A DNA stretch of 46,288 nucleotides from Verrucomicrobiota bacterium (GTDB taxonomy: Bacteria; Verrucomicrobiota; Verrucomicrobiia; Limisphaerales; UBA9464), in the NCBI GenBank assembly GCA_029865985.1, contig JARXAF010000198.1, positions 1 through 46,288 on the forward strand, in the 5' to 3' direction. The translations under genes were made by a program, and so were the position numbers. Shown here piece by piece: positions 1 through 46,288 of this stretch (its first letter is position 1; every line of letters begins with the position of its first letter). Under the pieces are notes generated by a model, which was given only the letters and a program-made list of their open reading frames with translations, ran no database searches and was not told the DNA's origin.

Positions 1-1536
1 AGAAACCGAAGCCCCATCGCGACGCAGTCGGAGCCAGGTTTGGGGGTAATTCACGGGATACCCATCCCGTGGGGCGGTCATCGAGGCATTGGCCCCGCTG
101 GAAGGGCGATTGCGAAAGAAGCTGCCCACGGAGGCCGAACCGGCAAAGGCTCCGGCAAAGGGTGAACTGGCCTCGGTACCAGAACGGACAACCAATCCGG
201 CCGTCATGTAAGGATCAGTGACGGTGAGGCCGTCCACGCGAACCCGAAGGTCGAAGTTGCCGGTCAGCGACTGAGCGGCAAACCCGGCCGAGTCGGTCGT
301 GCCGCTGATGTCGCCACCGCGGGCGGAGACATCGAACCCGCCCCGGGCCACCCATTGAACCATCGTAGCCCGCGCGTCGTTGCCGCCCAGATTCACGGGC
401 ACCAGTTCGGTGGTGAAAAACTCACGCTCGGTGTTGGAATTCAACGCATTGGCGCGCGCTGACTGGTCACGAATCCCGTTGATGGTGAGCCGATATCGGG
501 TGGATTCCAAGAGCCCCCGCACCTCCAGAACGAGCATCGTCGGATTGGTTCCCAACGCAGCCGATCGAACCGTCACCCCACCATCGATCCGAAAGGCATC
601 GCTCACCGCGCCCGAAGGAATGGCCACGGCTTCGCTGAACTCGATGACCACATTGGTGAGGCCCACGTTGTAAACCCGGCGAACCTCCGGAGCGACCGTG
701 TCTGGAATCACCGTCAAGGTCACCGCGACCGATTGGGTGGAACCCAAGGCATTGGTCAGAAAGGCCTGAAAGGACGCCCCATTATCCGCCCAACGCACCG
801 GATCCAACGTGTAACTCGTCCCAGTCGCATTAGGGATGAGATTACCGCCCCGCTTCCAATATACTTCAGCCCCACCCGGGTTGTCGTAACCGACAGTGAA
901 AGTGGCCGAACTGCGTTCATCGACCGTGACCGCCACGGGTTGTTGTGAAATCCGCGGGGCCTCGGGCTTGAGCCCCCATGCAACGAAGTTGTCGAGGGGA
1001 ATGGGCCCCTCATCCACACCATCCGGGCGCACCCATCGAACCGCCAAATTGTCTCCCCCACCCCCCTCTTTCTGGAGGGCTTCAATGTAGTAGCGGGAAC
1101 CCGCGACCAAGGTGATCGGGTCGCTTTGCTGCTCGGCATAGTTGCTCCAATTGCGCGGAGGGGTCCAACCCGGGACTCCGGCGATCCATCGGACCTTATC
1201 CGGACTGGCGTCGGTGCTCAGGAACAGTCCGGCGTAGTCATCGGCAGCAATCCAGAAGGTATACTTGCCGCTCAGTGGAGCCGTGAAGATACCCCGCAAC
1301 CGTTGCCCATAATTCTCGGCCACATCGGTGGGAGCTTCGAAAAAATCCGTAATGATGTTGGTGGAAGTCGGCTTGTTGGGATAAGCCGGGCTGTTGGTCA
1401 GCGCATCGAGTGTCACACCCGGAATGTCGCTGAACACTTCCCTCAAAAGCGTTCCGCCGTGAACCGGCAGCAAGCTCAGGATCGCCATCAATACCCAGCG
1501 ACCCAAGGTCGCACCCGTTTGAAACTTCCAGTTCAT
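1..1536 (-). CDS. Exported PA14 / Ig-like multidomain protein, 5' part only
   Basis: I translated the minus strand by hand from ATG at 1536-1534 and found 512 codons open to the left edge, so the C-terminus lies outside the window. The ORF track omits it because it has no stop here. The N-terminus has a basic start and a hydrophobic stretch (LGRWVLMAILSLLPVHG) that looks like a signal peptide. Residues about 28-172 resemble a PA14 domain: GKYTFWIAADDYAGLFLS, and a later GGGGDNLAVRW typical of the second half of the fold. Residues about 175-245 look like an Ig-like domain, followed by a Big_5-like domain (APEVRRVYNVGLTNVVIEFSEAV). The remainder resembles a concanavalin-like 'NFDLRVRVDGL' region. 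PA14 modules often bind glycans on secreted verrucomicrobial proteins. The function of the whole protein is unknown; adhesin or polysaccharide-binding enzyme is possible. Confidence 0.85.
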   Translation of the reverse strand, partial: MNWKFQTGATLGRWVLMAILSLLPVHGGTLLREVFSDIPGVTLDALTNSPAYPNKPTSTNIITDFFEAPTDVAENYGQRLRGIFTAPLSGKYTFWIAADDYAGLFLSTDASPDKVRWIAGVPGWTPPRNWSNYAEQQSDPITLVAGSRYYIEALQKEGGGGDNLAVRWVRPDGVDEGPIPLDNFVAWGLKPEAPRISQQPVAVTVDERSSATFTVGYDNPGGAEVYWKRGGNLIPNATGTSYTLDPVRWADNGASFQAFLTNALGSTQSVAVTLTVIPDTVAPEVRRVYNVGLTNVVIEFSEAVAIPSGAVSDAFRIDGGVTVRSAALGTNPTMLVLEVRGLLESTRYRLTINGIRDQSARANALNSNTEREFFTTELVPVNLGGNDARATMVQWVARGGFDVSARGGDISGTTDSAGFAAQSLTGNFDLRVRVDGLTVTDPYMTAGLVVRSGTEASSPFAGAFAGSASVGSFFRNRPSSGANASMTAPRDGYPVNYPQTWLRLRRDGASVS

Positions 1537-1743
1537 GATTTAATACCCTCACTGCAGCCATGCCCCCGTGATGAGCCATTTGGCAAACGACGGTTGAACA
1601 GGGCTTGGCAAGCGACTAGCAGCTTCCGTGCAAATTCAACCGAGCGGTAACGAAACCGTAACATTCCTCGAATTTGGAGTCACTCACGGAACTTTCAGCG
1701 CCAAATGACTCGCTCCAACCCAAGGACTCGCCGCCTTTCTAGT

Positions 1744-3033
1744 TCAGTCTCTCCAGAAAAACGACTCCTCCCCGACCCGGTAGCGGACGGCCATCTCAGG
1801 GGTGTCAATGGGGCGGGCTTGATGAAGGGATTCCACACCAGCCAAGGTCATGCCCGAAGTCAGCAAGGTGCGCTCCAGCGGATACGGTTGGCGACGTTCC
1901 ACGACCATCCGTTCGATGTGGCGGATTTGCGGATTGAAGAAGTCAGCCGTGGAAGACCCGTGGGTAGGCATGGGCAAGTACATCTGACACGAAATGACCC
2001 GGCCCGTCTTGGAATCCAGGCCCGCATAATTGAAATCCCGAATCGCCAGCATGGCCAGGGTGGTGCGGAAGCCGTCGCGGTGGTCAATGAAGTAGCCCCA
2101 GGCCTCCGGAAAGGCTTCCCGCGCCCAGTTGAGGCTGACCGGTGCCGTCGGGTAACCATCCCGCACCGGAAGGTTGTGACTGCGGCACAATGCCGCCTCC
2201 AACAGACGCCGGGTCGTATCCCGCCGGCTCAATTCGTCCCAAAAGGCCGCTCCGCGAAGCCCGTGAACCCGACGAATTCCCACCTCGCCGCCCTTCCGCC
2301 GCTCCGACATGCATTGAGCGGTCTCCAAACCGTGGATGTCATAGCTGTCGAGGCCACCATAGGCGGCGCACAGACTCTCCGATAATTGCGTCCCCAACGG
2401 CATCTCCATGGGCGGCATGCGTTTGGTGACCGGCAACGACGAACCCGCCTGGAACGGAAATCCCAAGCGACGGGCATCCTCCACCATTTCCACGCATTCG
2501 CGCCAGTCGGTGGACAAGTGCTTGTCATTGAACACAGGCACGCTCCGGCCGGAAGTTTCGAACACCCGCACCACTTCCTTGAAGAATCGGTACCGCGGAT
2601 AACGGGTCTGCCCCTTCTCGTTCTTCGGGTACTGACCATGCTCCCCAATGATCACGACGCCATCGACCGCCAACCGACTCGTCCCCAGCGTCAGCGCCTC
2701 GGCGATGCTCGAATAAATCGGAACGCCATGACGGGCCGCCGTCCCACGGGCCAAGTCCTTTTCCGGAAACTGATCGACGTACAAAGAAACCAAATCCACC
2801 TCCGGCTTCCGCCAACCGCCCTCCCAGACATAGCCCAAGAGCAACCGATCGATGAAATGCTGGGCATGAGAGTGCAGGCGGACCTCCGTGGCAATCAGCG
2901 CGATTTTCTTGCGGGCCGGTTTAGGTTCCCTGTAGGCCCAGACGGTGCGCGCCAAGGAAGTGGCGGCCACAGCAAATCCGGCCATGGCGCCTGCGGTGGC
3001 AAGGAACTGTCTGCGGGAAACAGAGGCATTCAT
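1744..3033 (-). CDS. Tat-exported protein of unknown function
   Basis: The track extends this ORF to 3459, but the ATG at 3033 is the better start. It gives MNASVSRRQFLATAGAMAGF, a twin-arginine signal, and a 429-residue product, and it overlaps the stop of the upstream transporter by four bases (ATGA at 3030-3033). After the signal a line of mixed alpha/beta sequence begins with RKKIALIATEVRLHSH. It includes GVVIIGEHGQYP and a His/Asp-rich segment (FIDHRDGFR), which could form a Rossmann-like or metal-binding fold. I do not recognise a named family with confidence. Similar secreted proteins occur in Planctomycetota and Verrucomicrobiota with no defined role. Context with a creatininase and an organic-anion type transporter suggests a part in uptake or breakdown of a small molecule, but this is inference. 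Confidence 0.8.
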   Translation of the reverse strand: MNASVSRRQFLATAGAMAGFAVAATSLARTVWAYREPKPARKKIALIATEVRLHSHAQHFIDRLLLGYVWEGGWRKPEVDLVSLYVDQFPEKDLARGTAARHGVPIYSSIAEALTLGTSRLAVDGVVIIGEHGQYPKNEKGQTRYPRYRFFKEVVRVFETSGRSVPVFNDKHLSTDWRECVEMVEDARRLGFPFQAGSSLPVTKRMPPMEMPLGTQLSESLCAAYGGLDSYDIHGLETAQCMSERRKGGEVGIRRVHGLRGAAFWDELSRRDTTRRLLEAALCRSHNLPVRDGYPTAPVSLNWAREAFPEAWGYFIDHRDGFRTTLAMLAIRDFNYAGLDSKTGRVISCQMYLPMPTHGSSTADFFNPQIRHIERMVVERRQPYPLERTLLTSGMTLAGVESLHQARPIDTPEMAVRYRVGEESFFWRD

Positions 3034-4301
3034 GGAGTGATGGGAGTCCGGGTCTTGATTCGATGCAGGTACCAGAGGGGTGGGAGCGCCAGGAGGGGCA
3101 GGAGTCCGGCCGCCACCAGGCCGGAATCCATGGTCCCCAAACGATCGGCGGAGAGGCCGAAGAGCAACTGAGCCTGGGCCGGCAAGATCCACGCCGCGAC
3201 GCCCGCTGCCCCGGTGATCTTGCCTTGATGGTGCTCGGAAAGGTCTTGGGTGAAGGTGTGGTAGAGCGGAAAAACTCCAAGTGCTCCTGCGGCGATGGCC
3301 AACAACACGGCCATGAGCCAAGGCCCTCGGCCCAACCAAGGCACGGCGACCGTGCCACAGCACAGCAGGGCGCAGCCAAAAAACACCAGAAACCGGGCCC
3401 CCGACGGAGTACTGCCTCGACGAGCCAGGGCGACCGCCAAGGCCCCAGCAGCTAAACAACCCACATCGGCCGCCACAAAGAAGGCCGAGTTGAAATGGAG
3501 TGCTTCAGCCTCCGCGTAACCCCGCCCTTTTTGCAGGAACATCGGCAACCAAGCCCGCAGGACTTGCCACGTCGTGTTGATGCAGGCCACCACCAGGATG
3601 ACCGCCAACATGCGACCACTGAAGAGCACTTTCAGAAAGGGGGTAGCCGAGGGGCCTGCTGCAGCCACCGATTCCGCTCCCGAACGCAAATCACCCGAAC
3701 GCACCATCAGGAACCAAGGAATGAGCCACAACAATCCCACCCCACCGAGCCAGAAGAACGGCGGGCGCCAAGCCCCTGCTACTCCCACGGTTCCTGCTCC
3801 CAAGAGCAGCGGCAGAACCAACGGCGTGATGATCGCCCCGAACGTGGCACCACTTTGCAGCAGGCCATTGCCCATCGATCGCTGCCGTTCATCGAGGAGC
3901 GAGCGAGTGATGCGGACGGCGCAAGGCCAATGCCCGGCTTCAAAAAAACCCAGCAGTCCGCGGAAGAGCAGCAACCCGGAATAATCTTGGGCCCACCCCG
4001 TCGCCATCCCGGCCAGCGACCACAACGCCAGAACCGCGGCATAAACCCGATGCACGGCGAATCGGTCCGCCATCCAACCGAAGACCACCGAACCCGCGGC
4101 AAAGGAGTAACCGAAAGCGGCCTCGACCTGACCATACTGGGTCTTGGTCATGGCGAACTCCTCGGTGATCCGCACCGAGAGTCCGGACAACGTTTGCCGG
4201 TCCATGTAGTTGATGGCCGAGGCCAGCAACAACATCCCGCACACCGACCACTTCCAGACGGCACCGCGCGAACCGGATGGAGGAAGGGCGGTCATGGGCA
4301 C
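3030..4301 (-). CDS. MFS transporter, ACS-like (anion:cation symporter)
   Basis: A 423-residue inner-membrane protein with about twelve hydrophobic segments. The N-terminal half carries the major facilitator signature INYMDRQTLSGLSVRITEEF, then FGWMADRF after TM2 and GFFEAGHWPCAVRI in TM4. These are typical of the hexuronate/organic-anion (ExuT-like, ACS) branch that imports carboxylates with protons or sodium. The substrate cannot be told from sequence. The start in the track is GTG at 4301, directly after the creatininase TAA. An ATG two codons later (4295) is equally possible and changes only two residues. The 3' end overlaps the Tat-protein gene by ATGA, so the trio is probably one translationally coupled operon. 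Confidence in the superfamily is high and in the ACS assignment moderate. Confidence 0.9.
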   Translation of the reverse strand: MPMTALPPSGSRGAVWKWSVCGMLLLASAINYMDRQTLSGLSVRITEEFAMTKTQYGQVEAAFGYSFAAGSVVFGWMADRFAVHRVYAAVLALWSLAGMATGWAQDYSGLLLFRGLLGFFEAGHWPCAVRITRSLLDERQRSMGNGLLQSGATFGAIITPLVLPLLLGAGTVGVAGAWRPPFFWLGGVGLLWLIPWFLMVRSGDLRSGAESVAAAGPSATPFLKVLFSGRMLAVILVVACINTTWQVLRAWLPMFLQKGRGYAEAEALHFNSAFFVAADVGCLAAGALAVALARRGSTPSGARFLVFFGCALLCCGTVAVPWLGRGPWLMAVLLAIAAGALGVFPLYHTFTQDLSEHHQGKITGAAGVAAWILPAQAQLLFGLSADRLGTMDSGLVAAGLLPLLALPPLWYLHRIKTRTPITP

Positions 4302-5069
4302 TTATCGTTCAGACCAAGAGATGCCGTCCCAGCGCCGGACGCGTTCCAGCAACTGGACCGCATCCGCAGAAAAAACATCAAAGAGCGCTTCCCCCTTTTC
4401 TGCCGACGCGGCGGACGGGTGACCGATGTGACCCGTTGGGGTGCGTTCCCGAGTGACCCAACCCCGATGGGCCGGATGGAACGGGGGCGTCGCATCCACG
4501 GGGTCCAATGAGGCATAGGCCCCCACCTTGGCGGGATCCAATCGCAGCATCATCGAAGTCTCCCACTCGCAGGCATGCCCCATCTCCTGTTGCACCCACC
4601 CACCCGACACCGGCCGCTCGAAGGGTTTGCCTCCGAGGCTCCAATACGTGGCAAAGAGCAGCAGCAAGCCGTCGGTGTCGCGGTGCCGCTGACGCAATTC
4701 AAAAACCACCTGCCGACCGGGGACATCATTGCCGCCGTGACCGTTGAAAAAAATCACCCGCTTGAACCCGTGCCGCAGGACATTCTCGGCCAACCCCACT
4801 AGCACATCGAGGTAAGGACGGGGCGGCGCCGACAGCGTTCCTGGAAAATCGAGGTGATGATCGGAATTGCCGAGCCAGAGCACCGGGGCGAACACGACCT
4901 CTTGAGACAACGCCAACTCCGCCCGACGCACCACTTCGCCAACGAGTTGAGTGTCGGTGAGCACCGGCAAATGACCCCCGTGCTGCTCCAGCGCAGCGAT
5001 GGGAAAGACAATCGGAGTCTCGCGCGGCAAGGCCGCCAACTGCGGCGAAGTGAGTTCGGAAAGGTACAT
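4302..5069 (-). CDS. Creatininase family amidohydrolase
   Basis: A 255-residue cytoplasmic protein of the creatininase/formamide-hydrolase family (PF02633), the usual length for the family. Family metal-ligand signatures are present: EQHGGHLPVLTDT near residue 28, NSDHHLDFPGT near 69, FFNGHGGND near 108 and a later HACEWETSM that supplies acidic and His residues. Members are Zn/Mn enzymes that open cyclic amides (creatinine) or cleave formamides in cofactor pathways such as mycofactocin and riboflavin. No creatinase or mycofactocin genes are nearby, so creatinine itself is not implied. It is the first gene of a three-gene run: its TAA abuts the GTG of the MFS transporter. It lies 81 bases downstream of the large WD40/cytochrome gene on the same strand, so read-through from that operon is possible. 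Confidence 0.9.
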   Translation of the reverse strand: MYLSELTSPQLAALPRETPIVFPIAALEQHGGHLPVLTDTQLVGEVVRRAELALSQEVVFAPVLWLGNSDHHLDFPGTLSAPPRPYLDVLVGLAENVLRHGFKRVIFFNGHGGNDVPGRQVVFELRQRHRDTDGLLLLFATYWSLGGKPFERPVSGGWVQQEMGHACEWETSMMLRLDPAKVGAYASLDPVDATPPFHPAHRGWVTRERTPTGHIGHPSAASAEKGEALFDVFSADAVQLLERVRRWDGISWSER

Positions 5070-5150
5070 GGAGAATCAGGCCCAAGGATGCAGATCCGAT
5101 GCACCCGGTCAAAGAAAGGCGACGAAGTCGATTCAACGCGAATTGAGACC

Positions 5151-8150
5151 TCAAGGCTCCCAACTCTGCCGCAACTGGCCATTGTCAGCATCCCACAAAC
5201 GAACAAAGCCGCGATCATCGGCTCCGACGATCCATCGCCCATCCCGGCTGACGGCCAGCGCCTGCAAGTACTCGGGCACGGCAGCCAAATCGCGAACGGT
5301 CTCGCCATCGGCCTTGAACACGCGCCCCTTGCCCGTGCCACTGAGGGCTACAAACCGGAGAGCCTGACCTGCCGACTGAAGCCCGGTCACTTCCTTGCCG
5401 AAGCCTTCGACGTTCTTGCGCCGCTCCCCGGTGCGAGGATTCCAGAGTTTCACCGTGCCCTCTGCGCCGGCCGTCGCGAGGACACTGCCATCCGGAGTCC
5501 AAGCCACGGCTATGACGTGGTGGGTATGCCCCTCCAGGTTGAGTCGTGAGACATTGGTTTGAAGCGTGGTGATCCGCGCGAAGCGATCAGCTCCAGAACT
5601 GGCGATGCGGTCACCCCGTGGTGAAAACGCCACTGCGGTCACCGCATCGCTGTGAACAGCCCCCAAATCCTGGGCCAAAGAACCTTCTGGCAGTTTCCAC
5701 AGCTTGAGTTCCCCAGACCGCGAGGGCTCACCACCACCCGTCGCCAACACCGTGCCATCGGGACTGAAGGCCAATGCATTGACGCGGTCGGCGAAGGCAG
5801 GAGCCGCCGCGGTCCCGGTCAACGTCTGCCGAAGAAACCAAGGTTGAGTCGTCCTAACTCGACGAACGCCATCCGGGAAGGCGGCGAGGAATTCGTTGTC
5901 GTCCTGAGCCAGCAATGCCAACGGAGCCCCCTGCCCCACGGCAAAGGTGGTCATGGCTCGCCCCGTCGCCGGATGCCACCGAGTCCACAAACCATCGGCA
6001 CCCACCGTCAGCAGCGATTGGCCCGACGGTGACAACGCCGCACTTTGGAACGACTGGGTCTTCGAACGATCCCGGTCCGCTTGAACGGTCTTGAGCCGGG
6101 TTTCCGATCGACGAATCCGACCCTGGGCCACCTGTTCCTCCGCTTGCGCCGCGCCCACCGCGACCGTCGCGTCCGCGACATTCTTTTCGGCCAAGGTCAC
6201 ATCTTGGCCAGCGCCTTCAGCGGCGATGCGCGCCTTGTCCAAGGGACCTTTGAGTTCGCCGGCCTTTTTCTGTGCTTCGGCCAACTGCTCTTCAGCCTTC
6301 TTGCGGCGCGGAGGAATATCGGTTTCAGCGCGTTCCAAGGCGGCCTTGCGCCGTCCCACCACCTCGGCCTTGGCGACCAAATCGTCGAGCAACTTCAACG
6401 CGGCTTCGGGTGTGGCTTTGACTGCGGCCGTGGCTTTCTGGAGAACCTCGTCGGCCGCCTTGGCTTCGGCTTGGATCCGGGTCAATTCGCCGGCAGCCGC
6501 ATCCCGATCCCGGGTGGCTGTCGCAGCGAGGGCGTTCTGGGCCGCCCACTCCTTGTCGCGCTCCGAAAGTGCTTTCGCCGCGAGATCCCGCTTCTCACGC
6601 GCCTTTCCCAGCGCGGCCTGGGCATTGGTGACCGACAACTTGGCTTCCTGGATGCGAGCGACCGCCACGGTCAATTCCAGGCGACTTCGGCTCAATTCCA
6701 CCTCTTCGCGCGCAGCCTCCGAAGCAAGTCGAGGGTCGCCGGCCATGCGTGGACCATTGGTGTGGGAGAGATTCCGAAACAAGGTCTCTGCGCCCCCGTT
6801 CGAGAGAATCACCACGCCATTGGATCCCGACCGATCCCAAACCAAAGAATGGACCGCGCCCGACAAACGGCGCTGGCCCGCCAAACCATTGGTCCACCGT
6901 TGAAGAACCCCATCGGAATCAGACAACCAGAGGGAGCCTCCGGGCGCTGAGTCCGTTGCCAAAACCTTCGAAGCGAGCGGCATCCCCTGAATGTCTTCGA
7001 GCACCCAAGGAGCCTTTCCCGAGTCGGCTCCAGTTCGTCGGATTCGCTGACCGGCATGGGCTGAACCATAGGTGACACACCAGTGATCCCCACCCGACAC
7101 CCAAGCCATTCCCGTCGGTTCGGCCGGCAATGCGAGTCCCTTCGACAGGGATGGCCCTGGTTTCATCAGGGACAAGCTCCACCAGTCGCGACCGCAGGCG
7201 ACTGCCAAAGCGTGCCCGTCCGTGGACCACGCGAGTCGGGCCGTCGAGAAGGAGGTGCCCGGTGACGCCCCCTTCAAAGGCCAAGTCCCGAGCAGGCGGT
7301 TCAACGGATTGGAACGGACTTCGAGGATGCCTCCACCCGTGATCGATGCCACCGCCGTGCCGTCCGACGAAAACGCAGCCGCCACCCAAGACGACTTCGC
7401 TGGGATGGAAACCAACGGATCCACGGCAACCGGACGACGCTGCCACAACCGCACCTCCCGAAACCCGGCGCTGGCCAACCATTGATCATCCGGGCTGAAC
7501 GCCAAGGCTCCGACCACATCCCGTTGGCTGGCGCCATCGAGGGACGCGTCTTCCAGACGCCCCACTGTCAGGCCGGTGGCCAATTCAATCAGGCTCACCC
7601 GATTGGCCCGAGCCACCGCAACCGTGCCGCCCTCTGAATCGAGAGCCACGGCAAAGCTGGATTTCCATTCCGAAGAAATGGGCTTCCAGGCCGGTTCCAC
7701 CACGACGGCTCGATCAGCCTTGGCTCCCTTCTCGATCCAACGCCAGAGCAACCCCAACTCCTCGGACGTGAGGTTACGGGCATTGGACTTGTTGCCTGCG
7801 GGCGGCATCACCAAATCTTCCACCTGATGGGCCGCAGACTTCAGCACCAAGCTCTCAGCAGGCTTTCCCACCACCGCTCCGGGACCGGTGTCTCCTCCAC
7901 GCAAAAGTGAGGCCGGAGTTTCCAAATTGAGGCTGGCTTTGGCTCGGGTCTGATTGTGGCACGGCAAACAATTCGCCTGGAACATCGGGAGGATGTCCTT
8001 CTGGAAACTGACCTCGGCATTCGTGCCACCCACAACTTTGGCGATGGGTATGGGCTGAACGGCGGCCCGACCGGAATCCACCCCGGCAAACACCCAGGCG
8101 ATGGCCCAAGCGATCCACCATCCCAAACGAGGTCTCAGGAAGCGCTTCAC
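5151..8150 (-). CDS. PSCyt1 cytochrome / WD40 protein with internal coiled coil
   Basis: A 999-residue exported protein. It starts at GTG (8150), overlapping the upstream stop as GTGA, with an N-terminal signal sequence ending near RAA30. A planctomycete-type cytochrome c domain (PSCyt1) follows, with heme motif CLPCH at residues 61-65 and the family MPPAGNK segment that usually holds the distal Met. Two sets of WD40-like repeats flank a long Ala/Lys/Glu-rich coiled coil at about residues 475-700. The distal set has clear repeats such as VNALAFSPDGTVLATGG, VTAVAFSPRGDRIASSG and VIAVAWTPDGSVLATAG. The first half probably completes a beta propeller. It is the last gene of the DUF1501/PSD1 operon. 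Its likely role is an envelope electron carrier or scaffold; the substrate is unknown. The coiled-coil insertion is described under findings. Confidence 0.9.
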   Translation of the reverse strand: MKRFLRPRLGWWIAWAIAWVFAGVDSGRAAVQPIPIAKVVGGTNAEVSFQKDILPMFQANCLPCHNQTRAKASLNLETPASLLRGGDTGPGAVVGKPAESLVLKSAAHQVEDLVMPPAGNKSNARNLTSEELGLLWRWIEKGAKADRAVVVEPAWKPISSEWKSSFAVALDSEGGTVAVARANRVSLIELATGLTVGRLEDASLDGASQRDVVGALAFSPDDQWLASAGFREVRLWQRRPVAVDPLVSIPAKSSWVAAAFSSDGTAVASITGGGILEVRSNPLNRLLGTWPLKGASPGTSFSTARLAWSTDGHALAVACGRDWWSLSLMKPGPSLSKGLALPAEPTGMAWVSGGDHWCVTYGSAHAGQRIRRTGADSGKAPWVLEDIQGMPLASKVLATDSAPGGSLWLSDSDGVLQRWTNGLAGQRRLSGAVHSLVWDRSGSNGVVILSNGGAETLFRNLSHTNGPRMAGDPRLASEAAREEVELSRSRLELTVAVARIQEAKLSVTNAQAALGKAREKRDLAAKALSERDKEWAAQNALAATATRDRDAAAGELTRIQAEAKAADEVLQKATAAVKATPEAALKLLDDLVAKAEVVGRRKAALERAETDIPPRRKKAEEQLAEAQKKAGELKGPLDKARIAAEGAGQDVTLAEKNVADATVAVGAAQAEEQVAQGRIRRSETRLKTVQADRDRSKTQSFQSAALSPSGQSLLTVGADGLWTRWHPATGRAMTTFAVGQGAPLALLAQDDNEFLAAFPDGVRRVRTTQPWFLRQTLTGTAAAPAFADRVNALAFSPDGTVLATGGGEPSRSGELKLWKLPEGSLAQDLGAVHSDAVTAVAFSPRGDRIASSGADRFARITTLQTNVSRLNLEGHTHHVIAVAWTPDGSVLATAGAEGTVKLWNPRTGERRKNVEGFGKEVTGLQSAGQALRFVALSGTGKGRVFKADGETVRDLAAVPEYLQALAVSRDGRWIVGADDRGFVRLWDADNGQLRQSWEP

Positions 8151-10474
8151 GGCTTGGCCTCCGTTTTGGCGGCGGCACCCACGGTCACGGTGAACGGCTC
8201 CGACCAGATGGCCAACGTGAGGTCACGCGGCTTGGCTTTTTCTTCCGCGGCCTTGCGACGGGCCTCGGCATCCTTCTTCCGAGTCTCCGCTGCTACTTTT
8301 CCTTCGGGTTTGGCGCCCGACAACGCTTTTTCGGACTCCTTCAATTCGGCTTCAGCGGCGACCAGCGCCTCGGGAGCCTGCCGGTATTTGCCGGCGACGC
8401 TGCCCTGCAGCCAGAGCGTGTGAGTTCCGGTCGGCAGGCGCGCATCGCCCAGAGCCATCTCCGCCACCAGGTTGGTGGCTTTTTCCGGGACGTTGATCTC
8501 CTTCACCTTGTCCCAGGCAGAATGCCCAGCGACCTTCAAATTGAAGGCTCCTTGAAATTCCCCACGCCGTTCAATGTGCAACGGAAATTTCCAAGTGGCC
8601 CCGTCGGCCGAGGGTGAGGCGGTTCCGACTCGAATGCTCACCGGAGCCAACTCTTGAGTCACCACGGCGACCGCACCGCTGCGGGAACGCCGGACCACCG
8701 GGTTCTCATTGTTGTAATCAGCCACCGGCCAAACCAGCGAAGCGGCCGCCGCCTTCCGGGTCTGCATCCCAGAACTCAAGGCCGCCTTGCCCTCCACCTG
8801 CCACAAACCCGCGCCCGAAGCCTCAACCGAAGCGCTCAGCAACAGCACACCGGTATTCTGACCAGAAACAATACGCGTGGTGGAAGCCCGGACGCCCGGA
8901 GGCAGGCCGCTCGCCCCCAACTCAATCTCCCCCTGAAATCCATCCCGCCGAAAGGCCACCACACGAAAGGTCACCGTCTGATCCCGACGGATCACTGACG
9001 GCATCACCGGAAGCGCACGATCCTCACCGGCACGCGCTGGAGGCATTGGAAAGGCAACCAGTTGGAAATCTGGAGTCTCCGGACGCAGGCTCAACCGGTA
9101 GGGATAGCGGTCCACGGTGTCACCACGGCGAAATCCGTCCCGAACCACAATCCGGTACCGACCGGTTTCGGGAATCTCCAACCGGGCTTCTGCATCCCGG
9201 TGAGCGGTCGGGAATTCCCGATCACCGAGATTTTGTTCGGTGTCGGCGAGTTCCAGCACATCCACCCAACCGGCACCTTCAAGAGCGGCTTCCGGAGTCT
9301 TGGCCCGTTGCACAACCGCCATCGGATCCACGGGATGCCCCCAACGCTCGGAACCCAGTTCCACCCAGAACACCTGCCCTTTCTTCGCCTCGAAGGTGAC
9401 GCCGCTCCATTGACCACGGGCCGGGAACAGGCTGGAAAACTCGCATGGCGGCGCCACTGAAACCAAACCCGTGGAAGCGCCGGCGATCACGGAAAGGGAC
9501 GTCAAACCAAAGAGCACCGGTTGGGTGGGCGAGAGTCCCTCCGAACCCCGCCACAACCAAGATTCGTGGGCCAATGAAGACGCCGAAGGTCGCCCCAGAG
9601 CTTCCACCGTCGCCGAAGGGACGCTGGCTTCGGCGGGAGCGGTGATCTCCAGGTCGCGCTGTTCGAGAGGCTCTCCATCGGCTCCCAGCACCGTCGAGGG
9701 ATGACCACCCGGCAATCGCCGTCCATACAGGGTCACCCGCTGGGAACGGCCGGCTTGCAAAACTTGAGGTACGGCAAAGGCAACCCGCGGACGCGCGGTC
9801 AGCACCATTCGAAACCCATGGGTGTCACCGCCGCGATACAGGGAATCGTTCAGTTTGAGGAAATAGGTCCCTTTGGCCGGCAACTTGAAATCGAACCACT
9901 CCCGACGTCGCACGCGGGCCAATTCGGCACCGGCCGCATCGGTCAACGCCAAGTCAGGCACCAGTCGAGAATCCAGCTCACGGGCTTCCACACGCACCCC
10001 AAGAGCCTGACCCGCCTCACCCTGGAACCGGAACCAGAGAACCTCCTGGGCTCCCACCCGTCCGTTGACCACGGCCTCCAGTGGTAAATCGAAGGCTTTA
10101 TCCAGAGAGACGGGGTTGTTGGTCCAACGCAATTCCGTTGCGGCCACCCCCACGGCAAACGCCCTCGGATTGGAAACGCCATAACGCCCTTGAACACGAA
10201 GGTCGAGGGAGTCGCCCGAAATCCCCGCCGGCAACGCCACCCGGAAGCGATCGGTGCTGCCAGGCACCAGGGTTCCTGTCACCCGCGGATCGGAGAACAC
10301 CAACCCAGTAGGATCGTCGAGATCCGAGCCGCTCACGGTCACCTCCACGGTGGATCCGGCAGGGCCACCCAGCGGGAAAACCGTATTGAGTTTGGCCATG
10401 GGCAATTGTGCCCAGGCCATCGCCGCCGTCAGCCACCCTGCGGTGATCCAGTGACCCAAGGAATCCCGGAACAT
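8147..10474 (-). CDS. Exported IPT / pre-peptidase C-terminal domain protein
   Basis: A 775-residue protein with a signal sequence (HWITAGWLTAAMAWA). Residues about 28-105 look like an IPT/TIG Ig-like domain (VFPLGGPAGSTVEVTVSGSDL). Residues about 130-230 resemble a PPC domain (pre-peptidase C-terminal), with DLALTDAAGAELARV and GTYFLKLNDS. A second PPC-like block lies near residues 420-470 (ETGRYRIVVRDGFRRGDT). Later beta-rich sequence is followed by a charged helical tail (EAELKESEKALSGA) before a short C-terminal strand. No catalytic motif was seen. Such proteins regularly sit beside PSD1 and PSCyt1 genes in Planctomycetota and Verrucomicrobiota, and a structural or substrate-binding role is likely. 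It begins three bases after the PSD1-gene stop, and its own stop overlaps the next start (GTGA), which supports coupled expression. Confidence 0.85.
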   Translation of the reverse strand: MFRDSLGHWITAGWLTAAMAWAQLPMAKLNTVFPLGGPAGSTVEVTVSGSDLDDPTGLVFSDPRVTGTLVPGSTDRFRVALPAGISGDSLDLRVQGRYGVSNPRAFAVGVAATELRWTNNPVSLDKAFDLPLEAVVNGRVGAQEVLWFRFQGEAGQALGVRVEARELDSRLVPDLALTDAAGAELARVRRREWFDFKLPAKGTYFLKLNDSLYRGGDTHGFRMVLTARPRVAFAVPQVLQAGRSQRVTLYGRRLPGGHPSTVLGADGEPLEQRDLEITAPAEASVPSATVEALGRPSASSLAHESWLWRGSEGLSPTQPVLFGLTSLSVIAGASTGLVSVAPPCEFSSLFPARGQWSGVTFEAKKGQVFWVELGSERWGHPVDPMAVVQRAKTPEAALEGAGWVDVLELADTEQNLGDREFPTAHRDAEARLEIPETGRYRIVVRDGFRRGDTVDRYPYRLSLRPETPDFQLVAFPMPPARAGEDRALPVMPSVIRRDQTVTFRVVAFRRDGFQGEIELGASGLPPGVRASTTRIVSGQNTGVLLLSASVEASGAGLWQVEGKAALSSGMQTRKAAAASLVWPVADYNNENPVVRRSRSGAVAVVTQELAPVSIRVGTASPSADGATWKFPLHIERRGEFQGAFNLKVAGHSAWDKVKEINVPEKATNLVAEMALGDARLPTGTHTLWLQGSVAGKYRQAPEALVAAEAELKESEKALSGAKPEGKVAAETRKKDAEARRKAAEEKAKPRDLTLAIWSEPFTVTVGAAAKTEAKP

Positions 10475-10477
10475 GCC

Positions 10478-13012
10478 TCAGTGGTTGAAGAGGAATTCCT
10501 TGGTGTTCAAGAGGGCCCAGGTCAGGTCCTCCCAGGCCTCACGACGTGCCTTCACTTTCAAGGTCTCAGTCTCGGCCGCATCCTTGCCCGGTTTGGCGGC
10601 TGCCGCTTTGCGCGTCAGATATTCGGTGGCGCGCTGAAGCTCTTCCGCCGACGGCAACCGGGCATAGGCCAGGTGGTACAACTCCCTCAGCTTGGCCGCA
10701 TCGGGACGGGAGTCGGCGTGGAGACGGGACGGACGCGAATCATCTGCGCTCAACCGGGTTTGGATGTCCTTCGAATTGAGCAGATGCAAACTCTGGCTGA
10801 GAGAGGCCTCCATGCTGCGCTCACACTCACAGGCGCTGCTGCCTTCGGGACGGCCAAAGACGGTCAGGAAGTAGCTCTGCGCGTTGAAGCTGTTGTCCGG
10901 AAGACACACGGCCCGAGTGCCCACAGGCAAACCGTCGAACTGACTGCGCCCTCCCGTCAGGGTGTTCACCGAATCGAGCAACACTTCCGCAGGCAAGCGG
11001 CGGGGGTAAAACCGGGAAAAATGGTGCCGATCCTTCGCGTTGTAGGCGTTGGGCTCCGCGCTCAACTGGTACGTGGTGCTGCGGGCCAGAGTGCCCACCA
11101 AGTCCTTCAAATCAAAACCGCTCGCCACGAAGTGCGCGGCCAAAGCATCGAGCAATTCGGGATTGCTCGGAGGATTGGTGTCCCGCATGTCATCCTCGGG
11201 ATCCACCAAGCCGCGACCAAAGAAATGCTTCCAGTAGCGATTGACCAGCGCCTTGGCGAACCATGGGTTTTTACGAGAAGTCATCCAGTCCGCCAAAAAC
11301 ACGCGGGGATCGTCATCGACGGCCAAATCGAAGGCGGACTGCCCGAGGGCCGCGGGCTTGAGCGCCTGACCATTCTTTTTGTTGGTCGCCTTGGCCTCTC
11401 CCCGACGGTGGACGATAATCTCCTCTCCCGGCTGCGATCCCGGCTTATAAGCTACCTGGGAAAACGCGGCGCCAAAGCTCCAATAATCGGCCTGACTCCA
11501 CTTTTCATACGGATGGTGGTGGCACTGGGCGCACTGCATCCGCTGTCCAAGGAACAACTGGGAGACATCCTCCAACTGGGTCTGAAGGGTACGAACTTGC
11601 CGGTACCAAGCCACCGGAGGATTCTCGGAGACATCGCCCGAGGCGGTCAGGACCTCCCGCACAAACCGATCATAAGGCTTGTTGACGGCCAGACTGTCAC
11701 GAACCCACGCATGGAAAGCGATGGTGCCCCGGGCCTGCTTGGGCTCGCTGCGCTTGTTGCGCAACAATGCCGACCATTTGCCGGCGAAATAATCGGCATA
11801 GTCCGTTGAGGCAACCAACCGGTCGATCACACGATCCCGATCGCCCGAGGCCGTATCAGCCTCGAACGCCCGCACCTCGTCCGGCGTGGGCAACCGGCCG
11901 GCGATATCGAGTGTCACCCGCCGTAGGAACGTGGACTTGTCGGTGATTTCACTTGGAGGCATACCCACCTGCTTGAGCTGCTTGAAGACCAGCTCATCCA
12001 CGAAATTCTTGGCCAGCGGCAAACGCTCTACCGGAGCTCCCAACGGGATGGTCGCCCGGAAGGTCGCTACCTTGTCCTGATAGCGGATCATCACCGCAAA
12101 CTCTCCCGGCTGATTGAAGATCTTCAGCAAGCCATTGGCATCGGATACGGCCATGTCCTTGTCGTTGGGTTCGAACAGGGCGCTGCGGGTGACGTCTTCC
12201 GCGGACCCGTCGGTGTAATGGGCCGTCACCACCAATTGCTGCTCACCGTTGAGGGCCAGAGTGCGCACCGAAGGGAACACTTCCACCCGCTCAACCGTGG
12301 GAGCGTTGGTCTTACCCAACGGCATGCCTTGAGAGATCCAGCGAACCAACCGCCGATAGTCATCCGAGCCAATTTCCAGACGCTTACCGCCGCCGTGCGG
12401 CATTTCGGCCGTTCCCTTGGTCACCAGCAGGGATCGGGGCGGATCGGCCGGAAACAGACGTCGCCCACGGGCCTCGCGAACCAAGTGTTCGTAGTCTTCT
12501 TCCGGCTCGAACCCCAGCAAGGACAGGCGGAACCCATTCTGGCCGGCCGCCTTGCCGTGGCACCCGCCCCCGTTGCAGCCATTCTTGGTAAAAATCGGAA
12601 CAATTTGATTGGCGAAGTGCAGCGGCGCTGGCTGACCCGCATGAACGACGCGAACGGGAAGGCGCGCCATCACACCGTCGCGGCTCTTGGCCGAGATCAC
12701 CGCCGCCCCATCGGCCACCGGAATGACACGGCCCGTAGTATCGATCCGGACGACACCCGAGGGCTCGGCACTCCAACTCACCTCACGGGTCACGTCGCGG
12801 GTGCCATCGAGGGTGGCCAGCAATTGCTGCCGGGCGTCCTGGGAATCGAGAACCAACTCACCCGCTCCGGCCCGATAATGCAACTCGAGGGTTCCGCCCT
12901 GAAGCACACTAGGGCAGCCAACCAGGAACGCCCCAAGCACGGTCATCACTCCCACCAGGATACGCTGGGCCGCTAAGGAGGCCTTGAGGCGAACCATTCT
13001 GGAGGTGTTCAT
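10478..13012 (-). CDS. PSCyt2 (DUF1549) / PSD1 (DUF1553) cytochrome protein
   Basis: An exported protein of about 844 residues from the ATG at 13012 (MNTSRMVRLKASL). The track uses a TTG at 13051; an ATG at 13033 is a third option. A signal sequence ends near the Cys of FLVGCPSVLQGG. A bacterial Ig-like (Big_2-type) domain follows (VSWSAEPSGVVRIDTTGRVIPVADG). A first heme-type motif has the form CNGGGCHGK, i.e. CX4CH rather than CXXCH, as often seen in this family. Next come DUF1549 (RVTLDIAGRLPTPDEVRAF) with a canonical CAQCHHHPYEKW, and DUF1553/PSD1 (NRYWKHFFGRGLVDPEDDMR). The roles of these proteins are undefined. The paired DUF1501 and PPC genes are their usual partners. The 5' end overlaps or nearly abuts the preceding DUF1501 gene. 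Confidence 0.9.
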   Translation of the reverse strand: MNTSRMVRLKASLAAQRILVGVMTVLGAFLVGCPSVLQGGTLELHYRAGAGELVLDSQDARQQLLATLDGTRDVTREVSWSAEPSGVVRIDTTGRVIPVADGAAVISAKSRDGVMARLPVRVVHAGQPAPLHFANQIVPIFTKNGCNGGGCHGKAAGQNGFRLSLLGFEPEEDYEHLVREARGRRLFPADPPRSLLVTKGTAEMPHGGGKRLEIGSDDYRRLVRWISQGMPLGKTNAPTVERVEVFPSVRTLALNGEQQLVVTAHYTDGSAEDVTRSALFEPNDKDMAVSDANGLLKIFNQPGEFAVMIRYQDKVATFRATIPLGAPVERLPLAKNFVDELVFKQLKQVGMPPSEITDKSTFLRRVTLDIAGRLPTPDEVRAFEADTASGDRDRVIDRLVASTDYADYFAGKWSALLRNKRSEPKQARGTIAFHAWVRDSLAVNKPYDRFVREVLTASGDVSENPPVAWYRQVRTLQTQLEDVSQLFLGQRMQCAQCHHHPYEKWSQADYWSFGAAFSQVAYKPGSQPGEEIIVHRRGEAKATNKKNGQALKPAALGQSAFDLAVDDDPRVFLADWMTSRKNPWFAKALVNRYWKHFFGRGLVDPEDDMRDTNPPSNPELLDALAAHFVASGFDLKDLVGTLARSTTYQLSAEPNAYNAKDRHHFSRFYPRRLPAEVLLDSVNTLTGGRSQFDGLPVGTRAVCLPDNSFNAQSYFLTVFGRPEGSSACECERSMEASLSQSLHLLNSKDIQTRLSADDSRPSRLHADSRPDAAKLRELYHLAYARLPSAEELQRATEYLTRKAAAAKPGKDAAETETLKVKARREAWEDLTWALLNTKEFLFNH

Positions 13013-13047
13013 GAAATCGAGTGAAAGGTGCATGGAAGAAAACCCCG

Positions 13048-14385
13048 TCAAGAAACCAACTCACGCATGGGCTGACACCCGTCTGGCACGAGAAACTGGG
13101 GTCGGCCGGTCAAGTCCGGGACAGTCACCTTGTTCACATCAATGCCAAGATTCTGATAAAGGGTCGCAAACACCTCACCGAATTGGACAGGGCGTTCGCT
13201 GGGCTCGCCGCCCAAGCGATCGGTCGCTCCGATCACTTGCCCCACCTTCATGCCTCCGCCGGCCAGGAGAGCGCAGTTGGCGCGGGGCCAATGGTCGCGG
13301 CCGCCATCCTTGTTGATCGTCGGGGACCGACCGAATTCACCCCAGGCAATCACGCTGACATCGTTCTGAAGCCCTCGGTCGTGCAAGTCGGCGATGAGGG
13401 CGCTCAAGGCCTGATCCAACAGCGGCAAATCGTTGCGTGCATTGCCGAAATTGTTGCCGTGGTAATCCCAGAACCCATAAGCCACGGTCACGAACCGGGC
13501 CCCGGCCTCCACCAATCGACGGGCCACCAGGAATTGCTCGTTGAGCATCGGGGCCGCATCGCCATGAACCTTGGGATCGCCCTTGCCATAACGCTCGCGA
13601 ACCGCCGCGGATTCCTTCTCCACATTGAGCGCCTCGAGCAGTCGACTGGAGGTCAACATGCCGAAGGCCTGCTGATTGAAACCGTCCACACCCGACATGA
13701 GGCCGCTGGCATCGGCTTCACGACGAAAACGATCGAATGCCGTCAGCAAGGATCGACGATCGGCCAAGCGGTCGGTCGTGATGCCATTGAGGACCATGTC
13801 GGACTTGGCGTCGGCCGCCGGACGGAAGGCGTCGTGGGAAACCCCCGCATAACCCGCTGTGGCCGCATTGTACGGCCGATGCTGCATCCGCGGTTCGAGA
13901 CCCACGAAGGCCGGAACCGAGTCGGTGGCTGGGCCCATCACCCGGGAGACGGTCGCGCCAAAGGTGGGCCAACCTCCGGGGGGCTGACTCGCCTTGCGAC
14001 GCCCCGTCTGACACATGAAGTCGGAATGATCGTCGATAGCGTCGCTGATCGAACGGATAACTGCGTAGCGATGGGCTTGCTTGGCCAAGAGCGGCAAGTG
14101 CTCACACACCTGGAACCCGGGAACCGTGGTCGGGATCGGACGAAACTCCCCGCGGATCTCGGCCGGGGCATCCATCTTGAGATCGAAGGTGTCCTGATGG
14201 GGCGGTCCACCCGGCAGATACACCATGATCACGGCCTTGTGATTGGACTTCATCCCGGAGGCCGCCTCGGCCCGCAGCAACTGGGACAAGGTCAATCCCC
14301 CCATCCCCAGTCCGCCGATGCGGAGGAAACTCCGTCGGGAAAGGCCGTCACAAAAACGGCTGGAAGGTCCAGAGAGAGTCAACAT
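13048..14385 (-). CDS. Tat-exported DUF1501 protein, copy B
   Basis: A 445-residue DUF1501 protein from ATG at 14385. The N-terminus contains a twin-arginine signal (LSRRSFLRIGGLGMGGLTLS), implying folding in the cytoplasm before export. The family resembles the alkaline-phosphatase/sulfatase fold. Signatures visible are LPGGPPHQDTFDLK near residue 55, the conserved WDYHGNNF (metal-binding His/Asp candidates), and GEFGRSPTINKDGGRDHWP near the C-terminal third. Biochemistry of the family is unknown. It closely matches the adjacent copy A along its full length, including TVPDLTGRPQFLV near the end, so the pair is a tandem duplication. It is the second gene of the five-gene operon, and its stop falls next to possible starts of the PSD1 gene. 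Confidence 0.92.
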   Translation of the reverse strand: MLTLSGPSSRFCDGLSRRSFLRIGGLGMGGLTLSQLLRAEAASGMKSNHKAVIMVYLPGGPPHQDTFDLKMDAPAEIRGEFRPIPTTVPGFQVCEHLPLLAKQAHRYAVIRSISDAIDDHSDFMCQTGRRKASQPPGGWPTFGATVSRVMGPATDSVPAFVGLEPRMQHRPYNAATAGYAGVSHDAFRPAADAKSDMVLNGITTDRLADRRSLLTAFDRFRREADASGLMSGVDGFNQQAFGMLTSSRLLEALNVEKESAAVRERYGKGDPKVHGDAAPMLNEQFLVARRLVEAGARFVTVAYGFWDYHGNNFGNARNDLPLLDQALSALIADLHDRGLQNDVSVIAWGEFGRSPTINKDGGRDHWPRANCALLAGGGMKVGQVIGATDRLGGEPSERPVQFGEVFATLYQNLGIDVNKVTVPDLTGRPQFLVPDGCQPMRELVS

Positions 14386-14458
14386 GGCGAGAATGACGTT
14401 GAAGGACTCCCGCCGTGTTCACGGGAAAACGATGCAGCCTGACCTGAAATACTCCGCT

Positions 14459-15820
14459 TCATCCGACCAACTCCTTCATGGGTTGAACCCCGGGATCCAC
14501 CAGGAACTGCGGACGACCGCTCAAGTCGGGCACGGTGATCTTGTTCACGTCCAAGCCCATGGCGTGATAGAGCGTGGCGTGAACCTCACCAAACGTGGTC
14601 GGTCGCGAGTCGGCCTCGCCGCCCAGTCGGTCTGTGGAACCGATGACTTGGCCATGTTTGAGGCCACCACCAGCCAAGAGCGAGAAACCCACCCGGGGCC
14701 AATGATCCCGACCGCCATCCTTGTTGATGGTGGGGGTTCGACCAAACTCGCCGGCGACCAGCACGGAAACATCGCGATCCAACCCTTTCTCCCGGAGATC
14801 AGTGATCAAAGCACTCAAACCCTGATCGAACAGCGGCAGATCCTGACGCAAAGCCCCAAAATTATCTCCGTGGTGATCCCACCGGCTGAAGGCCAACGTC
14901 ACGCAGCGGGCTCCCGCTTCGACCAAACGTCGAGCGACCAGGAACTGCTCCATGAGCTTGGGCGCGCCATCGTCACGGTTGCGGGAATCCCCCGTTCCAT
15001 AACGCGCAACGACTCGGGGATCCTCATTTTTGACATCCAAGGCCGTCATGAGTTTGCTGGAGGTCAGGATGCCAAAGGCCTGTTGTGTGTAGGCATCGGC
15101 CCCGGCCACCTGGCCACTGCTGTCCACCTCGCGCCGAAATCCGTCCAACGACGCCAAAAGCGTCCGTCGGTCGGCCAAGCGATCCAGCGTGACGCCATTG
15201 AGCACCATGTCGTCCTTGCCACCGCCCTTGTTGATTTCAAAGGGCGCATAGGCGGCGCCCAAATAACCAGCGACCCCATTGTCGGACCACGGCACATGCC
15301 CCATTTTGGGAGCCAAACCCACCGAAGCCGGAATGGCGGGGTCGGCCGAACCTTGGAGCTTGGCCAGCAAGGCACCCATCGCCGGCCAACCTCCGGGCGG
15401 TTGGTTGCGATTCAGGCGCCCTGTGTAGGTCTGGAACGACTCATGCCGGTCTTCCATACCCACCATGGACCGGATCACCGTGCATTGGTCCATCACCTTG
15501 GCCATTCGCGGCAGGTGCTCACAAATTTGCAACCCCGGCACCGAAGTGGAGATCGGATTGAACTCACCCCGAATTTCGGCCGGAGCGTCCAACTTGAGGT
15601 CGAACATGTCCTGATGGCTGGGGCCACCGGGAAGGAAAATCAGGATGACCGCCTTGTGGGAACGCCCTGGCGACCGCAAACCAGCCGCCGATTCGGCGCG
15701 CAGCAGGGAGGACAATCCCACGCCACCCATACCCAGCGCTCCGATGCGCAAAAATCCGCGCCGCGAGATGCCATCGCAGTAGCCACCGGACGAGGATTTT
15801 GGACCCAGAATGGTAAGCAC
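14459..15820 (-). CDS. Tat-exported DUF1501 protein, copy A
   Basis: A DUF1501 protein of 453 residues from GTG at 15820. The track start at 15847 (also GTG) adds nine residues. The internal GTG is preferred because the protein then begins VLTILGPKS, lining up with MLTLSGPSS of copy B. A Tat signal follows (ISRRGFLRIGALGMGG). The family motifs LPGGPSHQDMFDLKLDAP, WDHHGDNFGALRQDLP and GEFGRTPTINKDGGRDHWP are intact, so both paralogues look functional. DUF1501 proteins are related in fold to phosphatases/sulfatases but have no proven activity. This is the first gene of the operon, 73 bases before copy B. A TTGACA element at 15869-15874 upstream could be a -35 box, though I see no convincing -10. 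Confidence 0.92.
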   Translation of the reverse strand: MLTILGPKSSSGGYCDGISRRGFLRIGALGMGGVGLSSLLRAESAAGLRSPGRSHKAVILIFLPGGPSHQDMFDLKLDAPAEIRGEFNPISTSVPGLQICEHLPRMAKVMDQCTVIRSMVGMEDRHESFQTYTGRLNRNQPPGGWPAMGALLAKLQGSADPAIPASVGLAPKMGHVPWSDNGVAGYLGAAYAPFEINKGGGKDDMVLNGVTLDRLADRRTLLASLDGFRREVDSSGQVAGADAYTQQAFGILTSSKLMTALDVKNEDPRVVARYGTGDSRNRDDGAPKLMEQFLVARRLVEAGARCVTLAFSRWDHHGDNFGALRQDLPLFDQGLSALITDLREKGLDRDVSVLVAGEFGRTPTINKDGGRDHWPRVGFSLLAGGGLKHGQVIGSTDRLGGEADSRPTTFGEVHATLYHAMGLDVNKITVPDLSGRPQFLVDPGVQPMKELVG

Positions 15821-15966
15821 CGAAGTGAGGGGATTTTCGATTCCCACAGCACTTCAAAAACGGGTGAGTGTCAACCCCGAAGCCCCTGAATTCTGAGGCT
15901 ATTTTTCGGACTCCAACACGCTCTTGGCTGAATCGGCTAGGAGTGCGCCCTGCCGGGCACACCAAA

Positions 15967-16001
15967 CAAAAGGGGTCCGACACTTTTCGTGCCGGACCCC
16001 T
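15967..16001 (-). terminator. Rho-independent terminator after rplS
   Basis: A 13-base stem (AGGGGTCCGGCAC paired with GTGTCGGACCCCT on the minus strand, one G-U pair) closes a five-base loop and is followed on that strand by TTTTGTTT. It lies 37 bases beyond the rplS stop and ends the rpsP-khpA-trmD-rplS group before the DUF1501 operon begins. Confidence 0.8.
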
Positions 16002-16037
16002 CGAAATTCTTGAATGGAAATGGATGCTGAGCGCCGA

Positions 16038-16406
16038 TCAGGCGGCCAACAGCGTGTCCTTCTCCTTGACGGCCATGGCGCCCTTGCCGATGCGGTCACG
16101 GAGATAGGTGAGCTTGGCGCGGCGCACCGAGCCTTGACGCTCCACTTCGATCTTCTCGACGCGCGGAGAGTGGGTCGGGAAAATACGCTCCACACCTTCG
16201 CCGTAGCTGATACGGCGGACGGTGAAGGTCTGGTTCAATCCGCGGCCGCGAACACCGATCACGACTCCCGCGAAGATCTGGATACGCTCCTTGTCGCCTT
16301 CGACGACCTTGGTGTGCACCCGGACGCTGTCGCCCACGTTGAATTTCGCGGCTTCCTTGCGGAACTGCTCGCCCTCGATTTTGTCAAACAATGCGGCCTT
16401 GTTCAT
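16038..16406 (-). CDS. rplS: 50S ribosomal protein L19
   Basis: A 122-residue protein with the full L19 pattern: [29 protein letters not shown], then [33 protein letters not shown], and a basic C-terminus ([14 protein letters not shown]). L19 sits at the 30S-50S interface of the ribosome. Length and order of motifs are normal. It lies 99 bases downstream of trmD, as in most bacteria, and is followed by a strong terminator. The 99-base leader between trmD and rplS is rich in A/T and contains short imperfect repeats of the AAACTTCC type; I see no clear promoter in it. Confidence 0.98.
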
Positions 16407-16505
16407 GGCTGTGTTCTCTTAAAATTTTCCAAACCTTCGATTTTCTAAAACCTCAAACTTCCAAAAACTTCACTGACCCGTCAGTACAACCCGCGACAAC
16501 TTCGG

Positions 16506-17201
16506 CTATTTTGCCGGTTTTCGCCAGCGGTACTTTTCCCACAAATCCGGTCGGCGTTCGGCCGTCCGTTTCATCGATTCCCGTTGTCGCCAACGGGCGA
16601 TGTCAGCGTGGTTGCCCGACATCAGCACCTCCGGGACCGACCAACCTCGGAATTCCGCAGGCCGGGTATAATGGGGATATTCCAGCAACCCGTCACCATG
16701 AGATTCTTCGGTGGCGCTCATTGCGTCACCCAAGGCTCCCGGCAAAAGACGAGTGACGGCATCCACAATCACCATTGCGGGCAACGCGCCGTTGGTGAGC
16801 ACATAGTCGCCGATGCTCAAGGCATCGTCGGCCAAATGCTCCCGAATCCGCTCGTCGAACCCCTCATAGCTCCCACAAATCAGGATCACATGCCCGAGGG
16901 TTGCCAGTTCGCCAGCCACTGCCTGACTGAACGGACGCCCGCCGGGAGCAGTGAGGATCACTCGCGTCTCCGGTCCCCGAAGGGACTCGACTGCTTCAAA
17001 GATCGGTTCCGGTTTCAGGACCATTCCTGGCCCACCACCGAACGGTCGGTCATCAACCGTTTTATGCCGGTCATGAGCCCAGTTGCGAAGATGATGGATG
17101 GTCAAATCCAAAATTCCCGTCTTCCGAGCCCTACCCACGATGCTCTCGTCCAAAGGGCCCGAGAACATCTCCGGAAACAGGGTTAAAATATCTACCTTCA
17201 T
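16506..17201 (-). CDS. trmD: tRNA (guanine-N1-)-methyltransferase TrmD
   Basis: A 231-residue SPOUT methyltransferase from ATG at 17201 ([13 protein letters not shown]). The track start at 17288 adds a non-conserved extension. It methylates G37 of tRNAs reading CCN, CUN and CGG codons with S-adenosylmethionine, preventing +1 frameshifting. Diagnostic motifs are [12 protein letters not shown] at residues 50-61, GSYEGFDER at 110-118 and [11 protein letters not shown] from residue 131; the last two form the trefoil knot and AdoMet site. Length is typical. It is followed by rplS as usual. Upstream, in place of the expected rimM, there is a 339-base non-coding gap and then khpA. Confidence 0.98.
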
Positions 17202-17540
17202 TTGGCTGGCAGCCCTCGCGCTCCTCCCCCACGGTTCAAAAGAATCGGTGGATTGGGATTGACCAGGTACCGCTGAGACCGATGTCAACCTAGGCTACAA
17301 CGTCTCGCAACCCGAGCATCTGATCATCATGTCCCCAGCCTTGATCGCCATCGAATCCTCAGCAATTCGTTTAAGCCGTTGGTTTGAAACAAATCGTTTC
17401 AAGCCGATGGGCCGTGAGGATTTCCAAACTTCGGGTCAAAACCGCCAGAGCGGTCCAACAATCACCCAAAGCCTGCGACCTCAATTCAGCCGCCCCAACC
17501 CAGTCACGCACCCACCACGTATGCCTATTCGACTATTGGA
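17202..17540. other. Non-coding gap between khpA and trmD (rimM absent)
   Basis: No convincing gene was found on either strand; the track ORFs here show no recognisable family and overlap khpA in other frames. The gap is too short for rimM, which needs about 500 bases. Two imperfect copies of a 16-17 base unit (TCGTTTAAGCCGTTGG at 17367-17382 and TCGTTTCAAGCCGATGG at 17394-17410) occur 27 bases apart. Between them lies a 7-bp hairpin TTGAAAC/GTTTCAA at 17384-17402. A leader or decayed gene remnant is possible. Confidence 0.6.
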
Positions 17541-17777
17541 CTATTCGTCTTCGACTAGGTCAACGGTGCAGCGACGCCCCGCCTTCGCGGCTCCGACTTG
17601 GAGCACGGACCGGATCGCCTGAATGGTACCACCCCGACGACCAATGATCTTGCCGGCGTCTTGGCGGGCCACCCGCACTTCGTACACCGTGAGACCACCC
17701 CGCTCGACAGGAGTGACGGAAACCGCTTCCGGTTCATCCACCAACTCCTTCACGACAAACTCGAGGAAGGCCTGCAT
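17541..17777 (-). CDS. khpA: KH-domain RNA-binding protein KhpA
   Basis: A 78-residue single-KH-domain protein. The GXXG loop is seen in AGKIIGRRGGTIQAIRS (about residues 41-57), and the N-terminal MQAFLEFVVKELVDEPEAV matches KhpA (YlqC family). KhpA binds RNA, often with KhpB/EloR, and affects cell elongation and small-RNA function in Gram-positive bacteria. Its place after rpsP is conserved in many phyla. It follows rpsP by 17 bases and probably shares its transcript. Length and motif are intact. Confidence 0.93.
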   Translation of the reverse strand: MQAFLEFVVKELVDEPEAVSVTPVERGGLTVYEVRVARQDAGKIIGRRGGTIQAIRSVLQVGAAKAGRRCTVDLVEDE

Positions 17778-17794
17778 GGCAAGAGCAATTCAGC

Positions 17795-18049
17795 TCAGGC
17801 GGCGACGGCAGCCAGCTTCGCAGACTTCTTGATGAAAGAAGCCACTGTCTCGCTGGGCTGAGCCCCGACACCCACCCAGTACTGGGCGCGGTCCAGATTC
17901 AGGGTATAGTTGTTACCCTTGGTCTTCGGATTGTAGGTGCCGATCTCTTCAATGAACTTGCCGTCCCGGGGACTGCGTCCATCGGCCACCACGATCCGGT
18001 ACACCGGGTTGTTCTTATTACCGCCGCGCTTCAGACGAATGCGAACCAT
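17795..18049 (-). CDS. rpsP: 30S ribosomal protein S16
   Basis: An 84-residue S16 protein beginning MVRIRLKRGGNKNNPVYRIVVADGRSPRDGKFIEEIGTYNP, the highly conserved N-terminal pattern. The Trp-containing LNLDRAQYWVGVGAQPSETV segment follows. S16 helps assemble the 5' domain of the 30S subunit. It is the first gene of the rpsP-khpA-trmD-rplS group. The 153 bases upstream, to the glgC stop, must hold the promoter. A TTGCCT...TAGGGT pair with 18-base spacing can be drawn on the minus strand but is weak, so I do not list it as a feature. Confidence 0.98.
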   Translation of the reverse strand: MVRIRLKRGGNKNNPVYRIVVADGRSPRDGKFIEEIGTYNPKTKGNNYTLNLDRAQYWVGVGAQPSETVASFIKKSAKLAAVAA

Positions 18050-18202
18050 AGAAATGTGTATTCCTGCCCGGTTTCACGGGCCAATTGCCTCAAAGGAAGG
18101 AGGACCCTAGAGGCTTTCCAAGCGGTGAGGCAAGCGATCATTTCACAAACCTCGTTTTCTACTCCAGCCCCACTCCCCCTACCGCCCGTTGATAACGACT
18201 GA

Positions 18203-19498
18203 TCAGATGATCGTCTTGTCGGGAATCACCGCTCCCTTGGGAATGACCAGGACGCCGTCCCGGATGTAGTACAGGGGGTGATCCACATCGGCAGACTTGC
18301 CCTCCGGCGACAGGATGCAATTGCGGCCGATACGAGCATTCTTGTCGATGATGGCGTTGTCGATCCGAGTCCCCCGCCCCACACCCATCGGAATCCCCTG
18401 GTTTTCAGGGCGATTGCGCTTCTCCGCATTGTCGTAGAAGTCCGCCCCCATCATCACCACACGATTCAGCGAACTCCCCGCATCCAAGATGGAACGGATT
18501 CCCACCACCGCGTGTCGCAACTGCGCATGATCAATGGTGCAACCGTCGGCGATCACCGCATGGTCAATCGCGGCACTCTCGATGCGGGTGGCCGGCAGAT
18601 AGCGGGGCCGGGTGAAAACCGTGGGATTGAAAAAGTCAAACTGAGGCCGGTCATTGGTCTGATCCAAGCTGGCTTCGAAGAAACTCCGAATGGTTCCAAT
18701 GTCCTCCCAGTACCCTTGGAAGATGTGGGAATAGACCCGACGATTTTCGATGGCTCCCGGGATGATGTGCTTGCCGAAATCGGTATGATTGTTGTTCAGC
18801 AGATCAAAGAGCACATCCCGGTTGAAAACATAGATACCCATCGAAGCGAGGTAGAGGTCTTCATCGCGCTGGATGCCAAACTTCGGATAAGTGGCGCGGT
18901 CGAGCTTCATGGACTCCAACACCGCCGTGTCCTTGGGCTTCTCCACAAAACGGGTGATCCGATTCTCTGGATTGACCTGCATAATCCCCAATGCCGACGC
19001 CTCGCGCGCCGCCACCGGAATGGTGGCCACAGTCAGATCGGCCGAGTGTTCGATGTGCGACTGAAGAACCGCCTGGAAATCCATCTGATACAACTGGTCA
19101 CCCGAGAGGATGAGCGCGTACTCGAAGTCGTTGTTCTTGAAATGCTGAAGATTCTTTCGAACCGCATCGGCTGTCCCCTGATACCAACTTGTGCTCGAGA
19201 AGCTTTGTTCAGCCGCCAAGAGTTCAACGAACCCTCCGCTGAAGTGATCGAACTTGTAGCTCTGGGAGACGTGCCGGTGCAGTGATGCCGAATTGAACTG
19301 CGTCAGCAGGTAGATGCGGCGGAGCCCGCTGTTGATGCAGTTCGAGATGGGGATGTCCACCAAGCGATACTTCCCTGCCAGCGGCACCGCCGGCTTGGCG
19401 CGATCCCGGGTCAAGGGGAACAGACGGGTGCCCTGACCTCCCCCCATGATGATGCTGAGGGTGTTGCCGTTGAAGGAGGAGGGTCGTGGAAGAGGCAT
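18203..19498 (-). CDS. glgC: Glucose-1-phosphate adenylyltransferase
   Basis: A 431-residue enzyme from ATG at 19498 (MPLPRPSSFNG). The track start at 19555 adds a tail with no family similarity. It makes ADP-glucose from ATP and glucose 1-phosphate for glycogen synthesis. Motifs are GGGQGTRLFPLT (nucleotide loop), KPAVPLAGKYRLVDIPISNC (allosteric/phosphate region), WYQGTADAVRKN, SGDQLYQMD (metal-binding Asp) and FVEKP (sugar-phosphate Lys). A C-terminal left-handed beta helix follows (SILDAGSSLNRVVMMGAD, IDNAIIDKNARIGRNC). Size and form resemble the plant/cyanobacterial-like GlgC group. No other glycogen gene is adjacent. It lies 183 bases downstream of ftsK on the same strand, and may have its own promoter. 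Confidence 0.96.
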   Translation of the reverse strand: MPLPRPSSFNGNTLSIIMGGGQGTRLFPLTRDRAKPAVPLAGKYRLVDIPISNCINSGLRRIYLLTQFNSASLHRHVSQSYKFDHFSGGFVELLAAEQSFSSTSWYQGTADAVRKNLQHFKNNDFEYALILSGDQLYQMDFQAVLQSHIEHSADLTVATIPVAAREASALGIMQVNPENRITRFVEKPKDTAVLESMKLDRATYPKFGIQRDEDLYLASMGIYVFNRDVLFDLLNNNHTDFGKHIIPGAIENRRVYSHIFQGYWEDIGTIRSFFEASLDQTNDRPQFDFFNPTVFTRPRYLPATRIESAAIDHAVIADGCTIDHAQLRHAVVGIRSILDAGSSLNRVVMMGADFYDNAEKRNRPENQGIPMGVGRGTRIDNAIIDKNARIGRNCILSPEGKSADVDHPLYYIRDGVLVIPKGAVIPDKTII

Positions 19499-19681
19499 GC
19501 TGGGAGAGGAAAACCTAGTTTCTCTGTTTCTAGTCCCAGATCCGCCAATGCTCAAGGTGAGATGCGCCTCATGGCATGGTGATCATCCTCCACTCCTTGT
19601 CCGAAGAACCCCTCACCCGTTGCGAATGCGGCTACTGGTTCCACGACTCACACCGTGCTCCCAACCCTCAGCGGGAACGAT

Positions 19682-22519
19682 TCAAACCAAGCGCTGACCA
19701 CCGCCATCGAAGCCACTGCCATCCAGATCCATCAGGATGTCACGCGGTTCAGCCCCCTTACTCGGCCCGACCACGCCCCGGTCTTCCAATTCATCCATCA
19801 TCCGAGCCGCCCGCCCGTAGCCCAGCTTCAGTCGACGCTGCAGCAGCGAAACACTGGCCTTCTTCTCCGTGCGGATGACTTCAATGCATTTCTGCATGAG
19901 CTCGTCATCTTCACTGCTTCCTTCGTCATCCGGATCGAGCGGCAGGGATCCCATGCTGCTCTGCGCCTTCTGGAGGGCCTGATGAATTTCAGGTTCGTAG
20001 CTTGGCTTGCCCTGCACGCTGATGTGGTTCATCACCGCTTCGATTTCTGCATCGGTGATGAGGGCGCCCTGGGCCCGAATCAGGCGTCCGGAACCCGGTG
20101 GCAAGTAGAGCATGTCGCCCTTGCCCAGCAGTTTATCGGCACCCATTTGGTCCAAGATGGTGCGAGAGTCGACCTTGGCCGCCACCTGGAAGGCGATACG
20201 CGCCGGGATGTTGGCCTTGATCACCCCCGTGATGACGTCCACCGACGGCCGCTGGGTCGCGACGATGCAATGAATGCCAGCCGCCCGAGCCATCTGCGTG
20301 ATCCGCGCGATGGCCATTTCGACATCGGCCGGAGCCACCAACATCAAGTCGGCCAACTCGTCGATGATGACCACGATGTAGGAGAGCTTTTCCGGGATGA
20401 CGATGTCTTCGTCGCGCGGGACGACGATTTGCTCGTCGATCTCGACGGCAAAGCCGTCGGCCCCGGGCTCGACCCGCTCCTTGCGCGCGGTCAGCGGCAA
20501 CTCCGGCTCCTTGAGCGGCAGGGGTTTTTCTTTCGGTCGCTCATTGAACGACTTGATGTTGCGCACCCCGACCCGGGCAAAGATCTGATAGCGCTTTTCC
20601 ATCTCGTTGACCACCCACCGCAAAGCGAGGATCACCTTCTTGGGGTCGGTGACCACAGGCACGACCAGGTGCGGCAGCGCGTTGTACTGCTGCAACTCCA
20701 CCACCTTCGGATCGATCATCACGAAGCGGAGTTGGTCCGGGCTGAACCGGTAGACCAGCGATGCGATGATGGTGTTGATGCACACCGACTTGCCCGATCC
20801 GGTGCTGCCGGCAATGAGCACGTGGGGCATCTCGGCGAGGTCGGCGATGATCGGATGGCCGTAAACATCCTTGCCCAGCGCCAGCGGGATCCGCGCTTTG
20901 GTGTTCTGCCATTCTGGGGCCTCCAGAAGGTCGCGCATGATGACCTTGGTCTTCACCGCATTGGGCACCTCGACGCCCACCGACGATTTTCCAGGAATCG
21001 GGGCCAAGATGTTCAGCCGTTCGGCCTTCAGGGCCGCAGCGATGTTGTTGGTCAGACCGGCGATCTTCTCCAGCTTCACCCCGGGTGCCGGGTGCAATTC
21101 ATAACGGGTGATGGTCGGACCCTTGGTGATGTCCCCCGGCGCGACCTCGATGCCAAATTGAGCCAATGTCTGAACCATGAGCCGGGCATTGGCCATGAGT
21201 TCTTCCTTGGTCTCGGTGGGTTTGACGGAGGTGTCCGGCAAACTCAGCAGGTCGATGGATGGCAACCGGTAATTCCCGATGATCGGCGCGATGGCCACGG
21301 TGATGGGCTTGACCTTGCGGGTCTGCATCACAGCTCGCGGGCGGGCCGCCGCGGCGGCCACCACGGGCAACGCCTCCGCGGGCGCCTGAATCGCGTCCTC
21401 CGGTCGATCCCACGGCGGGGCATCCTCCGCGTCGCTGACATCCGTCGGCTCGGGAGTGATAGAGGAAGCGGACACCGAATCGGCGGATGCGCCGTCTTCA
21501 TCCAGATCAGCACCGGGACGCCGGCCCAAGATTTGTTCGGCCACCGACTTGGGTTTGCGAGATTCAGTCGCAGGAGCGGGCTCAACAGCCTCAGGCGCGA
21601 CCACCGCCGCAATTTCATCGGCCTTGATGACTTCGCCGGTTTGCACCGTCCGCACCTCTCGGGGTTGCGGCACACTGAGGTCTCGGATGGTCACCTCCGG
21701 CACCGGGCGCAAATCGGCCCCCAAACCCGAGGGTTCCGGGGCACTTTCCGGCTGCGGAACAACGCCGGCTGTAGCAGCGGCCGCCTTGGCCTTGGAAACC
21801 TTGGTCGCCGAGGGTGGAGGAACCGAGGCCTCAGCCTCCGCAACAGCCTGCTTGGACAGCTCGCGCGCCTTCTTTTCCAATGCCTTGGCTTTTTTCTCGA
21901 TGGCCGCTTCCTCCGCCGCCAATTTTTCTTCAGGAGTCTTCGGAGAGCGCACCAACAACTGGCGAATCCAAACCAGCAACTGGTAGTCGGTGAGGAACAG
22001 GAGGCTCGCCAAATAGACCAACACGTAGGTCACCACGGCCCCCATGCGCCCGACGGAGTATTCGACCCAGGCGTTGTTGATCTGGTGTCCCAAGATCCCA
22101 CCGGGACTGGGTCCACTGTTTTTGCGAAGCTGGATTCCGGGAATCCAACGCTCGCACAAGTCGAGCACTCCGACGCAGGCAACAACCAGACCCACGGAAG
22201 CGATCAAGGAACGCCATCGCCGCAAATAAGCCAGTGAGGGAACGAAGGAAGCACAACCGAATCCCAAGAGAAGCACCGGAAGCACCCAGGTGCCGAAACC
22301 CAAAACCAATTGGAGCTCATAAACCATGTGGGCCCCAAAGCGTCCCATCCAGTTCCGGATGGAAGCGTTGGGTTCGGTCGTATTGACCCCCAGATCCAAA
22401 CGGTCGTAGGAAACCAACGAAGCCACCAGCACCACCGCCACCAGAATCAACACCAACCCCTGACTATCGACCCAGATACGGTCCTTACTGGATTCTTCTG
22501 TCCGCTCTTTGGTCGCCAC
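19682..22519 (-). CDS. ftsK: DNA translocase FtsK/SpoIIIE
   Basis: A protein of about 945 residues from the GTG at 22519 (VATKERTEESSKDR). The track start at 22588 adds 23 residues unlike the family, so the start is uncertain. The N-terminus has four predicted membrane helices, followed by an Ala/Pro/Glu-rich linker with a charged coiled part (EEKLAAEEAAIEKKAKA). The motor has the Walker A motif GSTGSGKS near residue 570, Walker B YIVVIIDELADLM, and ATQRPSVDVITG. The C-terminal winged-helix gamma domain (SLLQRRLKLGYGRAARMMDELEDRG) reads KOPS-like sites. It pumps chromosome ends through the closing septum and supports XerCD dimer resolution. It is transcribed away from rluD. Confidence 0.96.
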   Translation of the reverse strand: MATKERTEESSKDRIWVDSQGLVLILVAVVLVASLVSYDRLDLGVNTTEPNASIRNWMGRFGAHMVYELQLVLGFGTWVLPVLLLGFGCASFVPSLAYLRRWRSLIASVGLVVACVGVLDLCERWIPGIQLRKNSGPSPGGILGHQINNAWVEYSVGRMGAVVTYVLVYLASLLFLTDYQLLVWIRQLLVRSPKTPEEKLAAEEAAIEKKAKALEKKARELSKQAVAEAEASVPPPSATKVSKAKAAAATAGVVPQPESAPEPSGLGADLRPVPEVTIRDLSVPQPREVRTVQTGEVIKADEIAAVVAPEAVEPAPATESRKPKSVAEQILGRRPGADLDEDGASADSVSASSITPEPTDVSDAEDAPPWDRPEDAIQAPAEALPVVAAAAARPRAVMQTRKVKPITVAIAPIIGNYRLPSIDLLSLPDTSVKPTETKEELMANARLMVQTLAQFGIEVAPGDITKGPTITRYELHPAPGVKLEKIAGLTNNIAAALKAERLNILAPIPGKSSVGVEVPNAVKTKVIMRDLLEAPEWQNTKARIPLALGKDVYGHPIIADLAEMPHVLIAGSTGSGKSVCINTIIASLVYRFSPDQLRFVMIDPKVVELQQYNALPHLVVPVVTDPKKVILALRWVVNEMEKRYQIFARVGVRNIKSFNERPKEKPLPLKEPELPLTARKERVEPGADGFAVEIDEQIVVPRDEDIVIPEKLSYIVVIIDELADLMLVAPADVEMAIARITQMARAAGIHCIVATQRPSVDVITGVIKANIPARIAFQVAAKVDSRTILDQMGADKLLGKGDMLYLPPGSGRLIRAQGALITDAEIEAVMNHISVQGKPSYEPEIHQALQKAQSSMGSLPLDPDDEGSSEDDELMQKCIEVIRTEKKASVSLLQRRLKLGYGRAARMMDELEDRGVVGPSKGAEPRDILMDLDGSGFDGGGQRLV

Positions 22520-22731
22520 GCCTGACAATCTACGGACCAGCCCAAGGCCGCGGCAAGCGGGGAACCGCACACTCTGCAATGTCGCCAACCGACCAACGGA
22601 CCGGCAAAGGGTATGAAACGTGACGAGGAGGCCTTTGCTGGTATTCTCCCAGTTGCACCGGATTGGCGGTCGCCTTTGATACCCCCACCGCTTATCGTCC
22701 CGGCCACCGGACAGGACACGGTGATAGAACC

Positions 22732-23724
22732 ATGCCCGAACCCATCGATATCGAGATCACCGAGAGCCGGCCCGGCGTGCGACTGGACCGCTACCTCGCG
22801 GAACGATTCCCAGGCACTTCACGGGGGCGCTTTCAACAACTGATCACCGAAGGCGCCGTGCTCGTGAATGGCACCCCCCCGAAGTCCACCGACCACCCCC
22901 GGGTGGGAGACAAGATCCTAGTCCATTGGCCGGATGCCATCCCCAGCGAGGTGTTGCCGGAGAACATCCCCCTGGATGTCCTGCACGAAGATGATGACTT
23001 GTTGGTGGTCAACAAAGCGGCCGATCTGGTGGTGCACCCTGCTGCCGGGCACGCCACCGGCACATTGGTCAACGCCCTCCTCCACCATTGCCAAGGCCGC
23101 TTGAGCGGGATTGGCGGCGTCGAGCGCCCGGGCATCGTGCACCGGCTCGACCTGGGAACCAGCGGTTGCATTGTGGTGGCCAAGTCGGATACCGCGCACG
23201 GCCACCTTTCGGCCCAATTCGCCAACCGCACGGTGGAAAAAAGCTATCTGGCGTTGGTCATTGGCACGGTGCGTCCGCTCAACGGAGACATCCGCGCCCC
23301 CATCGCTCGTCACCCCATCCAGCGCAAGAAAATGGCGGTGACCACACCCGGTGAAGGGCGGGAAGCCTGGACCGAATACCGCTGCCTGGAGGCGCTTGCC
23401 AACACTTCGTGGATCGAATGCCAGTTGCACACCGGCCGGACCCACCAGATTCGGGTCCACCTGGCTCATCTGGGCTTTCCACTGCTGGGCGACGAAGTTT
23501 ACGGCGAACGCGCCAATGTGCGGTTTTTCCAAGAAAACCACTGGAAAGCACCCCGCCAGATGCTCCATGCCGCCCGCTTGGCCTTCCTGCACCCTCGATC
23601 GGGTGAACGAATGGGTTTCGAGGCGGCTCTACCGCCCGATATGGCCAAATGCCTGGATCGAGCCCGGAGCCAACCCCTGCCAGAAGCTCAGACAACAACT
23701 CCCACCGGTCGAACCCGTCGTTGA
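22732..23724 (+). CDS. rluD: Pseudouridine synthase, RluA/RluD family
   Basis: A 330-residue protein from ATG at 22732 (MPEPIDIEIT). The track start at 22663 adds residues outside the family. Residues about 15-75 form an S4 RNA-binding domain (VRLDRYLAERFPGTSRGRFQQLI). The catalytic domain has HRLDLGTSGCIVVAKSD with the catalytic Asp at about residue 140, then TEYRCLE and the conserved HTGRTHQIRVHLAHLGFPLLGD. The family isomerises uridines in 23S rRNA helix 69 (RluD) or related sites; the exact target here cannot be assigned from sequence. The following gene begins two bases after the stop, so the two are probably cotranscribed. The 5' region diverges from ftsK. Confidence 0.93.
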   Translation: MPEPIDIEITESRPGVRLDRYLAERFPGTSRGRFQQLITEGAVLVNGTPPKSTDHPRVGDKILVHWPDAIPSEVLPENIPLDVLHEDDDLLVVNKAADLVVHPAAGHATGTLVNALLHHCQGRLSGIGGVERPGIVHRLDLGTSGCIVVAKSDTAHGHLSAQFANRTVEKSYLALVIGTVRPLNGDIRAPIARHPIQRKKMAVTTPGEGREAWTEYRCLEALANTSWIECQLHTGRTHQIRVHLAHLGFPLLGDEVYGERANVRFFQENHWKAPRQMLHAARLAFLHPRSGERMGFEAALPPDMAKCLDRARSQPLPEAQTTTPTGRTRR

Positions 23725-23726
23725 CC

Positions 23727-25040
23727 ATGAGCGAGTCCGGATCGCGATTTCTCAAGCAGAGCCTTTGGATGATTGCAGCCACCCTGGGGGGCGGGGCCGG
23801 AATGGCGCTGGTCCACGGCTCGGTGTCCAAGCTCGGCGGTCCCCAAGTCTATCTGCAGTTCAAATCCTTGATGGCGATCTTCTATGTCGTCGGCGCCGCA
23901 CAAGGAGCGCTTTGGACCATGACGGCGCGACAAACCGCCATGGCGCTGTCCCGCGAGGCGATGGATGAATCCCGAGGACGACTGAAGCGTTCTGCCGGAA
24001 CGGTCATCCTCATGATGAGCTTGGTTGGTGTGGCGCTCATCCCGGGAGGATCAGCGCTCAGCCAATCCTTGAAACTGCCATCCGTGTTGCCGCTCTGGGT
24101 CACTTGGGGACTCATCCTCGCGTCGCTGCTGGCGGCCATCCAGCGGGGCATTCTTCAAGGGCGGCAAGATTTTGCCGGGCTGGGGTCCATGTCCATCGCG
24201 GACGGACTGGGCCGATTTGCCTCGGTGGTCGCCATCCTGACGTGGGTGGGCGGAGGTGCTTCGGGTGCCGTGGCTGGGGCCTTGTTGGCGACTCTCATCG
24301 CCATGGCGGTGGGCCTTCGCGCGTTGAAACCGTGGCCCATGGAAAGCACTTCAGGCGCACCGACCACCGAGAAAGCCCCGCGACCTGCAGTCGAAAATTC
24401 GGGCGGATTTTGGACTCTCTTTCTCGGTGCCACCGCTCTCCAGTGCCTGAGTCAGCTTGATCATTTGTTCCTGCAGGGAGCCGTGCCCGAAGCGTGGCAG
24501 AAAGAAGTAGGATCCCGCTACTCACCGGGTGCTCAAATCGGGTTCGCGCTCAGCCAATTCACAGTCCCGCTGGCACTGGTGATGTTTCCCAAGGTGGCTC
24601 GCAGCGCCGCCGGTGGTGATGGCCATCAGGCATTCCGTTGGACCTTGATCGCCACAGCCAGCTTGGGTGGATTGGCGGCCTTGGGCTGCACGCTCCTGCC
24701 CTGGCTTCCAGTCAAGATTCTGCTCCCAGGAATCCCCACTGAACTGTCGGCCCCGCTCGTGCCGTGGTTCGCCTGGGGCATGCTGGCCTTCACGCTGGCC
24801 AACGTGCTCTTCAGCGACCGGATGGCCCATGGCGACTTCCGCTTCGTTCCCGGCGCGCTGGTGCTGGCGGCCCTGTACGCCACCAGCCTGTGGAGCTTCC
24901 AAGATTCCCTGCTGCGCGGAACGCCTGCCGAGGCGTCGCTGGGAGTCGTCCAGAGGCTCGTGGTGTTCAATGTCGCCCTGCTGGTGTGGGCGGTGGCCAT
25001 CAGCGTCCTAGGCCGACGCGGTCGTCGGGCGACGGTGTGA
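23727..25040 (+). CDS. MurJ/Wzx-like polytopic membrane protein (lipid flippase-like)
   Basis: A 437-residue, strongly hydrophobic protein from ATG at 23727 (MSESGSRFLKQSLW), two bases after the rluD stop. The track start at 23649 overlaps rluD and is less likely. About twelve membrane segments are visible. The pattern of an N-terminal amphipathic start, then GGGAGMALVHGSVSKLGGP, and a second half beginning after a soluble loop (PMESTSGAPTTEKAP) resembles the MOP superfamily of polysaccharide and lipid II flippases. The sequence is too divergent to name MurJ or Wzx. No glycan biosynthesis cluster is next to it, although a GT2 enzyme lies 2 kb away. Confidence 0.7.
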   Translation: MSESGSRFLKQSLWMIAATLGGGAGMALVHGSVSKLGGPQVYLQFKSLMAIFYVVGAAQGALWTMTARQTAMALSREAMDESRGRLKRSAGTVILMMSLVGVALIPGGSALSQSLKLPSVLPLWVTWGLILASLLAAIQRGILQGRQDFAGLGSMSIADGLGRFASVVAILTWVGGGASGAVAGALLATLIAMAVGLRALKPWPMESTSGAPTTEKAPRPAVENSGGFWTLFLGATALQCLSQLDHLFLQGAVPEAWQKEVGSRYSPGAQIGFALSQFTVPLALVMFPKVARSAAGGDGHQAFRWTLIATASLGGLAALGCTLLPWLPVKILLPGIPTELSAPLVPWFAWGMLAFTLANVLFSDRMAHGDFRFVPGALVLAALYATSLWSFQDSLLRGTPAEASLGVVQRLVVFNVALLVWAVAISVLGRRGRRATV

Positions 25041-25065
25041 GCTTGTCGCACGAAGGGGTGAACTA

Positions 25066-25108
25066 AGAGCCTGTCTGAAAATGGGGTCCCCATTTTCAGA
25101 CAGGCTCT
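25066..25108. terminator. Perfect 21-bp palindrome between convergent genes; likely bidirectional terminator
   Basis: Left arm 25066-25086 and right arm 25088-25108 are perfect reverse complements (AGAGCCTGTCTGAAAATGGG...), separated by one base. The stem would end the + strand membrane gene and the - strand maf gene. The 20-bp core is flanked by TAA on both sides (25064-25066 and 25108-25110). The right arm overlaps the maf stop codon (TAG at 25107-25109). The shape and the flanking TAA could also be a trace of a transposon-end pair. Confidence 0.65.
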
Positions 25109-25679
25109 AAACTCCCCAGCCTTCGAGAGTCGTTCTCAAGGCCTCAACGGGCAGGCCAATGACATTGGTCTCAGAACCCGACACGGACTCCACCAACCAG
25201 TCTCCGTGCTGTTGGAGAGCGTAACCACCGGCCTTGTCGAGCGTGTGGACGATCGCCAGATAGCGGTTGATGACCTCTTCATCGAGGGACCGGAATTGCA
25301 CACGCGTCACTTCCGAAAACACCTCACACCGACCGGAGTCGCCGTGCATCAGGCACACCCCGGTGACCACTTCGTGCGCTTGGCCCGAGAGACTCCGCAG
25401 CATGGACTGGGCTTGGGCCAAGTCGACCGGCTTTCCCAGCGGTTGTCCGCCGAGCCAAACCAGCGTGTCGGCGCCCAGCACCAAGTGCCCGGGATATCGT
25501 TGGGAAATGGGAGTCGCCTTGATTCGCGCATTGAGTTCGCACAACGCACGAACACCGACAGCCGCATCGTGCACCTCGCTCGCATCACTAGGGATGACCT
25601 GAAACTCAGGGATCAATGTCCGGAGCAATTCCACCCGCCGGGGTGAAGCCGAGGCGAGGATGATCGGAAGGCGAGGCAT
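25107..25679 (-). CDS. maf: Maf-family nucleoside triphosphate pyrophosphatase
   Basis: A 190-residue Maf/YhdE-type protein. The start MPRLPIILASASPRRVELLR has the family ASASPRR signature. GADTLVWLGGQPLGKP and DKAGGYALQQHGDWLVESVSGSETNVIGLP supply the remaining conserved acidic and glycine residues. Maf proteins hydrolyse dTTP/UTP or modified nucleotides to monophosphates and slow septum formation in some bacteria. The gene lies five bases downstream of the DUF3574 lipoprotein gene. Its TAG stop sits at the edge of the 25066-25108 palindrome, so the C-terminus (LEGWGV) may have been set by that element. Confidence 0.95.
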   Translation of the reverse strand: MPRLPIILASASPRRVELLRTLIPEFQVIPSDASEVHDAAVGVRALCELNARIKATPISQRYPGHLVLGADTLVWLGGQPLGKPVDLAQAQSMLRSLSGQAHEVVTGVCLMHGDSGRCEVFSEVTRVQFRSLDEEVINRYLAIVHTLDKAGGYALQQHGDWLVESVSGSETNVIGLPVEALRTTLEGWGV

Positions 25680-25684
25680 GGGGG

Positions 25685-26122
25685 TCAGAAGGAAACCAGT
25701 GCCGGGGTGGTGGAGCGAAGCACGGACACTTGGTTGAAGGTCGAGCAGTATTCCTTGCGAATCGCCTCAATGGCCTGCTCTGCCTCGTGCGTGGGCGGGT
25801 GAAGGATCACCACCACCTTGGTCGACAACCGTCGGATATCCCCCTGCGGCGCCCGCCATTGCCCGTAAGCATCGAACACGGTGAAGCCGGCCGGAAACCG
25901 TGGAGTGATGCGCTCCGCTAAAAAGGCCTCCCATTCGGAAGCGTCCACGGCGGCGAGGTAGAGTTCGGTCCGCAACCACTGCGGCGGGAGGGTGTTCGGA
26001 GCCCCGGGAATGGGCTTCTTCGCGGCAGCCGTCGAGGAGGATGCACACCCCGAAAGCATGAGGAGCAGCAACGCCGCGAGCATCCAACTCAATCTGTCCG
26101 GATTCCGTTTCACAGCGGCCAT
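25685..26122 (-). CDS. DUF3574 lipoprotein
   Basis: A 145-residue protein from ATG at 26122 (MAAVKRNPDRLSW); the track uses an upstream TTG. A type II signal sequence ends in the lipobox LSGC, with Cys at residue 26, so it should be lipidated and held at the envelope. The remainder matches DUF3574 (PF12098) by eye: RTELYLAAVDASEWEAFLAERITPRFPAGFTVFDAYGQWR and STKVVVILH. The family has no known function. Its proximity to maf and mutM suggests cotranscription rather than a shared pathway. The fit to the DUF is from memory of the motif, so moderate confidence is given. Confidence 0.8.
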   Translation of the reverse strand: MAAVKRNPDRLSWMLAALLLLMLSGCASSSTAAAKKPIPGAPNTLPPQWLRTELYLAAVDASEWEAFLAERITPRFPAGFTVFDAYGQWRAPQGDIRRLSTKVVVILHPPTHEAEQAIEAIRKEYCSTFNQVSVLRSTTPALVSF

Positions 26123-26174
26123 TGAGCACTGCAAACCACCCGCCTGACAACACCCCTGACATCACCACCCCACT

Positions 26175-27005
26175 TCAGGGCCGCTGACACTGGGCACACT
26201 GGAACGTGGAACGCCCCGACTGCATGAAACGAAGAATCGGCTCTCCACAGCGGAAGCACGGCTGCCCTTCACGGTCATACACCCAAAGCCCTCCCTCGGA
26301 TGGCTCCTCGGGCACTCCCTCCTGTTGGTAGAGCATGGGGCGATCTGATCGCAGGGCCTGAAGATTCCGTTCCACGGCGGCTTCCAGGAGTTTTCGCAGC
26401 ACTGCATGGAGTCGCCCGACGGCTTCACATCCCAGTTGATGAACCGGCGTCGTGGGATCGATCCCGGCCAGGAACAGGGCTTCGCTGGCGTACAAGTTGC
26501 CCACTCCGGCCAACCGTGAAGGATCCATCAGGCAGACCTTGACCGGCCTTCGCCCGCAGGCCAACGCCAGGCCGAGCAATTCGGGCGTGAAGCTAGGATC
26601 CAACGGTTCAGGGCCCAACTCCGGGACCGCCGCGTTCCCCAACCGCAGATGCCCGAACTGGCGAGGGTCCTCCAGCACCACGCGCTGTTCACCAATGCCG
26701 AAGACCACCGCGGCATGTCGAGGCAGCGGTCCATGGCCCGGCAGCATCTGCCAAGTGCCGGTCATGCCCAAATGAGTCACCAGCAACTCCGACTCTCCGC
26801 TGGGGCGCACACAATCCCACAGGAGGCACTTCCCCCGACGGCGAATCTCTTGGATACGCACTCCCTCCAATGCCTGCTGGAATGCCAAGACCGACACGGG
26901 ACGCACCAACCGAGGCTTGAGCACCGCAACCGTATCGATGCACTGGCCACGAACCCGTGGCAGCAACCACCGTCCAAACGCCTCCACTTCAGGCAACTCC
27001 GGCAT
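26175..27005 (-). CDS. mutM: Formamidopyrimidine-DNA glycosylase
   Basis: A 276-residue Fpg/Nei-family enzyme. Removal of the start Met exposes PELPEVE, where the Pro acts as the Schiff-base nucleophile and Glu3 as a catalytic acid. GKCLLWD holds the conserved Lys, and LGMTGTWQ, LEDPRQFGHLRLG and GVGNLYASEALF (helix-two-turn-helix) follow. The C-terminal zinc finger CFRCG...CAQCQ is intact. It excises 8-oxoguanine and formamidopyrimidines and nicks the DNA backbone. Length is normal. It is divergent from the glycosyltransferase gene at 27107. The next gene downstream, the DUF3574 lipoprotein, begins 52 bases after its stop. Confidence 0.96.
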   Translation of the reverse strand: MPELPEVEAFGRWLLPRVRGQCIDTVAVLKPRLVRPVSVLAFQQALEGVRIQEIRRRGKCLLWDCVRPSGESELLVTHLGMTGTWQMLPGHGPLPRHAAVVFGIGEQRVVLEDPRQFGHLRLGNAAVPELGPEPLDPSFTPELLGLALACGRRPVKVCLMDPSRLAGVGNLYASEALFLAGIDPTTPVHQLGCEAVGRLHAVLRKLLEAAVERNLQALRSDRPMLYQQEGVPEEPSEGGLWVYDREGQPCFRCGEPILRFMQSGRSTFQCAQCQRP

Positions 27006-27106
27006 GGAGAAAACCTAAGCCACCTAGACGGCGGAACCAACGGTGAAGCGCGGCCACGCGCAAACACGACTGGTTCCGGGAGACTCGATTCCGTAGGCTT
27101 TGGCCT

Positions 27107-27829
27107 GTGGTTCCGCAGATTGTTATCGTCGTGCCCGTGTTCAATGAGGTCGCCAACATCGTTCCGTTGGTGACCGAGATTGCCGAAGTGTTTCGCGCTG
27201 AAACACGGGCCTGGCAATTGGTGCTCGTGGATGACGCTTCGACCGACGGCACCTGGGAAGCCATTTGTGCCCAGAAAGCGCGCGATCCCCGCGTCACCGG
27301 ACTGCGTCACCTCAAGAATGCCGGTCAAAGTGCGGCCATCTGGACCGGGATCTCCCGAACGGAGGCCCCGTTTCTGTGCACCCTCGACGGCGACCTTCAG
27401 AACGATCCGTCAGAGCTCCCGCGAATGCTGCAACTGCTCGACCGCGCCGATTTCGTGTGCGGCCACCGGGTGGATCGTCAGGACTCCTTCGTGCGCAAGG
27501 CCTCATCGCGAGTGGCCCGGAGTTTTCGCTCCTGGAGTCTGGGATGGGACTTCGCGGACACCGGTTGCGCATTGCGCGCGTTCAAACGCAGCAGCCTGAC
27601 CGGGGTTTTCCCCTTCAACGGCCTGCACCGCTTCCTCCCGATCTTGGTCGCTGGGAACGGGAGTCAAGTTCTGGAAGTGCCCGTGAAACACCGCCCACGC
27701 ACGGCCGGAGTCTCCAAATACGGGGTATGGAACCGCCTCGGGCGCGGACTGTTCGATCTGGTGGGCATGGCTTGGTACCAGCGCCGCCGTTTGCCCACCA
27801 TCGACACCGAGCCGGCTCGACTCGCCTGA
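27107..27829 (+). CDS. Family 2 glycosyltransferase, dolichol-phosphate mannosyltransferase-like
   Basis: A 240-residue GT-A enzyme from GTG at 27107. IVIVVPVFNEVANI and LVLVDDASTDGTW form the nucleotide-binding strand pattern. DGDLQNDP contains the DXD metal site (Asp94, Asp96). KNAGQSAAIWTGISRT and the later HRPRTAGVSKYG match the DPM1/ArnC-like subgroup, which transfers sugars to polyprenyl phosphate. No C-terminal membrane helices are seen, so it is more like soluble DPM1 than ArnC. Its natural acceptor is unknown. It stands alone between mutM (divergent) and the sugar dehydrogenase gene (convergent). Confidence 0.88.
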   Translation: MVPQIVIVVPVFNEVANIVPLVTEIAEVFRAETRAWQLVLVDDASTDGTWEAICAQKARDPRVTGLRHLKNAGQSAAIWTGISRTEAPFLCTLDGDLQNDPSELPRMLQLLDRADFVCGHRVDRQDSFVRKASSRVARSFRSWSLGWDFADTGCALRAFKRSSLTGVFPFNGLHRFLPILVAGNGSQVLEVPVKHRPRTAGVSKYGVWNRLGRGLFDLVGMAWYQRRRLPTIDTEPARLA

Positions 27830-27867
27830 ACGGGCCGTCCGACGCCGTCCGCGGCAATGGCTCCACC

Positions 27868-29565
27868 TCAGCGTCCCGCCACCGACAACTCGAGAATTCG
27901 CCCTGAAGGGCCATACGAGTCACTGCTGTTGGTGGACCGGGAATATTCAGCGATGTAGAGCTTTCCTGGGGCTCCCTGATGGATGTCGATGGGGCGACCC
28001 AGCCCCGACAGCACGGTGTGGAAATGCCCCTCGTAGCGGCCTTCCGCATTCCGACGGAGGGTGGCCCGGAGCACATCAAATCCCGAGTTGTCCTTGGGTG
28101 ACCGGATGAAATTCCCGAACCGGGTGAGCAAGAACGTTCCCCGGTACCCTTCGGGAAATTCCTTCCCCAGAAACACAATGCCACCGGGCCCGGAATGCGG
28201 GTCGAAGGTGAACATCGGGGACCCAGAGAATCCTCCATCGGGGCCCAGGTTGGCCACCGGCAGCGTGAAGGTCAGGCCAGCGGGTGGTTCCGGGCTGGTG
28301 GGATACGCCTTCTTCGTCCAGTCGGCGAACCGGTACGGGAATCCGTAATGCTTGCCCTGTTCGATGTGGTTGAGTTCTTCCGGAGCGTCCGCATCCGGAC
28401 CGTTCTCCGTGGCAAACATCTCACCCGCGTCGTTCCAGCAAAAACCATAGGCGTTGCGGGTCCCCCGGGCGTACACCTCCAGGGTGGGCGGTTGCACATC
28501 GGTCTTGATGCGCCAGAGGCACCCGGTGATGGGGGTCTCTCCACCGCCAAACCACTCGGAATCCGGGCTGGTCAACCCGCCATCGGTGCGACCTCCATTG
28601 CCGGCATACAAATGGCCGTCGGGACCAAAGGCGATGTGCTCCACCGCGTGGATATAAGCCGGGCTTCCCGGGTAGTTGGTCTGGAACCACGGCTTGAGCT
28701 CCGAGGGATCTCCGCCGGCGATGGCCGTGCTTCGGTAGATGGTGACGATGTTCTGGTAAGGCCGGGTCGCCTTGTTCTGCTGATTGGAGGCGATGTAGAG
28801 CCGCTTCTGCCGATCGAGAGTCATCCCCAAGACGAAGAGCGGCCCGCCGATATCATCCGGACGGCGTTCCAGATAGCGGTTGGCTGGAAGGATTTGTTTC
28901 AGCGCCGCATTCGAAGGATCCAAGCGCCACACGTCACCCTGCTCGGTCAGCACATACAATTTCTGACCTCGCCCCTCACTGGTGATGCGCACCGGACGGA
29001 ATGGCAACCGAGCCACCTCCCGCAACCGGAACCCCTCCGGAGCCTTGGGCAACGGCGGGTAGCGATTGGCCTGCTGAAGCGCTTCAAAGGTCGGATAAGC
29101 CGTCGTCGCCCGCACCTTCTTGACCTGCTCGGAAGTCACCTCAGGGCCTGCATTGCCCCAGTTGCGCAAAACGTAATTCAAGACGCTCGCCACCTCCTCG
29201 TCTTGCAAGATCGCCGGCGGCATCACACCGGCATACCGACGCGCGTTGACCGTGATCTCGCCATTCAACCCCTCGCAAATGATCCGGATGGCGCGATCGA
29301 TGTCGGCCAGAAGGTAGTCGGAACCCGCCAACGGCGGAAAGACTCCCGGGATCCCTTGCCCCCGCATCTGGTGGCAGGCGAAACAGTTCTTCAGGTAGAG
29401 GTCACGTCCTCGGGAACTCTGGGACTCCGAAGTGGAGGAGGTCCCAGAGTTCGTACCCTGGGCCACCAGAGACGCATTCCCAAGAACCCATCCCAAAACG
29501 GCCCATAGCCCGAGCGCCCGGAACCACCGAGAAGCCCCCGAATTGTTCAAACTGAAGTTCTTCAT
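27868..29565 (-). CDS. Cytochrome c / PQQ-type sugar dehydrogenase fusion
   Basis: A 565-residue exported protein from ATG at 29565, which overlaps the upstream stop as ATGA; the track start at 29577 is a GTG. A signal region is followed by a cytochrome c domain with CFACH at residues 61-65 and GVMPP near 114, typical of distal-Met class I cytochromes. Residues about 180-565 form a beta propeller of the soluble glucose/sorbosone dehydrogenase type (RLYIASNQQN, IAFGPDGHLYAGNGG, GTRNAYGFCWNDAGEMFATENGPDAD). Such enzymes oxidise aldoses with PQQ, and the fused heme can accept electrons. No PQQ synthesis genes are visible here. It is the last gene of the 27868-34843 run. Confidence 0.88.
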   Translation of the reverse strand: MKNFSLNNSGASRWFRALGLWAVLGWVLGNASLVAQGTNSGTSSTSESQSSRGRDLYLKNCFACHQMRGQGIPGVFPPLAGSDYLLADIDRAIRIICEGLNGEITVNARRYAGVMPPAILQDEEVASVLNYVLRNWGNAGPEVTSEQVKKVRATTAYPTFEALQQANRYPPLPKAPEGFRLREVARLPFRPVRITSEGRGQKLYVLTEQGDVWRLDPSNAALKQILPANRYLERRPDDIGGPLFVLGMTLDRQKRLYIASNQQNKATRPYQNIVTIYRSTAIAGGDPSELKPWFQTNYPGSPAYIHAVEHIAFGPDGHLYAGNGGRTDGGLTSPDSEWFGGGETPITGCLWRIKTDVQPPTLEVYARGTRNAYGFCWNDAGEMFATENGPDADAPEELNHIEQGKHYGFPYRFADWTKKAYPTSPEPPAGLTFTLPVANLGPDGGFSGSPMFTFDPHSGPGGIVFLGKEFPEGYRGTFLLTRFGNFIRSPKDNSGFDVLRATLRRNAEGRYEGHFHTVLSGLGRPIDIHQGAPGKLYIAEYSRSTNSSDSYGPSGRILELSVAGR

Positions 29566-31772
29566 TCGATCACCCACCAGTTCATGCCCTGAGCCGGAAC
29601 ACTCACGGTCACCTCCACCCGACTATCACGACCCACCGGCAAGCGCTGAACCTTACCGCCGCGCTCCCGCAACCGTGCCGCGCGGGTCAAACCGGTGTAA
29701 TAGACATTCGGCTTGAGGACCTTTCGGACCGGTTCATTCAAGGGATTGAACACCACCAGCAGACCCTTTTCTTTCAGGAGGGGATTCACATGGAGCATCC
29801 AATCCAAATCCCGGGCATCGGCCCGTCGACCGTGGATCAGATCGCTCTCCAGGATGTCCCGGTGCGCCTTGAACCAATCCACTTGGTCTTTGACCATGGT
29901 TCGGGTGGCCTCGTTGTCAAAGAGGCGCGGCCCGCGATAACAAGCCTGGACACCCAGAGCCAGATTGCTCTCGAGCATGCGCCGATAGTGGTCCAGGTGC
30001 TCCGACAAGGGTTCGATGGTCGCCGCAGCTCCTCCGCCCTGGTATTCGGTCAGTGGCACAAACATCCACCCCATGCTGGGGAGTTTTTCCCAAGTACCGT
30101 CGTAAATGTTCTGTCGGGTGTGGATGACTTGCTGCTCCCGTGGCAGGGACCAGTTGACCTCGCGGTAACCCATGCCGGTCTTGGTGGAACCGGCCGTGAA
30201 ATAATGATCGGGCACGTTCAGGTAGAAGCCCTGCCCCCGGCACCAACGGTAAAAATCACGAATCTCCGCCCATTGATTCCATCGGGAATCCTCCAAACCA
30301 CGGTGCCCCGGATGGTTCGTCGATGCACACGGGTCGCCCGGATACGAACCGTCGTGCTCCAACAACGTGAAGCCACTCTGGCGATGGAACTCGTACAACC
30401 GGCGGAAGTAATTCGTGCCCCACTGGCTTTGCAGGCAGGGTGAATTCCCAAATACCGGCTTGAGGCCCTGGGGCATGACCACGTCATTCCCACCCCCCAC
30501 GCCGCGGGAGGCCAGCAACGAATAGCTCCCGATCTCGACACCCCGACTCCGCGCATAGGCCGAGAAGGCCTGGGCTTTCCGCAAGGTTTCCGGGCGCTCG
30601 TTCTCCATGTCGAAGCCGCTGCCAAAACTGAGGATGAGCATCTCGAAGCCGGTCGCCGCGCACTGGTCGATGGCATTGGTGACCGTGGGCCCGTGCGAGG
30701 AGACCACGTGCATCATCAGTGGATTCTCGGTCACCCAGGGAGCCACCGTGCGCATCATCCGCCGCACGGCCAAGCCACAGCGCTCACGGTCTGTGCTGTC
30801 GTGCGGCAAAATCCAAGCCCGGTAGGTCTCGAAGGTCGCCCCCGGAGCCACAGCCTGGTTGGGCCCCAAATCGGGCCCTACGTCCAGCAAGCACGGAGTC
30901 TTCTTCTCGTAATTCACCTGGGAGTGAAACTCCGGATCGGGCAACCAACGGTAAGAACGCCGATTGGCCCCTGCCGCAGTCATGCCTCCGAAAGACATAT
31001 CCGTCTCGACATGGAAGTTCGGCGGCATCAATCCAACAGACAGCTCATCCACTTCGGAAACCCGTTCCACCGCTGCGAGCACCTCACTCGAGAACCGATT
31101 GAGCGTCACCGCCGATGTGGTTCCGTTGCTCACGGTCATCCATTTCGAATAACAGGGAATGCCGTCATACAACTCGTAGTGCACTGAAATGCGAAGCCCT
31201 CGGAGCGACGGCTCGGAGACCAACGACGCCGGCGCCTCAAAATCGAGCCTCAAGGCAACACCCCGCGGAGGCCACTGCACCCCGGGCGCGTGATGACGCG
31301 CGCGTTTCCACGCCATGCGTTCCTGAGGTACCCCGACCTGATGGCCCACGTAGCGGAATGCTGCAGGCCGCGCTTTGAGTTGTCCTTCCCATTCGGGCCT
31401 CAAGAAGGCGTAGTTGGGCTGCCCCTCCAAGCCGCCGACCTCAAATCGCTTTCCGTTCAACTCCACCACCGCCTCGGGCTTCACCCCACGAATCAAGGAC
31501 TCGCCGCTGACCTGGTTTTCCAAAGACACCGTGGCTGCATTGGGCTCAATGCGGATGACGCGCTTGAGCAAACCGTTTTCGAGGATCACCTCCGGACGAT
31601 CGGATCGCACATGCACCCGGGCCCGATACGGCGACGGATCAATGAGCCAATCCGGGCCAGAGGCACCGGCCGTGGCCGTGATGTGAACCAGCAATCCAAC
31701 GATTGCCCCAAGATAAGAATTCCAACGCATGGGAAAGGTGAGGTTGACCGCCATGAAACCGGGAACATTCAT
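29562..31772 (-). CDS. Predicted glycoside hydrolase, clan GH-D (alpha-galactosidase)-like
   Basis: A 736-residue protein. An N-terminal hydrophobic segment (WNSYLGAIVGLLVHITATAGA) suggests export. Residues about 40-330 are beta-sandwich-like (LENGLLKRVIRIEPNAATVSLEN), as in the N-terminal domain of GH36 and related enzymes. The following region looks like a TIM barrel. The segment FTLLEHDGSYPGDPC near residue 474 has a conserved-looking Asp that could be the nucleophile. A beta-rich C-terminal domain follows (KGLLVVFNPLNEPVRK). Family membership is judged by eye and is not certain; GH31-type or an unclassified family is possible. The gene overlaps both neighbours by ATGA, so it should be translated with the PVC heme protein and the sugar dehydrogenase. 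Confidence 0.7.
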   Translation of the reverse strand: MNVPGFMAVNLTFPMRWNSYLGAIVGLLVHITATAGASGPDWLIDPSPYRARVHVRSDRPEVILENGLLKRVIRIEPNAATVSLENQVSGESLIRGVKPEAVVELNGKRFEVGGLEGQPNYAFLRPEWEGQLKARPAAFRYVGHQVGVPQERMAWKRARHHAPGVQWPPRGVALRLDFEAPASLVSEPSLRGLRISVHYELYDGIPCYSKWMTVSNGTTSAVTLNRFSSEVLAAVERVSEVDELSVGLMPPNFHVETDMSFGGMTAAGANRRSYRWLPDPEFHSQVNYEKKTPCLLDVGPDLGPNQAVAPGATFETYRAWILPHDSTDRERCGLAVRRMMRTVAPWVTENPLMMHVVSSHGPTVTNAIDQCAATGFEMLILSFGSGFDMENERPETLRKAQAFSAYARSRGVEIGSYSLLASRGVGGGNDVVMPQGLKPVFGNSPCLQSQWGTNYFRRLYEFHRQSGFTLLEHDGSYPGDPCASTNHPGHRGLEDSRWNQWAEIRDFYRWCRGQGFYLNVPDHYFTAGSTKTGMGYREVNWSLPREQQVIHTRQNIYDGTWEKLPSMGWMFVPLTEYQGGGAAATIEPLSEHLDHYRRMLESNLALGVQACYRGPRLFDNEATRTMVKDQVDWFKAHRDILESDLIHGRRADARDLDWMLHVNPLLKEKGLLVVFNPLNEPVRKVLKPNVYYTGLTRAARLRERGGKVQRLPVGRDSRVEVTVSVPAQGMNWWVIE

Positions 31773-34700
31773 GGTTTTGCAGGAACCGAAACGGGCGCAG
31801 GCGCATGAGCCACGAACTCCAACAAGTCAGCCACAGCCTGCGGCGACAATCCGGAAAGCAGCCCTTCCGGCATCAGCGACTGGCCTGAACTGCGCATGGA
31901 CCGCACCGCGCGCCGCTCCAAATTCAATTCCTGGCCGCCGCCCAAGCGCAGCGTCACCTGCGTCGGGGTCTCCCGCGCGATGAGTGCCGAGTAGGTCTCC
32001 CCATCCATCGTTTCCACGGTGAAGGCGATGAACTGCGGCGCCACCTCGGCATGGGGTTGCGCCATGCTGGTGAGCAGTTTGGCCTTGCCGGCCGCGCGCA
32101 CCGTCACCAAATCGGGACCCACCGCATGCCCGTCTGAACCGGCCCGATGGCAGGCAGCACAGCGTTCCACAAAGATCCCGCTCCCTCGGCTGGCCGAACC
32201 TTCCAGCGACAAGGCCGGTTGGAGTGCGACGACCACATCGGCACTGGACGGTTCCTTCGGGAGCCACGCCAGCGCCGCTTTAGCCACGGCGGCACTGGCG
32301 TGACCCTGAAGGGCCCGGGCCGTGGCGGCCGGAATCTCGGCCGGAGCCACTTCCCCACGTTCCACCGCGGCCAACAGCGTCAGGGCACGTTCTGGACGAG
32401 AGGACAGCAAGGCCACCACAGCGGTACGATCTTCGGCAGCATAACCCTTCCATGGCTTGAGGAGTCGGCCGGCCACGCCCGGGTCATTGAATCGCCCCAA
32501 GGACTGGATGGCCGCCGCACGAACCCGGGGAGGAGACGCCGCCTCCAACCGTCGGCTCAATGGCTCAGCCACATCGGCATAGCGCCCCACCGCGAGCAAT
32601 TCCACCGCACGAACCCGCTCCATCTCTGGCCCACCCTCATCGTCGGCACGGACCCTGGCTGATCGGAACAACCGTTGCAGACGCTCGTCCGACTCCCAAG
32701 CCACGCCGGATTTGCCGGAACGGACCGACGCTTCCAGAAATGCTCGCACCATTCGCGGCGCCTGATCCGACCATTCGGTGCGGGCCATCTGATCCAAGAA
32801 GAGCTCCCCATCCGGTCGAATACCCTGAGAACCCATCACCCTCGCCAATGCCTCCAGGAAATCGCCACTCCGAGGTCGTTGGGCAAACCCCGGAATCCGG
32901 GTCAACGCTTGGAACACCTCGCCCGCCCCACTGTTCAGGCCACTCAAGACCGCCGCCTGAACGAGCGATTGATCCCCGTCGCGCAAGAGAATGCGAACGA
33001 GCGCCTGGTTGCGCTCCGAACCCGACGCGGCTCCCAAGGTGAATGCCAGTTCCCAACGGACTCGCGGCGACGGATCCGCATCCAGCGACATGAGGGTTTG
33101 CAGCAAGCTCTGGGCGGCCAAATCCGAACGCCCCACCCGAGGCTCCGCCAATCTCACGGCATGCCGTCGCACCCGTTCATCCGAATCGGCGAGAGCGGGT
33201 TGCAAATGACGCACCCCATCCAAGGCCTTCAACCCATCGAGCGAATACAAGGCATGCATTCGAGCCAGCGGCGCGGTGGATTTCTGGAGCAAGCGCTCCA
33301 ACTCCGGCACAGCAGAAGAATCCTGACGTTCATGGATGAGGCGAGAAACCGTCTCGCGCACCCATCCATTCGGGCTTTCGAGAGCGGCCACGCAGTCACG
33401 GACCGAGGCCTGACTCCAACGCCGCGAGGCCGGCCTACGGAACCCCTCCGGAACCACCCGCCAAATGCGGCCACGATCGTTGCCGCTGTTGAGATCCAAG
33501 TGCTGCTTGATGGCCTCCGGGATGGACCACGGGTGCTCGATGACCTCCCGGTACATGTCCACGATGTAAAGACAACCGTCTGGACCGTTCTGGAAGTGCA
33601 CCGGGCGAAACCACGTGTCCCGAGACGCCAGAAACTCAACCCCCTGCTCATCCACTGGCCGGCGCGCCACCCAGCCCACGCCATCGGGATGCAACTTCTT
33701 CCGGTGAACCAAATTCCCTCCGGCATCGCCGATGAAAACAGAGTCGACGAAGTCCGGGCCATAGGCGTCGCCACGGTACACGGTTGCCCCGGTGGCCCCC
33801 GTGAAATAACCGGAAACCCGCCCACCCCCCTCGACCATGCCTGGAACGACGCCACTGATGCGCCACCGGGTCCGAACAATCCGCCAGGGCTCGTCGGGGC
33901 TGATCCGAAAAACTTCGGCAGCAGGCCCATCGGCCGCGATGCTCACCCGCGGAGAAGTCAGGGCGACCCAGGGATTGCGCGAGGCATGCGGCCAGTCCAA
34001 GGCCATCCACTGGAGGTGATCGCTATTGCTGCACACGAATCGATTGCCCACCGAATCGAAGGACAGGCCGTACTGCCCGCCGCCGGTCTCCGGACGGATC
34101 GTCTCGGTCAATGGATCGAAGCTGAAATCCAACCCACGTAAATCGAGTGCCGATGCCTCGGAACCCGGACGGAAAACCCGATTCCCCCCATTGGGTCCCG
34201 TGGCTCCGTAGAGACGGTGATCCAACCCCCAATTGAAGGAATTCAAGAGAGCCTGAACATTGAGCCGAGCCACCCCTTGGCCGAATCCGGTGACCACCAC
34301 ACGTCGCTCATCGGCCTTGCCGTCGCCGGTGGTGTCGTTGAGCCACAAGATATCAGGCGATGCTCCGACATACAGGCCACCCCGGGAACAAATCAAGGCC
34401 GTCGGCCATGGCAGGTTGTCGGCGAACACCGTGGAACGATCGAAGCGACCATCGCCGTCGAGATCCTCCAGCATCCGGATCCGTCCGGCGTGCGGGTTTT
34501 CGTCCCGGCGCTCGGAGTAATCGATCATTTCCGCCACGAAGGCGCGGCCGTCTTCGTCGAAGGCCAGGGTCACCGGACTCACCACCTGAGGCTCGCTGGC
34601 AACCAGTTCCATGCGAAAACCCTTCCGAATTTGGAAGGTCTCAGAGGCCCGATCAGGCGGTACCGGTGGAAACCGCACCAGTTCCCCAGCCATGACGGAA

Positions 34701-34843
34701 GTCGCCTGGCCGGATTTTCCGTAGGCTTCCGAATAACTGACCCGGGTCTGCGGCGAGGGCACCGACTCGGCCCCGAGGCAAGCCCATGCCGTCGCGATGG
34801 CGACCGATGTCCTGCTCACGGCGTGCCAGCCTGAAGAGTTCAC
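31769..34843 (-). CDS. PVC-type heme-binding CxxCH protein with beta propeller and HEAT repeats
   Basis: A 1024-residue exported protein from GTG at 34843. Its N-terminal part is a beta propeller of the Pirellula/Verrucomicrobium 'membrane-bound dehydrogenase' type (RMELVASEPQVVSPVTLAFDEDGRAFVAEM, IRMLEDLDGDGRFD). About residues 470-860 are helical HEAT-like repeats (VRDCVAALESPNGWVRETVSRL and similar). The C-terminal heme domain has CAACHRAGSDGHAVGPDL near residue 895 and a later DGETYSALIARETPTQVTLR. Members are common in PVC bacteria, and their electron donors are unknown. It starts a run of three four-base-overlapping genes, and a DsbD-like gene lies 67 bases upstream on the same strand. 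Confidence 0.93.
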   Translation of the reverse strand: MNSSGWHAVSRTSVAIATAWACLGAESVPSPQTRVSYSEAYGKSGQATSVMAGELVRFPPVPPDRASETFQIRKGFRMELVASEPQVVSPVTLAFDEDGRAFVAEMIDYSERRDENPHAGRIRMLEDLDGDGRFDRSTVFADNLPWPTALICSRGGLYVGASPDILWLNDTTGDGKADERRVVVTGFGQGVARLNVQALLNSFNWGLDHRLYGATGPNGGNRVFRPGSEASALDLRGLDFSFDPLTETIRPETGGGQYGLSFDSVGNRFVCSNSDHLQWMALDWPHASRNPWVALTSPRVSIAADGPAAEVFRISPDEPWRIVRTRWRISGVVPGMVEGGGRVSGYFTGATGATVYRGDAYGPDFVDSVFIGDAGGNLVHRKKLHPDGVGWVARRPVDEQGVEFLASRDTWFRPVHFQNGPDGCLYIVDMYREVIEHPWSIPEAIKQHLDLNSGNDRGRIWRVVPEGFRRPASRRWSQASVRDCVAALESPNGWVRETVSRLIHERQDSSAVPELERLLQKSTAPLARMHALYSLDGLKALDGVRHLQPALADSDERVRRHAVRLAEPRVGRSDLAAQSLLQTLMSLDADPSPRVRWELAFTLGAASGSERNQALVRILLRDGDQSLVQAAVLSGLNSGAGEVFQALTRIPGFAQRPRSGDFLEALARVMGSQGIRPDGELFLDQMARTEWSDQAPRMVRAFLEASVRSGKSGVAWESDERLQRLFRSARVRADDEGGPEMERVRAVELLAVGRYADVAEPLSRRLEAASPPRVRAAAIQSLGRFNDPGVAGRLLKPWKGYAAEDRTAVVALLSSRPERALTLLAAVERGEVAPAEIPAATARALQGHASAAVAKAALAWLPKEPSSADVVVALQPALSLEGSASRGSGIFVERCAACHRAGSDGHAVGPDLVTVRAAGKAKLLTSMAQPHAEVAPQFIAFTVETMDGETYSALIARETPTQVTLRLGGGQELNLERRAVRSMRSSGQSLMPEGLLSGLSPQAVADLLEFVAHAPAPVSVPAKP

Positions 34844-34910
34844 ACGACCGAGAATGACCTCGTGGCGAGAGCAAACCCAGCCCGCAATTGCTGCTCAAGC
34901 GACCTACGCC

Positions 34911-37037
34911 TCAACGCTGGCCCGCCCGCCTCAGGGCCTCGTCCACAGTACTCGGAGTCAGCACCACGGGCAGGAGCTCCGGAGCTTTGGCTAGATCGGC
35001 GGAATAAACCAAAACCAAGGGAACACCCCGACGGCCGTGCTTCTTGAGTTCGTCGGCGATGAGCGGGTCCCCATCGGTGAAATCACCCTCGAAAACCCGG
35101 ACTCCCAATTCCTTGATGCGCGCCCGCGTGGCGTCGATCTCGATGGCGGTCGCCTTGTTCCACTTGCAGTTGAGACAACTGTCGGCGGTGAAATCCACCA
35201 GCACCGGATGCCCCTCGCGACGCGCTTGCTCGACGGCCGCCGGGCTCCACTTCTGCCAATCCATGCCCTTGATCTTTTGAGGCGCTGGTGTGCGCCAGTC
35301 CAACTGGCGCTCTAGGAATCCGAAATACCCAGCCAAAACCAGTAGAACGGCAATGCCCATGGCCCATCCCCGTCCACGGGTTGAACGCTGCACAAACTCC
35401 CCCCAAACCCAGGCCGCCGTCGCCAAGACCACCAGGAAGAGCCCAAACCACAGCACGCCCGTGCCGGACTCGCCCAAGCGACCGGCGGTGAACCAGAACA
35501 ACCACATGGCCGTTGCCAGCATCGGGAAGCCCATGCCCACCTTGAAGCGCACCATCCAGACACCCGGCCTTGGCAAGAATCGCAACCACGCTGGTTCCCA
35601 ACACAGCGCCACAAACGGCAAGGCCAGGCCTGCACCGATGGCGACAAAGAACAAAAGAATGACCAACGGCGGCTGAAGGAAGGCGAACGCCAGCGCCGAG
35701 GCCAGGAACGGAGCCGTGCACGGAGTCGCCAAAACCGCAGCGAGAACACCATTGAAGAAGGCCCCACTCCACCCCTCCTTCGTCGACAGATCCGAGGCCT
35801 TTTGCATGGCCGATCCCCCGAGGGTGAGCTCGAACACGCCAAAGAGGTTCAACGCCACGAGGGTGATGAGCACGGTGATCAACACCCGAAACACCGGATT
35901 CTGGAAGGGAGCACTCCAACTGGCCGTACCACCAGCGGCTTGCACGGCCAAGGCCACACCGGCCAAAACCAAGAATGACACCAACACCCCGGCCCCGTAC
36001 ACCAACCCAAGTGTGCGGACCCGGCGGGGCTGCTCCTTGGCTTGCTGAACAAACCCGAGAACTTTGAGTGCCAAAACCGGCAGCACACACGGCATCACGT
36101 TGAGGATGAGTCCGCCCACAAAGGCCGAGAACAACTTGAGAAGCAACTCAGCGAGGGACACGGGTTCGGCCGGCGCAGTGGCTGCCGAGGGTGTCCCTGG
36201 CGAGGCCGCCACGATGGGGACACTGAATTCCACCGTCTCGGCGGGAGTAGCGGCTGCCTTAGGAACCAGCAGCCCTGCCAACCGGTTCGGCCATCCCGAT
36301 TCGCCTGGCGTCACCGTCTTGCGGATGCGAAGGAACCCATTCTGCGGGTCAAGCCATTCAGTTTTGACGGACACCGCTGCCACCCCACCGGCGGCCTCGA
36401 AGGGATACACATCGAATCCTGAGACTCCTGGGATTGGCTTCCACGAGATCAGCAACTTCCGAGGCACCGCCCCCTCGGAAGTCTCCCAGGTCGCGGTGAT
36501 CGGAACATCGGCAACTGGGCGCGGCACCCGCTGTCTGGCCGCCTGAATTTCGGCGGCATGGGTGGAGGCTTCGACGGTGCTGCCCACCGAAATAGAGGTC
36601 TCCACCGAGGCGCTGCCCGGAACACATTCCTCATGGCATTCGAGCCATTTAACCTTGGCCTTGAGCGTCCAGGGACCCGACGTCTGGTTGGTGGAAATTT
36701 CGATCGGAACCAATAGCATCACCGACCCGGAATAAGTCAGAGTGTCGAATTCCTTTTCGGTGGTTTTTTCAGGAGCCGGCCATTGGATGGGTCCGGCCGT
36801 GATGCCCGGCGGAAGGGTCCATTCCACCCGGGTCTTGAGACCCACCTCATCGCCGGGATTGCGCCAATAAATATGCCATCCATCGGCCACTTGAATGCGT
36901 ATGGCCACCGTCATGGTGGACCCCGGACGCGCCGTGGAGGCATCCGTCCACAACTCGACTTGGGTGGTCGATTCCGCCCGCACTCCACAGTATGCGACCA
37001 TCCAGCACAGTGACAGCAACAACCCGATCCAACGCAT
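34911..37037 (-). CDS. DsbD/ScsB-like thiol:disulfide interchange protein
   Basis: A 708-residue membrane protein from ATG at 37037 (MRWIGLLLSLCW); the track start at 37106 is less likely. The N-terminal periplasmic region includes WLECHEECVPG, a Cys pair as in DsbD-alpha/ScsB proteins. The membrane core has NVMPCVLPVLALK near residue 310 and ATPCTAPFL, the paired intramembrane cysteines of the DsbD beta domain. The C-terminal thioredoxin domain has FTADSCLNCKWNK near residue 620. It carries electrons from cytoplasmic thioredoxin to periplasmic targets, including apocytochromes, whose CXXCH cysteines must be reduced before heme attachment. The heme-rich gene run immediately downstream makes that role attractive but does not prove it. 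Confidence 0.93.
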   Translation of the reverse strand: MRWIGLLLSLCWMVAYCGVRAESTTQVELWTDASTARPGSTMTVAIRIQVADGWHIYWRNPGDEVGLKTRVEWTLPPGITAGPIQWPAPEKTTEKEFDTLTYSGSVMLLVPIEISTNQTSGPWTLKAKVKWLECHEECVPGSASVETSISVGSTVEASTHAAEIQAARQRVPRPVADVPITATWETSEGAVPRKLLISWKPIPGVSGFDVYPFEAAGGVAAVSVKTEWLDPQNGFLRIRKTVTPGESGWPNRLAGLLVPKAAATPAETVEFSVPIVAASPGTPSAATAPAEPVSLAELLLKLFSAFVGGLILNVMPCVLPVLALKVLGFVQQAKEQPRRVRTLGLVYGAGVLVSFLVLAGVALAVQAAGGTASWSAPFQNPVFRVLITVLITLVALNLFGVFELTLGGSAMQKASDLSTKEGWSGAFFNGVLAAVLATPCTAPFLASALAFAFLQPPLVILLFFVAIGAGLALPFVALCWEPAWLRFLPRPGVWMVRFKVGMGFPMLATAMWLFWFTAGRLGESGTGVLWFGLFLVVLATAAWVWGEFVQRSTRGRGWAMGIAVLLVLAGYFGFLERQLDWRTPAPQKIKGMDWQKWSPAAVEQARREGHPVLVDFTADSCLNCKWNKATAIEIDATRARIKELGVRVFEGDFTDGDPLIADELKKHGRRGVPLVLVYSADLAKAPELLPVVLTPSTVDEALRRAGQR

Positions 37038-37177
37038 TCCTAAATGAGAGTCGACACGAAGCCCCTTGTCCAATGATTCCGCCCCATTCCTCTGTCGGTT
37101 TATCACTCACTCTCGCATTCGCGCACCCCGCCATCTCGGTCCGGCAATCCAGCACGAGGACGGCTGAACAGGGCCTT

Positions 37178-37216
37178 CTAAAAAGAAAAAAGGCGCGATG
37201 AAATTCATCGCGCCTT
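37178..37216 (-). terminator. Rho-independent terminator after the PEP-CTERM gene
   Basis: On the minus strand a 13-base stem (AAGGCGCGATGAA with its exact complement, arms 37190-37202 and 37204-37216) is followed by a T-rich run TTTTTCTTTTT. It lies 26 bases after the PEP-CTERM stop and separates that gene from the DsbD-like gene. Confidence 0.85.
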
Positions 37217-37241
37217 GAAAGACGGAACCAGCAGTTGCCGA

Positions 37242-37949
37242 TTAGCGGCGGTTGCGGCGGAGTGCAGCAGCACCCACGAACGCCGCACCGACAACACCGA
37301 GGGCCACCGTGGTGGGCTCCGGAACAGTCGCGGTGATGGCCAACTTGAAATTGGCATCCCCACCAGTGTTCAAAGCGCGCAGAGCCCAATCGTTGTTACC
37401 GGAACCGGTCTTCTGCCAGAAATCACCACCGGATTGACCCACATTCAAGTGCGGGCGACCCACAGCGGATTCAGCACCACCGATAACCCAGCCCTTGTCA
37501 GCGCCCGTGGAGGCACCCGAGAAGCTCACGGTCACCGTGAAATCCTTGGGCAAAACAAAGTTACCGTACTGGGCAACGTAAGGAGCATAATCGAACGTGG
37601 CCGTGTTGTAGCCCTGGGAGATACCAATGCCCGGAACGTTCAAGAGGGCAGTGCCGGGAGCCTTGAAACCGTTGATCAACGCACCGTCGTTGGCGTAGAT
37701 GTTCAGGTTCATGGTGCCGCCGAGCGAAGCGGAGTAGTAGTCGAACGACAGGGTGGAGAGCCGATAACCTGCAGCCGGCAAGGTGATCTGGTCGCCGAAC
37801 TCAAGGCCTTGGTGGCCGTTGGCCGGGGAGGTGCCCACACCGTAGATATCGGTGCCGGTCCCTGTGGTGGAATAAATGGTACCAGCGAACACCGACGCCG
37901 TTGAAAGGGCCAGCGCAGCTGCTGCAGCAAGAATAGAAGTCTGAGTCAT
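37242..37949 (-). CDS. PEP-CTERM sorted exported protein
   Basis: A 235-residue protein with an N-terminal signal (MTQTSILAAAAALALSTASVFAG) and a C-terminal tripartite sorting tail: VPEPTTVALG, a hydrophobic stretch (VVGAAFVGAAAL) and a basic end (RRNRR). PEP-CTERM tails are recognised by exosortases (EpsH/XrtA family), which cleave and anchor the protein in the envelope. The middle is beta-rich, with YRLSTLSFDYYSASLGGTMNLNIYAND and a Gly/Asn-rich segment, and no enzyme motif is visible. No exosortase is encoded in the window. A strong terminator follows, so it is probably monocistronic. The 141 bases upstream show a possible -35 (TTGACC) but no good -10. Confidence 0.92.
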   Translation of the reverse strand: MTQTSILAAAAALALSTASVFAGTIYSTTGTGTDIYGVGTSPANGHQGLEFGDQITLPAAGYRLSTLSFDYYSASLGGTMNLNIYANDGALINGFKAPGTALLNVPGIGISQGYNTATFDYAPYVAQYGNFVLPKDFTVTVSFSGASTGADKGWVIGGAESAVGRPHLNVGQSGGDFWQKTGSGNNDWALRALNTGGDANFKLAITATVPEPTTVALGVVGAAFVGAAALRRNRR

Positions 37950-38090
37950 AGTCAGTTATTAGTTTTTTGAGATCTGAAATCTCCCTTTGTCACCGGTCGC
38001 TACCGATTTGTTTTCGCAACAAAACCTCTCTCGGTCAAGCGAGCTTCCAAAAATAATTGAACAAAAGTGCCTCCGCGGAGACCCATAGGC

Positions 38091-40799
38091 TCAAGGGTTC
38101 AGGCGGCTCTGGATTTCACGGGCCTCCGATTGGGCTTCTTCCCATGGCTTTCCGGCCGACATTCCTGGTCGTTGATGCCCCGCATACGTCAACGCAGCAT
38201 CTTTGAGCACCCGCTGACGGCGTCGGATCAGAGCCCATGGATCGGCCGGATTTTGTGACAACCGAAGCAATTCGTCTGGGGTTGCAAACTCCATCCAAGC
38301 CACCTGCGCGCCCATCGCCCGCAAGGCTTCACGAGCCATCAGCCAGTGGCCCTGTCGATTGGCATGCACTCCATCCCCCGACAGCGTGAACGCGGGATTC
38401 TGAGAGCGCTGAGCGTTGAGGAATTCTCTCATGGGACCGTGCACATCCACCACCTGCCACCCGTTGAGTCGCTGCGCGACCAACCACTGCGAATAGGCAC
38501 TCAACACCTCATCGTAGCCTTCGAAGGGTTGCGGATAGGCCTTGAGACCCGCGGGCAAGGTGCGCCCTTTTAATGGCTGGGAATCAAACACGGGCGGCGT
38601 CAGGTGGATCACGCGAACCCCTTCATGGGCTGCCGCCTCGTGCAACCGGCGCATGCCGTCGCGGAATTTGGCGAAGCGCGACTCTTCCAAGGGAAAGTAA
38701 ATCCCGTCGTTCATTCCGTAGCAGGCCAAGATCAAGTCGGGCTTGAGGCGGCTCAAAACCCGCGCCAGACGCTCATGGACATCTGGTCGCGGAAATGCGC
38801 CACCCGCATGTCCTTCTTCCGACAAGCCAGAGGCGGTCTCGCTGGGCAAACCGAGATTGAGAATCTCCGGATGACTGCCGGGATCAATTCGCCGAATGCC
38901 CGCCTCCAGAAACTCCACCCACTCACCGGAATAGGTAATACTGTCACCGAGCACCACAATGCGGGGTGCGGATCGAATCATTCGGGCGGCCTCGGTGGGC
39001 AATGCCTCGCCAACGGCGGGTACCAACCGGATCTGACGCAAGTCCATCACCGCGCCACCGATTTTGCGGACGGGTCGAACCGCCAAGGTGTGTCGACCCG
39101 CTCCCAAAGAGACGCGACCCAGACGCCGAACGACAAAATTCTGGAAATGCCCCGTCTCTTCCACAGTCCAGGGAATAACCTGATCCGCGATGCGCAACTC
39201 GATCTGGCTACCCGCCGATCCTCGCCCGCAACCTTGCGTCAACTCCACTTCGAAGACTCCCGCCTGGGTGAGGTCCAAGGTCCAATCGGCCCAGTCCTCG
39301 GCGCGAGCCCACCAACCGAGCGTGTCCTTGAAGGGCATTGGCTCATACCTCAGCACGGTTCCATGCACGGAGGCGGAACGCGAATGCAGCAGCAGAGTCC
39401 CATCGGTTGAAACCGACAGGGGTTGGGCCTGATAGTCCGGATTGGACATCGGCCATTGAGCCCCGACCCGGCCTTGCCAGTCGGCCAGACGACGAGACAA
39501 ATCCATGACTCGTTGTGGTTGCTCAGCGGCCACATTGCGGGTTTCACCCGGGTCCTGAGCGAGGTCGAACAATTCATGGCGACCGTCCTCGTAATACTGG
39601 ATGAGTTTCCAATCCCCAGCCCGAATCGCCGAATAGGGCGTGGCACCGCCGGGATGATAATGCGGGTAGTGCCAGCCGATGACATCACGCCGAAGCCGGG
39701 CGGAGGCATCCTTCAAGAGCGGCCCCAAATTCGATCCATCTTCGAGGGTTTCAGCGGACGATCCCGACATCGCCGCAGCCACCGTGGCGGCTATGTCCAT
39801 GGAGATCACGGGTTGATCCACCCGCCCCTGGGGCACGGCCACTCCCGGCCAACGGACCAGCAGCGGCACTCGAATACCCCCCTCATAGGGCGAACCCTTG
39901 CCCGATCGCAACGGTGTGTTGGAAGTCGGAGGATTCTGACCCAGGACCAGCCCGCCGTTGTCCGAGGTGAAGACCACGACCGTGTGATCGGTGAGGCCGC
40001 TGGAATCGAGAGCAGACAAAACCTGCCCCACCGCCGCGTCCAAGCTCTCCAGCATCGCCGCATAGACGGCGTTGGTTTGGGAACCCCCTACCGTCCGGGC
40101 TTTCTTGCGATACTTTTCCACGAGCCCCGGCTTGGCCTGAAGCGGCGTGTGGACCGAGTGGAAGGCCACCTGAAGAAAGAACGGCTGGTCTCGATGCCCG
40201 CGGATGAAGGCGGCCGCTTCAGTCCCCTCGCGATCGGTCAGATACTCCCCCCGAGGTCCGTCGGGAAGCTGCGGCAATCCGTAAGGCGAAAAATAGGAAG
40301 GTGGCTGGCCGCGATGGTCTCCACCGAGGTTGAGGTCGAAGCCTTGCTGGAGCGGCCCGAACCCTTCCCCGCCGAGGTGCCATTTTCCGATATGCGCTGT
40401 GGTACGACCTGAGGCCTTGGCCCGTTCGGCGAGTGTTTGCTCGGACAGCGGCAACGCCTTTACCCAGTCGGCCGGCGGACGCAGCTTGGCTTTGGGAGCA
40501 TCGTGCCCGGCAATCCAATCGGTGATCTTGAGTCGGGCCGGGTACTTGCCCGTCATGAGCGCTGCGCGAGTGGGAGAGCACACCGTGCACGCGGAGTAGG
40601 CCTGAGTGAACTGAACCCCTTCCCGGGCCAATCGATCCAAGTTGGGAGTCTCGTGGAAGCGGCTGCCACTCGAAGCCAAATCATGGGCCCCCAGGTCGTC
40701 AGCGACCATCAGAACCACATTGAGCCGCGCGGCATCAGCCGCATGCAACCCACCGACGGCCATCAACAGCCCCAATAGCAGACCGAATCGAGGAATCAT
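38091..40799 (-). CDS. Sulfatase / beta-sandwich / SGNH-hydrolase fusion
   Basis: A 902-residue exported protein from ATG at 40799 (MIPRFGLLLGLLMAVGG, signal peptide); the track uses a GTG at 40871. Residues about 25-440 form a type I sulfatase. CSPTRAALMTG carries the formylglycine Cys at about residue 74, NVVLMVADDLGAHD supplies metal-binding Asp residues, and FTSDNGG and the C-terminal subdomain DGRHELFDLAQDPGE follow. Residues about 500-605 resemble a CBM-like beta sandwich (WADWTLDLTQAGVFEVELTQ). Residues about 612-830 are an SGNH/GDSL hydrolase with VVLGDSITYSG (block I), GMNDGIY (block III) and DGVHANRQGH (catalytic Asp/His). It could remove sulfate and ester groups from one polysaccharide. 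The substrate is unknown. Confidence 0.93.
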   Translation of the reverse strand: MIPRFGLLLGLLMAVGGLHAADAARLNVVLMVADDLGAHDLASSGSRFHETPNLDRLAREGVQFTQAYSACTVCSPTRAALMTGKYPARLKITDWIAGHDAPKAKLRPPADWVKALPLSEQTLAERAKASGRTTAHIGKWHLGGEGFGPLQQGFDLNLGGDHRGQPPSYFSPYGLPQLPDGPRGEYLTDREGTEAAAFIRGHRDQPFFLQVAFHSVHTPLQAKPGLVEKYRKKARTVGGSQTNAVYAAMLESLDAAVGQVLSALDSSGLTDHTVVVFTSDNGGLVLGQNPPTSNTPLRSGKGSPYEGGIRVPLLVRWPGVAVPQGRVDQPVISMDIAATVAAAMSGSSAETLEDGSNLGPLLKDASARLRRDVIGWHYPHYHPGGATPYSAIRAGDWKLIQYYEDGRHELFDLAQDPGETRNVAAEQPQRVMDLSRRLADWQGRVGAQWPMSNPDYQAQPLSVSTDGTLLLHSRSASVHGTVLRYEPMPFKDTLGWWARAEDWADWTLDLTQAGVFEVELTQGCGRGSAGSQIELRIADQVIPWTVEETGHFQNFVVRRLGRVSLGAGRHTLAVRPVRKIGGAVMDLRQIRLVPAVGEALPTEAARMIRSAPRIVVLGDSITYSGEWVEFLEAGIRRIDPGSHPEILNLGLPSETASGLSEEGHAGGAFPRPDVHERLARVLSRLKPDLILACYGMNDGIYFPLEESRFAKFRDGMRRLHEAAAHEGVRVIHLTPPVFDSQPLKGRTLPAGLKAYPQPFEGYDEVLSAYSQWLVAQRLNGWQVVDVHGPMREFLNAQRSQNPAFTLSGDGVHANRQGHWLMAREALRAMGAQVAWMEFATPDELLRLSQNPADPWALIRRRQRVLKDAALTYAGHQRPGMSAGKPWEEAQSEAREIQSRLNP

Positions 40800-40918
40800 C
40801 CACGGAGACTGACCCGACCGGGCTCGATGGGAAAGCGCGGAGAGAATCTGGGAAGGACCGCTTTGAAACACTTCAGGTCAAAGCAACCTTCGTAGTTCGG
40901 AGCACACGATGCAAACCA

Positions 40919-40950
40919 CCGGTTGGACTTTGGAAACAAAGCCCAACCGG
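40919..40950 (-). terminator. Strong hairpin after fabF, possible terminator
   Basis: Arms CCGGTTGG and CCAACCGG extend inward to a 14-bp stem that pairs perfectly on the minus strand if one G-U pair is allowed, with a four-base loop. It lies 27 bases after the fabF stop. There is no good T-run after it on the minus strand, so termination may be incomplete or factor-dependent. Confidence 0.5.
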
Positions 40951-40976
40951 AGAAGTGCGAACTAAAAAACAACCGA

Positions 40977-42236
40977 TCAACCCACGAACCGCTTGCCGAT
41001 GACGATCGCGTTGTGGCCGCCGAACCCGAACGAGTTGTTCAGGAAGGCGTTGATCTTCATCGGGCGGGGCGTGTGCGGCACGTAGTCCAAATCACAGGCC
41101 GGATCCGGGTTCTCCAAATTGATGGTCGGCGGAGCGATCTGGGCCTCGAGGGCCTTGCAGCACAGGAGGGATTCGATACCACCCGCCGCACCCAGCATGT
41201 GTCCGGTCGCTCCCTTGGTGGAACTAATGGCCAGCTTCCGGGCATAGTCTCCGAAGACCCGCTTGATGGCCTGGGTCTCACAAACATCACCCACCGGGGT
41301 GCTCGTGGCGTGGGCATTGACGTAATCGATCTCTTCCGGGCGCATTTGGGCGTGCTTGAGCCCCATCTGGATGGCCCGTGCCGCACCGGCTCCCTCGGGA
41401 TCGGGCGAGGTCATGTGGTTGGCGTCGCAGGTGTTGCCGTAGCCCATGATCTCGCAATAAATGCGGGCCCCACGCTTCTTGGCATGCTCCAACTCCTCGA
41501 GCACCAACACCGCCGCGCCTTCACCCATCACGAAACCGTCGCGGTCCCGATCGAACGGGCGACTGGCATGCTGAGGGTCATCATTGCGGGTGGACATGGC
41601 CTTCATGGCCGCAAAGCCGCTCATGCCCAACGGCACGACGGTGGCTTCGGTACCGCCAGCGAACATGACCGAAGCGTCTCCGCGCTTGATCGCCCACCAG
41701 GCCTCACCAATCGCGTGGTTGCTGGTCGCGCAGGCCGAGCACGTGGCAAAGTTCGGGCCGCGGAGGTTGTTGTAGAGCGCGAACAAGCCCGAGGACATGT
41801 TCAGGATGAGCATGGGGATCATGAAGGGGCTCACCCGCCCCGGACCCTTGGCCAACAAAATCTTGTGCTGTTCCTCGGTGGTGTGCAAACCGCCGATGCC
41901 GGACCCGATGTAGACCCCGATTTCGTCGCGGTTTTCAGCCTCCAAGTTCAGCCCGGAATCCTTGAGCGCTCCCCAACCGGCATAAACGCCGAAGTGGGTG
42001 AAGCGGTCGGATCGTCGCACTTCTTTGGGACTGGGGAAGGCCGGCACCGGATCAAAGTCGCGAACTTCCGCGGCGATTTGGCAATCGAAGGCGGAAATGT
42101 CGAAGGCGCCCACGCGACCTACACCACATTTTCCGGCCAAGATGTTTTTCCAGACGGTATCGGCATCCAGCCCCAGCGGGGAGGCACAACCCAGACCGGT
42201 CACAACCACGCGGCGTTCAGACCAAGCATTCGACAT
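40977..42236 (-). CDS. fabF: Beta-ketoacyl-[acyl-carrier-protein] synthase II
   Basis: A 419-residue condensing enzyme from ATG at 42236 (MSNAWSERRVVVTGLG). The track start at 42275 adds thirteen residues outside the family. It elongates acyl-ACP with malonyl-ACP in fatty acid synthesis. The catalytic Cys is in SACATSNHAIG (about residue 169), the two His are in NAHATSTPVGD and GATGHMLGAAGG, and the C-terminal NNSFGFGGHNA is intact. It follows acpP by 140 bases, a gap that contains a hairpin, and a further hairpin lies after it. Length is typical. Confidence 0.97.
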   Translation of the reverse strand: MSNAWSERRVVVTGLGCASPLGLDADTVWKNILAGKCGVGRVGAFDISAFDCQIAAEVRDFDPVPAFPSPKEVRRSDRFTHFGVYAGWGALKDSGLNLEAENRDEIGVYIGSGIGGLHTTEEQHKILLAKGPGRVSPFMIPMLILNMSSGLFALYNNLRGPNFATCSACATSNHAIGEAWWAIKRGDASVMFAGGTEATVVPLGMSGFAAMKAMSTRNDDPQHASRPFDRDRDGFVMGEGAAVLVLEELEHAKKRGARIYCEIMGYGNTCDANHMTSPDPEGAGAARAIQMGLKHAQMRPEEIDYVNAHATSTPVGDVCETQAIKRVFGDYARKLAISSTKGATGHMLGAAGGIESLLCCKALEAQIAPPTINLENPDPACDLDYVPHTPRPMKINAFLNNSFGFGGHNAIVIGKRFVG

Positions 42237-42324
42237 AGTTCGGGGACAGGTTACCCACCTTCGGAAGACACACAAGCGCGCGTCAACCTTGATGGGAAAT
42301 CCTGTTTACGGAGTGTTCGCAATG

Positions 42325-42356
42325 AAAAAGGGCAGCTCCGGAGGCCGGGCTGCCCT
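42325..42356 (-). terminator. Hairpin between acpP and fabF, possible partial terminator
   Basis: AGGGCAGC at 42329-42336 pairs with GCTGCCCT at 42349-42356, and CCGG/CCGG pairs inside with one bulged base. On the minus strand the stem is followed by TTTTCATT, a short T-run. It lies 21 bases after the acpP stop and could lower fabF transcription relative to acpP. Confidence 0.5.
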
Positions 42357-42376
42357 GATGAAAGGGGGGCTCAGGG

Positions 42377-42622
42377 TTACTTGGCCTGAGAATCCTCGAC
42401 GTGCTTGATGACGTCGCCAACGCTCTGAAGCTTCTCCGCTTCGTCGTCCGGGATCTCCAGACCAAATTCCTCCTCGAGGGCCATCACCAACTCGACAGTG
42501 TCGAGAGAGTCAGCGCCCAAGTCCTCAATGAACTTGGCTTCGGGAGTCACCTGGTCGGCGGTCACGCCCAGTTGCTCGATGATGATGTCCTTGATCCGCT
42601 GCTCGATGGTTTTATCAGCCAT
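42377..42622 (-). CDS. acpP: Acyl carrier protein
   Basis: An 81-residue acidic protein with the phosphopantetheine site in [21 protein letters not shown]; Ser39 is the attachment residue. It shuttles acyl chains between the fatty acid synthase enzymes. The sequence is a standard AcpP in length and charge. It lies between the unknown gene at 42683 (60 bases upstream) and fabF. A promoter-like pair just upstream suggests extra transcription of this abundant protein. Confidence 0.98.
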
Positions 42623-42645
42623 GGTAAATGTCTCGTTCGGGCGCC

Positions 42646-42674
42646 TGTCTAGGCGTGTGACACCCGACCGTCAA
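42646..42674 (-). promoter_or_regulatory. Predicted sigma70-type promoter for acpP
   Basis: On the minus strand TTGACG (42669-42674) and TAGACA (42646-42651) are separated by exactly 17 bases, 24 bases before the acpP ATG. The -35 box matches five of six consensus bases; the -10 match is moderate. It would let acpP be expressed more than fabG. The assignment is by eye only. Confidence 0.4.
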
Positions 42675-42682
42675 GCGCCCGT

Positions 42683-43174
42683 TCAGGAATTTTTCTCCGT
42701 CGACCGAAGTTGCGAAGGCAGCAATGCAGGTACTCCGTCGTCCTGACGGGCCAAAGCGGCCAATTCCCGCCCGGTCCAAGCCATGCGCTCACAGGCCACA
42801 GCCCGGGGAGGTTGGGCCTGCCTCAGACATCCGAGCAAGTGCTGCAACTCCCGGACAGAAGTGTCCATTGGCACCATGATTTGGAAATCACCGTCCGGCT
42901 GATCCCGAAAATCCAATGCATCGAAACCCGCCAACGGCAGGCGCGGGCGCACCAAGTTCCATCGAGACCGAGCATCCACCAAGAACACCAGTGGCCGTTG
43001 CTCCCAGGCCAAGCTGGCCACCCGACGGCGATCCTCAGGCCGCAGGCGGGACAGCCATTCGGGACAGGCTGTGTTCAAGGGCGGCTGCAACGCTGATTCC
43101 AACGCCGACTCCGAAGCCGCACCCCAAAGCAGCGACAATTCCCCCTGACCAGAATCGGGTGATGGCGAACTCAC
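42683..43174 (-). CDS. Unknown protein coupled to fabG
   Basis: A 163-residue protein starting with GTG at 43174 that overlaps the fabG TGA by four bases (GTGA). It has no signal peptide or membrane segment. The sequence is Leu/Arg-rich, with PEWLSRLRPEDRRRVASLAWEQRPLVFLVDARSRWN and FQIMVPMDTSVRELQHLLG. I do not recognise a family. The overlap and position between fabG and acpP suggest coexpression with fatty acid synthesis, and a role in that pathway is possible. The codon pattern resembles that of its neighbours. A spurious ORF is unlikely given the coupling but cannot be ruled out without homologues. Confidence 0.7.
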   Translation of the reverse strand: MSSPSPDSGQGELSLLWGAASESALESALQPPLNTACPEWLSRLRPEDRRRVASLAWEQRPLVFLVDARSRWNLVRPRLPLAGFDALDFRDQPDGDFQIMVPMDTSVRELQHLLGCLRQAQPPRAVACERMAWTGRELAALARQDDGVPALLPSQLRSTEKNS

Positions 43175-43914
43175 ATGACCATGCCACCATCCACGGTGAG
43201 CACCTGACCCGTGATGTAGCGACCGCCGGGTCCGGCCAAGTACAATGCGGCCTCGGCGATGTCGGAGGCCTGACCGAGCGAACCGAGGGGAATTTGCTTC
43301 AGGATTGCTTCCTTCTGCGCCTCGTTGAGGGCGGCTGTCATGTCCGTCTCGATGAATCCGGGTGCGATCGCATTGCAGGTGACACCCCGAGAACCAAATT
43401 CCTTGGCCACCGACTTGGTGAAGCCGATCAAGCCCGCCTTGCTGGCGGCGTAGTTGGCCTGACCGGCATTGCCGATCAAGCCGATCACGCTGGCCAAATT
43501 GATGATCCGGCCCGAGCGCTGCTTGAGGAACGTCCGGGTCAGGGCCTTGGTGAACAGGAACGCTCCGCGGAGGTTCGTGTTGAGAACGGTATCCCAGTCG
43601 GACTCGCTCATGCGCATCAGCAGGCCATCCTTGGTGACACCCGCATTGTTGACCAGGATATCCACCCGCCCCGCCTGCTCGAGCACGGTTTCAGCCGCGG
43701 CGGCAATGGCAGCCGGATCCGACACATCCACCGCCAAAGCCCAGGCCTTCCGTCCCAACGCCCGAATTTCAGCCGCCGTCTTTTCGGAGTTCTCGACGGT
43801 GCGCGAAACGACCACGACATCGGCTCCGGCTTGGGCGAAGCGAAGGGCAATGGCCCGACCGATTCCGCGACCTGCTCCTGTCACCACTGCCACTTGATTT
43901 TCCAATTGAGACAT
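43171..43914 (-). CDS. fabG: 3-oxoacyl-[acyl-carrier-protein] reductase
   Basis: A 247-residue short-chain dehydrogenase from ATG at 43914 (MSQLENQVAVVTG). The track start at 44004 adds 30 unrelated residues. It reduces 3-oxoacyl-ACP with NADPH in fatty acid elongation. Motifs are TGAGRGIG (cofactor loop), NNAG near residue 90, Ser142 in NLASVIG, and the YAASK active site (Tyr155, Lys159). The C-terminal YITGQVLTVDGGMVM is typical of FabG. It heads the fabG-unknown-acpP-fabF order and is divergent from mobA. Confidence 0.96.
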   Translation of the reverse strand: MSQLENQVAVVTGAGRGIGRAIALRFAQAGADVVVVSRTVENSEKTAAEIRALGRKAWALAVDVSDPAAIAAAAETVLEQAGRVDILVNNAGVTKDGLLMRMSESDWDTVLNTNLRGAFLFTKALTRTFLKQRSGRIINLASVIGLIGNAGQANYAASKAGLIGFTKSVAKEFGSRGVTCNAIAPGFIETDMTAALNEAQKEAILKQIPLGSLGQASDIAEAALYLAGPGGRYITGQVLTVDGGMVM

Positions 43915-44048
43915 GCGCGGAGGAAAACCCGTCTCCCAGCCCCGGGGCAAGGAGCTTCGTTCAGATCTCGATTCGCAACCCCAAGGTCTTGCACCCCATC
44001 GCATCGGAAAGGTGACATCGGCAGATCGGGGATGAATTCTTTAGCGAA

Positions 44049-44669
44049 GTGACCTTGGCCCCAGAACAACTTGCTGGCGTGATCCTGGCCGGAGGTCGGT
44101 CCACCCGAATGGGCCGCGACAAGGCGTGGATCAAAACCGAAGGGCAACCCCTGCTGCTCCGCCAAATCCGACTGCTTGAACAGGCGGGACTCCGAGACAT
44201 CGCCATCGCGGCGGGCCCAGAAAACCGGTCCACCCTACCCTCGACACCCGAAGGCATTCCCCTCCTGAGAGATTCTCGTCCGGATCTCGGTCCGCTGGCC
44301 GGTGTGGCGGCGGGGCTTCATTGGGCGCATTCCCGCCATCCGAGCGGATGGACCCTCCTGATCGCCGTGGATTTACCCGCCCTGTCTACCCATTGGTTGC
44401 AGCGGTTGATGGCGCGCATCACGCCCGAGGCGGGGTGTGTTCCGATGCGTCACGGCCAATTGGAACCTTTGGCTGCAGTTTACCCAAACCGAATGGCAGC
44501 CCTCGCCCACGACTTTCTGGACACCTGTACGGACAACAAAAAGGCCTCGGTGCAGGGGTTCTGCCGCCGAGGCCTTGAAAACGGATGGATGAGCTCGTGG
44601 GAACTCAGTCCCCAAGACCACCCCACACTGACCAACTGGAACTTCCCTTCCGATTGGTTGGGTGGATAA
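44049..44669 (+). CDS. mobA: Molybdenum cofactor guanylyltransferase
   Basis: A 206-residue protein from GTG at 44049. The N-terminal LAGVILAGGRSTRMGRDKAW (residues 8-27) is the nucleotidyltransferase signature of MobA, and AVDLPALS supplies the metal-binding Asp. LGPLAGVAAGL and GQLEPLAAVYP are further MobA-like segments. It joins GMP from GTP to molybdopterin to give the guanine dinucleotide form of the cofactor. No other molybdenum genes are nearby, and no molybdoenzyme was seen in the window. It is divergent from fabG and convergent with argG. Confidence 0.88.
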   Translation: MTLAPEQLAGVILAGGRSTRMGRDKAWIKTEGQPLLLRQIRLLEQAGLRDIAIAAGPENRSTLPSTPEGIPLLRDSRPDLGPLAGVAAGLHWAHSRHPSGWTLLIAVDLPALSTHWLQRLMARITPEAGCVPMRHGQLEPLAAVYPNRMAALAHDFLDTCTDNKKASVQGFCRRGLENGWMSSWELSPQDHPTLTNWNFPSDWLGG

Positions 44670-44705
44670 CCGGGCCGAGCTCAGTGAGCCCAGTGACCCA
44701 AAAGG

Positions 44706-45947
44706 TCAGCCCTGAAGGTTTTTCGCGCCGTTGACCGTGGAATTGACGCGCAGGCGCAAACCGTTCAAGCGGATGAATCCGGTTGCATCGTCCTGATTGT
44801 AGGCCTTGGTCGGGTCGGCCTCCATGGTGGCGATGTGCGGGTTGTACATGCTGAACTGGCTCTTGCGGCCCGCGACATACATTCCGCCCTTGTAGAGCTT
44901 CACGCGGACGGTGCCAGTGACGTTCTTCTGGCTCTCTTCCACATAGGCCTGCAGCGCCAGGCGCTCGGGTGCGTACCAGAATCCGTTGTACACGAGTTCC
45001 GCGTACTTGGGGATGAACGCGTCACGCTGGTGCATGACCTCACGGTCCATGGTGAGGCTCTCCATCTGGCGATGGGCGTAGTGCAAGATGCTGCCACCCG
45101 GGGTCTCATAGACGCCACGGCTCTTCATGCCCACGAACCGGTTCTCCACCATGTCGACACGGCCGACGCCATGCTTGCCGCCGATCTTATTCAGCGTGCG
45201 CATGACTTGCAGCGGGGTGAGCTTCTTGCCGTTGACCGCCACGCAGTCGCCCTTCACGAAGTCGAGAGTGACGTACTCCGGCTTGTTCGGCGCGTCTTCT
45301 GGCAGCACGGACAGCGTGGTGAAGTAGTCGCGGTTCTTGAGGTCGAAGGAGTCATACCAGGGATCCTCGAGGATGCCGGCCTCGTACGAAATGTGCAGGA
45401 GGTTCCGATCCATGGAGTAGGGCTTCTTGGCGCTGGCCTGCACCGGAATCCCCTTGGCGGCGCAATAATCGATCATCTCCTGGCGGCCTGGGAAGTCCTT
45501 GCGATAGCGGGCGTCGCGCCACGGGGCGATGATTTCCAGTTCGGGAGCCAGCGCGGCGGCCGTCAACTCGAAGCGGACTTGGTCATTGCCCTTGCCTGTC
45601 GCACCGTGGGCGATGGCATCGGCCTTCTCGGCCCGGGCAATCTCGACCATGCGCTTGGCGATGAGCGGACGGGCAATGCTGGTGCCCAAGAAGTACTGTC
45701 CCTCATAGATGGCACCAGCCCGCAGCATGGGGTAGATGAAGTCCTGGGCGAATTCCTCCTGCAAATCATCAATGTAGATCTTGGAAGCACCGGTCTTCTT
45801 GGCCTTCTTTTCGAGACCCTTGAGTTCGTCGTCCTGGCCGATATTGGCACAGAAGGCGATCATTTCGGCGTTGCCGTAGGTGTCCTTGATCCAGGAGAGC
45901 AGCACCGAGGTGTCGAGGCCGCCGGAGTACGCGAGGACAATTTTCAT
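44706..45947 (-). CDS. argG: Argininosuccinate synthase
   Basis: A 413-residue enzyme from ATG at 45947 ([15 protein letters not shown]). The track start at 46037 adds 30 residues without family similarity. It joins citrulline and aspartate with ATP cleavage in arginine synthesis. The N-type pyrophosphatase loop AYSGGLDTS is at residues 6-14, and [28 protein letters not shown] and [11 protein letters not shown] are conserved. Length is normal. No other arginine gene is in view. The intergenic region with the convergent mobA is only 36 bases and has no clear terminator. Confidence 0.97.
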
Positions 45948-46288
45948 CGTGAAATCGGGCCGGAGTGAACGGCAGCGCGGGCAGGCGGGAAAGTGAAAAG
46001 CGGTTGCCGGACCGACATCCGGATCGCTTCGGGCCATTCCATTCCGACCACCGGATGGAGCCTTTCAACTTTTGGCCAAGCCTGCGTCTGGATGTCCGGC
46101 CCTCGACCTGCCGCGAAGACACGTTCTTTCAACTCTTCCGCGAATCCAAGAAGTCGGAAGTTGGAAGTCGGATCCATTCCATCCGCAGCCATTGGTTTTC
46201 ATGGTACACCCGCCCCGAAATCGCCACCCGGTTTCGTAGTTCATGCGACTACTGCATTCACCCTAGGTGGATAGTTTTTGCGCGTCGG
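45948..46288. other. Right-edge region upstream of argG with no recognised gene
   Basis: No ORF here looks like a known protein; the track entries overlap argG in other frames or are short. It should hold the argG promoter, but I could not pick one out confidently. A direct repeat GAAGTCGGA occurs at 46150-46158 and 46164-46172. A partial gene entering from the right edge is possible but not recognisable. Confidence 0.5.

Follow-up and report, generated by a model that had tools for sequence, protein, structure and literature searches.

A putative sulfatase–SGNH esterase joined through a CBM6/CBM35-like domain in one family of Verrucomicrobiota

Why should a sulfatase and an SGNH-type esterase share a single polypeptide, do the two serve the same glycan, and how did they come together? 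These questions are raised by a gene of a Verrucomicrobiota bacterium located in the window analysed here, i.e., the whole stretch of 46,288 nucleotides of contig JARXAF010000198.1. The gene occupies a single open frame on the minus strand (38091-40871), in which the ATG at 40799 corresponds to residue 25. This codon opens a signal peptide and coincides exactly with the end coordinate given to the feature in a preliminary description. The following features were delimited (residues are numbered from the beginning of the open frame):

38091..40799, minus strand: whole coding sequence, 902 aa, comprising a signal peptide, an S1 sulfatase, a CBM6/35-like domain, an SGNH hydrolase and a conserved C-terminal tail
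40734..40799, minus strand: signal peptide, residues 25-46, MIPRFGLLLGLLMAVGGLHAAD, read from the sequence, with an N-terminal helix in the model and similar starts in orthologues
39432..40733, minus strand: type I sulfatase domain, residues 47-480, closest to S1_16 enzymes (PF00884, SGSH_C, phmmer and Foldseek to 9fo1)
40566..40580, minus strand: formylglycine site CSPTR, residues 98-102
39006..39422, minus strand: B, a CBM6/CBM35-like beta-sandwich and shared hinge domain, residues 484-622
38292..38975, minus strand: SGNH/GDSL hydrolase domain, residues 633-860 (PF13472; blocks invariant in 28 relatives; Foldseek to Axe2, BT4096 and PbeAcXE)
38934..38948, minus strand: SGNH block I, GDSIT, starting at residue 642, with the catalytic Ser644
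38706..38717, minus strand: SGNH block III, GMND, from residue 719, with Asn721
38364..38375, minus strand: SGNH block V, DGVH, from residue 833, with Asp833 and His836
38094..38291, minus strand: C-terminal helical tail, to residue 926, with an invariant H-x-RPG-x(3)-G-x-P motif

Pfam matches well past the cut-off were obtained for both enzymes: Sulfatase (PF00884) at residues 51-368 (E 2e-54), together with SGSH_C (PF16347, 2e-17), and Lipase_GDSL_2 (PF13472) at residues 640-843 (1.5e-12). The preliminary description had read a sulfatase and an SGNH esterase in one frame, a CBM-like sandwich between them and two complete active sites. The first point is confirmed by the open frame and the Pfam search, the second agrees with matches of the central domain to CBM6/CBM35, by family profile and in a model of B with the SGNH domain, and the third holds in that the catalytic blocks of both enzymes are present and conserved. 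The C-terminal tail accompanies the SGNH domain and, outside its invariant motif, is the fastest-changing part of the protein.

From these data and those given below, we infer an exported bifunctional enzyme whose sulfatase and esterase act on the same glycan and which was born by recombination within B, a reading that we regard as fairly probable as a whole. According to it, a formylglycine-dependent S1_16-like sulfatase would remove a sulfate ester, probably 4-O-linked to a terminal galactose- or GalNAc-like sugar, while a Ser-Asp-His SGNH esterase would strip that glycan, or oligosaccharides derived from it, of an acyl group that is most likely O-acetyl. As to the origin, a sulfatase already ending in B (SB) would have been joined to a B-B-SGNH esterase (BBG), replacing the first B of the latter, probably in one Verrucomicrobiota family.

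The sulfatase domain finds its top matches, by sequence and by fold, in 9fo1 and 6ust. AMOR_S1_16A (PDB 9fo1), an exo-acting kappa-carrageenan 4-O-sulfatase of S1_16, was retrieved by phmmer with E 1e-131 and ranked first in Foldseek (E 1.6e-45, TMt 0.86, approximately 48% identity over 439 columns); BT3057 and BT3796, which act on 4S-Gal/GalNAc, are further close S1_16 sulfatases. CSPTR 98-102 conforms to the C-x-P-x-R formylglycine motif of S1 (type I) sulfatases, and the fold retains the Ca2+ ligands and the sulfate-binding Lys/His of this class. Aligned with 9fo1, the domain keeps the Ca2+ ligands D58, D59, D304 and N305, as well as C98/R102, K325, H165, H241 and W119 (residue roles follow PMC11760155). 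It thus shares with AMOR_S1_16A the formylglycine site, the Ca2+ ligands and the Trp of the 0 subsite, but the solved S1_16 chains consist of the sulfatase alone, and the fusion lacks His149, Asn369 and Gln370: in AMOR numbering, His149 is replaced by Gln189 and Asn369-Gln370 by Pro407-Gly408. A comparison of four solved S1_16 structures is reported to show strict conservation of Trp79, His125 and His149; the first two are kept here as W119 and H165, with Gln189 in the place of the third. As just 37% of S1_16 sequences contain the 0-subsite Trp (PMC10154612), the Trp/His/His set does not define the subfamily. Since not all 0-subsite features of the solved enzymes are kept, the substrate sugar of the fused sulfatase may differ from kappa-carrageenan. 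In AMOR_S1_16A, Trp79 blocks the non-reducing side and makes the enzyme exo-acting on oligomers (PMC11760155), and the pocket Trp is required for 4-O-Gal/GalNAc activity in the published enzymes (PMC11760155, PMC10154612). Because W119 is equivalent to this pocket-blocking residue, exo 4-O desulfation is the best guess for the fused sulfatase, and oligosaccharide ends seem a likelier substrate than polymer. Elsewhere in this genome, a gene cut by a contig end specifies an FGE-type protein with a GGSFLC motif, which would presumably be the sulfatase maturase.

On its own, B (residues 484-622) has no Pfam match. Its family profile, in turn, matches the CBM6 of a beta-agarase (2cdo, E 2e-6), and other members of the family match CBM_6 (1e-5) and DUF5077 (1e-8). 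A separate model of B with the SGNH domain (pLDDT 83, pTM 0.77) matches CBM6/CBM35 folds (Foldseek TMt 0.64-0.74), and B possesses the beta-sandwich that marks this fold. Located between the two enzymes, B joins them and may also hold the sugar.

The same modules recur in many other arrangements. Profiles of S (sulfatase), B, G (SGNH), H (alpha/beta-hydrolase) and P (GH43-like propeller) were run over all fetched loci; these were fetched by their match to the query, so that counts are not frequencies and the variety of orders is the point. With S, we found the orders S, SB, SBG, SBGH and SH; those devoid of S are BG, BGH, BBG, BBGH, BBGP, BBGHP, G, GH, HG, GHP and H. The closest PDB matches of H are esterases at E 3e-7 or weaker; for P no PDB relative was found, and it shows weak similarity only, to GH43/GH32. 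In L164 and L197 a BBG gene has an unfused sulfatase gene in its vicinity, and in L119 and L160 it is an H gene that lies close to BBG. Several of the individual architectures deserve separate mention. In L106:1285-3624 and L107:697-2988, this sulfatase is followed directly, in one chain, by an uncharacterised alpha/beta-hydrolase (SH), and in L102:664-4245 the hydrolase comes after the sulfatase-B-SGNH chain (SBGH). Large proteins that combine the SGNH domain, the alpha/beta-hydrolase and a C-terminal GH43-like propeller are encoded at L016:214-3969, L124:1465-5409 and L125:1760-5728, those of L016 and L124 with B domains in front; the propeller of these proteins possibly represents an unrecognised glycosidase family. 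The protein encoded at L080:5234-7426 combines an SGNH domain of this family with a PF12876 cellulase-like domain; the genes next to it are those of a BNR-repeat protein and a GH141-type beta-helix protein.

How the fusion arose can be approached from the trees of its parts. That of the sulfatase groups SBG, SBGH, SH and one SB in a single clade with a support of 100. In that of the SGNH domain, the fused proteins fall within the BBG esterases of their family: 19 fused and five BBG rows are united by one branch (100/96), and as the BBG rows part two fused lineages, at least two label changes are needed. Within the fused B itself, the closest counterparts of residues 492-526 belong to SB sulfatases and those of residues 527-620 to BBG esterases, and each of these results holds for 22 of 22 sequences. 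The N-terminal signal leans on one SB sequence, L103, the removal of which changes the count for that half to 11 SB and 11 ties. A column permutation test for a breakpoint in B yielded a modest p of 0.02. Since the N-terminal end of B is nearest to SB and its C-terminal end to BBG, the pattern is suggestive of a joining by recombination inside the shared B domain.

Do the two enzymes also share a target? The proposal had been that, in a single pass, the protein strips one polymer of two decorations. The common target is supported by the module shuffling and by the adjacent unfused genes, while a single pass along a polymer lacks such support and is less likely because of the exo-type pocket of the sulfatase formed with W119. 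The fusion might also be a mere tether that co-exports and co-regulates enzymes acting on different substrates or at different times. This would agree with the finding that every module also occurs alone or with other partners, as well as with the genetic context, as the fusion gene stands alone, flanked by fabF and a PEP-CTERM-like gene, and no polysaccharide locus was found among its neighbours. These include fabF and genes for a short-chain reductase, argininosuccinate synthase, the PEP-CTERM-like protein, DsbD and cytochrome-type dehydrogenases. Yet the recurrent combination of a small number of modules in varied orders, like the adjacent unfused S and BBG genes, is more expected with a shared substrate, and we consider simple tethering unlikely. 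The neighbourhood is conserved in three relatives (L001, L002 and L005) and not in L003 or L004; such a conserved chromosomal position argues against horizontal spread on phages or plasmids. Two further features of the region were noted. Directly downstream of the fusion gene, at 37242-37949 of the window (minus strand), lies the gene for the PEP-CTERM-like secreted protein (VPEPTTVALG...RRNRR), syntenic in L001, L002 and L005. Proteins with DUF7133/HEAT/cytochrome c and GSDH/cytochrome c domains are encoded near the fusion gene at 27868-34843 (minus strand), partly syntenic in relatives.

The SGNH domain carries blocks I (GDS), II (G), III (GxND) and V (DxxH), and its nearest solved folds are the deacetylases PbeAcXE (7tog), Est2A (3u37), Axe2 (4oap) and BT4096 (7br2). 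These have the SGNH fold as in the fusion, and some of them also pair it with a beta-sandwich domain. They differ in that no sulfatase is attached and identity to the fusion amounts to 9-21%; over both domains together, 7tog and 3u37 superpose poorly (rmsd about 18 A). The acyl group removed would most likely be O-acetyl, the leaving group being suggested by these remote structural neighbours only. Their remoteness would also suit a binding or structural SGNH domain, in which case the protein would function as just a sulfatase. This seems improbable, given that all 28 aligned relatives retain Ser644, Gly674, Asn721, Asp833 and His836 and that purifying selection on the domain is comparable to that on the sulfatase.

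That selection was measured among orthologues. The fusion occurs in each of the 18 genomes searched within the genus and, from two other genera of the family, in G021, G025 and G031; it is absent from 23 genomes of other families in the order, and samples of 293 genomes from the order and 388 from the phylum showed it nowhere outside its family. A collection of 85,000 species gave at least five full-length matches among the matches listed, all of them Verrucomicrobiota. The survey of the architecture called for in the preliminary description thus places it, within the order and phylum samples, in one Verrucomicrobiota family. Where dS was measurable, dN/dS ranged from 0.055 to 0.14 for the sulfatase and from 0.07 to 0.16 for the SGNH domain, and, apart from one sequence without CSPTR, the 19 aligned orthologues show no variation at the catalytic residues tested in either enzyme. 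Both catalytic modules are under purifying selection, and decay or assembly error behind the fusion is therefore unlikely. The low dN/dS rejects a decaying fusion, as had been argued earlier from the intact active sites; an assembly or frameshift artefact is ruled out by the identical frame in 22 genomes, none of which has a stop or frameshift between the domains. The sequence that lacks CSPTR comes from one species, represented identically by L094:1189-3879 and L002:7800-10490, in which an in-frame gap of 144 bp removes 48 residues including this site and leaves the rest intact; it may reflect either loss of sulfatase function or assembly collapse. Although this gap could hint at a sulfatase that is dispensable or degenerating in a protein acting mainly as an esterase, we find this highly improbable, as the 18 other aligned sequences keep all tested sulfatase catalytic residues with a low dN/dS and the lone gap may be an assembly collapse.

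Single chains that pair a sulfatase with a second carbohydrate-active domain have been described: S1_7 with GH10/GH32 and S1_15 with GH29 in Kiritimatiellales and Planctomycetes (PMC6388578), to which the GH78/sulfatase 6hr5 can be added. In these proteins the partner is a glycoside hydrolase, whereas here it is an SGNH esterase attached through a CBM-like hinge. Multimodular carbohydrate esterases described from a marine flavobacterium (PMC12247016) resemble the fusion in esterase activity and in carrying several carbohydrate-active modules per chain; in contrast, they are xylan-directed, and the abstract mentions no sulfatase. A published fusion of a sulfatase with an SGNH, GDSL or carbohydrate esterase domain was not found in the open literature, most subscription journals lying outside it.

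A sulfatase and an esterase in one chain would provide a direct, testable pair of activities on a glycan. More tentatively, and with doubts on our part, B could be regarded as a recombination hinge that assembles the S1_16-like sulfatase, the SGNH esterase, the alpha/beta-hydrolase and the GH43-like propeller into interchangeable single-chain enzymes of Verrucomicrobiota, all directed at one sulfated and acylated glycan, so that the fusions would reveal steps of its pathway. The shuffled set names four catalytic-type modules that probably act together, H and P among them being devoid of a close characterised relative. Should this be borne out, genomes alone would give a lead on how a polysaccharide encountered by these bacteria is decorated.
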